Position numbers and translations under genes: made by a program. 64,000 nucleotides of DNA, taken from the NCBI RefSeq assembly GCF_033100135.1, contig NZ_CP136920.1:1550001-1614000 (forward strand). The letters are read 5' to 3'. The notes beneath the pieces are model-generated. The model was not told the DNA's origin. It did no database searches and was given only the letters and a program-made list of their open reading frames with translations. The stretch is from Rubellicoccus peritrichatus. GTDB taxonomy: Bacteria; Verrucomicrobiota; Verrucomicrobiia; Opitutales; Cerasicoccaceae. Position 1 is the stretch's first letter. Each line of letters begins with the position of its first letter. This document shows, piece by piece, positions 1 to 64,000 of the stretch.

Positions 1-321
1 GTCGGCTATGGTGGCCCGGCAGGTGATTGTATCGCCGATGAATACAGGTTTGATAAAGCGCAGCCGGTCGTAGCCATAAGAGAATGCGACCGGGTTGATT
101 TCGCCTGCAGTCATGCCAATGGCCACACTGAAAATCAAAGTGCCATGAGCGATGCGCTGTTTGAAGTCCTGCGTTTTGCACCACTCGGCGTCCATGTGAT
201 GTGGGTAAAAATCTCCCGTTTGCCCGGCATGCATGACGATGTCGGTTTCGGTAATGGTTCGCCCCGTTGTGGTACGTGATGCCTCTAGTTCAAATTCATC
301 GAAGTAAATACTTTGGCTCAT
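1..321 (-). CDS. MaoC-like dehydratase, 3' end outside window
   Basis: Partial gene. Translating the minus strand from the ATG at 321 gives an open frame of 107 codons running to the window edge. The protein starts [10 protein letters not shown]. Its pattern fits the hot-dog fold MaoC / R-specific enoyl-CoA hydratase family: a [20 protein letters not shown] segment with the typical D..HMD active-site region (about residues 24-44), then [12 protein letters not shown] (about 58-69), and [11 protein letters not shown] further on. Such enzymes hydrate or dehydrate 2-enoyl-CoA esters in the cytoplasm. Its start overlaps the IclR stop by 4 bp (ATGA), so both are probably one transcript. With two CoA-transferases across the divergent promoter, it suggests that the locus handles a CoA ester. 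The substrate is unknown. Confidence 0.85.
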
Positions 322-1091
322 TTTTTGATTCCTATGTTTTCGTTAATCTGTGCTGCACACTTCATCATTTCGTCAAAATTTTTCTGATTGCTCTTTGTGT
401 TTTGCGTGCTTTCCAGCGTGCTGACTGCAAGGGTGGCAGAAATGTCAGTTCCGGGGATTCCAATTGGGATTGCGATATCCGAGACGCCGGGTGTTACCTC
501 GCTCTTCGCCTTTTCGCAGCCCAGCTCTCGTATCTTGTCGATCGTTTTAAGATACCTCGTTCGAGCGGCCTTCGAGAGAGACTGGTAGTGTGCATCCTGC
601 TCAAGAAAAGCCGATACTTCGGTATCCGACATGCGACCTAAAAGGACGCGGCCGGATGCTGTTTGGGTCAAGGGCAGGACAGTGCCTTCGCCAATGGCGA
701 GGCATACCCTGCGTGCTGGCATACGTTCCATCAGTACCAAGAGGGAATCGCCGCTTTGGACGCAGATGTGGCAAGCGTGGCCTATGCGTGCCGCCAGGGC
801 TTCCATTGGCAGGCGTGCTGCCTTGCGTAAAAGAGTCACCCCGCTTTGCCGGTGCCCGAGTTCAAAGAGTTTCAAGGTGAGATTGTAGGTGCCGGTTCCC
901 GCCTCCTTGGTCACATAACCGCGTTGCTCAAGGCAGCTTAGCATGCGGTATATTTCACTGGTTGTGCGTGAGAGTGCCTCCGCGATTTCAACCAGAGTGC
1001 AGCCGGTTGTGTTCTTCGCCAGATACTCAAGTATATCCAGTCCTTTTTCGAGTGCAGGTGCGCTGTAGCGTGTTTCTTTTTGCTTTGGCAT
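318..1091 (-). CDS. IclR-family transcriptional regulator
   Basis: 257 residues, the usual length for the family. An N-terminal winged helix-turn-helix (about residues 10-72, with the recognition segment [18 protein letters not shown]) is followed by an IclR effector-binding domain (about 80-250) containing [11 protein letters not shown] and [10 protein letters not shown]. These regulators usually repress or activate a neighbouring catabolic operon in response to an intermediate. It is divergent from the operon starting at 1197, and a palindrome-rich stretch lies between the two starts. It shares a 4-bp overlap with the MaoC-like gene downstream. It is very likely the local regulator of both directions; the effector is not known. 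Confidence 0.92.
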
Positions 1092-1139
1092 GGGATTGGA
1101 AGAGAACTTGTCGGAGATTTAACGCACGAAGCAATGTTT

Positions 1140-1188
1140 TTGCTTGATTTTTCAAATGTTAAAAACATTTTTATATTTGAAAAGCAAG
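1140..1188. promoter_or_regulatory. candidate IclR operator, nested palindrome
   Basis: In the 105-bp gap between the divergent regulator and operon starts lies AAATGTT (1154-1160), AAA, AACATTT (1164-1170). This is nested inside TTTTCAAAT (1149-1157) and ATTTGAAAA (1175-1183), with GCTTG/CAAG at the outer edges. The A/T-rich dyad sits 9-60 bp upstream of the 1197 start, where a repressor or activator of the operon would bind. Function is inferred from symmetry and position only. Confidence 0.45.
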
Positions 1189-1196
1189 TGAATAGA

Positions 1197-2345
1197 ATGG
1201 ATACTGCAATTCAGCTAAAGGGCATTACATGGGATCACTCTCGAGGCTTCACCTCAGTCGTTGCGACCGGGCAGCGCTTTCACGAGTTGAATCCTCATAT
1301 TGATATCCACTGGCAAAAGCGCTCTCTGCAGGAGTTTGCCGACAAGCCACTGGCTGCTTTGGCTGAAGATTATGACTTGCTGGTTATTGATCACCCCTGG
1401 GCTGGCTTTGCTTCGACCAGTGGAATTCTGGCTGACTTGAATGCCCTATTGCCAGCAGACTTCCTTGTAGATCAGGCGGCTAATTCTGTCGGGCACTCCC
1501 ACGCGAGTTATCAATTCAATGGAGGGCAGTGGGCGCTTGCCATTGATGCTGCCACTCCTGTTTCGGCATATCGTGCTGACATACTGGAGAAGGCTGGGGT
1601 TACGCTTCCAGGAACTTATGATGAGCTTATCACTTTGGCGGAGAAAGGGCTCGTTTGTTGTCCGAGTATACCCCTCGATGTTTATGGGAATTTCCTCAAT
1701 CTTCTGACTGCAGCCGGGGAAACGATTTTTTCGAATGAGGAGGAAATCGTTCAGCGTGAGGCAGGTGTCGTCGCACTTGAGCGGCTCAGAAAATTCACCA
1801 ATCTTATTCCGAAAAAGTTTTTTGATATCAACCCCATCGGCGCGCTCGAAATCATGTCGCAGTCTGATGAGTTTGCTTACTGTCCTTACACTTACGGTTA
1901 CACTAATTACTCAAGACCTGGTTACGCCAGGCACTTGCTGAAGTTTGGTGATGTCGTTGGCATGACTGCGGATAAGCCAGGTATGACGATGCTTGGCGGA
2001 ACCGGCCTGGCTATTTCGGCTCGTTGCAAGCACCTCGATGTCGCTTCCGCCTATGCGCAATTCACCGCATCATCCGATGTGCAACAGGGCATATTTTTTG
2101 ATGCCGGTGGTCAGCCCGGTCATCGTGCTGCATGGCTCAACCCAAAGCTTAATACAGCTTGTTCGGACTTCTTTGTTGATACTTTACCGACGCTTGACCG
2201 TGCATTTGTCCGTCCGCGCTACGCAGGATATCTTGACTTTCAAGACCATGCCGGTGACCCGATCCATGCATACTTGCGCGAAGGCGGTGATGCCGGAGCC
2301 GTACTCGATGCTCTGAATAAACTTTATCGAGAGACACGCAAATGA
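1197..2345 (+). CDS. solute-binding-protein-fold protein without signal peptide
   Basis: 382 residues from the ATG at 1197; the longer open frame back to 1080 begins inside the regulator gene and has no better start. The protein resembles the extracellular solute-binding (sugar ABC transporter) fold: a [10 protein letters not shown] start typical of the first strand, [23 protein letters not shown], an [20 protein letters not shown] hinge-like region and a GGTGLAIS segment. Unlike true periplasmic binding proteins it has no N-terminal signal or lipobox, and no permease or ATPase genes are adjacent. It overlaps the following CoA-transferase by 4 bp (ATGA). It may therefore be a cytoplasmic ligand-binding or carrier protein for the CoA-transferase pathway. 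Role unknown. Confidence 0.75.
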
Positions 2346-3502
2346 ACCTTCCCCTAAAAGGCCTTACCGTTTTGGAGTTCAGTCAATATCTGGCTGGCCC
2401 TTATGCTGGCTTACGGTTGGCAGATCTTGGCGCGCGTGTGATTAAGATCGAACGCCCGGGTGCTGGTGATGCCTGTCGCAAGCTTGCCACGAAGAATCTT
2501 TTTGTCGACGGGGACAGTCTTGTTTTTCATACGATAAATCGTAATAAGGAATCCTATGCGGCCAATCTCAAGGACGCCAACGATCTGGACAAAGTAAGGG
2601 CATTGATCGCTCAAGCGGATGTCATGACTCATAACTTCCGTCCCGGAGTTATGGAGAAGATCGGTCTGGATTACGAAAAAGTGAAAGCAATCAATCCACG
2701 GATTGTTTATGGCGATGTCACGGGTTATGGAAAAGAAGGTTCGCTCAAGAATAAGCCAGGGCAGGACTTATTGGCGCAGTCGATTTCCGGCATTACCTGG
2801 TTGACTGGTGACGCGGATGATCCGCCGGTTCCGTTTGGTTTGGCCGCTGCCGATATGCTTTGTGGTACGCATCTTGCCCAGGGTATTCTCGCAGCGCTTG
2901 TTCAGCGCGGAAAGACCGGCATCGGTTCTCACGTTGAAGTCAATTTACTGGAGTCACTTATCGATGTTCAATTCGAAGTGCTCACAGCTTATCTCAACGA
3001 CGGGAAGAAGTTACCGCAGCGTGCAGTAGAGGACAACGCGCATGCATACTTGAGTGCGCCGTACGGTATTTATGAAACGAACGATGGTCATATTGCCATT
3101 GCGATGGGTTCGCTTGAACGCCTTGGTGAGCTGATTGGTTGTTCAAAGTTATCCATGCAAGTTGCGAATTCGGATGACGCTTTTGATAAGCGTGATGAGC
3201 TTAAAGCCATCCTTTCACGTCATTTGAAAACACGTAGCACGGATGACTGGCTGGCGATTCTTGAACCAGCCGATTACTGGTGCTCTGATGTGTTCAACTA
3301 TGCGCGTTTGATGAATCACGATGGCTATAAGGCTGTTGCGATGGAGCAAAGCGTTCAACGCGAAGGAGCTCCATCGATTCGCACCCTGCGTTGCCCGATA
3401 CGGATTGATGGCGAACGTATTTATAACGATGCCGCTGCACCCGTGTTGGGAAATGATAACTTTGAAATTGAAACAGCCTTCAATTTGGCAGGAAACGCAT
3501 AG
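2342..3502 (+). CDS. CaiB/BaiF family CoA-transferase (copy 1)
   Basis: 386 residues. Family III CoA-transferases move CoA between carboxylic acids in the cytoplasm. The N-terminal Rossmann half shows [19 protein letters not shown] and [19 protein letters not shown] lies near residue 97, and the conserved catalytic aspartate is in [10 protein letters not shown] (Asp171). The length is typical. The start overlaps the preceding gene by ATGA, and 14 bp separate it from a second, clearly homologous copy. Side-by-side reading shows long shared blocks ([40 protein letters not shown] or DKPGQDLL), so the pair arose by tandem duplication. Substrate unknown; two separate enzymes or a heteromer are both possible. 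Confidence 0.9.
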
Positions 3503-3516
3503 CTTTTTATCACGAT

Positions 3517-4659
3517 ATGAAACCGCTCGAAGGCATAACAATTGTTGATTTCAGCCAGTTTCTTTCCGGTCCTTCCGGGACTTTGAGACTGGCTGACATG
3601 GGGGCGCGTGTGATTAAAATAGAACGTCCTGGGTGTGGTGATATTTGTCGCGAGCTTTATGTGGCAAAAGCGAAACTCGATGGAGAGTCGATGGTGTTTC
3701 ATGCGATCAACCGCAACAAGGAAAGCCTCTGCGTGGACTTGAAAAATGCGGATGATCTGGAGCGAATCAAAACGCTAATCAAGCAGGCAGATGTTGTTGT
3801 GCATAACTTTCGTCCAGGTGTGATGCAGCGTCTCGGACTGGATTACGAAAGTGTTCGTTCGATCAAGCCTGATATTATTTACGGTGCCATTACAGGGTAT
3901 GGAAAGGAAGGTCCATGGAAGGACAAACCCGGGCAGGATCTCCTGCTGCAATCGCTCAGTGGATTGACGGGTCTTTCGGGCAATGCGGGCGATGGACCAG
4001 TCCCAATGGGATTGGCTATTGTCGATCTCTTTGCCGGAGCCCACCTTGCCCAGGGAATTATTGCCTGTCTGGTGCGTCGAGGTATCAGTGGCGAAGGCGG
4101 GCTTGTAGAAGTCAGTATGCTTGAGTCTATTTTGGATTTTCAATTCGAACCGCTGACCGTTTATCTGCAGGATGGTGGAGAGGAGGCAGAGCGAACCGCC
4201 AGCAACAGTGCACACGCTTATCTGGGTGCGCCATATGGTATCTACGAAACGACAGACGGCTACCTTGCCCTTGCGATGGGTAGTGTCCCTCAGCTTGGCG
4301 AATTGCTCGAATGCCCGGAGCTTATGAATTATCCTGAGCCTTCAAGTTGGTTCGATCAACGCGATGAGATAAAATCAATTTTGGCGAACCACTTGAAGTC
4401 ACGTAAGACCGTCGACTGGTTGGTGGTGCTTGAGGCTGCGGATATCTGGTGTGCGGATGTGCTCGACTGGCACCGTTTGATGGCACATGATGGATTTCAG
4501 GCGCTGGATATTATTCAGCCGGTCAGTCGTAGCAGTGGTGCCGATTATCAGACGACGAGTTGCCCGATAAAATTTGACGGCAAGCGTCCGCTGTCAACAT
4601 TAGGCTCACCTGCGATTGGCGAACATACTGAATCTCTAACCAAGGAATTTGGACTATGA
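3517..4659 (+). CDS. CaiB/BaiF family CoA-transferase (copy 2)
   Basis: 380 residues, a tandem paralogue of the gene just upstream. It has [19 protein letters not shown] at the start, [19 protein letters not shown] and a candidate catalytic aspartate in [10 protein letters not shown] (Asp170). Because both copies keep the catalytic Asp, neither looks like a dead subunit. The end overlaps the lactonase-like amidohydrolase by ATGA, tying CoA-ester chemistry to sugar-acid chemistry in one transcript. No acyl-CoA ligase is seen, so the CoA donor is probably another CoA ester such as succinyl-CoA (inference). Confidence 0.9.
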
Positions 4660-5516
4660 AAGACATACCGATATTCGACACGCATCAGCATTTGATCATG
4701 GCCAATTACTGGCCCTACTCATGGACCAAAGGCCTCGAACCGCTCGAAGGGCATAGCTTCGACTATGAGGCTTATCTGGATGCTTCAGCCGGGACTGGCA
4801 TAGCTGGTACGCTTTTTATGGAGACGACTCCGGACGATCCTTATTGGAACGAAGAAACGCAATACACACTCAGCATGGCAGCGAATCCCGACACACTGGT
4901 TCGGGGGGTGATTGCCAACTGTCGCCCGGAAGACGAAGGCACATTTGAAGCTTCAATCGAATCCATCGGTAGTCCTTATCTGAAAGGACTACGGCGCATT
5001 CTTCATGTGGTTTCGGATGAGATATCAAAGCAGCCAGCTTTTGTTAAAGGTGTTCGTAAAATCGGTGAATGGGATCTGACCTTTGACATGTGTTTCTTTG
5101 CCCGGCAATTACCCTTGGCGCTGCAGTTGGCTAAGCAATGTGAGAACACACAATTCATTATCGATCACTGCGGTGTACCTGATATTGCTTCGGATGCTTT
5201 TGATCCATGGCGTGAAGATATTCGCGCGCTGTCAGAGCTCCCTAACGTTGTTTGCAAAGTGTCCGGGGTAATGGCCTATTGTAAACCCGGCGAAGCAAGT
5301 GCAACTGCTGTTCGTCCTTATGTAGAGCACAGTATCGAGTGCTTTGGCTGGGATCGTGTTGTCTGGGGTGGTGACTGGCCGGTATGCTTACTCAACACAA
5401 GCCTGAAAAGCTGGGTTGATGTCTCCCGCGAGTTGGTTGCCAATGAAAGCGAAGACAATCAACGGAAACTGTTCTACCAAAATGCGGAACGTATATATAA
5501 AGTTTCGCTGACATAA
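4656..5516 (+). CDS. COG3618 amidohydrolase, sugar-acid lactonase-like
   Basis: 286 residues, amidohydrolase_2 (PF04909-type) TIM barrel. It starts with the metal-binding DTHQHL motif (residues 8-13), continues with [15 protein letters not shown] and KVSGV, and ends with WGGDWPVC, which carries the last conserved Asp. This is the COG3618 subgroup that includes L-fuconolactonase and L-rhamnono-gamma-lactonase, which open sugar lactones to the aldonates. Length is normal. Together with the mutarotase, SDR and fucosidase downstream, a role on L-fucono- or L-rhamnono-lactone is plausible; a related dicarboxylate lactonase role cannot be excluded. Confidence 0.82.
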
Positions 5517-5533
5517 AATCGTATTATCAATTC

Positions 5534-5539
5534 AGGAGG
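5534..5539 (+). promoter_or_regulatory. strong Shine-Dalgarno AGGAGG deciding a GTG start
   Basis: AGGAGG at 5534-5539 lies 8 bp before the GTG at 5548. This supports the GTG rather than a later ATG as the start of the Gfo/Idh/MocA gene, and it is among the clearest ribosome-binding sites in the operon. Confidence 0.8.
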
Positions 5540-5547
5540 CCTTTACG

Positions 5548-6636
5548 GTGAAACTGAACTATAAGCCAAAACTACCAGAGAAGCCTCGGCCGATTGTCGT
5601 GCTTGGAGCAGGGAGCATTGTAAACGATGCACACTTGCCCGCCTACCGTATGGCAGGATTCCCTGTTGCAGGCATTTACAACCGGACTGTGGAGCGTGCA
5701 GAGAAACTTGCCGGGAAATTTGATATCCCAACGGTCTATACCAGTGTGCAGGAGGCTGTTGCTAATGCACCGGAAGGCGCTATTTTCGATCTTGCTTTGA
5801 TGCCGGCGCAGTTTGTTTCAACCTTGGAGCAATTGCCTGATAGTGCCCCCGTCCTGATTCAAAAACCGATGGGCGACTCATTGCCGGATGCACAAAAGAT
5901 TTTGGAAGTCTGCAGCCGTAAGAAGCTTGTCGCCGCCATCAATTGTCAGCTGCGTTTCGCTCCATATGTTATGGCAGCGAGGTGCCTGATCGAACAAGGA
6001 TTGATCGGTGAGCTCTATGACATGGAAGTACGTGTGTCTGTGAATACACCCTGGGAATTGTTTCCAAATGTAAAAGACCATCCACGTCTCGAAATCGCGC
6101 AACATAGTGTTCATCATATCGATCTTATACGTTCTTTCCTCGGGAACCCGTTTTCGGTTATGGCGAAGACGGTTGGCCACCCCGCAAAGTCAATGTCGTC
6201 TACGCGCTCTTCCATTATTCTCGATTATGGGGATAAGCTTCGGGCAGACCTGAGTATGAATCATGACCATCGTTTTGGTTCGCATAATCAGGAGAGTTTC
6301 ATCAAGTGGGAAGGTACACGAGGTGCCATAAAGGCAAAGATGGGTTTGCTCATGAATTACCCGGATGGCGTCCCTGATAAGTTTGAATATTGTTTGTTGG
6401 AAGACGACAGTGCTCCGCAGTGGGTTGAGCAAACGCTGGAAGGTTCGTGGTTCCCGGAGGCTTTTGTTGGAACCATGGCGAGCTTGATGCGCTACGTTGA
6501 AGGCAGTTCTGAAACGTTACCAACCAGTGTTGATGATATTGTTGATACAATGGCACTGGTTGAAGCAGCTTATGAGTCGAGTGAAGCTGGAGGTGTGCGA
6601 CCTGATTACGGCACTCTTAATTTAGTAGAAAAATGA
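5548..6636 (+). CDS. Gfo/Idh/MocA family oxidoreductase
   Basis: 362 residues from a GTG start with a consensus ribosome-binding site. The N-terminal Rossmann fold shows VVLGAGSIVNDAHLPAYRMA (about 18-37), followed by the EKP-like motif present as QKPMGDSL (about 104-111, Gln replacing the usual Glu). HSVHHIDLIRSFLG carries the conserved histidine pair near 190 in the C-terminal domain. These enzymes are NAD(P)-dependent dehydrogenases of sugars or cyclitols. In this operon it could be the first L-fucose/L-rhamnose 1-dehydrogenase or act on a later intermediate. Its stop overlaps the next gene (ATGA). Confidence 0.88.
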   Translation: MKLNYKPKLPEKPRPIVVLGAGSIVNDAHLPAYRMAGFPVAGIYNRTVERAEKLAGKFDIPTVYTSVQEAVANAPEGAIFDLALMPAQFVSTLEQLPDSAPVLIQKPMGDSLPDAQKILEVCSRKKLVAAINCQLRFAPYVMAARCLIEQGLIGELYDMEVRVSVNTPWELFPNVKDHPRLEIAQHSVHHIDLIRSFLGNPFSVMAKTVGHPAKSMSSTRSSIILDYGDKLRADLSMNHDHRFGSHNQESFIKWEGTRGAIKAKMGLLMNYPDGVPDKFEYCLLEDDSAPQWVEQTLEGSWFPEAFVGTMASLMRYVEGSSETLPTSVDDIVDTMALVEAAYESSEAGGVRPDYGTLNLVEK

Positions 6637-7649
6637 AAGCAGTATATTACGAGGGAAATAAAGAATTTAAAGTTGGCGCATGCCATCCAGTGGCGCCAGG
6701 TCCGGGTGATGTCCGTCTTGATGTTGCCTATTGCGGTGTATGTGGAACTGATATTCATATCGCTCATGGTGCGATGGACCAGCGCGTTCCATCTCCAATG
6801 GTGATCGGGCATGAGATGTCCGGGACTGTTGCTGAGCTGGGGGAAGGCGTTGTTGATTTTGCTGTCGGCGACAAGGTTGTGGTTCGCCCATTGGATAATC
6901 GTGGTGAAAAGGCAGCAGATCGAGGGTATAGTCATATTTGCCAGGACTTGAAGTTTATTGGTATTGATGCGCCGGGAGCTTTTCAAAGTTCATGGACTGT
7001 GCCTGCTTTTACCGTGCATAAAGTTCCAGCCGAAGTGGATCTCAAGTTGGCTGCATTGGTTGAACCACTGGCAGTGGCTTGCCATGATGTGCGCCTTGGT
7101 AAAGTTGTGTCGGATGAGCTCGCCTTTGTCCTGGGAGGTGGTCCCATCGGAATGCTGGTCGCCTTGGTTGCGCGTCATGCAGGGGCGCGTGTTGTCTTGT
7201 CAGAGATCAGTTCTTATCGACTTGAGTTTGCCCGTAAACTGGGCCTTGAGGCTTTTAGTCCGATGGAGACGGATCTTGCCGCATGGGCCAGGGAACAGAG
7301 TGGCGGCAGCGGTGCTGACATTGTTTTTGAAGTTTCGGGGGCCAAACCTGCTGCTGCTTCCATGACCGATCTTCTTGCTATCCGTGGCCGCATCGTGGTC
7401 GTTGCCATTTACCCGCAGCCAGTCGAAATCAATTTGTTCCACTTCTTCTGGAAGGAACTGCAGATGTGCGGTGCGCGGGTTTATGAGCCGGAAGATTATA
7501 CCAAGGCTATCGAATTAATTGCCAGTGGGGAGCTTCCACTTGAGGAAATGATTTCACAAGTCGAACCGCTTGAGAAGCTTCCTGACGTTTTCAATTCTCT
7601 GGAAAATAATCCCGAGTCGATGAAGGTCTTGATGGATTGCCGGGGCTGA
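6633..7649 (+). CDS. MDR zinc-type alcohol dehydrogenase with reduced structural-zinc loop
   Basis: 338 residues, sorbitol/threonine dehydrogenase group. Catalytic zinc residues are present: Cys37 with Asp40 (CGVCGTDIH) and His60-Glu61 (IGHE). The NAD-binding motif is GGGPIGMLVALVA. The lobe that normally carries four cysteines for structural zinc keeps only Cys103, although the flanking HICQDLKFIGIDAPGAF context is preserved, so the loop appears to have lost its metal. The gene overlaps the preceding one by 4 bp. It probably oxidises a hydroxyl of a deoxy-sugar acid or of L-fucose/L-rhamnose; the exact substrate is open. Confidence 0.88.
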   Translation: MKAVYYEGNKEFKVGACHPVAPGPGDVRLDVAYCGVCGTDIHIAHGAMDQRVPSPMVIGHEMSGTVAELGEGVVDFAVGDKVVVRPLDNRGEKAADRGYSHICQDLKFIGIDAPGAFQSSWTVPAFTVHKVPAEVDLKLAALVEPLAVACHDVRLGKVVSDELAFVLGGGPIGMLVALVARHAGARVVLSEISSYRLEFARKLGLEAFSPMETDLAAWAREQSGGSGADIVFEVSGAKPAAASMTDLLAIRGRIVVVAIYPQPVEINLFHFFWKELQMCGARVYEPEDYTKAIELIASGELPLEEMISQVEPLEKLPDVFNSLENNPESMKVLMDCRG

Positions 7650-7688
7650 TATTTGCAAACTACTTATTAAGCACACATTAACATTACT

Positions 7689-8459
7689 ATGAGCATTTCA
7701 TCTAAATTTGATCTGTCGGGAAAAGTGGCTCTCGTCACTGGTTGTAAGCGCGGTATCGGCAAAGCAATGGCCATCGGCCTGGCTGAAGCTGGAGCTGATA
7801 TCATTGGCGTCAGTGCCAGTCTCGAGTCAACAGGCAGTACGGTGGAGCAGGAAGTGACCGCACTTGGACGGAGCTTCAAGGGGTATCAATGCGACTTCAG
7901 TGATCGTCAGTCTCTTCGCGCTTTTATTGCAGAAGTGAAGAGCGATTTTTCTGCCATTGATATTCTAGTTAATAATGCGGGCACTATTCTACGCGCACCA
8001 GCTGCCGAGCATTCGGATGAGTACTGGGACAAAGTAATCGAAGTGAATCTTAACGCGCAGTTTGTTCTCACCCGGGAAATCGGCAAGGACATGGTGACGC
8101 GCGGCTCCGGTAAGGTGATTTTCACTGCATCGTTGCTTACATTTCAAGGCGGCATCACCGTACCGGGATATGCGGCGAGCAAAGGCGGTATTGGTCAGCT
8201 GACAATGGCGTTTGCCAATGAGTGGGCCGGCAAGGGCGTTAATGTCAACGCGATTGCGCCCGGCTATATCGACACGGATAATACCGAGGCGCTCCGCAAT
8301 GACCCAGTGCGTAGCGAGCAGATTCTGGCGCGCATCCCGGCAGGGCGTTGGGGACAGCCGGAAGACTTTAAAGGGCCGCTCGTCTTTCTCGCATCCGATG
8401 CGGCATCTTATGTCCACGGTACCACTTTGCTGGTCGATGGGGGATGGATGGGGCGATAA
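7689..8459 (+). CDS. KduD-like short-chain dehydrogenase
   Basis: 256 residues, classical SDR. It has TGCKRGIGKAM for NAD(P) binding, NNAG, a catalytic Ser in FTASLLTFQGG, YAASKGG with the Tyr-Lys pair, NAIAPGYIDTDNTEALR, and the end DGGWMGR. The whole pattern closely follows KduD, 2-dehydro-3-deoxy-D-gluconate 5-dehydrogenase. In oxidative L-fucose or L-rhamnose pathways a related SDR oxidises 2-keto-3-deoxy-L-fuconate or -rhamnonate to the 2,4-diketo acid, and this role fits the neighbours best. The 39-bp gap before it is the widest in this part of the operon. Confidence 0.88.
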   Translation: MSISSKFDLSGKVALVTGCKRGIGKAMAIGLAEAGADIIGVSASLESTGSTVEQEVTALGRSFKGYQCDFSDRQSLRAFIAEVKSDFSAIDILVNNAGTILRAPAAEHSDEYWDKVIEVNLNAQFVLTREIGKDMVTRGSGKVIFTASLLTFQGGITVPGYAASKGGIGQLTMAFANEWAGKGVNVNAIAPGYIDTDNTEALRNDPVRSEQILARIPAGRWGQPEDFKGPLVFLASDAASYVHGTTLLVDGGWMGR

Positions 8460-8483
8460 ACGTTAATTGAGAAACAAATTCTT

Positions 8484-8822
8484 ATGAAACGATACGGATG
8501 TGTTATTGGTGTTAAGGAAGAGAAGCTGGAGGAATATCTGGAGCTGCACCGGAATGTCTGGCCAGCAGTGGAAGACAAAATGCATGAATGTAATATTCGT
8601 AACTTCACGATTTTTCTGCGCCGCCTGCCAGACGGTAAACCTTACCTTTTCTGCTACTTTGAATATGTCGGTGAAAACTATGAAGCTGACATGGCGAAGA
8701 ATGCTGCCGATGAAACCACTCAAAAATGGTGGTCAATTTGTAAGCCTTGTCAGGAGCCTTTGGCAGATCGCGAAGAAGGAGAGTGGTGGGCGAATATGGA
8801 GGAGATCGTTCACCATTGTTAG
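8484..8822 (+). CDS. L-rhamnose/L-fucose mutarotase family protein
   Basis: 112 residues, COG3254. The RYGCVIGVKEEKLEEYLELH start, the HRNVWPAVEDKM region with the conserved His-Trp-Pro, NFTIFLR, and the WW tail are all family features. Members interconvert alpha and beta anomers of L-rhamnose or, in several bacteria, L-fucose. The position directly before alpha-L-fucosidase and after a KduD-like SDR favours L-fucose. Small cytoplasmic enzyme; 24 bp after the SDR, same transcript. Confidence 0.9.
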   Translation: MKRYGCVIGVKEEKLEEYLELHRNVWPAVEDKMHECNIRNFTIFLRRLPDGKPYLFCYFEYVGENYEADMAKNAADETTQKWWSICKPCQEPLADREEGEWWANMEEIVHHC

Positions 8823-8884
8823 AGCTATCGGGTATTCAACGCCTTACCCCATTTTGCCTATCTGATTCGAAATCAATACGATAG

Positions 8885-8952
8885 TTTTTACCACGAAGGA
8901 CACGAAGAGCACGAAGCCAATAACATTGATTCCTACTTCGTGGTGAAAAAAT
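8885..8952. repeat. inverted repeat with CACGAAG tandem words
   Basis: TTTTTACCACGAAG (8885-8898) pairs with CTTCGTGGTGAAAAAA (8937-8952), one mismatch. The interior repeats ACGAAG two further times at about 9-bp spacing. It lies in the roughly 300-bp gap between the mutarotase and fucosidase genes; the rest of that gap shows nothing recognisable. It could act as a terminator or processing hairpin. The composition resembles dispersed ACCACGAAGG sequence seen in many PVC genomes (from memory, not searched). Confidence 0.5.
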
Positions 8953-9122
8953 AAGTCGGAAGTCTCCTCCTAAAGTAGTTTTGTGCTCTCTTACAGATAG
9001 AATCTTGAATGTCTGCTGGCTCTAGATTTGGTGTCGAAGGCCGTTTCAGAGAAATAGTTAAAAGTCACTATACGCATACTTGACACGTGTAAATCGAGCT
9101 GTTATTGAATTCTCCAATAATA

Positions 9123-10580
9123 ATGACACTAGCACTCCAAGAATTTTCCGCAGATTGGGATAGCCTGATCGCAGGTTTTCAATGCCCCGACTGGTTCAGA
9201 GACGCAAAGTTTGGCGTATGGTCACACTGGGGGCCCCAGTCCCTGCCTTGTCAGGGAGACTGGTATGCCCGCTATATGTATGTCGAGGGGCATCCCATAT
9301 ACAACTATCATTGCCGCACATATGGGCATCCGTCCAAAGTGGGATTCAAAGATATTTGTCAGCAGTGGACAGCGGACAAGTTTGATGCTGAAGCGCTTGT
9401 TGATTTATACAAAGCGAATGGGGCAAAATACATTATGGGCCAGGCGGCGCACTGTGATAACTTCGATCTTTGGAATTCAAAGCATCACAAGTGGAATGCC
9501 GTGAATTACGGCCCTAAGCAGGACATATTGGGTGCCTGGAGTCGTGCTGCGAAGAACGCAGGATTGCCATTTGGGTTTTCGGAGCATCTTGCCTGGTCTT
9601 ACAGTTGGTTTAATGTAAATAAGGGATGCGATTCAAGTGGTCCCTACGCCGGAGTACCTTATGATGGCAATGATCCTGCGTATCAGGATTTCTATTTTGA
9701 ACCGCACGATGATACCGCGGGGCAGTATCCGCTGAATCCATCGGAAGCGTTTGTGAACAGCTGGAAAAACCGGATGATTGATGCGATCGATCAACTGGAG
9801 CCTGACATCATGTATACGGATGGTGGTTTGCCTTTTGGAAAAACCGGACTGGAAGTAATGGCTTACTTCTACAATAGATCGCTCGAAAGAAACGATGGCG
9901 AATTGCTCGGTGTTTACACCTATAAAGATGTTCTGGGGCGCCGTCCTGGTTCGAATTTAAATATCGGTGAATTCCGCCCAGGTGCAGGTGTTGAGGATTT
10001 GGAGAAAGGTGTCCTTGGCCATATCATGGAAGAGCCGTGGCAGACAGATACTTCATCCGGGCCGTGGTATTATAATATGAACGATCGCTACAAGACTCCA
10101 CAGGAGATTGTTCACATGCTGGTCGATATCGTGAGTAAGAATGGTAACCTTCTACTCAACTACACTCAGCGCCCGGATGGTTCATTGGATGAAGTGACGA
10201 CATGGACAGTAAAGGAGGTCGGAAACTGGCTCGCAACAAACGGGGAGGGCATTTACGGCACACGCCCATGGAAGACTTATGGCGAAGGTCCGGTTCGCTT
10301 CCAGGAGGGTGAGATGAAGGAAGATCTGGATTCTGAATTTACGCCCAAAGACTTTAGGTTTACCAGAAAAGACAATCATGTTTACGCGTTTGGATTTGCT
10401 CCAGGAAATGGTGAGTGGTGCATCCAGGCTTTAGGAGATGAAAAAGTCCGCAATGTTTCGTTACTGGGGTCAAAGGATAGCATTACCTGGCATAATGATC
10501 CTGGTGGTCTTAAGGTGACTTTACCCAAGAACCTCGCTGGACATTCAGCCTGGACCCTGAAGGTCGAACTTGAGGATTAG
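9123..10580 (+). CDS. GH29 alpha-L-fucosidase, cytoplasmic
   Basis: 485 residues from the ATG at 9123; a TTG six codons earlier is less likely. The N-terminal GH29 barrel has WFRDAKFGVWSHWGPQS (about 24-40), YIMGQAAHCDNFDLWNSKHH with the substrate-binding histidines, and a nucleophile Asp233 in IMYTDGGLPFG. SKNGNLLLNY is also a family hallmark. A beta-sandwich follows near the C-terminus. There is no signal peptide, so it would cleave fucosylated oligosaccharides after import. It follows the deoxy-sugar operon on the same strand and supports L-fucose as the pathway sugar. Free catalytic acid assignment was not possible by eye. Confidence 0.93.
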   Translation: MTLALQEFSADWDSLIAGFQCPDWFRDAKFGVWSHWGPQSLPCQGDWYARYMYVEGHPIYNYHCRTYGHPSKVGFKDICQQWTADKFDAEALVDLYKANGAKYIMGQAAHCDNFDLWNSKHHKWNAVNYGPKQDILGAWSRAAKNAGLPFGFSEHLAWSYSWFNVNKGCDSSGPYAGVPYDGNDPAYQDFYFEPHDDTAGQYPLNPSEAFVNSWKNRMIDAIDQLEPDIMYTDGGLPFGKTGLEVMAYFYNRSLERNDGELLGVYTYKDVLGRRPGSNLNIGEFRPGAGVEDLEKGVLGHIMEEPWQTDTSSGPWYYNMNDRYKTPQEIVHMLVDIVSKNGNLLLNYTQRPDGSLDEVTTWTVKEVGNWLATNGEGIYGTRPWKTYGEGPVRFQEGEMKEDLDSEFTPKDFRFTRKDNHVYAFGFAPGNGEWCIQALGDEKVRNVSLLGSKDSITWHNDPGGLKVTLPKNLAGHSAWTLKVELED

Positions 10581-10658
10581 GTCAGGTTCTTTCTTTGAGT
10601 TCTTTAGTGTTCGAAATAGTGCGGGACATTCTCCCTGGCTTGGCTAAGCTGTGTGAGA

Positions 10659-10961
10659 ATGAGTGTCCCAGATGAGTTTGAGGAACCCGAGCCGGTCGAG
10701 ATGCCGATCAATGGTGTTCTTGATCTTCATACCTTTTCACCAAAAGATGTGAAAGAGCTTTTACCCGCTTATTTTGATGAATGTCTGGACCGCGGAATTA
10801 CTCAAGTGCGAGTCATACATGGCAAGGGCACTGGCACGCTTCGTGAGTTCGTTCATGCACAACTCCGTAAGTCCGAGCAAGTTGCCTCTTTCGCGCTGGC
10901 GGATCAGACGGCGGGCAGTTGGGGCTCAACGATCGTGCAGCTCATAAAGCCCACCAGCTGA
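10659..10961 (+). CDS. Smr-domain protein
   Basis: 100 residues from ATG 10659 (GTG two codons earlier also possible). A single Smr domain: the LDLHTFSPKDV motif near 22-32 and the RVIHGKGTGTLR motif near 50-62. These are the LDLHG-like and HGxGxG elements of the MutS2 C-terminal domain, here standing alone. Stand-alone Smr proteins bind or nick nucleic acids. Recent work on MutS2/Smr proteins links them to ribosome rescue, so its role here is open. It is convergent with the gene at 10985. Confidence 0.88.
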   Translation: MSVPDEFEEPEPVEMPINGVLDLHTFSPKDVKELLPAYFDECLDRGITQVRVIHGKGTGTLREFVHAQLRKSEQVASFALADQTAGSWGSTIVQLIKPTS

Positions 10962-10984
10962 GCTTCCCTGAAATGGTAAGCGCT

Positions 10985-11500
10985 TTAGCTGGCCTCGTAA
11001 GCTTCTCTATCGCTCCAAAGAAAACTTTTCTTGGACGCGATAATTTCACCTTGTGGACCTTTGATCGTAATGAGCCAGGAAACAGGAGGCTCATCGTCAG
11101 CAGGTTCGTCATCACCAGTCAGGCCGATCCAGACGACACGGTGGTCAGGAGTTGGCTCGGGAAGCGGAAATTTAAATAGCTTCGCTTTAGGGGAGTCCGG
11201 AAAAACCGCTGAGACTTCGAAAGATGAGCCTTTGGGCAGCTCATTTGCATCCTCATCGATATGGACGACAAAATAGAGCCCGCCACGATTCTTCGGGTCT
11301 GATCGAAGGATGATCTTTCTGCCTGTCAGTTCCGGGGTGCCGAAATACTCCGCGATTCGCTGGAAGGACTGAGCAGGCTTGTAATACCAGGCTACGTAAT
11401 CAATTGAGAATGGCTCAGCCTCAGTGGTATTGGCAGCCGTAAAAGTTGCTCCTGCCAGGGGCAGAAACAAGGCGATGCCGACTGCACGCAACCAATTCAT
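10985..11500 (-). CDS. secreted protein of unknown function
   Basis: 171 residues with a signal peptide (hydrophobic stretch about residues 7-22, cleavage near Ala-Asn at 22-24). The mature part has an acidic, Pro-rich region (EPTPDHRVVWIGLTGDDEPA) and looks beta-rich. No family recognised. Its ATG immediately follows the TAA of the 33-codon gene at 11501, so they are translationally linked. Confidence 0.75.
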   Translation of the reverse strand: MNWLRAVGIALFLPLAGATFTAANTTEAEPFSIDYVAWYYKPAQSFQRIAEYFGTPELTGRKIILRSDPKNRGGLYFVVHIDEDANELPKGSSFEVSAVFPDSPKAKLFKFPLPEPTPDHRVVWIGLTGDDEPADDEPPVSWLITIKGPQGEIIASKKSFLWSDREAYEAS

Positions 11501-11602
11501 TTACTTCTTCGCTTTTATCTTGAGAGCAATCTCAGCGCGTTTGCGCTGGCGATAAGCTTTCAGGCGGCGACGTTTCTCTACTTTGTTGTATTGTTTACCC
11601 AT
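11501..11602 (-). CDS. very small basic protein
   Basis: 33 residues from ATG at 11602, starting MGKQYNKVEKRRRLKAYRQR. About half the residues are Lys or Arg. The open frame extends upstream to 11761, but that part overlaps the divergent TonB operon start and looks non-coding. Small Arg/Lys-rich proteins beginning MGKQYNK are, to my recollection, common in Verrucomicrobiota; a nucleic acid or ribosome association would fit the charge. Its stop codon directly abuts the next gene start. Confidence 0.6.
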   Translation of the reverse strand: MGKQYNKVEKRRRLKAYRQRKRAEIALKIKAKK

Positions 11603-11776
11603 AAGGTCGTGGAAAATTGAGCAGCTCTGATTGCATGGCAAGCTTTTAGGAAGGCAGAAGAAATGATAAGTCTCTAAAGCCTTCTGGGTTTTAACTTCTG
11701 CCTTCTCGTTCGTATTACCAACCCTCTCATTCGGGGTTTGCGTTCTGAGATCGAATCCCATTTGCTGCTCTGCTTG

Positions 11777-12550
11777 ATGTTTTTATTAAAACAATCGTGC
11801 TTACGCATCATATCCGGGTTGTCGCTGGTTTGTTTACTGGCGGTGGCTGGTCGGGCTACTGATATCAGTGATACTCGGTCAACACTCGAAGAATGGGTAT
11901 TGGTCGAGAAAACGATATCAGCCGAGCGCGAGGACTGGATTGCGGAGAAATCGACCACGGAAGACCTGATTGGGCTGCTCCGGGCGGAATCGACTTCATT
12001 GAAAGCGCAGCTAGAGCAGGCCCGGTCTGCAACCACACAGGCAGAAGAGCGCCGTGGTGAACTGTTGGAAAACAAGGCACAGTTGGAGGAAGTTGCTTCG
12101 ACCTTGAAGGGCAAAATTGATCAGTATGAAACCGCAATTCGCGAGATGCTGCCGTTGCTTCCTGCGCCGCTTGTTGATCAGATCCGTCCATTGCTCCAGC
12201 GGATACCCAAACCAGGCAGTGCCAGCACACTTTCTCTTGGCCAGCGCATGCAAAACGTGGTCGGAATCCTCAGCGAGATTGATAAATTTAACGGTTCCGT
12301 GAATCTCTTTACCGAAGTGCGGGAATTACCGGATGGGCGCTCTGCCGAGGTGCAGGTTTTGTATTTTGGACTGGGAACGGCTTTCTTCGCTGATGCTTCC
12401 GGAAATTACGCTGGAGTCCTCATGCCGGAGGAGTCCGGCTGGGTGCCATCGGTGCGAGCCGATTTGGCCGATTCGATCAATGCTGCCATCAATCAGCATC
12501 AACGCCTGGATCAGGCAGCTTTTCTTCAACTCCCTTTTGAAGTCAAATAA
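11777..12550 (+). CDS. DUF3450 periplasmic coiled-coil protein, TonB operon 1
   Basis: 257 residues from ATG 11777; a TTG at 11738 is less likely. Signal peptide (about 1-26), then a heptad-rich coiled coil (about 30-120), then a globular part with RRIPKPGS-like QRIPKPGSAS, ELPDGRSAEVQVLYFGLGTAFF and SGWVPS. This matches DUF3450, found at the head of TtpC-type TonB operons in Vibrio and Shewanella. It ends TAATG, sharing one base with the next gene. Likely a periplasmic accessory of the energy-transducing complex. Confidence 0.88.
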   Translation: MFLLKQSCLRIISGLSLVCLLAVAGRATDISDTRSTLEEWVLVEKTISAEREDWIAEKSTTEDLIGLLRAESTSLKAQLEQARSATTQAEERRGELLENKAQLEEVASTLKGKIDQYETAIREMLPLLPAPLVDQIRPLLQRIPKPGSASTLSLGQRMQNVVGILSEIDKFNGSVNLFTEVRELPDGRSAEVQVLYFGLGTAFFADASGNYAGVLMPEESGWVPSVRADLADSINAAINQHQRLDQAAFLQLPFEVK

Positions 12551-13983
12551 TGGTCGCGCAGTTCGCACACTTGCGTCGCTTTGGCGCCTTCATTTTATTC
12601 TCACTATTGGCGAGTGGATCACTCTACGCACAGAATTTTGATACGGCATCAAAGTCCGCTGATGCGGATCTTAAGGATGCACTGGAACGCCTGGCTGCAC
12701 TTCGAGCTCAGATCCGAACGGAGCGCGTTCCCCTGGCCAAAGAGCTCAACCAGCTGGAGTCGGATGTCATTGGATTACGCCGTGAGGTTGAGCGAGCCCA
12801 GCGGGTGCGTGATTCGCAGGCCATTGGCCTTGATGCGCTTGAGGGCGAGGTGACGCGTCGGCGTGACGAAGCAGATTATCTGGAAAGTTTGCTCGGAGAA
12901 TACCTTCGCGCTTTTGAATCACGTGCGGATGTGGCCGAGCTGCCTCAATATGATGATGCGTTGTTGGCGGCGAAGTTGTCGATGGACAATCCGGATGCGC
13001 TTCAATCGGCTAAGCTGGAAGCACTCGGTGGTGTGGTTGAATCAGCACTTGAACGGGCTAGAACCCAGATTGGAGGCGCCGGCTATGAAGGTGAAGCGGT
13101 GTTGCCGGATGGCTCTCTCGGAGCAGGTAATTTTACTCAATTCGGACCGCTGGTTTTGTTCTCATCTGAAAGCGGTTTGTCCGGAATCACCGAACCAAGC
13201 GCCTCGCTGCGTCCGGCGCTGGTGGTTTTCGAAGGCGGTGATGCGACCGCGATTGGTCAGCTGGCAAGTCAGGGAGCGGCCACGATTCCCGTGGATGTTA
13301 CTCTGGGGGATGCGACTGCGATTGCCGAAACCCGTGATTCCCTCGTCGAGCAGGTTGGCAAGGGCGGACTTTGGATTTATCCGATTCTTGCCTTTGCTTT
13401 GCTTGCAACCGCAGTTTCGATTTTCAAGTTATTTGAAATCTTTGGTTTTAAGGAACCACACCCGGAAGTGATTCATGAGCTGCTGGAGTTGATTGTCGAT
13501 GGACATGCCGGGAAAGCCCTTGAAAAGGCAGAACAAATCCCTGGAGCTTTTGGAGACATGCTCGCGGATGCAGTCCGCTATCACGCTGATGATAAAGAGT
13601 TGCTTGAGGAGGTCCTTTACGAGCACATGCTTCGGCTGCAGCCCAAACTTGAACGCTTTCTGCCACTCATTGCGGTAACCGCGGCGACATCCCCACTGCT
13701 TGGTTTGCTGGGAACCGTGACCGGGATGATTAACACCTTTAACCTGATCACAGTCTTCGGAACGGGAGATGCGCGGTCGCTCTCATCCGGGATTTCCGAA
13801 GCTCTGATCACGACGGAATTCGGCCTCATCGTCGCCATTCCTGCCCTCATTATTCACGCTCTGCTGCAAAGGCGTTCGCAAGGGATCATTGCCAATATGG
13901 AAAAAATGGCGGTGGCTTTCCAAAACGGATTGCCTAAGCGTGCTTCGATCCAGGAGCAACAGGCGAAATCTGGGAATAGTTAA
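12550..13983 (+). CDS. TtpC-like MotA/TolQ/ExbB protein with periplasmic coiled coil, operon 1
   Basis: 477 residues. Signal peptide (about 1-27), long coiled coil (about 35-125), a beta-rich region, then a transmembrane segment near 270-290 and the ExbB/TolQ core. The core includes PLIAVTAATSPLLGLLGTV, GMINTFNLITVFGTGD and GISEALITTEFGLIVAIPAL. This is the fused architecture of TtpC, an extra ExbB-like component needed by TonB2 systems for outer-membrane uptake. It sits between DUF3450 and the ordinary ExbB, exactly the order of the gammaproteobacterial cluster. Confidence 0.9.
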   Translation: MVAQFAHLRRFGAFILFSLLASGSLYAQNFDTASKSADADLKDALERLAALRAQIRTERVPLAKELNQLESDVIGLRREVERAQRVRDSQAIGLDALEGEVTRRRDEADYLESLLGEYLRAFESRADVAELPQYDDALLAAKLSMDNPDALQSAKLEALGGVVESALERARTQIGGAGYEGEAVLPDGSLGAGNFTQFGPLVLFSSESGLSGITEPSASLRPALVVFEGGDATAIGQLASQGAATIPVDVTLGDATAIAETRDSLVEQVGKGGLWIYPILAFALLATAVSIFKLFEIFGFKEPHPEVIHELLELIVDGHAGKALEKAEQIPGAFGDMLADAVRYHADDKELLEEVLYEHMLRLQPKLERFLPLIAVTAATSPLLGLLGTVTGMINTFNLITVFGTGDARSLSSGISEALITTEFGLIVAIPALIIHALLQRRSQGIIANMEKMAVAFQNGLPKRASIQEQQAKSGNS

Positions 13984-13995
13984 GCGTATTTAATA

Positions 13996-14598
13996 ATGTT
14001 TAATGCTCTCATCAGTGACGCTTTAAATCTCTGGCAACAGGGAGGCTACCTCATGTGGCCTTTGGCGTTACTGGCGTTCTTCATCTATTACTCTTCGCTG
14101 GAGCTCTTTCTTTATTTTTCACGCTGTGGGTTTCATCGTCCGTCCGATCGCCAATGGATGAGTTGGATCGACGAGCCGAAAAAAGCCGAAGGCGAGGTGG
14201 GCCGTATCATTCGTTATGGCCAGCAGAATGTGTTCTCTTTAAAAGATATACGTGATCGCTTTGCAGAGATTCGTACGGCGCAACTTTCCCGTATCGATCG
14301 GCGTGTTCGTTTTCTCATCGTTCTGGTCAGCACCGCACCGTTGACAGGATTGCTTGGAACCGTGGTTGGGATGCTGGCTACTTTTGCCGGCCTTTCGCTC
14401 GCCTCCAGTGGGCAGACGGTTGATCTGGTCGCAGCCGGAATATCCGAGGCACTCATTACGACGCAGACCGGGCTCATGATTGCCATTCCCGGTTATGTTT
14501 TTATCTACGCGATCAATCGTCGCCGCAACGAGCTGGCTCTCTTCCTCCATCGTCTGGAGAGTGTGACGATGAAGCGTTTCAAGGAGGGCGTCGTCTAA
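13996..14598 (+). CDS. exbB: ExbB proton channel, operon 1
   Basis: 200 residues, three transmembrane segments (about 18-40, 107-135, 150-172). The channel motif APLTGLLGTVVGMLATFAGL and [19 protein letters not shown] are present. It forms the proton channel with ExbD to energise TonB. It starts 12 bp after the TtpC-like gene and 3 bp precede ExbD. A close paralogue occurs at 43417. Confidence 0.92.
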   Translation: MFNALISDALNLWQQGGYLMWPLALLAFFIYYSSLELFLYFSRCGFHRPSDRQWMSWIDEPKKAEGEVGRIIRYGQQNVFSLKDIRDRFAEIRTAQLSRIDRRVRFLIVLVSTAPLTGLLGTVVGMLATFAGLSLASSGQTVDLVAAGISEALITTQTGLMIAIPGYVFIYAINRRRNELALFLHRLESVTMKRFKEGVV

Positions 14599-14601
14599 GT
14601 A

Positions 14602-15003
14602 ATGAAGCAGCGCCGCATATTTCAGCCCAACACAATCTCGGAGGGGATAAACATTTCTCCGCTGATCGATATGGTCTTTATCCTCCTGATCTTCTTTATT
14701 GTGACGACGGTTTTCGTCGAGGAAACTGGAGTTGAAGTGAGTAAGCCACAGGCGGCTTCTGCACGTGATCTTGAAAAGAACAGCATCCTCATTGCGCTGA
14801 CGGAATCAGGGCGTGTTGTCTTTGGAGGGCGTGAAGTCGGCGTCACCGGAGTCGGCGCGATTGTTCGCCGATTAAATCAGAAAGATTCCATGCCGGTCAT
14901 CATTCAAGCCGATGCCAGCGTGCCGACAAAATTACTCGTCCGTGTCATTGACGAAGCCAAACTCGCTGGCGCTCCAGCAGTCAGCATTGCAACAGAAGAT
15001 TGA
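14602..15003 (+). CDS. exbD: ExbD/TolR biopolymer transport protein, operon 1
   Basis: 133 residues. One N-terminal transmembrane helix with the proton-carrying Asp in [14 protein letters not shown] (Asp about residue 24), then a periplasmic ExbD domain ending [17 protein letters not shown]. Works with ExbB and TonB at the inner membrane. The stop is 16 bp before the TonB start. Confidence 0.92.
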
Positions 15004-15019
15004 TGCAGATAAAGTGAGT

Positions 15020-15685
15020 ATGGAAATGGCACGACGTGATGAAATCTATGAAGCAGCCCGACTTAATCGGGGCGTGCTTTTTGCGATCATCGGTGGAGTG
15101 TGCGTGACTGCTTTGATCCTGCTTGTCCTGCCTTTGACTCAGTGGTTGAGCCAGTTTCACCGCAATGAGCAAACGCCACGATCCATAGAGATCGTTCGTG
15201 AGCCGCCGGATGCAATTCCACCGGAACCACCAAAGCAGGAAGAAGAGGAAAAAGAATCCGAACCGCCTGAGCTGGAAAATCAACTTCAGCAGTTGGACCT
15301 CAACCAGCTTGAGCTGGCCTTGCGTCCGGGGATTGGTGACATGAGTGCCGGCTCGCTGGGAATTGATGGCTTTGCGCTCTCTGGTGATATCAGTAATGAG
15401 ATGGATTTGTTTGAGGTCCATGAGCTGGATCGTGTGCCAAGTAAGATATCGGCTCCAAAGTTTATCATGCCCAGGGAGTTGAAGGAATCCGGGGCGCGTG
15501 GCCGTGTTGAACTCATTGTGCGGATTAGTCCGCGGGGCAAAGTTACCGTCTTAAGCGTTTATCGATCCGACGATCCCAGCTTGATTCCTTTTGCGCGTAA
15601 GTATGCCGAGAAAATTCTTTTTGAAGCACCAACCAAGGACGGTGTGCCCGTTGCCGCAAAATATCGTTTGCCACTTAGATACTGA
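15020..15685 (+). CDS. tonB: TonB energy transducer, operon 1
   Basis: 221 residues from ATG 15020; the longer open frame starts inside exbD. One transmembrane anchor (about 19-40), a Pro/Glu-rich spacer (about 55-82), and a TonB C-terminal domain with RGRVELIVRISPRGKVTVL and a final PVAAKYRLPLRY. The spacer is rather short for TonB. It ends TGATG, overlapping the TPR gene. It carries energy to outer-membrane receptors; no receptor gene is adjacent to this copy. Confidence 0.88.
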   Translation: MEMARRDEIYEAARLNRGVLFAIIGGVCVTALILLVLPLTQWLSQFHRNEQTPRSIEIVREPPDAIPPEPPKQEEEEKESEPPELENQLQQLDLNQLELALRPGIGDMSAGSLGIDGFALSGDISNEMDLFEVHELDRVPSKISAPKFIMPRELKESGARGRVELIVRISPRGKVTVLSVYRSDDPSLIPFARKYAEKILFEAPTKDGVPVAAKYRLPLRY

Positions 15686-17040
15686 TGAAAAAATTCTTTT
15701 ATATATATCTGCTTCTGGTTCCGTTCATCCTTGATGCGCAGCGTGGTCCTCTGTGGGAAACATCCTGGCAGAACCCTGAGTTTATCAAACGATTCACCGG
15801 AAGCTACGGTTTTGATGGTCCCCGTGAGCCGACCATTACCCGGGATGAGCAACAGCTTTTTACTGAGATTTCTCAGTTGCTTAAGCAAAACAATTTGGCA
15901 ACCGCATCTGCTCGATTACAGGCATCCATTAATGCGGATTCCAGCGCTGCACTCAATTACACCTTGGGGAACATTTTTTTCCAGTCGGGGCAGTTGCCAG
16001 CCGCTGAGCAGTCTTATCGGGATGCCTTACGCAAGTTCCCGGGCTTTGTTCGCGCTCAGAAAAACCTTGGCCTGACTTTAATGCAGGCCGGTCGTTTTGA
16101 TGAGGCTCAACCTTACTTGATCAAGACGATCGAAGGTGAGGGTGGCGATGGCAGTGTTTACAGTATGCTGGCTTATACTTATTTTAATGACGAGCGCTAC
16201 AGTTCGGCACTTCAAGCCTATGAGGAGGCATTGCTTTATGACCCTGATAATGTTGAGTGGCAGATCGGTTTGGCCCAGGCACTTTATGCGACAGAGCAAT
16301 ACAAGGAAGCTGCTGCCGCCTTTGAAGAACTGCTCCAGGCCAACCCCGAACGGGAAGAGCTTTGGTTGATGCAGGCAAATGCCTGGCTCTCCCTTGACGA
16401 GCCTGAGCGTGCAGCGGCAAATCTGGAGGTCGTCCGACGTCTCGGGCGTGCTTCATCCCAGGCCCTGGTTTTGCTTGGCGACATTTACATCAGTGATGGT
16501 ATGGCGGGTTTGGCCGCCATTGCCTACGAGGAGGCTTTCTCCTCAGATAATCCGCCAGGAGCAAATGAAGCTTTGCGCGCTGCTTCACTTTTTGCGGATC
16601 GTGGTTCCTGGGATCAGGCTCAACAAATCATGGGCGTAATCGAACAGAACTATCAGGCCAAACTGGATGCGAAACAGGCGTCGGAATTTCTAAACCTTAA
16701 AGCTCAGGTTGCGATGGCTCTGGGGGATTCTGAGAATGCCGCCCTTACACTGCGTTCCTTGCTTGATCGTGATCCCATGAACGCCAAGGCATTGTTGATG
16801 CTTGCCGAGTATGAGTGGATGCAGGGCGAGATTGAAGAGGCTGAGTTGCTCTACGAACGCGCTGCCCGTGTTCCTGAGAAAGAGGTCGATGCCTATGTCC
16901 AGCATGCGCGGATGTTGGTTGCACAGAAAGACTATGCGGCAGCAGAACGACTTTTGAAAAAAGCGCAAACACTCGAACCACGGGAGAATGTTGCCCGTTA
17001 TCTCGATGGCGTGGAGCGCGCTCGCAAGTCTTCCTACTAA
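15685..17040 (+). CDS. TPR-repeat protein, TonB operon 1
   Basis: 451 residues. Signal peptide (about 1-19), then a short conserved region (ETSWQNPEFIKRFTGSYG), then about ten tetratricopeptide units such as NYTLGNIFFQSGQLPAAEQS and SMLAYTYFNDERYSSALQAY. Periplasmic scaffold at the end of TtpC-type TonB operons. Homologue at 45110, sharing the NPEF/DPDF..RF.G.YG block. Three nested hairpins occur in the gap after it. Confidence 0.88.
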   Translation: MKKFFYIYLLLVPFILDAQRGPLWETSWQNPEFIKRFTGSYGFDGPREPTITRDEQQLFTEISQLLKQNNLATASARLQASINADSSAALNYTLGNIFFQSGQLPAAEQSYRDALRKFPGFVRAQKNLGLTLMQAGRFDEAQPYLIKTIEGEGGDGSVYSMLAYTYFNDERYSSALQAYEEALLYDPDNVEWQIGLAQALYATEQYKEAAAAFEELLQANPEREELWLMQANAWLSLDEPERAAANLEVVRRLGRASSQALVLLGDIYISDGMAGLAAIAYEEAFSSDNPPGANEALRAASLFADRGSWDQAQQIMGVIEQNYQAKLDAKQASEFLNLKAQVAMALGDSENAALTLRSLLDRDPMNAKALLMLAEYEWMQGEIEEAELLYERAARVPEKEVDAYVQHARMLVAQKDYAAAERLLKKAQTLEPRENVARYLDGVERARKSSY

Positions 17041-17238
17041 TAATCAATACACAGTTGAGATCCGTGCACGCGCCAGTGTAAGCTCAGCGTTTAGCACTCA
17101 ACCTTCAGCGCTTCTAACTTGACTGTCAAAGAACGTTTACCGTCCGGTGATAAGCCTCCCATAAAGTGCAACCTCCAGCTTTTGTTCGTCTAATCGTTTA
17201 AGACTTGGGCGGTCCCACACTTGCGCACCTGGGCAAGC

Positions 17239-17294
17239 GTGGCTGATTTTTCGGAGCTATAAAAGCTCCTGCGACGACAGCCGAAAAACCACTC
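17239..17294. repeat. nested hairpin element
   Basis: GGAGCT (17253-17258) and AGCTCC (17264-17269) around a 5-nt loop, enclosed by GTGG..TTTTTCGG and CCGAAAAACCAC with a small bulge. Just before it, CCACACTTGC and GCAAGCGTGG form another dyad. It lies in the 764-bp gene-free gap 17041-17804, where no RNA gene or ORF could be supported. Possibly a mobile or structured RNA element. Confidence 0.4.
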
Positions 17295-17480
17295 GTGGAA
17301 AAGTTTCCCTCACATTAACCCGGTCCTTGATTTAGATACTGAATCGAGTCCGATCCCATTGAAGCAGGATCGCGTGATGGAAAACTGTTAATCACCATTC
17401 GTGTTTTCGGAAGCGTTACTAAGGTGGTTTGTATATTCGATGTGCATTCATGCCACCGATTATAACATACCGAAAAGATC

Positions 17481-17565
17481 CGTCAATTGATCGGCTTGAT
17501 ACCCTTGATCTGTTTGATTGTTTTGATCATTTGGTTCTGTTTGATATGCTTGATATATTGGATAA
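17481..17565. repeat. degenerate TTGAT-rich tract
   Basis: The word TTGAT or close variants recurs about every 9-11 bases. This creates an artificial Ile/Leu-rich reading frame that is not a gene. It probably represents a decayed short tandem repeat next to the long palindrome at 17570. Confidence 0.4.
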
Positions 17566-17569
17566 GAAA

Positions 17570-17653
17570 GGTAGGGCGCAGTCTCCAGACAAGCCGAGCG
17601 TCACGTAAAGCTTTACGCCGCGCTGGCGGCTTGTCAGGAGACTGCGCCCTACC
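17570..17653. repeat. long palindrome, REP/MITE-like
   Basis: Two arms of about 41-43 bp meet at AAAG/CTTT (17610/17611). The left arm begins GGTAGGGCGCAGTCTCC and the right arm ends GGAGACTGCGCCCTACC, with GACAAGCC/GGCTTGTC inside and a few mismatches. A hairpin of this size without an ORF is typical of palindromic repetitive elements copied around genomes. Confidence 0.7.
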
Positions 17654-17804
17654 TCAAAATGTGAGCCGTGACTTGGTGTTCCGGTGATTCACCAAATTTC
17701 GTCGAATGCCTTTGTTTGTCTGGCATTCAGGGCATTCGATTTTTTTTGCAACCTTTGGCCATCAGGTGGGTTTTACCTGTCATAAATCAACCCAAATAAA
17801 AAAT

Positions 17805-18341
17805 ATGAAACACACACTCCTATCCTTGCTGCTTGCCACCGCTGTTGGAGCGATTTCCACCTCAGCCTATGGGGCTGCTTCCGGCGAACACACTGCGGCG
17901 CATGTTAAAGCACATGCAGATGAGTATGTAGGTGAAAACGTTACACTTGATGTTGTTTACATACGAATCAATAACCATACTCCACCCGACGTGCCATATG
18001 TATTTTTTCGGTCAGTGACCATTGATGAGGATGCCCATGCAAGGGGCGGATCCATTCTGACAGTGGCAGACGCTGACGATAAGCAGAAGTTAATTCGTCG
18101 CTTCGGTACCAATCTTGATCGCAAAGGTTTTCGTGATATTGATGTCAACAAGATGAGAGGTGTCGTTCGTGTCGTTGAACGCGAAGACAGGCCAAGAGTT
18201 ATCTATTTGGATTTGACCGAAGAGGGCGTGGATCTTTCCAATGCTCCAGAAGTAGTCCTCGACGGTGAAATAGGTCCGCGGCGTCCTTCATCCGGTGGTT
18301 CCGACGATGGCGACATGGATCTAGAAGAGGAAAATATGTAG
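17805..18341 (+). CDS. secreted protein of unknown function
   Basis: 178 residues from ATG 17805; the longer frame to 17706 lacks a signal-like start. Signal peptide (about 1-25). The mature part contains HTAAHVKAHADEYVGENVTL and ITIDE-like VTIDEDAHARGGSILTV, with an acidic Gly/Ser/Asp tail (DDGDMDLEEENM). The V.V.RV...D.P.I.L pattern hints at an OB-like or beta-barrel domain. No family recognised. Confidence 0.7.
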   Translation: MKHTLLSLLLATAVGAISTSAYGAASGEHTAAHVKAHADEYVGENVTLDVVYIRINNHTPPDVPYVFFRSVTIDEDAHARGGSILTVADADDKQKLIRRFGTNLDRKGFRDIDVNKMRGVVRVVEREDRPRVIYLDLTEEGVDLSNAPEVVLDGEIGPRRPSSGGSDDGDMDLEEENM

Positions 18342-18396
18342 CTCTCCCGTCATTTTTCCAACACAAGCAGGAAAAGCAGAAGCAAGTAAGTAGAGT

Positions 18397-18429
18397 GAGC
18401 CCTCGTCGCAGCAGTGCGTCGAGGGTCTC
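18397..18429. terminator. hairpin between convergent genes
   Basis: GAGCCCTCGTCGCA (18397-18410) pairs with TGCGTCGAGGGTCTC (18415-18429) around a 4-nt loop, with one bulge and one mismatch. It sits between the rightward gene ending 18341 and the leftward yjbQ ending 18460. There is no clear T-run, so it may act in both directions only weakly. Confidence 0.5.
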
Positions 18430-18459
18430 GCACGTACGGGTGCTTATGTTAGTTGAGTA

Positions 18460-18876
18460 TTAATCGCCAATGATTTTTATCAGTGCGCGCTTGCGCCTGA
18501 GGCCGTCAAATTCTCCATAGAAAATTTGTTCCCATGGGCCGAAATCGAGTCGACCATTTGTCACTGCAACCACGACTTCACGTCCCATGATGGTGCGCTT
18601 CAAATGCGCATCTGCGTTGTCTTCACCAACGTTGTGCCGGTAGCGACTGTGTGGCTTTTCGGGAGCAAGTCCTTCCAGCCAGTCTTCGAGGTCGGCATGG
18701 AGGCCCGATTCATCATCGTTGATAAAGACACTGGCGCTGATATGCATGGCATTGACGAGGCAGAGGCCTTCGCGAATCCCACTTTGGGCCAGGGCTGCCT
18801 CCACCTGTGGCGTGATGTTGATAAACTGTCTGCGTTGTGAGACAGTGAATTCAAGTTCCTGGCGGTGGCTTTTCAT
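18460..18876 (-). CDS. yjbQ: YjbQ / UPF0047 family protein
   Basis: 138 residues, full length for the family. [64 protein letters not shown] and a final basic strand are hallmarks, including the conserved histidines of a likely metal site. Family members can show weak thiamine-phosphate synthase activity, but the physiological role is unclear. It is the last gene of the thyA operon, 3 bp after folA. Confidence 0.9.
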
Positions 18877-18879
18877 GGC

Positions 18880-19350
18880 TTACGTAGTTTTGCGTTGATA
18901 ATGAGTGACACGGAATTCCGGAAAATCACGGACTGTTTCGACTGCTTCAAAACTGGATTCAAACTCAGGAAAGAAAGCGTCTCCAGTGAAGTCACCTTTC
19001 ACATGGCTGATCCATAGGTCGGAGCATTGGGGTAAGGCAGTCTGATAAATCTCACCACCACCAATGATGAAGATTTCACGATCTTCCAAGCCGAGGCTTG
19101 TTAGCTCATCGAGGGAATGGATGACATCGCAACCTTCGATTTCCAGCTCTTGCCGCGTAATGACTATGTTCTTTCGTTTTGGTAGTGGTTTGCCAATCGA
19201 TTCATAGGTTTTGCGTCCCATGACGATTGCGTGCCCGAGTGTCTTCTCTTTGAACCAGCGAAAATCATCAGGCAGGTGCCAGGGAATCTCACCGCCATTT
19301 CCAATAACACGGTTGTCGGCCATTGCCGCTATTGCGTGGAAGGGTTTCAT
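18880..19350 (-). CDS. folA: dihydrofolate reductase
   Basis: 156 residues from ATG 19350; the longer frame to 19563 overlaps the upstream gene. AIAAMADNRVIGNGGEIPWH, PDDFRWFKEKT with the catalytic acid (Asp29), GRKTYESIGKPLPKRKNIV and FIIGGGEIYQTAL are diagnostic. It reduces dihydrofolate produced by ThyA. The start overlaps the mini-ExbB gene by ATGA, so all three genes upstream to yjbQ are translationally coupled. Confidence 0.95.
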   Translation of the reverse strand: MKPFHAIAAMADNRVIGNGGEIPWHLPDDFRWFKEKTLGHAIVMGRKTYESIGKPLPKRKNIVITRQELEIEGCDVIHSLDELTSLGLEDREIFIIGGGEIYQTALPQCSDLWISHVKGDFTGDAFFPEFESSFEAVETVRDFPEFRVTHYQRKTT

Positions 19351-19628
19351 TTGGTTTTCAGTAATGGAGGAGGTGCTTCTTTGGGGCGGCGTGAGGCATA
19401 AATTAACAGACCGATTCCAAATGGAACTGTTATCAAGCCTAAGGCAGTTGTCCATAAGGCGAAGGATATGTGATCGGCCAGAACTTGTGGCTGTCCAGAT
19501 CCTCCCTGAGCAATATTTGAGAATGCTCCTATCATTCCGATAACAGTTCCGAGTAATCCCCAAATTGGCCCCATACAGAGCAATACAGCCACAATGGTGA
19601 GAGGGAGGTTATACTTCCTTTGTCTCAC
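19347..19628 (-). CDS. minimal MotA/TolQ/ExbB-like membrane protein
   Basis: 93 residues from a GTG that overlaps the thyA stop (GTGA), ending in an ATGA overlap with folA. Two hydrophobic helices: one carrying [20 protein letters not shown], the ExbB/TolQ pore signature, and a second with [20 protein letters not shown], matching the SEAL.TT..GL..AIP helix. The first helix and cytoplasmic domain of normal ExbB (about 200 residues) are absent, and no ExbD lies nearby. The overlaps argue for a real gene rather than debris. Function unknown. Confidence 0.8.
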
Positions 19629-20464
19629 ACGGCAATCGGGGCCTTGATCGCCGGATGCGGATCGTAGTTGATCAGCTCGATGTCCTCGTAATCGAAGTCC
19701 TCAAGCTTCTTGATTTCGGGGTTCAACTTCACTTGCGGTAAAGGTTTGGGCTCCCGTGACAGCTGTTCTTCTACTTGGTCGAAGTGGTTCTTGTAGATAT
19801 GCAGATCGCCGAAAGTATGGACGAACTCGCCTGGCTTCAGGCCAACAATTTGTGCGACCATAACAGTCAACAAGGCATAAGAGGCTATGTTGAAAGGCAC
19901 TCCCAGGAAGATGTCAGCACTGCGTTGATAGAGCTGGCAGCTCAGCTTTCCGTCGGGCGAAACGTAAAACTGGAAAAGCGCATGGCATGGTGGCAGGGCC
20001 ATTTTGCCTTTGGCGGCATTTTCGTGCGGAGAAATTCCTTCGTCGGGCAGATCGGCGACATTCCAGGCTGAAATAATGTGCCTTCGGCTGAAGGGTTTTT
20101 TCTTCAGATTTTCAACAAGTTCGTCGAGTTGGTTAATACGACGCCCGTCCGGAGCCTCCCAGCGGGTCCATTGCGCGCCATAAACCGGGCCGAGGTCACC
20201 GGTTTCCGGGTCCTGCCATTCGTCCCAGATACGGACTTTGCGTTCGTTTAGCCAGTGGACATTGGTTTCGCCCTTGAGGAACCAGAGAAGTTCATAAACC
20301 ACGGATCGCCAATGGATTTTCTTCGTCGTGACCAGAGGAAAGCCTGGTGCCAGCGGATAACGAACCTGGGCACCGAAGACGCTTTTTGTCCCAACGCCGG
20401 TGCGGTCGTCACGCTCCAGTCCTTCGTCTCGGACATGGCGAAGTAAATCAAGATAGGTTTTCAC
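19625..20464 (-). CDS. thyA: thymidylate synthase
   Basis: 279 residues if it starts at GTG 20464 ([11 protein letters not shown], aligning with the usual ThyA start); the open frame continues to a TTG at 20533. [39 protein letters not shown] with the nucleophile Cys160, [20 protein letters not shown] and [12 protein letters not shown] are diagnostic. It makes dTMP from dUMP and methylene-THF. A segment of about 15 residues before LPPCH ([15 protein letters not shown]) is longer than in E. coli ThyA. First gene of a four-gene operon. Confidence 0.95.
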
Positions 20465-20554
20465 GAGGTCAAGATTTGCCCGAATTGACCGACTGTCAAC
20501 GGCAGGCCGATTGTAGGGTTGAGATTCTCGCAAAAAGAGGTGATATATACTCGA

Positions 20555-21106
20555 ATGAAACCTTTCTTTGTTGCTCTCGTTTGTGGTTCGCTTGCGCTAT
20601 CCGTCCTGGATGCGGCGCCTCGCCGGGTCGATCTGGGCAAGCGCAGCACTTTGATTGAGCAGGTGACTGAATTCGATGTGGATAGTCCCCGTCCGGACAT
20701 GAACACCTCGCTCAACGGCAAAACGATGCAGATGAAAGACTGGCATGGCGAATATTCCAGTCTGGGGCGGAAAAAATCCTCTTTAATGAAAAAGGATGCC
20801 CCTCTGAATACTGATACAAAAAGAATGGATCGCTTCGAGAAGAAGAATGTTGATCTGAAAGTCTCTTCGAACAGCCGGCGCCGGGCCACGGTCCGTAATT
20901 GGAATGACATGAAGGAGCAGGTCATGTCGCATAAGTTTACCCATACCGAGCTCCGTACTCCGGAGAGTCGGCGTTTTCAGGAAATGGTGGACGAAATTTC
21001 GCTTCAGGATGTTAACCGCTTCCAGTCCATGCGCAATAAGACAGACGACGGCATCCCTGTTCAGAGAGCCGCCTCTGGTGAACCACTGGCTGTGCCGGAA
21101 GAGTGA
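20555..21106 (+). CDS. secreted basic/acidic protein of unknown function
   Basis: 183 residues from ATG 20555, divergent from thyA. Signal peptide (about 1-20) followed by a charged, mostly helical-looking region with [19 protein letters not shown] and [18 protein letters not shown]. No family recognised. Ends at a strong hairpin shared with the convergent propeller gene. Confidence 0.7.
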
Positions 21107-21113
21107 TATAAGA

Positions 21114-21146
21114 GTGGCGAGGCTGTTGTTTTGCCTCGCCACCTTT
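21114..21146. terminator. terminator hairpin between convergent genes
   Basis: GTGGCGAGGC (21114-21123) pairs perfectly with GCCTCGCCAC (21133-21142), loop TGTTGTTTT, followed by CTTTAG. Stem is 10 bp and G/C rich. It lies 8 bp after the secreted gene and 23 bp from the stop of the convergent propeller gene. Confidence 0.75.
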
Positions 21147-21165
21147 AGTTGATGAATTATTCGGG

Positions 21166-24100
21166 TTAGGGAAGTGTAATGGTACTACTTTCCGTCCATC
21201 CAGATGCTTGCCCGGAACTCTTGCGGGCTTTGACCCTAAACTTATAAGTTCCTCCGCTGGTAAGCCCTGTTGCGCTTATGCTAATTCCGCCAGTATAGTT
21301 GTTCTGGACAGCACGCCATGAATCTCCAGTAAGCTGCTTTTGGATATCATATTCGACGGCTTCAGTGACCGTATCCCACGAAATGAGGGCCGTTGTGCCA
21401 TTGGTTGAGCTCGCAGAAACATTCTCCGGGTTGCCAAAGACGCCACTACCGCCTCCGCTGCTGCCACCGCCGTTGGACAGGGTAATCGTATTGCTCTCCG
21501 TCCATCCGGATGCCTGTCCTGAGCTTTTGCGTGCTTTAATACGAAAGGTATAAGTTCCGCCATCGGTTAGTCCGCTAATGTCCAGGCTTGTCCCGCCGGT
21601 GTAGCCATTCTGGGCAGCGCGCCAGGTGTCCCCATCGAGCAGTTTATGGATGTCGTATGAAACTGCATCTGTCACCGCATCCCAGGTCAGCTGGGCCGTG
21701 GTTGAATCTACCGAAGAGGCATTCACATTTTCCGGATCACCAAAGGTGCCACTGCCACCGCCAGAACCACCACCGCCACCGGAAAGTGTAACCGTGTTGC
21801 TTTCTGTCCATCCAGATGCCTGGCCTCCGCTTTCGCGTGCTTTGACCCTGAAGGTATAGGTGCCGCCTGCGGTCAGGCCTGTGACGTCGAGGCTGGTTCC
21901 GCCAGTATAGGTGTTTTGAGCGGCTCTCCATACATCTCCATCCAGGAGTTTATGGATGTCGTAGGATACTGCACCAGGTACCGCATTCCAGGAAACATTG
22001 GCTGACGTACTCGTGAGGCTGTTGGCGACGACATTCGTGGGTGCGCCAAATGCGCCACCTCCACCTGAGCCTGTGTCGTTGATATCACGGCGCCAGAGGC
22101 CCATACCACTTGTTGAAATGTAGTGGTAAACTTTGCCGTCGGATTCAAAAACCTTGGCCCGTCTTGATCGTGAGAATACCATTTTCTTGCCTGGGCCGTT
22201 GTCATTTGTCCAGTCTTCCCAGGTTACGAATCCACCGGAGAAAGTTCCGCGAAGCACTGCATAGCCGTGGATGTTGGCAGAATCAAATGCTACAAAAACG
22301 GAATCGCCATATCCGGCAATGGAGCCAACCGTGAGCAAGTCACCAGTCTCAAACCAGGGTTCCAATGAAGGTGGATGGAGCGAGAGGATATCGTCACGGT
22401 CAATGATTTCAGTGAAACCATCAGTTGCATTACTGCCTCCGCGATTCGTTGATACATAAACATTTTCTCCAACACCGATTGCGATGTGAGTTGTGCCGTT
22501 ATTATCCCATGCATCCAGGTCGGCGCTGCCTGCCATTCCTACTCTTCCGGTGTTGTTGATTTTGGTCCAGGTCGGGCTACCTGAAGTTGCGTTTTCCACA
22601 CGGTAAGTTCCATCCTGCTGCATAACATATAAAGTGCCTGCTTCATTGGGATCTGCGACCAATCGCTTAACTGATTTATGGGAAACGGCTCCGGATATGC
22701 GGACAAAATTTGAGTTGGTTCCTCCAGCAACGGCGACGATGTTATCGTGACGATAAACTCCGTGTTGAGTTCCGACATATATTCGTCCAATCGAGAATGG
22801 GTCATTGACGATTGAGAAAACCCGTGAACCTTGGCCTCCGTTATGATTCATTCCATTGATCCCAGTGGTGTCTCCGCCAGCCTTGCGCCAGCTGTTTTGC
22901 CAGCCGCTGGTGTCTGACTGCAATCGGCGCACCCAAAGGCGGCCCACATCATTGCCAGTATGATCGCCTCCACCGAATCCGGCAACGCCTCCCATGACGA
23001 CTACAGGGTAGGGTGATGAGGGGACCACTTCGATGGCGCCGACATCGTTGGTTTGCGCAACATAATCTCTGTGCCAGCTCACGCCATTATTGAAGCTATG
23101 GACGAAAGCATTGTCCGCCTGTCCTTGCGCAATGAAAGTTCCGTGTCCATCCATGGACCAATTGAATGTCGATTCGTAACCACGTGTGATATAACCTCCG
23201 TCGCTTGTTTTTTCAGTGTAGCGTGGTTCCCATGTTGTCAGAATATTTGCGTTAGGATCTCCGACATAAATACCTTCATCACTGCTAACCCAAACGCGGC
23301 GTTGGCTCCAGCTTGCTGGAGTGTAGCCTCTATGCATGGCCTTTGCTTCTGTTTCGCGCCAACCTCCATCATAATTCCAGTTTGACCCGGCAGTCTTTTC
23401 AAAGATCTGTGTCCAGGTAGCGGCGTTGGGCGTTGATCCGTTCCAGGTAACATTCGCTTCCCAGAGTCGAGAGGCGCCGCCAACAAAAGACCCACCCATT
23501 AGAATATGATGCGAGGAACCAGTGTCGCGAGGATCGATTGATGGCCGCCACCAGCTTTTGCCAGTATTCAGATTTCCAGTGATTTCAGTCCAGCTGATCG
23601 GCGAAACCTTACTGGCAAAAAGCCCGAAAGTGGTATTGGAGCCGCTGCTTTTTTGATAAGCTGCGTAGATATACTGACCATTTGGTGAAATGCTTGCTCC
23701 ACGGCAAACGCCAATCGTGCCGCTTGGGTCGGCAAGTTCTGTCCAGTTGACACCGTGATTGGTTGATTTGAAAAGACCGGCTTCGGCGGCCAGATAAACG
23801 TCACCATTCGATGCAACTTCAATCGAGTAAGTTTCCTTGTCTCCATTGCCGGACTTATAGGTTGCTGTTTGCCAGGTGACACCACGGTCATGCGAGTAGG
23901 CGACTTTGCGTGGACCATTGGCGGAGTTTTGCGGTGTCGTTTTATTGAGACGGTCATCGCGATTGTTCCAGCCATGACCTGCATATACTTTGTTAACATC
24001 ATTTGGGTTTACCGCAATGGATGTTACTGTGCCTCGGTCTGTGGTTGGTCGAAAGAATTCTACGTAACTCCAGGTCTGTCCACCGTCGTTTGAGATTTCC

Positions 24101-24444
24101 AAGCCATAAAGACCGCCGTTGTAAACGCGGTTAGAGTTTCCGGGCTCAACCACAGAAACAAACTGGTGCAGGTGCTTTTGCTTATCGGCGCCTGTGTTTT
24201 CCCAGGTGAGGCCGTTGTCAGTTGAGATACTTGTGCCCTCCATATCGGAATTAAAGAAGAGCTTTCCGTTTTGATTAGGATCGAAGGATATGCCTTGAAC
24301 CTGGCCGCCTCCGCCAGGATGCATGACTTCCCAGCCTGCGCTCTGGACGCTGATTGGGAGTATTGCCGTTGTGAAAGCCAGGATGGCTTTAAGTCGGTTT
24401 GGGGATTTTATTTGAGGGATTTTTCGCAACATACTTGGTTTCAT
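21166..24444 (-). CDS. secreted Asp-box (VPS10/BNR-like) propeller protein with three FN3 domains
   Basis: 1092 residues. Signal peptide (about 1-36), then a large region of Asp-box repeats: STDNGLTWENTG, SNDGGQTWSYV, SHDRGVTWQTA, STNHGVNWTEL. This gives the sortilin/GH74-like multi-blade propeller (about 37-790). The C-terminus has three fibronectin III modules (about 796-890, 899-990, 1000-1092), joined by Gly/Ser linkers and very alike. Secreted; probably binds or acts on polysaccharide or protein at the surface. Catalytic residues could not be assigned. Paralogue of the 31832 protein, which lacks FN3. Divergent from the sulfatase. Confidence 0.85.
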   Translation of the reverse strand: MKPSMLRKIPQIKSPNRLKAILAFTTAILPISVQSAGWEVMHPGGGGQVQGISFDPNQNGKLFFNSDMEGTSISTDNGLTWENTGADKQKHLHQFVSVVEPGNSNRVYNGGLYGLEISNDGGQTWSYVEFFRPTTDRGTVTSIAVNPNDVNKVYAGHGWNNRDDRLNKTTPQNSANGPRKVAYSHDRGVTWQTATYKSGNGDKETYSIEVASNGDVYLAAEAGLFKSTNHGVNWTELADPSGTIGVCRGASISPNGQYIYAAYQKSSGSNTTFGLFASKVSPISWTEITGNLNTGKSWWRPSIDPRDTGSSHHILMGGSFVGGASRLWEANVTWNGSTPNAATWTQIFEKTAGSNWNYDGGWRETEAKAMHRGYTPASWSQRRVWVSSDEGIYVGDPNANILTTWEPRYTEKTSDGGYITRGYESTFNWSMDGHGTFIAQGQADNAFVHSFNNGVSWHRDYVAQTNDVGAIEVVPSSPYPVVVMGGVAGFGGGDHTGNDVGRLWVRRLQSDTSGWQNSWRKAGGDTTGINGMNHNGGQGSRVFSIVNDPFSIGRIYVGTQHGVYRHDNIVAVAGGTNSNFVRISGAVSHKSVKRLVADPNEAGTLYVMQQDGTYRVENATSGSPTWTKINNTGRVGMAGSADLDAWDNNGTTHIAIGVGENVYVSTNRGGSNATDGFTEIIDRDDILSLHPPSLEPWFETGDLLTVGSIAGYGDSVFVAFDSANIHGYAVLRGTFSGGFVTWEDWTNDNGPGKKMVFSRSRRAKVFESDGKVYHYISTSGMGLWRRDINDTGSGGGGAFGAPTNVVANSLTSTSANVSWNAVPGAVSYDIHKLLDGDVWRAAQNTYTGGTSLDVTGLTAGGTYTFRVKARESGGQASGWTESNTVTLSGGGGGSGGGSGTFGDPENVNASSVDSTTAQLTWDAVTDAVSYDIHKLLDGDTWRAAQNGYTGGTSLDISGLTDGGTYTFRIKARKSSGQASGWTESNTITLSNGGGSSGGGSGVFGNPENVSASSTNGTTALISWDTVTEAVEYDIQKQLTGDSWRAVQNNYTGGISISATGLTSGGTYKFRVKARKSSGQASGWTESSTITLP
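21170..22060 (-). repeat. three tandem FN3-coding repeats of about 300 bp
   Basis: The C-terminal coding part of the propeller gene consists of three units spaced about 298-300 bp. Each encodes V.YDIHK.L.GD.WRA.QN.YTGG, the signature G.TY.FRVKAR..GGQASGW and a GGGSGGG linker. Similarity extends to DNA level, implying recent internal duplication and a site where unit number could change. Confidence 0.8.
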
Positions 24445-24491
24445 TTTTGGGGTCCGATTTCTTGTGTTGAGGTATTTTTAGTCAATTTAGG

Positions 24492-24741
24492 CATCGATGT
24501 CACTTTGGGGAATTGGAACTTTCGAGGTCGTGAAAAAGGGCAAGCAGGGTAGGGCTGAAGAGGATTTTGCCAGGGTAGTGGACTTTTTTGAGGAAAATTG
24601 TATTTGACTACGATGTCAATTATCAGTGTTGGTTCGTTGTTTTTTAGCATTTTTTTTACAATTTTGAATATCATCGAAGGCCTTTATATCTTTCATTTAT
24701 TAAGCTAGGGCTAGTGTTTGGATGATTTTGTCATCGATGTC
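24492..24741. promoter_or_regulatory. repeated CATCGATGTC words in divergent intergenic region
   Basis: The 349-bp gap between the propeller gene and the sulfatase contains CATCGATGTC at 24492-24501 and again at 24732-24741. A related TACGATGTCA lies near 24609. The core CATCGATG is palindromic. Two exact 10-mers in such a short gap suggest a shared regulator for both directions; function is inferred. Confidence 0.35.
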
Positions 24742-24793
24742 GTTTTTGTCTTGCAAATGAGACATTCTTTTGAAAACTTATGCCTAAATTTCA

Positions 24794-26371
24794 ATGGTAG
24801 AAGAACGCCCCAATATTCTCTTTGTTTTTACTGATCAGCAGCGATTTGACGCGATTGGTGCGCTAGGGAGCTCTCTTTTGAAGACGCCTCATTTGGATGA
24901 ATGGGTGCAGTCCGGAGTGACGTTCACGCGCGCTTATACGCCTTGTCCAGTTTGCGTGCCTGCGCGTTGCTCGCTCGTTACGGGTCGCCCTGCGCATGAG
25001 ACCGGAGTTGTTGATAATGCAAGTATGCCGTTCTCCGAGCAGACCTTTATGGCGAGACTCTCTGATGCGGGATATCAAACGCATGGAGTTGGCAAAATGC
25101 ACTTTGACCCGGATTACAGAAGTATGTGGGGTTTCGAAAGCCGTGACATTTCTGAGGAGGGTAAGCCTGACACAGATTACATGGAGTTCCTTAGGGATGC
25201 AGGCTATTCGCATGTCGATTCACCGATGGGATTGCGTGGTGAGTATTACTATATCCCCCAGCCTTCCCAGCTCCCGCAGGAGCTGCATGAGACACATTGG
25301 GTTGCGGATAGAAGCATCGATTTTTTAAATCGTCGTGATCGTGAAAGGCCGTTCTTTCTCTGGACGAGTTTCATCAAACCTCATCCGCCTTTTGAGAATC
25401 CGAATCCGTGGTATAATCTTTACAGGGCACGGGAGATGGAAGAACCATTCATCCCTGAGAACAGCCATGAGTTGACGTGTCTCTGGAACGATATTCAGAA
25501 TCGCTATAAGTATCGTGATGGAGATTACGACCGCCAATTGATGCGGACGATTCGTGCCGCATATTTTGCCTGTATCTCTTTTGTCGATTATCAGATTGGG
25601 CGTATTCTGGAGACTTTGGGTGATGATCGTGATAATACGATTATTGTGTTTTCATCAGACCATGGAGAGTTACTGGGAGACTATGGTTGCGTTGGTAAAA
25701 GGTGCATGCTGGACCCGGCGGTTCGTATCCCAATGATTGTCGTTGATCCGCGGAAAAAGGAAAGCGCAGGCACCTTGTGCGATAAGCCGGTCAGCTTATT
25801 GGATGTGTTCCCGACTTTTTTGAAAGCTGCAGGTCTGGAAGATTATCGTGTGCATGAGGATGGTGATGACTTGCTGGATATCGCAGATGGCATTGTTCCA
25901 CGCAGTTATACATTTTCACAGTTCTCTGATGCGGCCTATGGCCTTTACATGGTCACAGATGGTGAATGGAAGTACATATACTCTGCACCCGATGAGAAGG
26001 AGTGGCTTTTCAGTTTAAACTCCGAAGAACGCGAAGCAACGAATATGGCTGACTCTGATGCAGCTGAATCGGTTAAAGAGCGGCTGCGTGATGCTTTGAT
26101 TTCGAGATTTCAAGCTGTCGGCTACTCGACAGCTGTCGACGGTGATAAATGGAGAATTTATGGTAAGACGGTATTAGCCGATGATCCGGACTATGGTTTG
26201 TTGCAGCAGGACATGCCTTTTCTACAGAATCGAATCGACGAACTCGGCCCCGATTATGCCAGAAATGTGACGCTTTCCGATGAGGATAGCTACCGAATTC
26301 TTTGTGACCATTCCAACCCCCAGGTTCCGCCCATGCCTGTGCGTTCTTTGGACAAAATCGAGCAGAAATAA
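24794..26371 (+). CDS. type I sulfatase (formylglycine-dependent)
   Basis: 525 residues. NILFVFTDQQRFDA with the metal-binding Asp14, then the CxPxR modification motif as CVPARCSLVTG (Cys54, converted to formylglycine). Further metal and sulfate residues: GKMHFDP, TSFIKPHPPF and VFSSDHGELLGDYG. There is no signal peptide, which suggests cytoplasmic action on imported sulfated sugars. No maturase gene is in the window, so it would rely on one elsewhere. Together with fucosidase it points to sulfated fucans or similar marine glycans (inference). Confidence 0.93.
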   Translation: MVEERPNILFVFTDQQRFDAIGALGSSLLKTPHLDEWVQSGVTFTRAYTPCPVCVPARCSLVTGRPAHETGVVDNASMPFSEQTFMARLSDAGYQTHGVGKMHFDPDYRSMWGFESRDISEEGKPDTDYMEFLRDAGYSHVDSPMGLRGEYYYIPQPSQLPQELHETHWVADRSIDFLNRRDRERPFFLWTSFIKPHPPFENPNPWYNLYRAREMEEPFIPENSHELTCLWNDIQNRYKYRDGDYDRQLMRTIRAAYFACISFVDYQIGRILETLGDDRDNTIIVFSSDHGELLGDYGCVGKRCMLDPAVRIPMIVVDPRKKESAGTLCDKPVSLLDVFPTFLKAAGLEDYRVHEDGDDLLDIADGIVPRSYTFSQFSDAAYGLYMVTDGEWKYIYSAPDEKEWLFSLNSEEREATNMADSDAAESVKERLRDALISRFQAVGYSTAVDGDKWRIYGKTVLADDPDYGLLQQDMPFLQNRIDELGPDYARNVTLSDEDSYRILCDHSNPQVPPMPVRSLDKIEQK

Positions 26372-26475
26372 TGTATGCACCATTTATCTCTTAGTTATAC
26401 ACAGCCGATTCCTAACGCATCGGCTATTTGATCCGATACCAATTTAAGAATACAACCCCCGAAAGTAAGATCGGA

Positions 26476-29400
26476 ATGAATCCGATATCTCAGAAAACAC
26501 GTCCTTCGAAAAAAGGCTTTGCTCTCGTTGTTGCAATGACCTTGGTTTCGTTTGTTATCCTGATGCTCCTCAGCCTTGGGGCGATGGTGAGTGTTGAGCT
26601 TTCGTTGGCTGGTCAAAACAGCATGCGTGAACAAGCGCGTATTAATGCGCTTACGGGTTTGTCGATTGCCCTTGGCGAACTGCAAGTTGCTGCTGGTGAT
26701 GACCAGCGAGTCACTGCTGCGGCCGATATCCTTTCCTCCCGCCAAGCGATAGCTGACGATAGAAAAATGATCACTGGTGTCTGGAAGACAGGTGATTATT
26801 CAGGAGCCGCAGGTCCTCATCTAACAATGACTGAGCGTTGGAATTGGTCCGTCGGCAACGATTCTACAGTGCTAACCAATGGTGAATGGGCAAACGGGCC
26901 CCGCTGGTTGGTTTCATCAGAAAAACCCATAACGAATTTGTCGACCCAGAGTTGGGATTCGCTTTCCCCAACCCTCAAGACCGCTTCCATGATCATTTCG
27001 GAAAGCCGGAATGCAGCCGGTGCTCCTTCGGGCACACGTGTTGAGACGCTTGCGGGTATTGTGCCCTTGGAGGATGCCAATGGCTCGATCGAGGGAGGCT
27101 ATGCCTGGTGGATTGGTGATGAAGGGATCAAGGCGAAGGTGAATCCCAGTGGTGCTTTCCCTGAAGAAGATTTAGTCAAGGAGCGATTGCTCAATGCCTC
27201 CCGGGGGCCGAATGTTATTCTTTCTGCCTGGGACGGTCTTGAGGGTTTTTCCGCAGAAAATGCTCAAGAAGCTTTTGCCAGAAGTGACTCGCCGGTTGAT
27301 CTTTTTGAAAGTGGCGGTCTCACGAATGATGCTGCAAGCAGCCTGGCACCTCGGTATTATGATCATTGGACATCCTCCAGTTTTGGACTGCTTAGCAATA
27401 CGCGAGATGGAGGTCTGAAAAAAGACCTTACGCGCGGCCTCGGCGATGAGTTTCCGGAAACCATGGCTGGTCGTACACTCTGGTGGTTCCGTGAATCCGG
27501 TGGCAAGTATATGAAGGGCCCGTTATGGGATGTGGTATATTCCTATGCCAACCTCTATCGCGATAAGATGCCATGGATTGCTTCGCTCGGTCTCCAAAAT
27601 GACGGGAAACAGGTTGTTCATTACTCTAATACTGCTTTACCATACACATATGAGAGCAATCGTTTGATGAATCGTGGGCCGCGCGGTGTATCGGATCCGC
27701 AAAAAAGCTCTGCATCGTTGGAACCGCGTAGTCCCGTGCCTTATGCTGATTCTGAAAAGGCATTCTTGGTTACGGACGATACATTAAGTGCTTATACCCT
27801 CAATTCTCGCTGGCTGTATCAAGATAATGATACAGATGCTGGAGATCGGATTCCCTTCAAAGATTCGGAGCCTCCAAGTTTTTCAAAGAAATCTGAAGGG
27901 ATTCAACATGTCGTGTCTCCCGTTGTTCTTGGTGTGGTTGCAAAGATTTCATTGGCCTCTGCAAAGGTGTCAGATGTTTGGGACCTTGACCTTGATGTTT
28001 CGGAAAATTCAAAGAAGCCGCCACCATACTGGAATAGGAGTAACATTGCTTCAGCGCTCAATTTTAACCCATTAACTAATCCTACAGCTAAAGACTCTTT
28101 AGATAAACTTGCTTTTGAGTTAAGAAATGGTGAGCCAACGGAACAGTCCTTCTATGCTAAGATGGACTCACATTACGTTCTGCACGTTATCGTCGATCCG
28201 CATGTCATTATATGGAATCCGTATAACATAGATTTGGAAGGTTTTAGCTCTGAGGTCCGATGGTTTCCTGGCTACCGAATGAATAATGTTAGCCCGAATT
28301 TTGATAATTTGGATTGGAAAATTGAGACTTCCGATGGCCCGCTCTTAGTCAAAGCCAATGGTGATAGCTCTGCTGGTAGAGAGTTTTTCTCGTTGGGTGG
28401 ATTGATGCGCTCCTACGACCGTGATGCTGGGGTTAACACCAATAATGGTTTAAAGTTAGAGTTTGATATGCCAGTTGGCCAAACATTGGGAGCGGGTGAG
28501 ATACGCGCATTTTCCATGAGTTCGTTTTCAGATACTGCTCGGAGTGGAAATATTATTTCTCTTCAGGGAGATGAAGGGGCCAGCTCTCTTTCTGGTGTTA
28601 TCAGTAGTCCGCTTTATGCTGAGCCCATTCCTGAGGGAACCAAGATATTCGGGATCGAGCTTAAGACCGAATTGGATAACGATGTTTACACGAGAGAGTC
28701 CTGGGAGATCCAACCTTGGATTGGCCGAATCAATGCTGACACTGCAGATCTGGAAAACCCTGATGGTGGCAATCGGCGGGCACGAATGGTTTCATCCTCA
28801 ATTCCTGAGGTTGATATCGGATCATCTGTCGTGCGATACTATGGGGAGCCGCCTCTTTATGAGGAGGCACCGCTGGTTGAGGAATTGAATTTTACGCTCG
28901 GGGTCGACCATAACTATGTTTATGCGCGTCCTAATAATGATGTAGGCCGTAAACCTTACAACAGCATTGATCGTTATCGTCCATTGATTGAGCACGCGAT
29001 CGACACTTATAACGTGGCTTATCTTTCAGCTTTTGTTCAGCCCGCAAATTTATCTTCTGATAGAGGCCTGCCATTGATTGCCCAGTTTAATCCGGCGCCT
29101 TTAGCTTTTCTGGAAACGACAAAGCAGAACAGCAACGCATTTCTGTGGAAGATGGAGCTGCTCGATCCAGCATCGGCTGAGAGCCTCCCGGGACTTATCT
29201 CTGTCATCAATGGAATTCCTGGATGGGGTGCCGATTTTGGCTTGAACGGGGAACAGAATATCGCGCTTTTCGATATACCTCGTTATCCGCTTCAGTCTTT
29301 GGGAGCTCTAATGCACGCAAATCTTGGGCAGTATGATGTAAACCCTACCTATGCAGTTGGATCGGGTTATGCCAACCCGCTGGTGCCTACGGATCGTCAT

Positions 29401-30519
29401 TATGTGACTCGTGATTTTCAAACTGTTGATGACGCCCAGCTTCGGCGTTTTTATCTGCCTGATGTGAGTTATCTGCTAAATGAAGGAATCTTTGATGAAT
29501 ATTTCTTCTCAACAATTCCCGAGGATACCGGTGGAAATCGAGGCTTTCGTGATAAGAGTCGAACACCTCCTTTTGGGGTCGATTTTGATGAAGATTATTT
29601 AATCACCGATGGTGCTTTACCAAATCCGCGTATGACGATTGTTTCGGGAGAGACCAGTCCTGATGAACTGAGGGATTTTGATGAGGCCGCCAGGCATTTG
29701 ATGGTCGATGGGGCCTTCAACGTAAATTCAACATCAAAGCCGGCATGGAAAGCATTTCTTAGTGGATTAAATTCACTCAAGATTGAAAGCATTGCAAGCG
29801 GAGTGAAGACACATGCATCGAACTTTCCTCAGATGCGTTCATCATTGCCCTACGCCCATGACTCCCAGACTTGGAATGGATACAAAGCACTTTCAGAAAC
29901 GGAATTGGATTCATTGGCTGAAGCGATTGTTGCTGAAGTACGCTTGCGTGGTCCGTTCCTCTCAATGAGCGATTTTGTGAATCGGCGGCTGGTCGACAAT
30001 GAAACCGGCAAAGTTGCAGCACTCCAAGGTGCGATTGATAAAACAGTCAACGCTGTTGTGGATAATTTAGGTGGAGAAGTCGCCTATGAGCCAACAGGTG
30101 ATTGGGCTGGGAATTTTGATTCAAGCGTGTTGGCAAGTAAGCAGGGCGCCGGTGCTCCAGGCTGGTTGTTACAGCAGGATATTTTGAAAACCATGGCACC
30201 TGTAATGACGGCTCGTTCGGATACTTTTACGATTCGCGCATATGGTTCTACCGTGAATCCATTGAGTGGGAAAGTGGATGCGGAAGTTTGGTGCGAAGCA
30301 CTCGTTCAGCGTTATCCGGATTATGTGGAAGAAGCTGATGGAACTCGAAGTGATCCCACTCAGCCCGTTTGGACGAAAGAGTGGGGTGACAATCATGAAT
30401 GGGAGGCATCAATCAATGACCAGGTTGGTGATCTGGCTGCACAATTCGGTCGTGAATTCAGAATCGTTAAATTCCGCTGGCTAAGTCCATCTGAGATTGG
30501 AGAATTGTCTGGGTCATGA
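26476..30519 (+). CDS. Verru_Chthon cassette protein A-like giant protein
   Basis: 1347 residues from ATG 26476; a TTG at 26428 is less likely. After a short basic leader (SKKGFALVVAMTL) comes a single prepilin-like hydrophobic helix (about residues 14-38), then a very long extracytoplasmic region with many Trp and Asn. This layout and length match the Verru_Chthon cassette A family (TIGR02600), normally found with smaller prepilin-like B, C and D proteins. None of those are in this window. It overlaps the next gene by ATGA. Probably exported by a type II-like machine and surface-associated; role unknown. Confidence 0.75.
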   Translation: MNPISQKTRPSKKGFALVVAMTLVSFVILMLLSLGAMVSVELSLAGQNSMREQARINALTGLSIALGELQVAAGDDQRVTAAADILSSRQAIADDRKMITGVWKTGDYSGAAGPHLTMTERWNWSVGNDSTVLTNGEWANGPRWLVSSEKPITNLSTQSWDSLSPTLKTASMIISESRNAAGAPSGTRVETLAGIVPLEDANGSIEGGYAWWIGDEGIKAKVNPSGAFPEEDLVKERLLNASRGPNVILSAWDGLEGFSAENAQEAFARSDSPVDLFESGGLTNDAASSLAPRYYDHWTSSSFGLLSNTRDGGLKKDLTRGLGDEFPETMAGRTLWWFRESGGKYMKGPLWDVVYSYANLYRDKMPWIASLGLQNDGKQVVHYSNTALPYTYESNRLMNRGPRGVSDPQKSSASLEPRSPVPYADSEKAFLVTDDTLSAYTLNSRWLYQDNDTDAGDRIPFKDSEPPSFSKKSEGIQHVVSPVVLGVVAKISLASAKVSDVWDLDLDVSENSKKPPPYWNRSNIASALNFNPLTNPTAKDSLDKLAFELRNGEPTEQSFYAKMDSHYVLHVIVDPHVIIWNPYNIDLEGFSSEVRWFPGYRMNNVSPNFDNLDWKIETSDGPLLVKANGDSSAGREFFSLGGLMRSYDRDAGVNTNNGLKLEFDMPVGQTLGAGEIRAFSMSSFSDTARSGNIISLQGDEGASSLSGVISSPLYAEPIPEGTKIFGIELKTELDNDVYTRESWEIQPWIGRINADTADLENPDGGNRRARMVSSSIPEVDIGSSVVRYYGEPPLYEEAPLVEELNFTLGVDHNYVYARPNNDVGRKPYNSIDRYRPLIEHAIDTYNVAYLSAFVQPANLSSDRGLPLIAQFNPAPLAFLETTKQNSNAFLWKMELLDPASAESLPGLISVINGIPGWGADFGLNGEQNIALFDIPRYPLQSLGALMHANLGQYDVNPTYAVGSGYANPLVPTDRHYVTRDFQTVDDAQLRRFYLPDVSYLLNEGIFDEYFFSTIPEDTGGNRGFRDKSRTPPFGVDFDEDYLITDGALPNPRMTIVSGETSPDELRDFDEAARHLMVDGAFNVNSTSKPAWKAFLSGLNSLKIESIASGVKTHASNFPQMRSSLPYAHDSQTWNGYKALSETELDSLAEAIVAEVRLRGPFLSMSDFVNRRLVDNETGKVAALQGAIDKTVNAVVDNLGGEVAYEPTGDWAGNFDSSVLASKQGAGAPGWLLQQDILKTMAPVMTARSDTFTIRAYGSTVNPLSGKVDAEVWCEALVQRYPDYVEEADGTRSDPTQPVWTKEWGDNHEWEASINDQVGDLAAQFGREFRIVKFRWLSPSEIGELSGS

Positions 30520-31199
30520 AATATCATACTATAATATCCTTATTGGCCTTGTCATTATTCGGTTCGCCGATGCTTCATGCGCAGGGTTTAGGTCAACAAT
30601 ACTCGATCAGTTTTAAGACTGTCGGCTGGGGGAAATCTTATCGTGGACTCTACATGATGGTGGGCGGTGAAAAAAAGCCTGTTGTCGTTGGTAAGATGGG
30701 CCTCTCACCCAAACTTCAGTACTACGGTCCCAGCCCGCTTGTTCTCTATCGCGATACGCAGGTCGGTGAAGTCACGGAACCAAAACCAGTTGCGTCGGTT
30801 AACCTTGAGGGTGTTTCCTCGCCGCTTCTTATGCTGGTTTCAGGCCAGCCAGATAGTCCGCAGATTCGAGTCATGGATGATTCAGGGCTTTACCAGCCTG
30901 CGGGCATGACTGTGATCAATATGAGCAGTAAGCTGCTTGCATTTTCTATCGGGGATGAGCGTTTTTCCATTCCTCCTGATGAGAAAAAACAGCTGGACTT
31001 AAAGAGTCAGATGGGGTCCAGAGAAACCGCCTGGACGGAAGTGACAACGTCGATCGGAGCCCAAGATGAAAAAGGAGACTGGCGCGTGGTTTATCGCAAG
31101 CGTTGGCCGATTTCAGATACTAGCAGTCTTCTTGTTTTTGCGGTGGAAGAGCATGGCAATGTCCTCACGAAAATGGTGCGGAATTACCTGAACCGGTAA
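30516..31199 (+). CDS. secreted partner of the Verru_Chthon A-like protein
   Basis: 227 residues, signal peptide (about 1-22), ATGA overlap with the giant gene. The mature part is beta-rich: VGWGKSYRGLYMMVGGEKKP, NMSSKLLAFSIGDERFSIPP and a late GDWRVVYRKRWPI. No known family. Tight translational coupling suggests the two proteins form a unit in the envelope or outside the cell. Confidence 0.75.
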   Translation: MKYHTIISLLALSLFGSPMLHAQGLGQQYSISFKTVGWGKSYRGLYMMVGGEKKPVVVGKMGLSPKLQYYGPSPLVLYRDTQVGEVTEPKPVASVNLEGVSSPLLMLVSGQPDSPQIRVMDDSGLYQPAGMTVINMSSKLLAFSIGDERFSIPPDEKKQLDLKSQMGSRETAWTEVTTSIGAQDEKGDWRVVYRKRWPISDTSSLLVFAVEEHGNVLTKMVRNYLNR

Positions 31200-31268
31200 C
31201 ACTTTTTCCTGTCTCATTATTTTAATCCTCTAAGTAAAAAAGTATAACCATAAAACAGAAGTAATACA

Positions 31269-31787
31269 ATGAACTCATTGAAAGTTATCTCGGCCTTTTT
31301 GGCCTTCGCTACTCTGGCGACGTTTGCATCGGCGCAGAGTTTGATTCCAGCCAAGCCCAATACAAAATTTTGGTATCCACCTTATTCAAAGTATCAACCT
31401 TCGTTTGATGCTGAGGGCGTTATCACTGTGGACTTGAGTCAGGCTGCCGGAAAAAATATGGCGGTCCTCGAGATTGAAGTACCGTCAGGGTCTTTGAGCC
31501 AGGGGTCTCTTTACAAAGTTTCCTTCGATGTGAAGGCAACCCCGGCTGGCCCGCTCATATTGAATGTCCCGGAGCCAAAGCCTGATGGCAGTGTTTCAGG
31601 AAATGGAGCACCTGCAGCGAATGCGGTTTGGGCTATGGCTAGGCCTCAGTGGACTAAGGTCACTGCAGAATTCCTTTACGACCCAACTGTTAACAAGGGC
31701 GGTCTGACGCTTTTCTGGAATAGCCAGTATATTCAAGGCGGCAGTGTTTATCAGTTTAGAAATATTCAGGTTGTTGCTGTTGAGTAG
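31269..31787 (+). CDS. small secreted beta-sandwich-like protein
   Basis: 172 residues, signal peptide (about 1-22). The pattern of LEIEVPSGSLSQGSLYKVSF, GPLILNVPEPKPDG and W.KVTAEFLYDPT.NKGGL.LFW resembles carbohydrate-binding CBM4/9-type sandwiches with aromatic residues. That reading is by eye and weak. It lies between the cassette partner and the second propeller gene and may bind the same glycan. Confidence 0.65.
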   Translation: MNSLKVISAFLAFATLATFASAQSLIPAKPNTKFWYPPYSKYQPSFDAEGVITVDLSQAAGKNMAVLEIEVPSGSLSQGSLYKVSFDVKATPAGPLILNVPEPKPDGSVSGNGAPAANAVWAMARPQWTKVTAEFLYDPTVNKGGLTLFWNSQYIQGGSVYQFRNIQVVAVE

Positions 31788-31831
31788 GATATGCTTAGTG
31801 CGACCATTGGTTCTATTGTAAATACACTTCT

Positions 31832-34216
31832 ATGATGAGGAAAACACGTTCACTTCAACTGCCTGCATTGATGGCAATATCCACTGCCGGCATGACATCC
31901 ATTATGGCTCAAGAATGGGAAAATCTGAACCCCGGGGCAGGTGGTCAGATTCAACAGATCTCAATTGATCCCAATGTCAGTGGGCGTGTTTATTATGCCT
32001 CGGATATGGAGGGTAATTACGTCTCCAATGACAGCGGCGAGACATGGGAGTATACCGGTCGCGATCTCTCTTCCAGTGACAACATGGTCATCGTGGTCGA
32101 GCCTGGAAATTCTAACCGTATTTATGCTGGTCTGAATTATTCCGGAATCGATATCTCTGACGATGGTGGTGCGACCTGGACGAACGTCGATGCCATGAAT
32201 AAAGAGCCGATTGGAGAGATTGCGATTGATCCAAAAAACTCAGACATCATCTTCGCGGGGCCGAACAGCCGGATGCGCTGGACAAAAGCTCCTGCCGCGA
32301 AAGCAGGTTTCCGTAATGATCCTTGGGGTAAGCGTATCGTGTATCGCTCCAAGGACCGGGGAGAAACCTGGGAGGCGATTGAGTATGCCAAGGGAGATGG
32401 GCGCAGGGATACGTTTGACATACGTTTTTCACCTGAGTCTTCCGATACGATTTTTATCGGTGGGCTTTCAGGTGTTTACCGTTCCGATGATGGTGGTGAT
32501 AGTTGGAAACCGGTTACGGCTCCGCCAAAAACTGGAGACAGCTGGGGTATTGATCTTTCTCCCGATGGTCGTTTTCTTTATGCAACTTATCAGGTGCCTG
32601 ATGCCTCCGGAAAGATAAAGCGCATGTCTGGCCCGCAGCACCCCGGTAAGGTGTTGACACATTTATTTGTCACACCAACTGCGAAGACTCAATGGACTGA
32701 CCTCTCCAAGGGAAAAGGCTTTGTCGCAAAGGACAGGAATTTTGACCTCACTTATTGGCAGCCGGTGGTTGATCCTCGTTCGACGGATAAGGTGCAAAAG
32801 ATCCTCATCGCACCATGGTCGTGGCGCTTCGGTCTTTGGGAAGTTACGGTTAAATACGATGGCGACAGGGTGACTGCTGCAGACTGGGACCAAGTCTTTT
32901 TTGTTCCAGAGGGTGGTAGTGAAGAATTTGATTCCGGTTGGGAGCAATACATTTCCAGACCTTTGTCATGGGGGTATACACCGATCAATTGGGATGGGCC
33001 AAGGACGATCTGGACGACAGGTGATCAGACACTTTTCTCAGCTGATACAACTTCACCAAATTTTCCTAATAACTGGGATTCCAAGTATACGGAATTTATT
33101 AAGGAAATTGAAGGCCGACGCTTTTATAGAACACGAGGCGTGCAATGCACTTTTGTTTTTGATGCTGAACAGCTGGGCGACTATGTTGTGCAGAACAATG
33201 GTGACAATGCAGTCAAGGAGAGTTTCGACGATGGGTATTCCTGGGCAGTTGGAGTTCGTCGTCCGAGGAGTAATGCGGTTGCGATTACAAAAGACCTCGA
33301 TGTTCCCATTGTGCTCTCTCATGTCGCCAATGGTTACGGTGGCAGCTCAACCGATGGTGCCTTATGGGCTAAGCGTGTTGTTAAAGGTGACCCCACAGAC
33401 AAGTGGTTTTTAATTGGTGGTGGCAAGGATCGTGTCGCGGGCATGCCGGACTATCTCTACAACCAGATTGTTGTTGATCCGCATAATCCGAAGCAGGTTT
33501 ACATCGGAACTGATGGCCGTGGAATCTATCGCATACCGGATATTGAGAAGCATTTGGACATTGTCCGGAGAGGTGGAAAGGCTCCGAAGGCGGAATGGAT
33601 TACACGTCCTAAGGATCACAAGCTACGGCCACTTATGATTAACGACAAGGGCTTTGCTTTGGTGGTTGATCCGGATTCTCCAGAAGTCCTCTGGGCATCT
33701 TCGATGGAACAGTTGATGCGCGGCACTGAAAAAGGTGGCGAATGGGTCTGGGAAGAAGTTCTCAAGTCCACACCTGGAAATCGTATCATATTCGATGTTT
33801 GGCGTGATGGTCCGACCAAGTTTATCGCGGCGCGTAAACTGGAAGCAAATGGCGAGGCCAATATCGTGGTTTCAGTAGACGAAGGCAAAACCTGGAAGAC
33901 GATAGTCACCTTTGATGATGTGGCTCGCTTGAGGGAGCCGGCCTCGTGGTATCGGCCTGAACTGTCGATGCGACCTTACGGTATTGATGGGCATGGCGAC
34001 TCGCTTTACTTCGCTTATAGCAATTGGCCGACATCAAAGGGGCATGGCATGTTCAAGGCTAAGCTGGCTCCAGATGGCTCTGTCGCCAAAGTGGAAGACA
34101 TTACAGGAGATATGCCTTTTCCTTTCCCGATTAAAAACCGAATCGTCGAAGAAAACGGGAATACCTATCTGCTTTCTGCTACCTGCGGCATGGGCCTCTG
34201 GCGTTTGAAGTTGTAG
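31832..34216 (+). CDS. secreted Asp-box (VPS10/BNR-like) propeller protein
   Basis: 794 residues. Signal peptide (about 1-26) followed by many Asp-box motifs: SNDSGETWEYTG, SDDGGATWTNV, SKDRGETWEAI, SDDGGDSWKPV, SFDDGYSWAVG, SVDEGKTWKTI. These build a multi-blade propeller like sortilin or GH74 enzymes. It starts NLNPGAGGQIQQISIDPN, clearly parallel to the 21166 protein (MHPGGGGQVQGISFDPN) and also with VVEPGNSNRIYAG, but lacks FN3 domains. Same locus as the sulfatase. Binding or hydrolytic role not resolved. Confidence 0.85.
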   Translation: MMRKTRSLQLPALMAISTAGMTSIMAQEWENLNPGAGGQIQQISIDPNVSGRVYYASDMEGNYVSNDSGETWEYTGRDLSSSDNMVIVVEPGNSNRIYAGLNYSGIDISDDGGATWTNVDAMNKEPIGEIAIDPKNSDIIFAGPNSRMRWTKAPAAKAGFRNDPWGKRIVYRSKDRGETWEAIEYAKGDGRRDTFDIRFSPESSDTIFIGGLSGVYRSDDGGDSWKPVTAPPKTGDSWGIDLSPDGRFLYATYQVPDASGKIKRMSGPQHPGKVLTHLFVTPTAKTQWTDLSKGKGFVAKDRNFDLTYWQPVVDPRSTDKVQKILIAPWSWRFGLWEVTVKYDGDRVTAADWDQVFFVPEGGSEEFDSGWEQYISRPLSWGYTPINWDGPRTIWTTGDQTLFSADTTSPNFPNNWDSKYTEFIKEIEGRRFYRTRGVQCTFVFDAEQLGDYVVQNNGDNAVKESFDDGYSWAVGVRRPRSNAVAITKDLDVPIVLSHVANGYGGSSTDGALWAKRVVKGDPTDKWFLIGGGKDRVAGMPDYLYNQIVVDPHNPKQVYIGTDGRGIYRIPDIEKHLDIVRRGGKAPKAEWITRPKDHKLRPLMINDKGFALVVDPDSPEVLWASSMEQLMRGTEKGGEWVWEEVLKSTPGNRIIFDVWRDGPTKFIAARKLEANGEANIVVSVDEGKTWKTIVTFDDVARLREPASWYRPELSMRPYGIDGHGDSLYFAYSNWPTSKGHGMFKAKLAPDGSVAKVEDITGDMPFPFPIKNRIVEENGNTYLLSATCGMGLWRLKL

Positions 34217-34261
34217 GATTACTTACTATTCAGCTTTCTCATCTTAGGATGATTAAATAGC

Positions 34262-34301
34262 CACAGAGTGCTCAGAGAAGAAAAGTGCTGTGTTCTCTGT
34301 G
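34262..34301. terminator. hairpin CACAGAG/CTCTGTG downstream of propeller gene
   Basis: CACAGAG (34262-34268) pairs with CTCTGTG (34295-34301). It lies 45 bp after the propeller stop and before the convergent hspQ-like gene. No strong T-run. The sequence resembles the ACCACAGAG-type dispersed repeats common in this phylum, so it may be a repeat remnant as well. Confidence 0.4.
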
Positions 34302-34360
34302 ACTCTCTGGCAAATCCTTCTGGTCAAACTTATTTGAAAGAAGACTAAGATGAAGATGAA

Positions 34361-34714
34361 TTACGTGGGCGGACTGTAAGGCCAGGGCTCATCATTACGA
34401 ATATAGTGCCCGTCGTCGAAGCTTTCGAAAAAGGTATCTACCCAGGGGTGCATGATGCATTGACCGGAATCATCGGCTTCCAGGCTGGTTTGAGCAGCGT
34501 AGGTTGTGTGGCCGGCACCATCGACAAGGACGTGGTACCATGGTTGCTCCCGTTCTGGTTGGCTTTGGTTACTTTGATACCAGGATTCTGAAGCTTTGCA
34601 GTTCAAATCAAAAGCCACAACGACTCCGCGGTAGCCGTACTTCCGGTGACGCACCAAGTCGCCCGGAGTGAAGTGCGGGTTGGATTCGGCAAATGCTTCT
34701 TTGGGTGCAATCAT
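34361..34714 (-). CDS. hspQ: HspQ/YccV hemimethylated-DNA-binding domain protein
   Basis: 117 residues. FTPGDLVRHRKYGYRGVVVAFD, WYQSNQSQPEREQPWYHVLVDGAGHTTYAAQTSLEAD is the standard YccV/HspQ pattern, given here in two parts, and residues 14-80 cover the domain. In enterobacteria HspQ promotes Lon proteolysis and affects DnaA stability. The C-terminal 35 residues (WVDTFFESFDDGHYIRNDEP) are an extension common in larger relatives. Monocistronic by spacing. Confidence 0.88.
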   Translation of the reverse strand: MIAPKEAFAESNPHFTPGDLVRHRKYGYRGVVVAFDLNCKASESWYQSNQSQPEREQPWYHVLVDGAGHTTYAAQTSLEADDSGQCIMHPWVDTFFESFDDGHYIRNDEPWPYSPPT

Positions 34715-34840
34715 GGTTTGAGAGATGGAACCTAGCTTTTATTGAAGCGGAGACAAGACGGAACAATCGCCCTGATTTCAGGTTCTTAAAGATGACTTGG
34801 CAGTTTCACATATGCTCGTGAGACTGTTGCTTTTGAACCT

Positions 34841-35536
34841 GTGACCGAAACTCAACCACAATACCGTCCACCGCCCAAACGCCTTTCCGCGTTTCCGCCT
34901 GTTGTTGAAATCATCATGATCGCCTGTGTGGTGATCTTTTTCCTGCAAACCCTGAAGTGGGGTGGTATTGGGGCGTGGATTATGAGTAATTTGGCCTTAT
35001 GGCCATTGGGGACTCCCGAGTATGTCACAGACGGATTCCGTTATGGAGAGGTTCCGCAGTTTGGAGTCTGGCAACTCATCACCTACGGCTTTCTGCATGG
35101 TAGCGAGTGGCACTTGCTCTTCAATATGTTTGCTTTCTGGATGTTCGGAACTGTGATCGAAGAGGTTTGGGGTTCGCGGCGGTTTGCGGTATTTTACTTC
35201 ATTTGCATTGTTGGCGCCGGCTTGGTTCAGCTTGCGGTCTCTGCTGGAGCTCTTACTCCGACTGTCGGAGCTTCGGGCGGTGTCTTTGGGCTTTTGTTGG
35301 CCTTTGGAGTTCTGTTTCCAAATGAGAAACTCTTTTTTATCCTCTGTCCGGTTCCGATTAAAGCAAAGTACTTTGTCGCCGGGTACGGATCGGTTGAGCT
35401 CGTTCTTGGGCTAACCAGAGAAGGTTCAAGCATTGCTCACTTTGCCCATCTTGGCGGTATGTTTTTTGGACTTCTGTTGATCCTGTATTGGAAAGGGAAG
35501 CTCCCTTTTAAGCCAAGACCTGGAAAGCTTTTTTGA
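34841..35536 (+). CDS. rhomboid family intramembrane serine protease
   Basis: 231 residues from GTG 34841. Six hydrophobic segments. HLLFNMFAFW (about 91-100) holds the conserved HxxxN, the catalytic Ser145 is in TVGASGGVFG, and the catalytic His203 is in AHFAHLGGMFFG. It cleaves transmembrane substrates within the bilayer. The N-terminal cytoplasmic segment is short and Pro-rich. Stop is 5 bp from the stop of the convergent PhyH gene. Confidence 0.93.
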   Translation: MTETQPQYRPPPKRLSAFPPVVEIIMIACVVIFFLQTLKWGGIGAWIMSNLALWPLGTPEYVTDGFRYGEVPQFGVWQLITYGFLHGSEWHLLFNMFAFWMFGTVIEEVWGSRRFAVFYFICIVGAGLVQLAVSAGALTPTVGASGGVFGLLLAFGVLFPNEKLFFILCPVPIKAKYFVAGYGSVELVLGLTREGSSIAHFAHLGGMFFGLLLILYWKGKLPFKPRPGKLF

Positions 35537-35541
35537 CCTCA

Positions 35542-36357
35542 TCAATGAGGCGCATCCCATTCGGTGCCGCATGGGCCGCCGTCTTTGTTGACAGCTTTTG
35601 TTACTTCGTTGCCTTCGAAATCCAAGACCGGGAAATAGAATCGCGCCAGTTTTTCTGAATAATCGGGGGCGTAATGGCCAATGAATGAACGCCTCCAACG
35701 ATCTTTGCTGCGGTTGGGGCCTGAACCGTGGATCAGGCTTCCGTTGAAGAACAGCGTATCGCCGGCTTTCATATTGGGGATGACGGCCCGCTTACCTTTG
35801 GGCGCTTTGACCAGATGGCCGGTAAAGGACTTGGTTTTGTCAGCGAGTCCCGGGCAGACGATATCCATGTCGTCGGTCTTGGGGACAACTGCCATTCCGC
35901 CGTTTTTTGCATCAGCGTCGTCGATCGCCGTCCAGGCAGCGATACAGGTGCCTGGTTCGACCATGAGGTAAAGATTGTCCTGATGCATGGCCTGACCTAG
36001 TGCACCAGGTGGCTTGTAGTAATACATGCTTTGCAGGGCCAGTGGCTGGGTCCCAAGCAGTTCGCGAAGGACTGCTTCGACTTTTGGATGCAACATATAG
36101 TTTTTCGCTTTTTCAGTAAACCGATGTGGGTGAACGAAACGCGGGTATACTTTCAGAACATCTCCTCCCGCTTCTGACTCTGGCACAGGCTCGAAATAGC
36201 CCTTTACCGGACCATTGGAATGGATTTCTTCAAAGTGCGTCTTGATGTCCTCCACTTCTTCCTCATTGAATAAGCCTCGGATGTGACAGTAGCCTTGTCG
36301 CTCAAAAGTTTCCTTCAATTCCTCGGGTGCTGCACTGGGTTCGTTTATGACTTGCAT
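35542..36357 (-). CDS. phytanoyl-CoA dioxygenase (PhyH) family oxygenase
   Basis: 271 residues. The Fe(II)/2-oxoglutarate core is complete: MHQDNLYL with His125 and Asp127, and SLIHGSGPNRSKDRWRRSF with the distal His210 and an Arg for 2-oxoglutarate. Family members hydroxylate diverse small molecules, so substrate cannot be named. It is divergent from an AraC regulator 67 bp away, and a second AraC gene follows that one, suggesting local control by a sugar or sugar-like ligand. Confidence 0.88.
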   Translation of the reverse strand: MQVINEPSAAPEELKETFERQGYCHIRGLFNEEEVEDIKTHFEEIHSNGPVKGYFEPVPESEAGGDVLKVYPRFVHPHRFTEKAKNYMLHPKVEAVLRELLGTQPLALQSMYYYKPPGALGQAMHQDNLYLMVEPGTCIAAWTAIDDADAKNGGMAVVPKTDDMDIVCPGLADKTKSFTGHLVKAPKGKRAVIPNMKAGDTLFFNGSLIHGSGPNRSKDRWRRSFIGHYAPDYSEKLARFYFPVLDFEGNEVTKAVNKDGGPCGTEWDAPH

Positions 36358-36424
36358 GAATGCAGCTTATCATTTTTTCCTGATAAATGGAATGGGATAG
36401 AAATCGAAAAACCTGTAATTTTCG

Positions 36425-37231
36425 ATGAAAAAGCTTTATAGATATGAGACTACTGTCGGGCATTTCATTGAGAATATGTCCTATGGCATTTTTAGGCCTC
36501 ATGGGCGTGATGATTATCTCGTCATTCTGACGCTTGATGGGCTTGGGCAAATCGGGGTCGGTGACGATTTCAGAATGCTGGGGAAGGGTGAGGCCATTCT
36601 TTATCATCCCAATTGCCCTCAATCTTATCAAACTTCGCCCGATGTGGGGCATTGGGAATTCTTTTGGTCGCATTTTCATCCCAGCTCGCAAATGCACCCT
36701 TTTCTTGACTGGCCTGAGCTTGCTCCAGGTTTGGGCTATCTGAAGTTACCGGAAGACCAATATTTGGAAGCAATTCAACAGGATTTTGAGGCCGCACGCC
36801 TTGCGTTGTGGCGACCATTGAAGCAACGCGAAAGTCTGGCCATGAATCGTCTCGAAGCAGCATTTATTCAGTTCGATATTGCCAATCCGAATAATGCCCG
36901 CACTACGACAGACAGGCGTATCCTGAAAGCGATGGAATGGGCCTATGCGCATCTGGGGGAGGCTCCATCGATCCAGGAAATTGCTAAAGCCGCTGGATTG
37001 TCAGTTTCTCATTTGGGAGCGCTTTTCCGTAAGGAGACTGGCTCAAGTGTAACCACGTTCATTGAAGAGGAACGGATGCGCCGGGCCAGAGAGATGCTTG
37101 AGTTCTCACAGAAACCGATTGGCGAGATCGCTCTGGAGATTGGATATCAGGACCCTTTCTATTTCTCCAATCGTTTTCGCCTGCATCATCAGATTAGTCC
37201 ACGAGCCTATCGTTCGCAGCGTATAGGATAA
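36425..37231 (+). CDS. AraC-family transcriptional regulator
   Basis: 268 residues. N-terminal cupin-like sensing domain (about 10-150) and two C-terminal helix-turn-helix motifs (about 168-265), with SIQEIAKAAGLSVSHLGALF and the family signature IGEIALEIGYQDPFYFSNRF. The divergent phyH gene is the likely target. A second AraC gene follows after 69 bp. Confidence 0.93.
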   Translation: MKKLYRYETTVGHFIENMSYGIFRPHGRDDYLVILTLDGLGQIGVGDDFRMLGKGEAILYHPNCPQSYQTSPDVGHWEFFWSHFHPSSQMHPFLDWPELAPGLGYLKLPEDQYLEAIQQDFEAARLALWRPLKQRESLAMNRLEAAFIQFDIANPNNARTTTDRRILKAMEWAYAHLGEAPSIQEIAKAAGLSVSHLGALFRKETGSSVTTFIEEERMRRAREMLEFSQKPIGEIALEIGYQDPFYFSNRFRLHHQISPRAYRSQRIG

Positions 37232-37300
37232 AGTGCATTCTTTTCCGGCAAAATACATTGATCTGGTGTAGTCTTGCTTGATTGGCCGAACCTGTGTTAA

Positions 37301-38143
37301 TTGGGAAATGTGAATTCAGGGACCTCCAGGCAATCGTCAATCTATGCCCGTCTTGAAGAGGGTTTGATCACTAAAGGAGGACTTTGGCCGCTTTCTGCCA
37401 TGCGTGATTTGGAGGCTTATGCCATTGTTCTGATCATCCGGGGAGGTGGCACGTTTGAATCCCAATATGGCACTGAGTCGCTTGAGGCAGGTAGCCTTCT
37501 AATATTATTCCCTGGAGTTCTCCATCGATACTATGCGCCCAAGGGGAAACCTTGGACGGAATACTTCATCGTTTTCAAAGGAACACTTTTCGATGTCTGG
37601 TGGAAGGCTGGGCTGCTTTCACCAGAACATCCAGTGATCCAGCTTGAGCCGGTTGGCCATTGGGCCAAACGCATGCAGTCTATCATTAGGCATGATTCTC
37701 ATGGATCAGGCGAAGGCCTTTTGGAAGCCCTCCGTCTTCAGTCCTTTATTGCTGATGCATTGGCTGCAGGCGGGCAGAGTCGGGACGACGAGAATCGTTG
37801 GGTTGCGATGGCCAGAGAGGCCATTGATCAGCACTTGTCAGATTTGGATGCGGTGCGTCTGGCTGCGGATGATCTTGGCATGGGCTACGAAAGTTTCCGG
37901 AAGAAATTCTCACAGCAGGCAGGTCAGGCTCCCGGTCAGTATCGTGTTGAGCAGCTAATGCTGGAAGCCCAACGGCTGCTCGCAAACTCGGAACAGAGCA
38001 TCAAGGAAATCGCCGACTTGCTTGGCTTTTGTGATCCCTATCATTTCTCCAAATCCTTCAAGGCCGAATCCGGTGTATCACCATCGGAGTACAGGAAACG
38101 TCGACGTGACCAAGCTGCTGCTTTCTGGGAAAACAGAGCCTGA
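37301..38143 (+). CDS. AraC-family transcriptional regulator
   Basis: 280 residues if the TTG at 37301 is used; a GTG three codons later is equally possible and there is no ATG nearby until codon 34. Cupin-type N-terminus (EAGSLLILFPGVLHRYYAP) and AraC DNA-binding domain (LAADDLGMGYESFRKKFSQQ; IKEIADLLGFCDPYHFSKSF). It is related to but clearly distinct from the upstream AraC gene. Two adjacent regulators next to one oxygenase gene is notable. Confidence 0.88.
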   Translation: MGNVNSGTSRQSSIYARLEEGLITKGGLWPLSAMRDLEAYAIVLIIRGGGTFESQYGTESLEAGSLLILFPGVLHRYYAPKGKPWTEYFIVFKGTLFDVWWKAGLLSPEHPVIQLEPVGHWAKRMQSIIRHDSHGSGEGLLEALRLQSFIADALAAGGQSRDDENRWVAMAREAIDQHLSDLDAVRLAADDLGMGYESFRKKFSQQAGQAPGQYRVEQLMLEAQRLLANSEQSIKEIADLLGFCDPYHFSKSFKAESGVSPSEYRKRRRDQAAAFWENRA

Positions 38144-38229
38144 TCAGGACTCTTCGTTTATCCGATCGAATGTCACGGATTCGTAAGGGTCGATGATGCC
38201 TGGCGGGAGGAAGGTGTACTTAATTCTCG

Positions 38230-39819
38230 TTAAGCTTTGGCTTCAGCATCCAGCATCAGCTTGTAAGCGAAAGAATCCTTTAACGCTTCCCAGGATGCCT
38301 CGATGATATCATCGGAAGCACCAACGGTTCCCCAGGTGTTTTGCCCGTCTGTAGATTCAATCTGCACGCGCGTGATGGCTTGGGCGCCTTTTGCACCATC
38401 AATGATGCGGACCTTGAAGTCTGTCAGGCGTACTTTTTCGATTGAGGGAAAGTGTGGTTCGAGTGCGCTGCGAAAAGCGACGTCCAAAGCACCAACGGGC
38501 CCAGTGCCTTCACCGGCAGTGTGCTGAATGGTGTCACCGATCTTGATTTTGACGGTGGCTTCGGCAGTGACATCATCTTTCCAGTCACCATATTGGTCCA
38601 TGACCTTGTAGGTGATGACTTCAAAAGGGTCGGGCTTTTTATCAACAAAGCGATGAAGCAAGAGCCGGAAGGATGCATCGGCGGCTTCGTATTCATAGCC
38701 GCGAAATTCGAGTTGTTTCAACTCTTGCAGGAAGTCTTTCATTTCCTCGGACTTCGAATCCACATCCATGCCCATGTCATTGGCCTTCATTAGAATAGAA
38801 GAGCGGCCGGACATATCGGAGACAAGAACCCGGGTGCGGTTGCCAACAGATTCGGGCTCGATGTGCTCGTAGCTGTGCTTGACCTTCTTTACGGCATCGG
38901 CGTGAACACCACCTTTATGGACAAAGGCAGAGGCACCAACGAAAGGCGCTTTGATGTTGTTGCGGATGTTTGCCATTTCATTCACGAAGAGGGCCAGGTC
39001 GCGCAGGTGCGGCATTTGTTCGGAGCTGTTGAGCGGATAGCCCAGCTTAAGCGAAAGATTCGGCATGATTGATGTCAGGTCGCCATTGCCGATGCGTTCG
39101 CCGAGCCCGTTCATGGTTCCTTGAACCATGGTTGCGCCTGCCTGAACACCAACAAGGGATACGGCAACCCCCAGCCCACAGTCATTATGGCAATGCATGC
39201 CGACTCGTATGTCAGGAAACTTCTTTACGACGATCTCTGTCAGTTCGCGGACTTCATCGACCTGGCTGCCGCCATTGGTGTCGCAAAGTGTCAGGCAACT
39301 GGCACCGCCGCGCTGGGCAGCTTCCAGGGTTTCCAGGGCAAACTCGGGATTGTCTTTATAGCCATCAAAGAAGTGTTCGGCGTCGTAGATGACTTCACGT
39401 CCGTTTTTCACCAGGTGGCGGACGGTGTCTTCAATCATGGCTAGGTTTTCTTCGGCCGTAGTGCGGAGGACCTCTGTCACATGAAGAAGCCAGGTTTTGC
39501 CAAAGATGGTGACAACGGGTGTGTCTGCTTCGAGGAGGAGTTTTATCTGGGCATCTTCTTCGACTGCAGTGTTCGCGCGGCGGGTGGACCCAAAGGCGGC
39601 GAGCTTGGCATGCTTTAGCTCAAGCTTCTTGGCTTTTTCGAAGAAAGCCATGTCGCGCGGGTTTGAGCCTGGCCAGCCGCCTTCGATATAATCAATGCCG
39701 AAATGGTCGAATTTCTCAGCAAGGCGCAGCTTTGCGCTGACGGAAAATGAAACGCCTTCCCCCTGGGTGCCATCACGCAGGGTGGTATCGTAAATGAGTA
39801 TACTGGGTTTTTGGGACAT
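38230..39819 (-). CDS. cimA: citramalate synthase
   Basis: 529 residues. Begins ILIYDTTLRDGTQGEGVSFS with Arg15-Asp16 of the HMGL/LeuA-like barrel, and the HxH metal site is in GMHCHNDCGLG (His209, His211). The C-terminal regulatory domain is present (about 400-525). The GVSFSVSAKLRLAEKFD start and full length fit TIGR00977-type CimA, which condenses pyruvate with acetyl-CoA on the route to isoleucine, rather than LeuA. Monocistronic. Confidence 0.92.
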   Translation of the reverse strand: MSQKPSILIYDTTLRDGTQGEGVSFSVSAKLRLAEKFDHFGIDYIEGGWPGSNPRDMAFFEKAKKLELKHAKLAAFGSTRRANTAVEEDAQIKLLLEADTPVVTIFGKTWLLHVTEVLRTTAEENLAMIEDTVRHLVKNGREVIYDAEHFFDGYKDNPEFALETLEAAQRGGASCLTLCDTNGGSQVDEVRELTEIVVKKFPDIRVGMHCHNDCGLGVAVSLVGVQAGATMVQGTMNGLGERIGNGDLTSIMPNLSLKLGYPLNSSEQMPHLRDLALFVNEMANIRNNIKAPFVGASAFVHKGGVHADAVKKVKHSYEHIEPESVGNRTRVLVSDMSGRSSILMKANDMGMDVDSKSEEMKDFLQELKQLEFRGYEYEAADASFRLLLHRFVDKKPDPFEVITYKVMDQYGDWKDDVTAEATVKIKIGDTIQHTAGEGTGPVGALDVAFRSALEPHFPSIEKVRLTDFKVRIIDGAKGAQAITRVQIESTDGQNTWGTVGASDDIIEASWEALKDSFAYKLMLDAEAKA

Positions 39820-39932
39820 GTAAAAGAGAGTTCAAAGTGTTGAGTCAGAAGATTTCGGCAAAACCAAAATGCCGTTAATACTTGTGTCGCCCAAATCCCT
39901 CAACGCCTGTAACGCAGGTCAATGTCATACCC

Positions 39933-39950
39933 GCCCGGAGAGATCCGGGC
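39933..39950. repeat. hairpin GCCCGGA/TCCGGGC in 325-bp gap
   Basis: GCCCGGA (39933-39939), loop GAGA, TCCGGGC (39944-39950). It lies in the gene-free stretch 39820-40144 between cimA and ybaB, in sequence (CGCCTGTAACGCAGG, CCCGGAGAGATCCGGG) that resembles short dispersed repeats. No SRP RNA or other RNA gene could be recognised here despite the ybaB-recR context. Confidence 0.4.
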
Positions 39951-40144
39951 TACAGAATTCGTAAAATGGTGTGGCAGGGATAATTCACTAGACATGCAAT
40001 GAGGTCAGAAAATGAAGCTTTTTCAATCCCTATTTATTCAATTTGCAAGCCCGGCCTTGAAAGCGAACCACCATGCTTGACTTGATTGGGGATTGTGAGC
40101 TTTTCTAGAAACACAAATCAGGAACCTTAGTAAGGAGTTATTTT

Positions 40145-40453
40145 ATGGCAGGTGTTGGTAAGTTAATGAAGCAGATGAAGAAAATGCAGCAGCAGATGGA
40201 TTCGCTGCAGGAAGACCTCTCGGCCAGAGAGCTGGAAATTTCGAGTGGCGGGGGAGCCATCACGCTCAAGATCAATGGGCAGGGTGATTTTCTAGGCATC
40301 AAGCTGGACCCGGAATTCCTCAAGGAGGATGCATCCTTTATTGAAGAGACGCTGCTGGAGGCAATCAAGGAAGCTGCCGGCAAAGCCAAGGAATTAAACG
40401 AAACCGAAATGGGTAAGATAACTCAAGGCATGGGCATCCCTGGTCTGGGTTAA
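40145..40453 (+). CDS. ybaB: YbaB/EbfC nucleoid-associated protein
   Basis: 102 residues. Helical N-terminus (LMKQMKKMQQQMDSLQEDLS), then the YbaB strand region VKINGQGD-like LKINGQGDFLGIKLDPEFL and a final helix. Good ribosome-binding site AAGGAG about 8 bp before the ATG. Dimeric DNA-binding protein, 17 bp upstream of recR as in most bacteria; dnaX, the usual third partner, is not adjacent. Confidence 0.93.
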   Translation: MAGVGKLMKQMKKMQQQMDSLQEDLSARELEISSGGGAITLKINGQGDFLGIKLDPEFLKEDASFIEETLLEAIKEAAGKAKELNETEMGKITQGMGIPGLG

Positions 40454-40470
40454 GCCTGTTTTCCAAGCTC

Positions 40471-41070
40471 ATGTCTCCAGCTTTTGATCGTGTCCAGGAT
40501 CTTCTAAAGAAGCTGCCAGGATTGGGGTATCGCTCAGCCGAGCGTATTGCATTACACCTTTTGGTTGAGAAACCAGAGCGCCTTGAGCCTCTTGTTTCCG
40601 CTCTCAATGACGCAGCGGCTACACTCCATCGCTGCCCAGTTACTGGCAATATTACGGAGGGCGATGTCTGTCCCATTTATGACAATCCTGCACGACGCAA
40701 AGATTTCATTTGCGTTGTGGAAAGCGTCCCTGACTTGCTCGCGATTGAGCGTTCGGGTTCATTTCAGGGCACCTTTCATGTGTTGCATGGAAAACTCTCG
40801 CCTTTGCATGGTGTCGGGCCGGGAGAATTGAATTTAGGAAGTCTTCGACAACGTCTTGAACAAGATGATGTTACGGAAATGATTTTGGCTCTGCCCAATG
40901 ATGTCGAAGGCGAAGCAACCTGCCATTATATTCAAGATTCCATCCTTTCCGGATTTGATGATATCGCTCTATCCCGCATCGGGTTTGGCCTGCCGAGCGG
41001 CGGTGGAATTACCTTTGCTGATTCAGCGACACTGAGGAGTGCTTTGGAGTCCAGAAAAACCTTCGAATGA
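40471..41070 (+). CDS. recR: recombination protein RecR with degenerate zinc finger
   Basis: 199 residues. HhH start LLKKLPGLGYRSAERIALHLL, Toprim motif ICVVESVPDLLAIERSG, and HVLHGKLSPLHGVGP are typical. RecR normally has a CxxC..CxxC zinc finger. Here it reads CPVT and CPIY, so the second and fourth cysteines are replaced by Thr and Tyr while the surrounding residues stay conserved. The codons (ACT, TAT) were checked in the sequence. The protein otherwise looks intact and should act with RecF/RecO in gap repair. Confidence 0.93.
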   Translation: MSPAFDRVQDLLKKLPGLGYRSAERIALHLLVEKPERLEPLVSALNDAAATLHRCPVTGNITEGDVCPIYDNPARRKDFICVVESVPDLLAIERSGSFQGTFHVLHGKLSPLHGVGPGELNLGSLRQRLEQDDVTEMILALPNDVEGEATCHYIQDSILSGFDDIALSRIGFGLPSGGGITFADSATLRSALESRKTFE

Positions 41071-41102
41071 GACATTAATATTATGTTAACGGTCGCCTTG
41101 GA

Positions 41103-41135
41103 GTGTTACGGCCGTGTTACGGTCATATTACGCAC
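41103..41135. promoter_or_regulatory. three tandem 11-bp repeats before TonB operon 2
   Basis: GTGTTACGGCC (41103-41113), GTGTTACGGTC (41114-41124), ATATTACGCAC (41125-41135): perfectly phased 11-bp units with core (T)GTTACG. A further partial copy (GTTAACGG) lies at 41085 and an inverted CCGTAACA at 41176-41183. The 11-bp phase places every site on one DNA face. The word also occurs at 46715 (inverted) and 46731 before the TonB-dependent receptor. Candidate operator for both; inference. Confidence 0.6.
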
Positions 41136-41229
41136 CCGAAAAAAATAGGGTCAAACAGGCTATATAGTCGCGAAACCGTAACAACGGCGTTGACGTGCAT
41201 TCAATAATCGCTGGTTCTTTCGGCCTTTT

Positions 41230-41994
41230 ATGAAACCGCGATTCTTTTTCCTAGTCACCTTATCCTTGGTATCGGCTTTTTCAGCCAATGCGGAGGACAA
41301 GCAAGTCGATAAGGCCCGTTCTGCATTGCAGGAGTGGGTCGAAACGCGCCAGATCATTTCGAAAGAGAAGGCCGATTGGGCAATTCTTAAGGAAACCCTC
41401 GTTGATACTCAGGCACTTCTGGAAACACAGAAGAAGCAGCTTGATGAGAAAATTACCGAGCTGAACGAGGCCAAAACGGGTGCTGATGATGAGCGTGAAG
41501 AGCTAATGGCAGAGAACGCCGAGCTCAAAGAGGCGACGAAAGCACTTGAAGAGCAGGTCGCTAAAGTCGAAAGTCAGGTTCTGGCAGTTGCCAAGCGCTT
41601 CCCTCAGAACTTGCAGGATACGATTGATCCACTGATTCGCCGAATCCCTGAGCCAGGCACCAAGTCAAAAGCAGCTCTTGGTGAGCGTGTTCAGAATATC
41701 GTCGGGATTCTTCTCCAGACGGATAAATTTAACAATCAGATCACCGTCGTGGATAGAACGCAGGTGCTTCCCGATGGCCGCGAAGTTCAGGTCTCAACCA
41801 TGTTCTTCGGTCTCGGTCAGGCATACTTTGTTGATACTACTGGCAGTTACGCCGGGGTTGGTGTCCCAACCGCCGATGGCTGGGTTTATGAACAGGACAA
41901 CTCGATTGCCCCTATGGTTCAGAATCTGATCGATATCCACAGTGGTGAAGCAACGGAAGTTACCTTTATACCCGTTCCCGCTAAAATTCAGTAA
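41230..41994 (+). CDS. DUF3450 periplasmic coiled-coil protein, TonB operon 2
   Basis: 254 residues. Signal peptide (about 1-21), coiled coil (about 25-120) and the DUF3450 core with RRIPEPGTKS, VLPDGREVQVSTMFFGLGQAYF and DGWVYEQ. It is parallel to the 11777 protein over its whole length. First gene of the second TtpC-type operon; 43 bp before the next gene. Confidence 0.88.
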   Translation: MKPRFFFLVTLSLVSAFSANAEDKQVDKARSALQEWVETRQIISKEKADWAILKETLVDTQALLETQKKQLDEKITELNEAKTGADDEREELMAENAELKEATKALEEQVAKVESQVLAVAKRFPQNLQDTIDPLIRRIPEPGTKSKAALGERVQNIVGILLQTDKFNNQITVVDRTQVLPDGREVQVSTMFFGLGQAYFVDTTGSYAGVGVPTADGWVYEQDNSIAPMVQNLIDIHSGEATEVTFIPVPAKIQ

Positions 41995-42037
41995 TCCTGA
42001 CTTAATTTTACTTATTTAAATCCCAAATTTTTCTGAG

Positions 42038-43420
42038 ATGAAAAAGCTATTCTTTTGGATTACATTTTGCGCCGCTGCGGTTGCTTCGGCTCAGACATTT
42101 GATCAGGCCTCACAGAAGGTTCAGCAGGATCTCGCTGATTCCCTCAAGCAGCTGTCTGCCACGCGCAACGAGATTGCCAAGGAGCAGATTACGCTCTCGC
42201 GTGATGTCAATAAGCTCGAAGGTGAGGTTATTGAGAAGACCCGCGAGCTTGAGCGCTTACAGCGCCAGGCAGACAATCGCATGGTTGGAGTCAATGCGCT
42301 GAAAGCCGAAGTTAAGTCCCGCCGAGACGAAGTGGAGTATATCTCCGGGCTTCTCAACGAGTTTGTTCGCACATTTGACACCAAGATCCACATTTCCGAA
42401 ACCCAGCTCTATGCCGATGCTCTCAAGGAAGCCCGTCTTTCGATTGATGACATCAACATGACTCAGCCTGAGAAGTTTGATCGTCAGATGGATATCGTGG
42501 GTATTGCGGTGAATCGTGCCGATGAGGTGCTCGGTGGTAAGACCTACGAAGGTAAAGCTTTGACCAACGCAGGTGTGCTTGAGCCGGGTCAGTTCGCAGC
42601 TATCGGCCCTGTCGTGTTCTTTAAGAGTCAACAGAGCGATGCGGTTGGTTTGAGCTTTGGCCAGGGTAATGGGCTTGATGCTGTTGTCGTCGAGCTGGAC
42701 CCAATCCACTCACCTGGAATTACAGGTCTAGTTACTACAGGTGCCGGTGTTTTTCCAGCTGACGCAAGCTCCGGTAAGGCTCTGAAATTTGCTCAGATGG
42801 AGGAAAGCGTTGGTGAGCACATTGCCAAGGGTGGTATCTGGGGCATGGTCATCATTATTCTGGGTATTGTCGCTCTGATTCTTGCAGCCTTCAAAGTGCT
42901 CGATATCGCGGCGGTTAAGGTTCCACCAGTGGATACGCTGGAAGGTATGCTTTATGACATTGACGCTGAGAAATTTGACGAAGCTAAAGCCAAGGCTGAC
43001 GGGCTTTCCGGTCTGACTGGAAAAATCTACCAGGATGCTGTTAAGAACATCAATCAGCGCCGCTCCGTTCTTGAGGAAATCATTTTTGCACGTCTTCTCG
43101 AAATTCGTCCGAAGCTGGAGCGTTACCTTGCCTTTGTTGCCCTGGTGGCAGCAGCAGCACCACTCCTCGGACTACTCGGAACCGTTACTGGTATGATCAA
43201 GACCTTTAACTTGATCACAATCTTCGGAACGGGTGATGCGAAGAGTCTTTCCAGTGGTATTTCGGAAGCGCTGGTCACGACCGAGCTTGGTCTTGCCGTC
43301 GCAATTCCAGCTCTACTGCTCCATGGCTTGCTCAACCGCATGGCCAAACGCAAAATCGCCGACCTTGAACAGGGCGCTGTTTCATTCCTTAACGGTCTCG
43401 AAGTGCAGAAAGAATCATGA
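42038..43420 (+). CDS. TtpC-like MotA/TolQ/ExbB protein, operon 2
   Basis: 460 residues. Signal peptide, coiled coil (about 25-115), periplasmic region, then membrane segments and the ExbB core VALVAAAAPLLGLLGTVTG, MIKTFNLITIFGTGDAKSLS and GISEALVTTELGLAVAIPAL. Ortholog-like pattern to the 12550 protein, with the middle region most divergent. The stop overlaps exbB by ATGA. Confidence 0.9.
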   Translation: MKKLFFWITFCAAAVASAQTFDQASQKVQQDLADSLKQLSATRNEIAKEQITLSRDVNKLEGEVIEKTRELERLQRQADNRMVGVNALKAEVKSRRDEVEYISGLLNEFVRTFDTKIHISETQLYADALKEARLSIDDINMTQPEKFDRQMDIVGIAVNRADEVLGGKTYEGKALTNAGVLEPGQFAAIGPVVFFKSQQSDAVGLSFGQGNGLDAVVVELDPIHSPGITGLVTTGAGVFPADASSGKALKFAQMEESVGEHIAKGGIWGMVIIILGIVALILAAFKVLDIAAVKVPPVDTLEGMLYDIDAEKFDEAKAKADGLSGLTGKIYQDAVKNINQRRSVLEEIIFARLLEIRPKLERYLAFVALVAAAAPLLGLLGTVTGMIKTFNLITIFGTGDAKSLSSGISEALVTTELGLAVAIPALLLHGLLNRMAKRKIADLEQGAVSFLNGLEVQKES

Positions 43421-44013
43421 ACAATCAGACTTTCTGGGAGTTTTCAGCAGATATTCTGCAGAGCGGCGGATTGCTAATGATCCCGCTCTATTTCCTGGCT
43501 GCACTGGTATTTGCCAATTGTCTTCAGCTTTACTTTTACATGAGTAAGCAGAATCTGCCCAAAGCAAGCGGAGAGGAACTCACAAAGTATATTCGTGAAC
43601 CTGAGAAAGCGCCTTACACTTATTCCAAGATTCTGCGTTATGTGACAGATTCGGATTGGACAGAGGACATTATTAATACGCGTTTTAATGAGGTGCATCT
43701 GGCGGTGCTCTCGATCGTGGATCGCCGGATTCGTTACCTTCAGACTCTCGTTGCCTCGGCTCCTTTAATGGGGTTGCTTGGAACGGTTATCGGGATGCTT
43801 GCCACATTTGTTGGCCTCGCAAACAGCGGAGGAGAGACCGTTGATGTGGTTGCGGGTGGTATTAAGGAAGCCCTCATTACAACTCAGACCGGTCTGATGA
43901 TTGCGCTTCCCGGACTTTTTGTCGTGCTGATCGTTCAGCGTCGCAAACACAAACTCGAAGCCGCAATGGCAAAGCTTCGCAGTATGACTTTAGCCACTTT
44001 AACCACGCAATGA
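43417..44013 (+). CDS. exbB: ExbB proton channel, operon 2
   Basis: 198 residues, three transmembrane segments. [20 protein letters not shown] and [19 protein letters not shown] mark the pore. It overlaps the TtpC-like gene by 4 bp and is 1 bp from exbD. Paralogue of the gene at 13996 with the same domain boundaries. Confidence 0.92.
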
Positions 44014-44014
44014 T

Positions 44015-44416
44015 ATGATTCGCCGTAGTGTTTCTTCAGATGATAGCGATCAGGTAGACATTAATTTGTCTCCCATGATCGACTGTGTGTTCATTCTGCT
44101 CATCTTCTTCATCGTCACCACGGTGTTCGTTGAAGAAACTGGTGTTGAGGTCAACAAGCCCGATGCCGCCGCTTCAATTCCTCTGGAAAAGAACAGTATT
44201 CTCATCGCAATTACCGGTGATGGCCAAGTGATTTACGGTGGACGCGATATTGGTGTTCAGGGAGTTGGTCCTGTCGTAAAACGTCTGACGCAGCAGGATG
44301 ATATGCCTGTCATTATCCAGGCAGATGAAGGTGCGAATCATGGCACTTTTGCCCGTGTCTATGGTGAAGCCAAACTGGCTGGAGCCAAGCAAATCAACTT
44401 TTCGACTCTCCGTTAA
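44015..44416 (+). CDS. exbD: ExbD/TolR protein, operon 2
   Basis: 133 residues, the same length as the operon 1 copy. Transmembrane helix with the proton-carrying Asp in [34 protein letters not shown] and a C-terminal [12 protein letters not shown]. It ends TAATG, overlapping tonB. Confidence 0.92.
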
Positions 44417-45102
44417 TGTCCAATCCTGAATCAGAGATCCCACACAGAGTCTTCGAAGCGGACAAGTCCCGCGTTGGAGTCTTCGGCTGGCCGATTGGGT
44501 TGGTTGGTGCTGCGGGGGTTATGTTGCTGATTCCGATCAGTCAGTATCTGACTGCGGAGCGACCTGCACCGATGGAGATTGAGGCTGTCGAAATCGCCAT
44601 GCCACCACCACCTCCGCCAGTTGAGCATGAGCCACCTCCGCCTGAGCCTGAGGAACAGCAAGAGCCACCCGAGCTCGATATGCCTCCACCACAGCTCAGT
44701 CTTGAGCAGCTTGATCTGGCCCTCAATCCAGGAACGGGTGGTAACCTCACCGGTGAATTTGGATTGGGTAACTTTGAAGCCAATCAGGACACACTAGGCG
44801 GAATTGATACTTTTGAAATCGATGATCTGGATTCAAAGCCAGGTGTTCGCAGTAAGGTGCAACCTAAAATTTCGCGTGCCATCGTCAAAGCGAACAAGGG
44901 CAAGACCCTGTTGACCCGTATCAAATTTGATCTGAATGAAAAAGGGCAGCCAACGAACCCGAATGTTGTCATGACGACAATTCCCGGAACGGAAGATTCC
45001 ATCACGAAGATGATCGTGAAGTGGCGCTTCGATCCGCCTATGAAGGATGGTCAGGCGGTTAAGGCCAAAAACTACATTCTCCCATTTAAACTGCAGTTAT
45101 AA
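44416..45102 (+). CDS. tonB: TonB energy transducer, operon 2
   Basis: 228 residues. Membrane anchor (about 22-42), a strongly Pro-rich spacer (about 57-92, PPPPPP and EPPPPEPEE stretches) and a C-terminal domain with GKTLLTRIKFDLNEKGQP and KNYILPFKLQL. The spacer is longer and more Pro-rich than in copy 1, implying a different periplasmic reach. A receptor gene follows in the same direction, which makes this copy the better candidate for uptake by that receptor. Confidence 0.88.
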   Translation: MSNPESEIPHRVFEADKSRVGVFGWPIGLVGAAGVMLLIPISQYLTAERPAPMEIEAVEIAMPPPPPPVEHEPPPPEPEEQQEPPELDMPPPQLSLEQLDLALNPGTGGNLTGEFGLGNFEANQDTLGGIDTFEIDDLDSKPGVRSKVQPKISRAIVKANKGKTLLTRIKFDLNEKGQPTNPNVVMTTIPGTEDSITKMIVKWRFDPPMKDGQAVKAKNYILPFKLQL

Positions 45103-45109
45103 TTTTACC

Positions 45110-46486
45110 ATGAAGAAAACAAAACTTCTTCCAGTCGCCGTGCTCGCTTCATTGCTGAGTGCTTTTATTCCTGTCTCTCAGGCGCAGATGGACCCGACTC
45201 AGACGCGTTCATTCTGGGATGACCCTGATTTTAAAAATCGTTTCATGGGTACCTATGGGCAGCTCTCCGATGTAGAGCCCAAGGTAAGTCGTGAAGAAGG
45301 TGCATTCCTGCAAAGCGTAGTGCCGGTTATTCGCGACAACCCTCGTCAGGCGATTACAGAACTGCAAAACGCCAACAGCGACGGCGCGACGGCGGTTTAC
45401 GATTTTGCCATCGGTAATATCTACTTCCAGGAAGGGGATCTGAACAACGCCCGCACAAATTATCTTGCCGCTGTAAAGAAGCATCCGGACTTCCGTCGTG
45501 TTCACAAGAATCTTGGCCTGCTGGAAGTTCGCGAAGGTAACCTTGATGCGGCAATCAAGCATCTTTCCAAATCGGCAGAACTTGGTGACATGGATTCCCG
45601 GACTTTTGGTTTGTTGGGTTATGCATACCTGCAACAAGGCAAATTCGTTCCATCAGAAAGTGCTTACCGTCAGGCTGTTTTGCAGGACCCTGACAAGCTG
45701 GACTGGAAACTTGGTATCGCTCAAACGCTCATTACTCAGGAGCGTTACGACGAAGCAATTGCACTCTTTTCCCAGTTGATCGAAGCCAATCCCGATCGTT
45801 CCGATTTCTGGCTTCTCCAGACCAACGCTTACCTCGGCAGCAATCAGCCTCTCAAAGCGGCCGAGAATCTTGAGTTGGTTCGCCGACTTGGCAGTCTGGA
45901 CTCAGCGAGTTTCGTTCTCCTTGGTGACATTTACCTCAATCAGCAAATGCCCGACCTTGCCTTGAATGCTTATCAGGAAGTTATTTCACGTGAGGACAAG
46001 CCGGACATCAAAGCTCCGCTTCGTTCAGCATCCATTTTGGCACAGATCAATGCATTTGATGAATCTCAAAAGCTTATTGATACCATTCAGACGAATTACA
46101 CAAGTGAGTTGACCAAACCTGATCGTTTGAAGCTTCTCAATCTTGAAGCCAAGATTGCCAAGCAACAGAATAAGGTGGACCGCTCTGCTGAGATTCTGGA
46201 AGAGATCATCGAAGAAGATCCATTGAATGGTGAAGCATTGATTCAGCTCGCAGAATACCATGTTGATAAGGATGAAGTGGAAAAGGCTCAGTTCATTTTC
46301 GAGCGAGCCCAGAATATCGAAGGTTTCGAAGCACAAGCTTTACTCAGTCATGCGCAGCTTATGGTCAAAAACTCAGACTACGTTGAAGCTGTGAATTTGT
46401 TGAATCGGTCGTTGGCCATTAAACCCTCCAAAGCGGTGGAAGATTACCGTGATCGTGTTGAGCGTGCTGCACGCTCACTGCGTTAA
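45110..46486 (+). CDS. TPR-repeat protein, TonB operon 2
   Basis: 458 residues from ATG 45110, 7 bp after tonB; the longer frame begins inside tonB. Signal peptide (about 1-25), the conserved SFWDDPDFKNRFMGTYG block shared with the 15685 protein, then about ten TPR units (NIYFQEGDLNNARTNYLAAV, GLLGYAYLQQGKFVPSESAY). Periplasmic scaffold of the TonB system. Confidence 0.88.
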   Translation: MKKTKLLPVAVLASLLSAFIPVSQAQMDPTQTRSFWDDPDFKNRFMGTYGQLSDVEPKVSREEGAFLQSVVPVIRDNPRQAITELQNANSDGATAVYDFAIGNIYFQEGDLNNARTNYLAAVKKHPDFRRVHKNLGLLEVREGNLDAAIKHLSKSAELGDMDSRTFGLLGYAYLQQGKFVPSESAYRQAVLQDPDKLDWKLGIAQTLITQERYDEAIALFSQLIEANPDRSDFWLLQTNAYLGSNQPLKAAENLELVRRLGSLDSASFVLLGDIYLNQQMPDLALNAYQEVISREDKPDIKAPLRSASILAQINAFDESQKLIDTIQTNYTSELTKPDRLKLLNLEAKIAKQQNKVDRSAEILEEIIEEDPLNGEALIQLAEYHVDKDEVEKAQFIFERAQNIEGFEAQALLSHAQLMVKNSDYVEAVNLLNRSLAIKPSKAVEDYRDRVERAARSLR

Positions 46487-46515
46487 GTTGGACCGAATGA
46501 GCTGAATTTTAAAAA

Positions 46516-46547
46516 GAAGACGACTCTGTTGCCGCAGAGTCGTCTTC
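46516..46547. terminator. perfect 13-bp hairpin between TonB operon 2 and receptor gene
   Basis: GAAGACGACTCTG (46516-46528), loop TTGCCG, CAGAGTCGTCTTC (46535-46547). It follows the TPR stop by 29 bp. T-run is weak on the plus strand (ATT) but strong on the minus strand, so it could be a partial terminator or mRNA-stabilising hairpin. The remaining 270 bp to 46817 contain only GTTACG-type motifs near 46715-46738 and no gene. Confidence 0.65.
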
Positions 46548-46816
46548 ATTGAAGAGCTTCTTCAAATACCGGAAACCAAATCCTATCAGTTAAGCCGGAA
46601 TGCATAATGTCACGATTCTGTTACAGGAATGCAAGCCCGAAAATAACACCTAACTTCATCCATAAATCCAATAAGCAAAAGCCTTTACGAAGAACCGAGA
46701 CTGTCATTGCGATATGTAACGCTTCAATGGTGTTACGACTGTGCCATTTTTGTCACATTGTAAAATCCCGGTCACGCTCAGTAAAAGCCGTTGCTTAGTC
46801 TGAAATAAATTCTGTT

Positions 46817-49591
46817 ATGCGCCTATCTATAGGTTTGAGGAACCCATCCATGTTAATGTCAAAAGTCACAAGATCCGGATCTGTTCGGGCATTTTCCCTT
46901 TTAGGGGCTGCACTCTTGTTGGGTGCCAGCGCGAAGGCAGAAGTTGCCGGTGTGATCTATGACGGTGAGACTGCTTTGGAGATTCCAGAGGCGTCGGTCT
47001 TTATTAAAGATACTGAATTGTCGACTCAGTCGACTGAAGAGGGTCGCTTCATCATAGAAGATGTACCACCCGGCACTTATGCCATTTCTTTTTCAAAACC
47101 AGGATTTCAGCGTGTGACGGTAACAGATATTGTGGTGCCTTCAGATGCGGCTTCCAACATTCAGGTTATCCTGAATCCCGATTACGGTGCTGCAACTGAG
47201 TTGGATGAAGTCACCATGACTCTATCTCAACTGGAGAGTGCCACTGCCATGCTTCTGGCGGATCGCCAGACGGCATCATCATTGATGGATTCGATTGGCA
47301 GTGATGATTTTTCCCGTCTTGGCATTGGTGACGCAGCAGACGCACTTTCCAAAGTAACGGGTGCGACCATTGTTGGAGGCAGTTATGTTTACATTCGAGG
47401 TCTTGGTGACCGTTATGGAAACACGACCTTGAATGACATTATCATTCCCAGCCCGGATCCGGATGTTAACTCCGTTCCACTCGACCTGTTCCCATCCGGA
47501 TCCATTGAAAGCATCGAAACCTTCAAGACATTCACACCAGACAAACCCGCTGACTTTACCGGCGGACTGGTCAACATTGCGACGAAGGGTATTCCGGAAG
47601 AGACCATTCTCGATGTTGGCATATCGATGAATTACAATACGCAGGCAACGGGTAACTCCAATTTCCTTACCTTCCCTGGTGGCGGTGATTTTGTTTGGGC
47701 GGGCTATACCGACAGTAGCTTCGACCAGCCAGATCTTTCAGGAACAACCACTGGGCAGGAAAGAGCATCTGAGTTCAGTGGAGCAATCTTCCCGACGACC
47801 AAATCGCCTTTGCCTGATATGGGTATTAAAGCGACATACGGAGACTCATGGGAAATCGGCAACACTCCGCTTGGTTTGATCACTTCGATTGACTTCGATC
47901 ACGAATACGACTTTTTCGCTAATGGCACACAACAGCGTATCAACCCAACGCCTGGTCGTATCAATCCTGTCACTACGAATTTGAGTGATTCCGTTGGCAC
48001 AGAAACATCGACTCTGGGCGGATTGATTGGCACTGCGATTCAACCAACACCGGATGATGCATTTGGGATTACCTTCCTTTATAACCACAGTGGTGAAAAG
48101 GAAGCTGAGTTGCTTGAAGGTTTCCAGGAAGATGCCAGCACGGAATTCGGGACAAACGATCCATTCCGTAGTTCCGCTCTACGCTGGATCGAGCGTCAAC
48201 TCTGGGTTGCTCAAGTGGATGGCGACCACACTTTCACTCGCTTCTTGGATACTGAATTCCACTGGTATGCTCAGTATGGTGAAGCAGATCAGGATGAGCC
48301 GGATAATCGCTTTTATCAGGACATCTTTGACGTCGATTCCGGTCGTTTCAGAACTTCAAATGCAATCGATCCTCCAGAGCGTCGCTGGCGTCAGGTAAAC
48401 GAAAACCGCCGTGACCTTGGTAGTGACTTTACGATTCCATTTGATGTTGGGGTGCCTGATGACACTGCTGAGTTTAAGAGCGGATTCTTGGTCAACTCAA
48501 CTCGCCGTGAAACCACTCAGGAGGTTTATAGCTACACTTTTATTCAAGCCTCTGAGGACCCGAATAACACAATCAGAAACCCGCTAACGAGTATTTCTTT
48601 ACCATCTGATAGCAGCTTCCAAGGCAAACGCAGTATCTGGGCTGGATATGCGATGTTTGATATACCGATTAATGACAAAATTCGCTTTATCTTTGGTGGC
48701 CGTGTAGAAGACACCAACATTAACGTCGACGCTGTTTTGGGAACTGGTCCGGTTAATTCCAATTTACAGGAGACTGATTTCCTTCCTGCGGTTAATGCGA
48801 TTTGGAGTGTGACAGACACAATGAATGTTCGTGCTGCTGCAACCAAAACTATCGCACGTCCAACTTTCCGTGAGTTGTCTCCAATCCAGACTCTGGACTT
48901 CCTTGGTGGTGATGTGATTGAGGGTAATCCCAATCTCCAGATTACTTCCGCTGAAAACTATGACTTGCGTTGGGAATGGTTCCCTGGAGAAACCGAAGTC
49001 TTTGCGGCCAGTATTTTTTATAAGCGCCTCAAAAATCCGATTGAAGCAACTGTATCGAACGCGGGCGGTGCGCGCTTTGTAAATACCTGGTTGAACTTTC
49101 CGAAAGGTGAGCTGTATGGCTTTGAGATCGAGGCAGATCAGAATCTGGCCATCATCGATCCTGCATTGGATAGCCTGACCGTTGGTTTTAATTACGCTTA
49201 TGTTCAATCCAGTGTTGATGCCATTCCCGGAGTGACCTCTAGCGGAACCCGCCCACTTGAAGGCCAGTCTGAAAACGTAGTCAATTTGGATGTGACGTTT
49301 GCACCAGCGGATATCGGTCTGTCCATGACATTGGCTTACAATTATTTCTCCCGCCGCCTAACTCAGGTCGGTCAAGGCAGTATTCCTGACATTTACGAAG
49401 AGCCAGTTTCCACGCTTGATTTTTTCATTACTCAGCGCTTTGGCGATGATGACGAATGGGCGGTTACGCTTTCATTCAAGAACATCCTCAATCCAGTGAT
49501 TGAGCGCACTTACGATGGCACGGATTTCACCTACAGCTCCTATAAGAAAGGACGCGATATTGGAATCAGTGCATCTTACTCGTTCTATTAA
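46817..49591 (+). CDS. TonB-dependent receptor with N-terminal carboxypeptidase-regulatory domain
   Basis: 924 residues. Signal peptide (about 15-42), then a CarboxypepD_reg-like beta domain (about 44-135, VAGVIYDGETALEIPEASVF and VPPGTYAISFSKPGF). A TonB-box-like LDEVTMTLS precedes the plug domain (DALSKVTGATIVGGSYVYIRG, about 175-260), followed by a long 22-strand-type barrel ending YKKGRDIGISASYSFY with a terminal aromatic residue. It imports a ligand across the outer membrane using TonB. The DUF/regulatory front end is as in SusC-like and oligosaccharide or siderophore receptors, but no SusD-like gene is adjacent. Substrate unknown. Confidence 0.92.
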   Translation: MRLSIGLRNPSMLMSKVTRSGSVRAFSLLGAALLLGASAKAEVAGVIYDGETALEIPEASVFIKDTELSTQSTEEGRFIIEDVPPGTYAISFSKPGFQRVTVTDIVVPSDAASNIQVILNPDYGAATELDEVTMTLSQLESATAMLLADRQTASSLMDSIGSDDFSRLGIGDAADALSKVTGATIVGGSYVYIRGLGDRYGNTTLNDIIIPSPDPDVNSVPLDLFPSGSIESIETFKTFTPDKPADFTGGLVNIATKGIPEETILDVGISMNYNTQATGNSNFLTFPGGGDFVWAGYTDSSFDQPDLSGTTTGQERASEFSGAIFPTTKSPLPDMGIKATYGDSWEIGNTPLGLITSIDFDHEYDFFANGTQQRINPTPGRINPVTTNLSDSVGTETSTLGGLIGTAIQPTPDDAFGITFLYNHSGEKEAELLEGFQEDASTEFGTNDPFRSSALRWIERQLWVAQVDGDHTFTRFLDTEFHWYAQYGEADQDEPDNRFYQDIFDVDSGRFRTSNAIDPPERRWRQVNENRRDLGSDFTIPFDVGVPDDTAEFKSGFLVNSTRRETTQEVYSYTFIQASEDPNNTIRNPLTSISLPSDSSFQGKRSIWAGYAMFDIPINDKIRFIFGGRVEDTNINVDAVLGTGPVNSNLQETDFLPAVNAIWSVTDTMNVRAAATKTIARPTFRELSPIQTLDFLGGDVIEGNPNLQITSAENYDLRWEWFPGETEVFAASIFYKRLKNPIEATVSNAGGARFVNTWLNFPKGELYGFEIEADQNLAIIDPALDSLTVGFNYAYVQSSVDAIPGVTSSGTRPLEGQSENVVNLDVTFAPADIGLSMTLAYNYFSRRLTQVGQGSIPDIYEEPVSTLDFFITQRFGDDDEWAVTLSFKNILNPVIERTYDGTDFTYSSYKKGRDIGISASYSFY

Positions 49592-49625
49592 ACTTTTCTT
49601 CAAATCCGAATAAAACCAAATCCAA

Positions 49626-51476
49626 ATGAATAAGATAAAAACCTCGATGCTGGTAGCTGCCGGTCTGCTTCCCCTTGCCGGGGCGTTTGCAGAGCGCATT
49701 ACCTATTCTCCGAATGACGGTGACATTCACCTGATTTCGTCCGACCAGACTTGGTCAGCCAGTGATACACACATTCTTGACGGCTTTGTTGTCGTTCCTG
49801 ATGGTGTCACGCTGACGATCGAAGCTGGTGCTGTCGTACTTGGTGACACAGACACAGTCAATGGTGTCGTCGTCACTCGTGAAGCTGAAAACGGTGTTGC
49901 TCTGATCGTTGCCCAAGGTGGTCAATTGATTGCTAACGGCACCGCTGCCAGCCCAATCACTTTCTCATATGTAGGTGATCCTAACGTAGACCCAGACGCA
50001 ACTGGTTCTTCTTCTGCAAATCCGATTCTTGATCGTGGTTTCTGGGGCGGTATTATCCTGCTTGGTAAGGCAACGATCAATTCTAACGGCCAGGATGGCG
50101 ACCAGGGTGGTCCAACTTCAGTTGGTCTGATCGAAGGTGTGCCTGATGTTGTTCCTACTATCTACCGCACATACGGTGGTGGTGAAAGCGACACTGACAG
50201 CTCTGGTTCATTACGTTACGTTTCCATCCGTCACACGGGTGCCATCCTTGGTGCTGGTGATGAAATCCAGGGTCTGACCTGTGGTGGTGTTGGTAGCGGA
50301 ACCGTGCTTGAGTTCATCGAAACCTTTGCGTCCAATGACGATGGTGTTGAGTTCTTCGGTGGCACGGTTAATATTAAGTACCTCGTTGTTGCTGGTAAGC
50401 GTGACGACGGTCTTGACACTGACCAGGGCTACAACGGCTACATGCAGTTCGTCCTCGTTTATGACGTTGTCAGCCCTGAAGGCGAAGTTGGCCGCGGTGG
50501 TGAGCACGACGGTGGTGACGGCGCAGAAGCTGCTTCTCCTTTCTCACTTCCAATGATTGCTAACGCAACCATGATCGGTATCGGTGGTGATGTTAATGCT
50601 GACACACTAACTAACGACGAAAACGATGGTGTTCGTATCCGTGATAACTCAGGTGTTTCTTACTTGAACTCTATCTTCACCGAATACAATGGAACTGCTT
50701 TCCGTTACGACGAAGACGGTAACTTCAATGAAGACTCACGCGCCCGTCTCGAAGCCGGTGACTCAGAGCCTTCAAGCAACTATGTTGTTGGTGCTACCTT
50801 CGGTGATGTTATCCGTAATGGTGGTGTCGATGCTGATTCACTCGTCCTTGCTGATGGTGATGACTATGCTGAATTCATCTTCACAGATGCCAGCCTGAAC
50901 AATGTTATCGGTGACAAGACGCTTCAGGGTATCAGCCGTACACCAAATGGTGGTCTGATTCCTGTTCTCGACGATGCAAGTGGTTCTATTGCAACACCAA
51001 CACCAGCAACACTTGGTGGTAGCTTCTTCACCAATGTTGACTTCATCGGTGCCTTCGATCCATCTGCCACTGGTCTTTGGACTGATGGTTGGACCGCTCT
51101 GTCTCAGCTCGGTTACACACCAGCAGCAGATACAGACACCTACCTTGATGATGGTCGTACTTCCCTCGGGAACTCCTTCTACATCACTGCAATTGGTGGA
51201 GTGTTCATTACTCCAGCAACGCACCCTTGGTACTACCACGCTCAGTTCGGATGGCTTTACACCGGTATTGACGGTAACTCCAATGCTGCTGGTTGGTACT
51301 ATGCATTCAACCCAGCGATCGGTGACTTTGTATTTATCGGTGAAGCCACATGGCCGTTTTCTTACTTCAACAGCGAATCCGCTTGGTTGTTTGCTGATGA
51401 GCAGAATCTGATCTCAGGTGCAAATGGAGCATTCTTCTTCCGCACTGATGGGACTTTCATTAACGTGCAGCAATAA
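49626..51476 (+). CDS. large secreted beta-helix-like protein with aromatic C-terminal tail
   Basis: 616 residues. Signal peptide (about 1-22), then repeats rich in Gly/Asp/Val. SDQTWSASDTHILDGFVVVP, GVTLTIEAGAVVLGD, GFWGGIILLGKATINSNG and GVEFFGGTVNIKYLVVAGKR suggest a right-handed beta-helix. The last about 85 residues are dense in Trp/Tyr/Phe (HPWYYHAQFGWLYTG, GWYYAF, ATWPFSYF, AWLF). Frequent GGT and GAC-type codons suggest strong expression. It lies 34 bp after the receptor and ends at a strong terminator, so it is probably a surface ligand-capture protein for that receptor (inference). Confidence 0.78.
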   Translation: MNKIKTSMLVAAGLLPLAGAFAERITYSPNDGDIHLISSDQTWSASDTHILDGFVVVPDGVTLTIEAGAVVLGDTDTVNGVVVTREAENGVALIVAQGGQLIANGTAASPITFSYVGDPNVDPDATGSSSANPILDRGFWGGIILLGKATINSNGQDGDQGGPTSVGLIEGVPDVVPTIYRTYGGGESDTDSSGSLRYVSIRHTGAILGAGDEIQGLTCGGVGSGTVLEFIETFASNDDGVEFFGGTVNIKYLVVAGKRDDGLDTDQGYNGYMQFVLVYDVVSPEGEVGRGGEHDGGDGAEAASPFSLPMIANATMIGIGGDVNADTLTNDENDGVRIRDNSGVSYLNSIFTEYNGTAFRYDEDGNFNEDSRARLEAGDSEPSSNYVVGATFGDVIRNGGVDADSLVLADGDDYAEFIFTDASLNNVIGDKTLQGISRTPNGGLIPVLDDASGSIATPTPATLGGSFFTNVDFIGAFDPSATGLWTDGWTALSQLGYTPAADTDTYLDDGRTSLGNSFYITAIGGVFITPATHPWYYHAQFGWLYTGIDGNSNAAGWYYAFNPAIGDFVFIGEATWPFSYFNSESAWLFADEQNLISGANGAFFFRTDGTFINVQQ

Positions 51477-51515
51477 TTTGCTGTAAACGAAAGTTTCATT
51501 TCAGCACAATTTCGA

Positions 51516-51547
51516 CGGGCTGCGTTTTATGGCGCAGCCCGTTTTTT
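51516..51547 (+). terminator. Rho-independent terminator
   Basis: CGGGCTGCG (51516-51524) pairs with CGCAGCCCG (51533-51541), loop TTTTATGG, followed by TTTTTT (51542-51547). It terminates the TonB-receptor-beta-helix transcript 40 bp after the stop. Confidence 0.93.
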
Positions 51548-51623
51548 ATGCATGTAGAACCGCGAATGATAAATAGCACAGCGTATGAATATATGCTGAT
51601 TTAAATGGATGCTGCCAAAGGGT

Positions 51624-52394
51624 TCAATCTACATGAATGATCATGAGATTCTTTTCCTGCATCTCTTCTTCGACGAGTGAGCGACCTTCCGGTTTGTTTG
51701 TGATCAGACGGTCTATGGGGTTGAGTCCGCAGACACGGCACATGGCTCGCTTTCCAATTTTATTTTGATCTGCAAGGATGACACTGCGGTCGGCTCTTTC
51801 GATCATTTTACGTTCTGTTTCAACGATGGCTTCGGAGGTGTTGTAAAGACCGTCTGCCGTGATGCCGCCGACTGATAGAAACGCCCAGTCCGCGTGGTAA
51901 AAGTCCAGTGTATGGACTGTTCCGGGACCAGCCAGCATGTTGGAGCCATGCTGGATTTTACCGCCCGTCAAGTAGACTTCCCATTCGGGGAATTGATTGG
52001 AGGCGTCATCAAGGTAAGCCGAGAGTCGGAGTGAGTTGGTGATGATTCTCAGTGGGATTTGCGGCAGATGAAAACAGATATGATTTGTCGTCGTACCTCC
52101 ATCGATAAAAATGACATCACCGGACTGGAGGAGGCTAGCTGCTTTCCGGGCTATGCTGGATTTGGCTTTTGATTGCTGAACAGCACGCAGGTCAAACGAA
52201 ACATTTCCATCTTTGCGCCGCACACGTATGCCGCCGCGGATTCGTTCAACAGCGCCTGCGTCTTCCAATTCCTGAAAGTCGCGGCGGATGGTTGGGAGGC
52301 TTGCGCCAGTCGCTTCGACCGCTCTTTTTAGGAAAATCGTCCCGCGTTCTCCTGCAAGATGCAGGATTCGCTCATGTCGTTCAGTCTTCTCCAT
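51624..52394 (-). CDS. DeoR-family transcriptional regulator
   Basis: 256 residues. N-terminal HTH (ERHERILHLAGERGTIFLKR, TLPTIRRDFQELEDAG, about 1-58) and a DeoR sensor domain with VIFIDGGTTTNHICFHLP and a late VILADQNKIGKRA, the sugar-phosphate isomerase-like fold that binds phosphorylated sugars. Divergent from the sugar operon at 52507, which it most likely represses. Confidence 0.93.
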   Translation of the reverse strand: MEKTERHERILHLAGERGTIFLKRAVEATGASLPTIRRDFQELEDAGAVERIRGGIRVRRKDGNVSFDLRAVQQSKAKSSIARKAASLLQSGDVIFIDGGTTTNHICFHLPQIPLRIITNSLRLSAYLDDASNQFPEWEVYLTGGKIQHGSNMLAGPGTVHTLDFYHADWAFLSVGGITADGLYNTSEAIVETERKMIERADRSVILADQNKIGKRAMCRVCGLNPIDRLITNKPEGRSLVEEEMQEKNLMIIHVD

Positions 52395-52436
52395 CAGCTA
52401 TTTATGACTTTTTTGATCAGTATGGATCTTGATTGT

Positions 52437-52455
52437 GATCATAAATCGATCATAA
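52437..52455. promoter_or_regulatory. candidate DeoR operator, phased direct repeats
   Basis: GATCATAA at 52437-52444 and again at 52448-52455, an 11-bp phase, with TTGATCAG at 52413 and CAATCATG near 52456 as weaker relatives. All lie in the 112-bp gap between the divergent regulator and the operon start. Direct-repeat operators are usual for DeoR proteins. Inference from position and phase. Confidence 0.5.
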
Positions 52456-52506
52456 GCAATCATGAATGAGTCGTGTGCTTCCTGATGCTCTGGTTGGAAT
52501 GGAGGT

Positions 52507-54180
52507 ATGGAATTCAAATTAGGCATCAAGTCCGACCCGATAGAATACCGTAACACCTTTACCTGGTTATTCCGGCTGATGGCCGAGGAGGGCGTCACTT
52601 CGCTGCAACTTGGATCTTTCTTTGAAATGTATCAACTGCCTGATGCCTACTTCATTCGTTTGAAGAAGGAAGCGGATGATTTTGGTATCACCATCGACAG
52701 TCTTTTCACGGCGCATCGAGAGCTTGGCGGATTTTTTCGAGAGGATCCGGAATGGGCTCAAGTTGCACGTCGTAACTATGAGCGTTTCATCGAGATTGGT
52801 GCGCTGGTTGGTGCGAAGTCAGTCGGATCTAATCCTGGCGCAGTTCCACGTGATCGGATGGGCCTGAAGGCAGATGGTTTGCGTTGCTACATGCAGCACA
52901 TGAAAGAACTGATGCATTTTGCAAAAGAGAAAGGAATCGACTGGTTGACGATTGAGCCGATGTCGTGTCTTGCCGAACCACCAACCCTCCCGGATGAAAT
53001 GAAGCTGATGGGGGATGAGCTGACCGAGTATCATCAGGCAAATCCTATGAGCACATCAAATGTGGGTTACTGTACGGATATTGCCCATGGCTATTTGAAT
53101 CAAAATGAGACGGATGGCTTTAACCATGTCGAACTCTTTAAAGCATCTTTGCCCTGGCTCTACGAAATTCACCTTAAGAATACTGACGACAGATTTAACT
53201 CCACCTTCGGCTTCCAGGCTGCCAATGTTCAAAACGGTATCGTGGATGTAGCGCACTTCCGTGATATTCTTTTGGAAAGTACAAAAACGATTCCAGTTGA
53301 TACACTGGGTTGCTACCTTGAGATCGGTGGCCCCAAGCTCGGGCGTGATTATTCGGATGGACAGCTCGACGCGCAATTGCGTGAGTCGTTGACATATTTA
53401 AAAGAGAATTTTCTTCAACCCACATCCCTCTCTGAGAAACCTACTGCACCTGTACCAGAATTTTTTAGTGATACTACTGGCAGGGTTGCGATTGCGCCGT
53501 CGATGATGTGTGTTGATCCGCTTAACTTTGAAACAGCTCTACGTCGTGTTGAAGCGTTGGGTGCGGACATGCTTCACATGGATGTGATGGATGGTCACTT
53601 TGTGCCCAATGCACCAATGGGGCTCGCTGTGATTGAATCCCTGAAAGATCGTACGCATTTGCCAATCGATGTCCACCTGATGGTTGAGAATAACGACTTC
53701 TTTGTCAGCCTGATGGAAGGGTGGGGCGTGCATCAAATCTCCGTTCATACCGAAGCCTGTTCGCACTTGGATCGCACTCTGGCCCGAATTCGGGAGATCG
53801 GAGCCAAGGCAGGAGCGGCGCTTAATCCATCAACCCCATTGAGCACGCTCGATTTTATTCTGGAGCGGATTGACTACGTTCTCCTGATGACGGTGAACCC
53901 GGGCTTTGCCGGGCAAAAGATGACGCCTGCATCGCTTAAGAAAATCGCCGACTGTCATGCATATCTGGAGGCGCGTGGTTATGGTCATCTTCCGATTCAG
54001 GTAGATGGCAATGTTAGCTTTGAAAACATCCCGGCAATGGTGGCTGCCGGAGCTGATAACCTGGTTGCCGGCACAAGCAGCATTTTCAACTCGGCGGATT
54101 CATGGCCGAACAACATCAAGCGTACGCGCGATGCAATAGCCGCAGGTTTACGGGAACGAACAGCCACGAGTGTCGCTTGA
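52507..54180 (+). CDS. fusion: sugar isomerase TIM barrel + pentulose-phosphate 3-epimerase
   Basis: 557 residues. Residues about 1-300 are an AP-endonuclease-2/xylose-isomerase-like barrel (GALVGAKSVGSNPGA, GIDWLTIEPMSC, NVGYCTDIAHGYLN, WLYEIHLKNTDDRF). Residues 327-550 are a complete ribulose- or allulose-phosphate 3-epimerase: IAPSMMCVD, LHMDVMDGHFVPN (His357, Asp359), DVHLMV (His390), MTVNPGFAGQKM and QVDGN (Asp500), so all metal ligands are kept. The IAPSMMCVD start is closer to AlsE than to Rpe. A GGAGG lies only 1 bp before the ATG, unusually close. Leads the DeoR-regulated operon; probably performs two consecutive isomerisation/epimerisation steps. Confidence 0.9.
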   Translation: MEFKLGIKSDPIEYRNTFTWLFRLMAEEGVTSLQLGSFFEMYQLPDAYFIRLKKEADDFGITIDSLFTAHRELGGFFREDPEWAQVARRNYERFIEIGALVGAKSVGSNPGAVPRDRMGLKADGLRCYMQHMKELMHFAKEKGIDWLTIEPMSCLAEPPTLPDEMKLMGDELTEYHQANPMSTSNVGYCTDIAHGYLNQNETDGFNHVELFKASLPWLYEIHLKNTDDRFNSTFGFQAANVQNGIVDVAHFRDILLESTKTIPVDTLGCYLEIGGPKLGRDYSDGQLDAQLRESLTYLKENFLQPTSLSEKPTAPVPEFFSDTTGRVAIAPSMMCVDPLNFETALRRVEALGADMLHMDVMDGHFVPNAPMGLAVIESLKDRTHLPIDVHLMVENNDFFVSLMEGWGVHQISVHTEACSHLDRTLARIREIGAKAGAALNPSTPLSTLDFILERIDYVLLMTVNPGFAGQKMTPASLKKIADCHAYLEARGYGHLPIQVDGNVSFENIPAMVAAGADNLVAGTSSIFNSADSWPNNIKRTRDAIAAGLRERTATSVA

Positions 54181-54205
54181 CTCATAATATTTGAAGCTAT
54201 TATCG

Positions 54206-55315
54206 ATGGAGAATCTTGTTTATTACCTGGATCAACCGGGAGGTGTTTTTACACCTAAAACAGAAATTATACCTGAGCCGGGCTTTGGTGAGGTGCGTAT
54301 TCGTGTGCGTCGAACGTCTGTTTGTCAGTCTGATGTTGTTATCTACAAGGTCGGCTTGCCTCGGATTAAAGAATGGCCTGCGATTTTACTGCATGAGGTC
54401 AGTGCGGAAATCGAAGCGGTGGGTGAAGGTGTGACGAAGTTTGAGGTTGGCGACCTGGTTGGCATTGGCTGTGATATCCCTTGCGGCGATCGAGGCTGTA
54501 TTTACTGTGGTGATCATGGCACGGGAGACTGGACCAGTTGCCCAAACACTCAGGCGACTGGACATGAGTTTCCCGGGTTTGCACGTTCCCATGCAGTCCT
54601 TCCGGATTGGTTTGTTGAGCTTGGTCCGATTGTGAAATTTCCCAAAGACTTTAGTCCTGATCATGCCTGCCAGCTGGAACCGCTTGCATGTTGTCTTGAA
54701 GGGATGACACGCGTTAACAACTGCATTGAAAACCGTGTTGTGGTATTGATTGGCGCAGGATCACAAAGCACCTATGCGCTGCAATGTGCTCAAGCCATGG
54801 GAGCACGGAAAATCATTATGATCAACCGTGGGGAAGAACGTCTGAACCGGGTAATAAAAGATTTCGGTGGGGACAATGTGGTCGGGCTTCACTGGGATGA
54901 CAATGTAGTGGAACGCGTTTTTGCAGAATGCAGACCTTTCAACGAACCACATTTTGTCATGGTCAATACTCCGGCTTTACCAGGTTACGAATTGGCGGTT
55001 CAATTAATGGGTTATAATACAGTGCTCGATGGGCATGCCGGGGTTAAGGGCGCAGGAGGGAAGCCCTGCATTGCTCACGAAGTGGACCTGAACAACGACA
55101 TTCATTACAAGCTTCAATGCTATCAGGCGACACATGGTTCCAATATGCACGGTATCGGTTTGGCCCATGATCTTTTAGCGAACGGAAAGCTCACTCTGAT
55201 TGATAGGATGACCAATGCAACCGAGCGCTTTGACCATACACAAATCATGCAGGCGATCACACGGGCGGCGGACAAGGACAGCCTCAAAGTAATCATAGAT
55301 TGGGATAACATATAA
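54206..55315 (+). CDS. MDR zinc-dependent dehydrogenase, sorbose-phosphate reductase-like
   Basis: 369 residues from ATG 54206; a TTG five codons upstream is possible. Catalytic zinc Cys40 and Asp43 (TSVCQSD), His63-Glu64 (LLHEVS), and a cysteine-rich loop with Cys89, 93, 98, 101 and 112 that could hold the structural zinc. Cofactor motif VLIGAGSQSTYALQCAQAMG has Ser-Gln in place of the usual Ile-Gly. It belongs with polyol or sugar-phosphate dehydrogenases. Substrate unknown; 25 bp after the fusion gene. Confidence 0.86.
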   Translation: MENLVYYLDQPGGVFTPKTEIIPEPGFGEVRIRVRRTSVCQSDVVIYKVGLPRIKEWPAILLHEVSAEIEAVGEGVTKFEVGDLVGIGCDIPCGDRGCIYCGDHGTGDWTSCPNTQATGHEFPGFARSHAVLPDWFVELGPIVKFPKDFSPDHACQLEPLACCLEGMTRVNNCIENRVVVLIGAGSQSTYALQCAQAMGARKIIMINRGEERLNRVIKDFGGDNVVGLHWDDNVVERVFAECRPFNEPHFVMVNTPALPGYELAVQLMGYNTVLDGHAGVKGAGGKPCIAHEVDLNNDIHYKLQCYQATHGSNMHGIGLAHDLLANGKLTLIDRMTNATERFDHTQIMQAITRAADKDSLKVIIDWDNI

Positions 55316-55316
55316 A

Positions 55317-56369
55317 ATGAAAGCTCTTGTTCTCGAAGCTGACAAGCAACTGAAATACGTAGAGGATCGCCCCATCCCCGATGCACCGGATGAACGTCCG
55401 ACCGCACTCGTTCGCGTTGCTGCTTGTGGTATCTGTGGTTCTGATATTCCGCGTGGATTTGGTGGCAAGGCTTACTTCTACCCATTGGTGATGGGACATG
55501 AGTTCAGTGGAGTAGTCGAAGAGCCCGTCGAGGGCGGACGATTTCAAAAAGGTGATCGGGTCGCGGTGTTTCCATTGATTCCGAAAAACCTTGATAGCGA
55601 TCCGGCCAACCAAACTGGCAACTATGCTCAGTCCCGTGAATATGATTATTATGGATCACGGCGTGATGGTGCCTTTGCCGAGTATCTGCGTATTCCGGAG
55701 TGGAATCTTTTTCCGGTGCCGGATCATGTCGATCTGTTGCATGCATCAATGACGGAACCTGCTGCCGTAGCCTTGCATGGCGTGCGAAAAATGAATGTGC
55801 AGGCTGGTTCTGATGCCGCTGTTTTTGGTGCCGGGCCGATTGGTAACATGACGGCTCAATGGCTACGCATTCATGGATGTGCGCGAGTATTCATTGTTGA
55901 TGTTGAACCGCATAAATTGCACCTCGCAGAAGCAATGGGTTTTGTGCCAATCAATGCGCAAGAAGGTGATCCGGTTGAAGCTGTCTTGCAGGCAACGAAT
56001 GGAGTCGGAGTGCAGCACAGTGTCGAAGCCTGTGGTTTGCCAGCGACTTTTTTGCACGCTGTTCAGGTTGCCAGTATGTTTGCTGATGTTGTTTTTATGG
56101 GAAACATTAATGGTGAGTTCAGAATCGGGGAAAAAGACTTTTCCAACATTCTTCGCAAGGAACTAACCATTCACGGAACCTGGAATAGCAAGGTAACTCC
56201 CGTTGGGACGGATGACTGGACAACGGTCCTGAAGCATTTGGATCAGGAGCTGATCGTGGCTCCACTGATCACGGATAAGCTTCCCTTGTCAGAAGGTCCT
56301 GCGATCTTCGATGATTTGTTTAATCGGAAGAATTATCATAACAAAGTGATTTTTGATCTTAACGCTTAG
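55317..56369 (+). CDS. GatD-like polyol-phosphate dehydrogenase lacking structural-zinc cysteines
   Basis: 350 residues. Catalytic site: Cys40, Asp43 (CGICGSDIP), His61-Glu62 (MGHEFSG), with [13 protein letters not shown] for NAD. The region [15 protein letters not shown] and [14 protein letters not shown] are typical of galactitol-1-phosphate 5-dehydrogenase. The structural-zinc loop (residues 85-115) has no cysteine at all, where GatD has four. 1 bp after the preceding gene; its stop overlaps a GTG of the next frame. Confidence 0.87.
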
Positions 56370-56380
56370 TGTCTTTATTT

Positions 56381-57643
56381 ATGGAAAAAAACTCAGGCTA
56401 TTCTGTAGCGCAGGAACTATTCGCTCAGGTTGGCGTCGATACCGAGGCAGCTCTTATGGCGCTCGACGCAATTCCAGTTTCAATGCATTGCTGGCAGGGT
56501 GATGATGTTGCGGGCTTTGAGGCACCGGAAAAAGCAGGAGCAGGCAATGGCTGTGTCGCAACGGGCAATTATCCGGGTAAGGCAAGCAATCCTGCCGAGT
56601 TAATGAGTGACATTGAACAAGCGGCTGCTCAAATCCCAGGCCCGCTTCGGCTCAATCTTCACGCCAGCTATGCGACCGATGGATCTCCTTTGCCAGAGCG
56701 CGATGAGCTGACCGCAGACCACTTTCGTTCGTGGATCGATTGGGCCAAGGCGCAGAGCTTTGGTATTGATTTCAATCCAACCAGCTTCAGCCACCCCAAG
56801 GCATCCGATGGCTTCACCCTCAGTCACCAGGATGCAGCGATTCGTCAGTTTTGGATCGATCACTGTGTTGCTTGTCGCAAGATTGGTGCAGCCATTGGTG
56901 AGGAGTTGAGCAGTCCGGTCGTCAATAACATCTGGATTCCCGATGGCTATAAGGACACCCCCGCTGACCGCTTTGCTCCGCGTGAGCGTTTGTTGGAATC
57001 ACTGGATGTCATCCTTGCGGCCGATGTTTCCAAAAAATGGAATATCGACGCGGTAGAGAGTAAGTTGTTTGGCATCGGAGTGGAAAGCTACACGGTTGGC
57101 TCCAGTGAATTCTATCTCGCCTACGCTGCCACGCGAAAGGTGGCACTCTGCCTCGACGCAGGTCATTTTCATCCCACCGAGTCTGTCGCTGATAAGATTT
57201 CAGCTGCTCTGCTTTACGTGCCTGCGCTGTTGCTTCACGTCAGTCGTGGTGTGCGTTGGGATAGCGACCACGTCATCACATTGGACGATCCGACTAAGGC
57301 AATTCTCGAAGAGTGCGTGGTCAGTGGCCAGATGGACCGCATTCATGTCGGCCTGGACTTCTTTGATGCTTCGATCAACCGCATTGCCGCCTGGGTTATC
57401 GGGACGCGTAACGCGAAGAAAGGCTTGTTGAGAGGCTTGCTTCGGCCCACTGAAAAACTCCGCCAAGTCGAGTTAGCCGGCGACTACACTAGCCGTCTTG
57501 CTTTGATGGAGGATGTCCGTTCTTTGCCATGGGGTGCTGTTTGGAATGAATACTGCGAACGTTGCAACACGCCACCTGACCATCAGTGGCTAGGCACCGT
57601 CAAAGCTTATGAGGCCGATGTGCTGAGCCAGCGTGCATGCTAG
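56381..57643 (+). CDS. rhaA: L-rhamnose isomerase
   Basis: 420 residues from ATG 56381 (a GTG four codons earlier overlaps the previous stop). The sequence follows RhaA throughout: [13 protein letters not shown] (31-43), [58 protein letters not shown] (257-267), [33 protein letters not shown]. It converts L-rhamnose to L-rhamnulose, and RhaA enzymes also accept rare aldoses. No rhamnulose kinase (RhaB) or aldolase (RhaD) is present nearby. The TAG stop lies within the left inverted repeat of the candidate miniature element. Confidence 0.96.
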
Positions 57644-57731
57644 GGCTAACGGACATTCAGAAACGTTTATTTATCTGGCTTGAGCGCTTATCTTCGTGCT
57701 CAGTCTCACGGTAATCGTGCTCATGTTGATG

Positions 57732-57818
57732 ATGTAGAGTAAGCTTTCAGCTTGCTCATTTTCTATGTCAAAGGCCTATACCACCTTACATAAAACAAGC
57801 TGGAAGCTTGTTCTACAT
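57732..57818. repeat. inverted repeat inside candidate miniature element
   Basis: Left arm 57732-57757 (ATGTAGAGTAAGCTTTCAGC onward) pairs with right arm 57794-57818 (ending AAGCTTGTTCTACAT), about 25 bp with a few mismatches, around a 36-bp centre. Each arm contains its own AAGCTT.CAGCTTG near-dyad. Confidence 0.65.
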
Positions 57819-57902
57819 TAATCAACCGCCAATCAGACTGATTCAGCAAAGCAATGAGATGAACACAGCCTTACCCTTGTGATGCTACGTCCACAGGGTA
57901 GA

Positions 57903-57968
57903 GAGGCTACGTCGGCGACGTAAGGAGGCTACGTCGGCGACGTAAGGGCATTACGCCCGCGACGTAAG
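57903..57968. repeat. three 22-bp tandem repeats with internal palindrome
   Basis: Units at 57903-57924 and 57925-57946 are identical (GAGGCTACGTCGGCGACGTA then AG). The third, 57947-57968, is a variant (GGCATTACGCCCGCGACGTA then AG). Each of the first two contains TACGTCGGCGACGTA, an almost perfect dyad. No spacer structure, so not a CRISPR. Confidence 0.8.
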
Positions 57969-58226
57969 TTCGGAAAAACGCAGATTCCCCTTCGGATTGA
58001 GCACATTTCGAGTGCATATGATAGCGCTATTGAATCAACCGAAAACATACATGCATCATGTCAAAAAGCGATGCAGAGCGCAATCCACAATTCCACGAAC
58101 ATCAATTCAGTAGCGTATAACTCAAGCCCTTTGGACCTCACTATCGGAACTACTTGAATATCCGTTAGCCCTAGGGACTGTTTGAAACAACTTGTCAGCC
58201 TTGAAGCCTTCGCCCACGATGGCGAA

Positions 58227-58661
58227 ATGCCATTATCTGAGTTCATTCGCAGCATTTTGCGAACACGGTTACATCCTGAAAAGTCGGATCGTGCAGCACG
58301 TGGTAAATTGGGCGAGCGCGAGGCGGCCAGTGCCTTGAAGAAAAAAGGCTACCGGATTCTTGCCCGTAACTGGCGTGAGGGGCGGGATGAGATTGATCTC
58401 GTCTGCCTGGTGGAGAAAACCATGGTATTTGTTGAGGTTCGAACGCGGGCTGAGGATGCTCTGGTTGGAGGCTATCATAGTGTGACGCAGCGCAAAAAAG
58501 CGGCCCTTCGTCGGGTCTGTACGGCCTATTTGAGAGGACTTCGCCAAAAGCCTGCGCATATTCGTTTCGATATTGTGGAAGTAAGGCTTTGCCAAGGAGA
58601 TAAAATTTCGCTTAACCACCATGAGAACATTCCACTTTTCGGTAAAAACTACCAACCATAG
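58227..58661 (+). CDS. yraN: YraN/UPF0102 family endonuclease-like protein
   Basis: 144 residues from ATG 58227; a TTG at 58182 lies right beside the inverted-repeat element and would add 15 residues. GKLGEREAASALKKKGYRIL, NWREGRDEIDLVCLVEKTMVFVEVRTR is the YraN Holliday-junction-resolvase-like core; it is split here at the comma and contains D..D..E.K-type residues (Asp, Glu-Val-Arg). Function is not established. The gene precedes zwf by 5 bp. Confidence 0.88.
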   Translation: MPLSEFIRSILRTRLHPEKSDRAARGKLGEREAASALKKKGYRILARNWREGRDEIDLVCLVEKTMVFVEVRTRAEDALVGGYHSVTQRKKAALRRVCTAYLRGLRQKPAHIRFDIVEVRLCQGDKISLNHHENIPLFGKNYQP

Positions 58662-58666
58662 CGATA

Positions 58667-60214
58667 ATGTCAGACACTGCACGCCACCCATTCCTTGAAG
58701 GTTTGAGCAAGCATCGTGGGGCTCCTCCCACGGTCATCGTCATTTTTGGCGCATCTGGAGACCTTACGTCCCGTAAGCTGGTTCCGGCCCTTTACAATCT
58801 GGGGCTCGACAGTTTGCTCCCAAGCGAGTTTCATTTGCTTGGTTACGGCCGAAAGCCGATCCCCGACGAAGAGTTTCAGGCCAATTGCGAACGGGATCTG
58901 GAGAAGTTCTCCCGTCGTCCGCTCAACAAGGATATCTGGGGACACGTGAAACCAAATGTGGGCTACCATGCCGGTGGTTATGACGACCCCAAGGCTTTTA
59001 CCGAGCTCAAGGAACGGATGCTCAAGATTGAGAAGGAAGCCGGCCGCGATCTGCAGTTTCTCTTTTATATTTCCACACCACCAAGTGTCTTTAAGCCTAT
59101 CCTGGAAAATCTCGGTTCCAGCGGTCTGGCCAGACATCATGACGGGACGGATCTGGCTTCAAAGGTGATTATTGAAAAGCCTTTTGGTCGGGATCTCGAT
59201 ACGGCCAAGGAGCTGAACCGGATTATCACCGATCAATTCCACGAACATCAGGTTTATCGGATCGATCATTATCTGGGTAAGGAAACGGTTCAGGATCTTC
59301 TCGTACTTCGTTTTGCCAACAGCATTTTCGAGCCGCTTTGGAATCGTAACTATGTTGATTGTGTCCAGATCACGGTGGCGGAGAGTCTGGGAGTCGGCAC
59401 ACGTGGCGGCTACTATGACCAAAGTGGGGCGACGCGTGACATGTTGCAGAATCATACGATGCAGCTTCTGGCCCTCACTGCGATGGAGGCTCCGGTTTCA
59501 CTTGGCGCCGAGGCCATTCGTGATGAAAAGGTGAAACTGCTCAAAGCGATCCAGCCATTGCGTCTTGAAGGCGAAAACTGCGATGCAGTTCGTGCCCAGT
59601 ATGGCGAAGGGCTCATCGATGGTGTTCGTGCTCCGGGTTATATGCAAGAGCAGGATATCCCTCAGGATTCGAGTACTGAGACCTATGGCGCGTTGCGTTT
59701 TTCCATTGATAACTGGCGCTGGCAGGGGGTTCCTTTCTACCTTCGTAGTGGTAAGCGACTGGCACGTCGTGTTTCAGAAATCGCGATTCGTTTCAAGCAG
59801 CCTCCTGGTATTCTTTTCTCAGATCCGACTCGTTTCGACTTGGCGAACAACACACTGGTGATTCAGATCCAGCCGGACGAAGGCACGACCTTGCTCATGA
59901 ATTCCAAGATTCCTGGTCTGGAAACACGGACTCAGGCGGTCAAGATGCACTTCCGTTATGCGACGACTTTTGGCTCGAATACACCTGAGGCTTATGAGCG
60001 CCTGATCCTCGACTGCATGATTGGTGACTCGACGCTTTTCATCCGTGGTGATGAGACAGAGACTTCGTGGGGGCTTTACACGCCGTTGCTGGAATCCTGG
60101 CAGGAGCTTGGGCGCAAGGGGCTTCAGTCTTATCCATGTGGTTCCTGGGGGCCACTTGCAGCGGACAAGCTCTTGTGGCAGTCCAATCACGAATGGCGTC
60201 GGGCCGGTCCATAA
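58667..60214 (+). CDS. zwf: glucose-6-phosphate 1-dehydrogenase
   Basis: 515 residues, typical length. NADP motif FGASGDLTSRKLVPALYNL (28-46), EKPFGRDL (170-177), the active-site RIDHYLGKE (198-206) and a full C-terminal domain with VPFYLRSGKRLARR. It feeds the oxidative pentose phosphate route. 5 bp after yraN; no gnd or pgl nearby. Confidence 0.96.
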   Translation: MSDTARHPFLEGLSKHRGAPPTVIVIFGASGDLTSRKLVPALYNLGLDSLLPSEFHLLGYGRKPIPDEEFQANCERDLEKFSRRPLNKDIWGHVKPNVGYHAGGYDDPKAFTELKERMLKIEKEAGRDLQFLFYISTPPSVFKPILENLGSSGLARHHDGTDLASKVIIEKPFGRDLDTAKELNRIITDQFHEHQVYRIDHYLGKETVQDLLVLRFANSIFEPLWNRNYVDCVQITVAESLGVGTRGGYYDQSGATRDMLQNHTMQLLALTAMEAPVSLGAEAIRDEKVKLLKAIQPLRLEGENCDAVRAQYGEGLIDGVRAPGYMQEQDIPQDSSTETYGALRFSIDNWRWQGVPFYLRSGKRLARRVSEIAIRFKQPPGILFSDPTRFDLANNTLVIQIQPDEGTTLLMNSKIPGLETRTQAVKMHFRYATTFGSNTPEAYERLILDCMIGDSTLFIRGDETETSWGLYTPLLESWQELGRKGLQSYPCGSWGPLAADKLLWQSNHEWRRAGP

Positions 60215-60260
60215 TGGCTCTGCTTTGAGTGTCTTCATTCGATAAAGGACCACTTTTGCA

Positions 60261-61430
60261 ATGAAGTCCTGTCATCAAATCCTGTTGCTTACCTTAGCTG
60301 CTCTGCTTGGTCAGGCAAAAGGATTTGAAGTGCGGGCGGGCAATTGGGAAGTCCTGGATGGCTGTCGGCTGATTGATTCGTTTCTAAACGACGGCGATTC
60401 TTTTCTCATTGAGCACGATGGCGAAGAGTTTGTCGTTCGTTTGTATTTCGTGGACGCCCCGGAAGTTTCCATGAGCTACCCGGAGCGTGTGCGAAAGCAG
60501 AGTGAGTATTTTGGGATCTCAGATGAAGAAACGCTTGAGCTTGGCCGGGAGGCGGCTGAGTTTACCAGGGATTTCCTCGATGGGCGGTTTACTGTCATTA
60601 CATCCAGACAAAAAGGAGGTGGACATGGCATTCGCTATCTCGCCCTCGTTGAGAAAAATGGCAAAGGCCTGGCTGAGTCTCTGGCTCGTAGTGGTCTTGT
60701 CCGTATTTATGGCTATCCGACTGAAACACGGCCTCCGGGAGGAGCATCAGCAGAGAAGACAAAGGACAGCCTTCGTAAATACGAGAAGATGGCCAAGCGT
60801 AACCAACTTGGTGGTTGGGGTGATCAGACTTTAGCGGATACCAAGCCAAGTTTCTTTATCGATGAACCAACAAAACGCCCCAAGGCAGAGGAGATGTCAG
60901 AGAAGCGCGATCTTTCTCCGAGTGCTTTTGGCGCGACCATTGGGGGCGGTCTGGATATCAATAAGGCAACCGCAGATGAACTTCAAAGTATTAGTGGGAT
61001 TGGGCCGGTTTTGTCAGCGCGTATTATTGAGGGACGTCCTTATGATTCGATCGAGGCATTGGCTGCGATCAAGGGCATCAGTGCAAACAGTGTGGAGAAG
61101 TTTCGTCCCTACCTTTATGCTGGTGCGTTGGAGCCTCCTGAGTTTACGGCAAGTTATTATCTGCAGCAGCCTGAGCTTTGGCGTAACCGAGTCGTGCCGC
61201 TTTCCATTCGTGTTATTGAGAAACAAAACTGGCCGGCCCCTGACGGTTTTGCCGTTGTGATTGCTCATACGGAAAACGCGGGACAGGATGGCGGTAGTGT
61301 GCCGGTTTTCCTGCCCGAAGATCGTGTCGATGCCGCAGTGGTCCGCTTTTCCGAATCCGAACAACCGCTTACGGCGGATCTTTTATTCTACAACTATCAA
61401 GGTAAGGATATCTTTATTGTTCGTCGCTGA
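60261..61430 (+). CDS. secreted SNase-like nuclease with ComEA-type HhH domain
   Basis: 389 residues. Signal peptide (about 1-20), a staphylococcal-nuclease-like domain (about 30-180) with DGDSFLIEHDGEEFVVRLYF (Arg60) and DAPEV, GREAAEFTRDFL, and GLAESLARSGLVRIYG, then a helix-hairpin-helix pair (about 230-288, LDINKATADELQSISGIGPV). A C-terminal beta domain (about 300-389) has no recognised family. HhH plus nuclease at the surface or in the periplasm suggests DNA binding and degradation or processing, perhaps in DNA uptake. The catalytic pattern is partly conserved; activity uncertain. Confidence 0.82.
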   Translation: MKSCHQILLLTLAALLGQAKGFEVRAGNWEVLDGCRLIDSFLNDGDSFLIEHDGEEFVVRLYFVDAPEVSMSYPERVRKQSEYFGISDEETLELGREAAEFTRDFLDGRFTVITSRQKGGGHGIRYLALVEKNGKGLAESLARSGLVRIYGYPTETRPPGGASAEKTKDSLRKYEKMAKRNQLGGWGDQTLADTKPSFFIDEPTKRPKAEEMSEKRDLSPSAFGATIGGGLDINKATADELQSISGIGPVLSARIIEGRPYDSIEALAAIKGISANSVEKFRPYLYAGALEPPEFTASYYLQQPELWRNRVVPLSIRVIEKQNWPAPDGFAVVIAHTENAGQDGGSVPVFLPEDRVDAAVVRFSESEQPLTADLLFYNYQGKDIFIVRR

Positions 61431-61485
61431 CCGTGACCTCTGTGGTGAAATGCAATGATCAAAGTATGGAACTGCAGTAACGGCT

Positions 61486-61974
61486 TCAACTGGGCTCCGA
61501 CTTGCCGGCGTCTTTGGGCAAAGAGATCTCACCGGACTTGACCAGCCGTTTCCATTCGGCCTCTGCCTTCTTGATAAAAGCTTCCGGGTTCTTCTTCCAG
61601 GTATTCAGCATTTCAGCGTTATGGAAGAAGTAGAGCTTGCCGTCATGAATTACAAACTCACGTGGATCCTCATCGCCAACGACGACGCCCTCTGCGATGC
61701 CATAGGCACAATAACCACCGAATGCCGGAATAAACATATCCGGGTGCTTCATGAACAGATTTTTATTGGTTTTGTTTTCGAAGCGCCATTCAACGCCGTC
61801 ATACATGAAACTGTAGGTGCTTGATCCGCGCCGCGCTTTTTCTTCAGCGTAATAAACCACAGGATCGTAACCGCCGAGGGCCAAGTTTGTGTTTACTGTG
61901 GTCCTGATTGGCATGAATCCATATACTGTGGTAGATAGAAAAATACCGAAAATGGATGCGACAAGTGCTTTCAT
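61486..61974 (-). CDS. YHS-domain protein with signal peptide
   Basis: 162 residues from ATG 61974. Signal peptide (about 1-19), then NLALGGYDPVVYYAEEKARR, YDGVEWRFENKTNKNLFMKH and AFGGYCAYGIAEG, typical of exported YHS proteins (D.VSY, Y...YWF.s..N..lF...P..Y.P.yGGyCA.g.a.G). A possible metal or cofactor binder outside the cytoplasm. Monocistronic, convergent with the nuclease gene. Confidence 0.87.
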   Translation of the reverse strand: MKALVASIFGIFLSTTVYGFMPIRTTVNTNLALGGYDPVVYYAEEKARRGSSTYSFMYDGVEWRFENKTNKNLFMKHPDMFIPAFGGYCAYGIAEGVVVGDEDPREFVIHDGKLYFFHNAEMLNTWKKNPEAFIKKAEAEWKRLVKSGEISLPKDAGKSEPS

Positions 61975-62125
61975 GATACTAATATAGTCGATTGGGTTAC
62001 GGAAACCTAGCATGTTTTTCCCTCATCTGCGTTATTGGCGATTTTGCTGCAACCTTTGCCTATAAGCAGTGTTAGTTCGAATGAACCTGATTACATCCAA
62101 TAAAGGATCACTCAGGAGATAAGCC

Positions 62126-62821
62126 ATGAATCGAATCCTTCTCTCCCTCCTCTCGATAATGCTGTGCTTTGGCTTCGCCCGGGCCGATGAAACCTGGATG
62201 TTCATAGAGGAATATCCGTGGGTCTATTCCGGTGACCGCGATACCTGGGTTTATGCCGTAACCAATGAAGGTCAACTAATTGGTTATTACCTCGACACCG
62301 AAACTTGGGAGGACATTGCCATCGGTGAAGAAGTCGAGACGAAGCAAAACGATGTGAATCGCCTCATTGATTTTCACCAGATTATGTATTGGCGAAATGA
62401 TGGAGCTACTGATCTGGTTCTGGTTTTAAGTGAGGTGAGTGATGGTGTGAAGACTGAGTTTGTGCGTGTTAATTTGCCAAAATTTCCAGAAGCAAATGAA
62501 AACGACCTTTATGGTGTCCGGCGTCTATTTTATGATCCTGATAACATCGAACAGTTCTATGTTTCTGAACACGGTGGCTCCAGGACACTTATTAGCCTTC
62601 CCAATCCAATTGATCCCCCGGCTCCGATTGGTCCTCCACCCCAGTTTGAGCCACCGAGTCTGCCAATTGAAGGCGACCCAACAGATGAGGCAGACAGTTA
62701 CTCTGAGCCAAGAGAGTTTAATACAGAGTACCCGCTCTTTGGTTACGAAAACTACGTCGTCGAAATCATTGATGCGAGCGATAACTCAGGCTTTACACTT
62801 AGCCTATCGATAGGCGAGTGA
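62126..62821 (+). CDS. secreted protein of unknown function with aromatic repeat
   Basis: 231 residues, ribosome-binding site CAGGAGA about 8 bp before ATG. Signal peptide (about 1-21). The region ETWMFIEEYPWVYSG, DTWVYAVTNEGQLIGYYL, DTETWEDI resembles the W/Y-rich tail of the 49626 protein. A Pro-rich segment (PIDPPAPIGPPPQFEPP, about 157-175) follows. No family recognised. Confidence 0.7.
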   Translation: MNRILLSLLSIMLCFGFARADETWMFIEEYPWVYSGDRDTWVYAVTNEGQLIGYYLDTETWEDIAIGEEVETKQNDVNRLIDFHQIMYWRNDGATDLVLVLSEVSDGVKTEFVRVNLPKFPEANENDLYGVRRLFYDPDNIEQFYVSEHGGSRTLISLPNPIDPPAPIGPPPQFEPPSLPIEGDPTDEADSYSEPREFNTEYPLFGYENYVVEIIDASDNSGFTLSLSIGE

Positions 62822-62881
62822 TACAATTACTTGTTTAACAGACTTGTCGCCAGGGCACTATTCGTGTTGGGTAATTAAAGC

Positions 62882-63370
62882 ATGGATGAATCCAAAGCAC
62901 TTGATGACGGGCTGCGAGTTGTTCAATATGAACCTCGACATGCTGAAGCTTTCCGAGAGCTAAACCTGGCTTGGATTCAAGAGTATTTCAAGGTGGAGGA
63001 CTTTGACCGTGAAGAGCTTTTAAATCCTGAAAAAACAGTTCTCGGTCAGGGTGGTGCCATCCTTGTTGCGGAAGAGTCGGGCATTGCCGTAGGAGTCTGC
63101 GCGCTTCTTTTTATATCTCCTGGATACTATGAAATATCAAAGATGGCCGTCCGGGAAGACCGCCGAAATTGTGGAATAGGCCGTTGCTTGTTTGATGCAG
63201 TCCTTCAGCATGCCCGTGATCTTGGTGCAAAGAAGTTATTGATCATTTCGAACACCATTATGGAGTCGGCGATTCATCTTTATCGGAAATACGGCTTTGT
63301 CGAAATACCGTTGCCCGATTCCCAGGAGTACGACCGGGCGAACATCGCGATGGAGCTTTCTTTGGTGTAG
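62882..63370 (+). CDS. GNAT-family N-acetyltransferase
   Basis: 162 residues. GNAT core with KMAVREDRRNCGIGRCLFDAV (about 93-113; acetyl-CoA pyrophosphate loop R.CGIGR) and LYRKYGFVEI near the C-terminus. HYNT-like LLIISNT also present. Substrate cannot be predicted. No operon partner. Confidence 0.9.
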   Translation: MDESKALDDGLRVVQYEPRHAEAFRELNLAWIQEYFKVEDFDREELLNPEKTVLGQGGAILVAEESGIAVGVCALLFISPGYYEISKMAVREDRRNCGIGRCLFDAVLQHARDLGAKKLLIISNTIMESAIHLYRKYGFVEIPLPDSQEYDRANIAMELSLV

Positions 63371-63380
63371 GCGGATTTAG

Positions 63381-64000
63381 CTAGTCGCCACCACCGCAGC
63401 CTCCTCCACAACTTGAGCCGCAGCTACTTCCGCAACTACTTCCACAACCACCACCGCCATGCTTTATCAGTTTACCTATGAGCCAGATTATGAGGAATAA
63501 AGCGACGACTATGGTGGCTATGTTGAACCAATCACCATTGAGGGCGTCTTCAATGAATTTGTCACATCCGCTTAAGAGGATAGTTCCAAGAAGTGCGAAG
63601 CCACTTATATAGACAGCCTTTTTTGAGACAACGAACGATTCCTTTCGATTTACTCGAATGTATTGGTTGTTCCTATTAAAGCGAAGGTCAGCGCATGGCC
63701 AGATGTCGTTGGGGGCGTCAGTGCCGAATGCGTCTTTGTAGAGCTGAAGCGTCGATTCGTATTGTTGTTTGAATCGATTACTCTCTGTCTTTCCACCTTT
63801 AGTTGGACCGTGATGGAGTTGCTTATTTAATATGCCATTGCATAATTCTCCCCAGTAAGAACGTGAATAGCATAGGTGCAAATGCCATGCCTGGTCTACA
63901 TCTTCGGAGGGTGTGACTTGCTGGCCAGTTGTGGCTGCGAGATAAACGAATTTCAGATATTCTCCATAGACTTTTTCTGCATGGCTTACTGACCATCCAT
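63381..64000 (-). CDS. glycine-rich-domain-like membrane protein, 5' end outside window
   Basis: The open frame runs leftwards from the window edge (about 205 codons) to a stop at 63381; the TTG at 63881 is internal. Translating upstream gives VDQAWHLHLCYSRSYW, which with VTPSEDVDQAWH matches the conserved core of GRDP/TIGR04222-related proteins. One transmembrane stretch is ISGFALLGTILLSG and another ATIVVALFLIIWLIGKLI. The C-terminus is CGSSC repeats ending GGGCGGGD. Gly/Cys tails of this kind are known in that family but their role is unclear. Confidence 0.75.
   Translation of the reverse strand, partial: GWSVSHAEKVYGEYLKFVYLAATTGQQVTPSEDVDQAWHLHLCYSRSYWGELCNGILNKQLHHGPTKGGKTESNRFKQQYESTLQLYKDAFGTDAPNDIWPCADLRFNRNNQYIRVNRKESFVVSKKAVYISGFALLGTILLSGCDKFIEDALNGDWFNIATIVVALFLIIWLIGKLIKHGGGGCGSSCGSSCGSSCGGGCGGGD

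Follow-up and report, generated by a model that had tools for sequence, protein, structure and literature searches.

A recurrent fusion of two sugar-epimerase-like barrels in Rubellicoccus peritrichatus and in bacteria of several phyla

Rubellicoccus peritrichatus encodes a protein in which two sugar-enzyme barrels of known families, both probably metal-dependent, are joined in one chain, and the same fusion recurs in bacteria of several phyla. The window analysed here is a stretch of 64,000 nucleotides, positions 1550001-1614000 of the one-contig 5.8 Mb genome, in which the fusion gene lies at 52507-54180 on the forward strand as a single 557-residue open reading frame whose translation has no internal stops. 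We give about an even chance to the reading that this is a bifunctional ketose enzyme whose halves both serve a single route for a rare sugar or polyol, the C half working on a hexulose 6-phosphate.

The N half (residues 1-306; 52507-53424) is a xylose-isomerase-like barrel with a fold like those of EryC, UlaE and D-tagatose 3-epimerase, and it matches AP_endonuc_2 (PF01261) over residues 23-259 with 49.4 bits against a cut-off of 31.1. The C half (residues 327-548; 53485-54150) is an Rpe/AlsE-type 3-epimerase that matches Ribul_P_3_epim (PF00834) over residues 329-524 with 212.5 bits against a cut-off of 21.1. An AF2 model made from 16 aligned fused proteins contains two barrels, with structural matches covering residues 2-306 and 326-548, joined by a variable and poorly predicted linker (residues 307-326; 53425-53484; pLDDT below 50 at residues 305-324); the mean pLDDT is 78.9 and the pTM of 0.54 leaves the relative placement of the barrels uncertain. 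Every one of the 16 fused proteins aligned, this one included, has the C-half residues His357, Asp359, His390 and Asp500, and Glu150, Asp191, His194, His222 and Glu272 of the N half are invariant in all 27 N rows aligned, as are Arg71, Arg115, Lys121, Lys224, Lys277 and Arg280. This last set of basic residues would suit an anionic substrate. Both halves look active, with the metal and catalytic positions kept, and the original prediction of two intact domains, complete with the four epimerase metal positions, is borne out by the domain scores, the two predicted barrels and the absence of any loss at the conserved positions of either half.

Fused homologues 51-80% identical to the R. peritrichatus protein make up the 15 other aligned rows and come from several phyla. 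The Verrucomicrobiota with the fusion include Cerasicoccus maritimus and Pelagicoccus mobilis, the latter with a version 80% identical in strain KCTC 13126, and further ones come from metagenome-assembled genomes of Planctomycetota, Omnitrophota (three) and Hinthialibacteria. Because the same fusion is present at these levels of identity in several phyla it does not reflect chance, and it is a recurrent arrangement, not a sequencing accident. The distribution is patchy: six genomes carry the fusion among 54 relatives, R. peritrichatus itself being counted, and N is present in 6 of the phylum's 288 genomes, in 13 of 384 genomes of the class (ten strong matches and three that are weak and partial) and in 5 of 20 genomes of the order of G334. 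A search of a plasmid collection with the whole protein matched 574 records, none over more than 80% of the query, and the 20 matches listed involve the C half only.

A more varied picture is seen when all 29 N-bearing loci are compared, each genome being counted once where this could be judged; shorter duplicate loci (L001, L003-L007, L022-L027 and later duplicates) are counted once through the longer locus, and weak partial N matches in genomes G365, G437 and G595 (E 8.4e-5 to 9.2e-4) are left out. N and C are fused in 18 loci. In four others (L038, L039, L126 and L127) they are neighbouring genes on the same strand; L038 and L039 are from Chloroflexota and Caldilineales respectively, and L126 and L127 come from the order searched around the genome of L038. 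A further six (L092, L093 and L121-L124) carry a divergent Rpe-type gene within the same cluster, and in the last, from genome G637, C is missing from the 17 kb read and a different contig has a C-type gene with, after it, what by eye resemble ADH2 and ADH1, the two dehydrogenase genes that follow the fusion gene in R. peritrichatus. The unfused pairs consist of the same two domains accompanied by the same kinds of dehydrogenase, and differ from the fusion in being two genes instead of one.

Neighbours were tallied by tblastn (above 60 bits, at most 9 kb from N), and since some contigs stop near the cluster the absences in this tally are unproven. Homologues of both dehydrogenases are present in 22 of the 29 loci and of one only in three (L033, L089 and L095), and no dehydrogenase homologue was found within 9 kb in the remaining four (L034-L036 and L125); the three Omnitrophota loci have the fusion and no dehydrogenase homologue detected nearby. 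DeoR homologues occur in 15 loci, RhaA homologues in ten, RhaM in three (L038, L039 and L127) and a PfkB kinase homologue in two (L030 and L126). The fused, adjacent and same-cluster versions, together with the recurring dehydrogenase neighbours, indicate that N and C serve one pathway.

Several other genes were noted around the unfused clusters. Multiple URO-D-family genes accompany RhaM around the N and C genes of L038, L039 and L127, a metallo-beta-lactamase-fold gene is nearby in L038 and L039, and an iron-type alcohol dehydrogenase in L038 and L127. In genome G201 (L093:3-6769), within a few kb of the cluster, a gene for a B12-binding protein is followed, by eye, by genes for a methyltransferase, a CobW-like GTPase and a corrinoid-activating ferredoxin protein. 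A link of these URO-D-family and corrinoid genes to demethylation of a methylated sugar is possible, and we found no open-licence PMC paper describing demethylation of methylated sugars by such clusters.

The C half also occurs alone. Poribacteria (L040-L072) carry a stand-alone C-type gene, 53-62% identical to the C half and followed by ADH2-like and ADH1-like genes, and the N profile, run against six Poribacteria genomes and the genome of L073, matched nothing in any of the seven. In L041 the C-type gene is preceded by a GFO/IDH/MocA gene, and by eye L042 and L054 share this arrangement but L046 does not; in L041 a phosphoribosyltransferase-family gene comes after the two dehydrogenases. A C-type gene without N in all six genomes implies that C needs no N, and the halves are separable steps of one pathway. 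This bears on the original proposal that the fusion channels its substrate, the product of one barrel being handed directly to the other. The recurrence of the fused form in 18 of 29 N-bearing loci speaks for such an enzyme, whereas the separate genes in the other 11, the Poribacteria genes, the variable linker and the uncertain placement of the domains all speak against it; these unfused versions imply no obligate tunnel, and we regard channelling as very unlikely.

R. peritrichatus has a separate Rpe elsewhere in its genome that is 41% identical to the C half. A tree built from 42 Rpe-family rows places the 20 C-type rows (fused, split, and from Poribacteria and L073) in one group with support of 98/98, apart from the housekeeping Rpe rows; outside this group the divergent L092 and L093 genes pair with each other, and AlsE and SgcE are on long branches, so that no use is made of their placement. 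All 31 C-type sequences read have the motif DGN and, after beta8, a six-letter loop G[ST]S[SA][ILV][FY], whereas Rpe has DGG and a five-letter loop in the 12 rows in which the loop is readable. The corresponding sequences are DGS and GTSGLF in Escherichia coli AlsE (D-allulose-6-phosphate 3-epimerase), and DGN and GTSSIF in the C half. Rpe nonetheless shares with the C half its family, its metal and catalytic residues and its fold, and AlsE too has the Rpe fold (3ct7, Z 28.2), with GFAGQ, DG[S/N] and the six-letter loop common to AlsE and the C half. AlsE differs in being unfused, in having only 33% identity to the C half and in its setting, an allose operon with a kinase and an ABC transporter. 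The earlier assignment of this domain as AlsE/Rpe-type thus agrees with both the PF00834 match and the phosphate-site motifs, which match those of AlsE.

One alternative is that the C half duplicates the ribulose-5-phosphate 3-epimerase activity, so that a pentulose made as its phosphate by a UlaE-like N half would pass from the operon into the pentose phosphate pathway. The C half scores 218.8 bits against the rpe equivalog TIGR01163, above the cut-off of 212.6, and 172.4 bits against the AlsE model NF007266, below its cut-off of 271, and among solved structures Rpe enzymes are its best relatives; the N half resembles UlaE, and UlaR is the second-best NCBIfam match of the neighbouring DeoR regulator, below its cut-off. 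The curated score taken alone would label the C half a housekeeping ribulose-phosphate epimerase, but its clade, motifs and neighbourhood disagree. Because there is a separate Rpe, a distinct clade, and the DGN motif with the longer loop in 31 of 31 sequences, we take the C half to be something other than a housekeeping Rpe, and a role as a second Rpe seems unlikely. Chan and colleagues reportedly showed in 2008 (Biochemistry) that the loop of AlsE, one residue longer, lengthens the active site such that hexulose 6-phosphates are preferred. With its AlsE-like longer beta8 loop, a hexulose 6-phosphate would be the expected substrate for the C half, and a phosphorylated substrate of some kind is plausible.

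The relatives of the N half are more distant. With the N half alone, phmmer matched no PDB chain at E 0.1, and the N profile gives as its best PDB matches 3qxb (E 4.2e-5), which is labelled 'putative xylose isomerase', and 4k3z (E 0.0093). The N domain predicted alone from 18 rows has a pLDDT of 86.6 and a pTM of 0.89, and by way of this model its nearest folds are 3qxb (Z 29.2, rmsd 2.5, 279 residues aligned) tied with 4k3z (Z 28.3, rmsd 2.8, 284 residues aligned). These are followed by Art22 (26.9), then by D-psicose/D-tagatose 3-epimerases and UlaE (23.9-25.1; 3cqi 24.9), with xylose isomerases ranking after those (23.4-23.6); Foldseek places 4k3z first, with E 4.3e-16. Identity to characterised enzymes is 11-20%, such that the likeness is at the level of the fold: UlaE and the D-tagatose/D-allulose 3-epimerases share the barrel class at 11-18% identity. 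Enzymes of the D-tagatose 3-epimerase class have a Glu-Asp-His-Glu metal set with two catalytic Glu residues, and Glu150, Asp191 and His222 of the N half align with 4k3z in the profile alignment (E 0.0093), with Glu272 beyond the part aligned. Fold and residues together say that the N half is probably a metal-dependent ketose epimerase or isomerase, with relatives too distant to name its substrate.

The 4k3z structure comes from Brucella melitensis and bears the deposited name 'D-erythrulose 4-phosphate dehydrogenase'; we take it to be EryC. It is the best Foldseek match of the N half, and its EPMS, D..H and H motifs align, although it is only 19-20% identical and is a single-domain chain of 306 residues. 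Two papers give EryC as a tetrulose-4-phosphate racemase (PMC5992420, PMC11508834), and in the second the eryC operon also has a DeoR-family regulator, EryR (PMC11508834); its other enzymes are not those beside the fusion gene.

In R. peritrichatus the fusion gene is the first of four, the order being fusion, ADH1, ADH2 and RhaA with spacers of 10, 1 and -1 bases. ADH1 (54191-55315, forward) and ADH2 (55317-56369, forward) are zinc-alcohol-dehydrogenase family members, ADH1 matching PF08240 with 62 bits and PF00107 with 21.9 bits, the latter below its cut-off, and ADH2 matching PF08240 and PF00107. The nearest solved relative of ADH2 is galactitol-1-phosphate 5-dehydrogenase (4a2c, E 2e-46), although its score against NF007642, 198.1 bits, is below the cut-off of 550. 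RhaA (56369-57643, forward) belongs to the L-rhamnose isomerase family (PF06134, 628.2 bits) and is above the cut-offs of both TIGR01748 (623.5 versus 584.95 bits) and NF002203 (658.9 versus 572 bits). A DeoR-family regulator is transcribed divergently (51624-52394, reverse; PF00455 145.1 bits, PF08220 44.8 bits). The cluster of a DeoR regulator, two dehydrogenases and RhaA that had been proposed is therefore present by Pfam, whereas calling the dehydrogenases polyol dehydrogenases reflects family resemblance only. No kinase gene was found in the operon.

The region between the regulator and the fusion gene (52395-52506) contains GATCA-like words spaced every 10-11 bases or so and partly kept in five relatives, and these form a possible, weak candidate operator; a promoter scan found five sites compared with a mean of 7.3 in shuffled sequences, and no promoter is claimed. 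Among other features near the clusters, we note that by eye a forward-strand set immediately upstream (43417-51476) encodes ExbB/ExbD/TonB-like proteins, a TPR protein, a TonB-dependent-receptor-like protein (924 aa) and a possibly secreted protein of 616 aa. A glucose-6-phosphate-dehydrogenase-like gene, also recognised by eye, lies at 58667-60214, about 10 kb or less from the cluster, and another is less than about 10 kb from the differently arranged cluster of genome G094 (L092:18568-19998), which may be a coincidence. In Cerasicoccus maritimus the cluster RhaA is in two overlapping frames (L029:11970-13225), a frameshift or an assembly error.

Rhamnose, or a sugar resembling it, is hinted at as the sugar used by the RhaA and RhaM genes, by GH78-family genes near the clusters of L028 and L032, and by sugar ABC transporter genes in L127. 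RhaA enzymes accept other sugars, D-allose included. The R. peritrichatus genome has a second RhaA outside the operon, a RhaB-like kinase scoring below its cut-off, and no RhaD by TIGR02624; microcompartment shell genes are present at about 179-181 kb and a class II aldolase at about 184 kb (G000:C1:179229-184906). Microcompartment-linked use of fucose and rhamnose is described for Verrucomicrobiota (PMC8857213), and this locus is perhaps the usual compartment of that kind. With the second RhaA, the RhaB-like kinase and the microcompartment and aldolase genes, rhamnose use need not depend on this operon alone, and the operon probably either supplements the common route or has another purpose. 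Rhamnose as the sole substrate was rejected in view of the second RhaA, the microcompartment genes and the class II aldolase.

These genes also bear on whether N and C might act on free sugars, that is on the unphosphorylated ketoses of a rhamnose-like route. RhaA would make the ketulose, N and C would change its C3, and the dehydrogenases would reduce or oxidise it. The RhaA (10/29) and RhaM (3/29) neighbours, the GH78 and transporter genes, the operon without a kinase and the D-tagatose 3-epimerase-like fold of N are all consistent with it. However, the C half resembles AlsE and Rpe, both of which act on phosphates, and keeps the glycine-rich motif region; RhaA goes undetected in 19 of 29 loci, and the second RhaA and the microcompartment locus with its aldolase count against it as well. 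We consider the free-sugar scheme rather unlikely.

The scenario to which we give an even chance starts from two neighbouring genes of a catabolic cluster that would have fused to give a bifunctional enzyme, with each half a TIM-barrel enzyme complete in itself, dependent on metal and using a ketose as substrate; its metal use, chemistry, substrates and regulation are what we infer. In the C half, the metal-bound Asp359 and Asp500 would move the C3 proton through an enediolate, and the longer beta8 loop would suit a hexulose 6-phosphate (for example in converting D-allulose 6-phosphate to D-fructose 6-phosphate), not ribulose 5-phosphate. Such a conversion to D-fructose 6-phosphate would lead straight into glycolysis. 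In the N half, the metal-bound Glu150 and Glu272 would epimerise or isomerise another ketose of the route, probably also phosphorylated. The two zinc dehydrogenases would interconvert ketose and polyol and RhaA aldose and ketose, with DeoR controlling the set. The PfkB kinase genes near the clusters of L030 and L126 favour a hexulose 6-phosphate; against it are the scarcity of such genes (2/29), an operon without a kinase, and a C half that passes TIGR01163 and fails NF007266. The three Omnitrophota fusions with no dehydrogenase homologue detected nearby, and the likeness of N to characterised enzymes at fold level only, also count against the scenario.

There is a further tension, in that RhaA (10/29) and RhaM (3/29) point to a 6-deoxy sugar, which could have no 6-phosphate unless its carbon chain were renumbered. 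An undescribed 'flip' of the sugar would provide for this. N would invert C3 of a ketose, one dehydrogenase would reduce the ketose to a polyol, the other would re-oxidise the polyol at its far end and so renumber the chain, and after phosphorylation C would invert the new C3, formerly C4. We think this highly improbable. If true, it would change two neighbouring centres with only 3-epimerases and dehydrogenases, and with entry through RhaA it would convert a 6-deoxy-L-hexose to a 1-deoxy-hexulose 6-phosphate while avoiding lactaldehyde, reconciling the rhamnose signature with the AlsE-like C site.

We found no paper describing the fused two-barrel protein in the open-licence PMC literature, and the expectation that no enzyme of this architecture had been described holds among those papers. 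The fusion is a new architecture of known families, perhaps in a new pathway context, and not a new kind of enzyme. The recurrent set of N, C and two dehydrogenases in several phyla looks like a shared sugar pathway that is undescribed, and its natural fused and split versions provide a ready-made test of what is gained by fusing enzymes.
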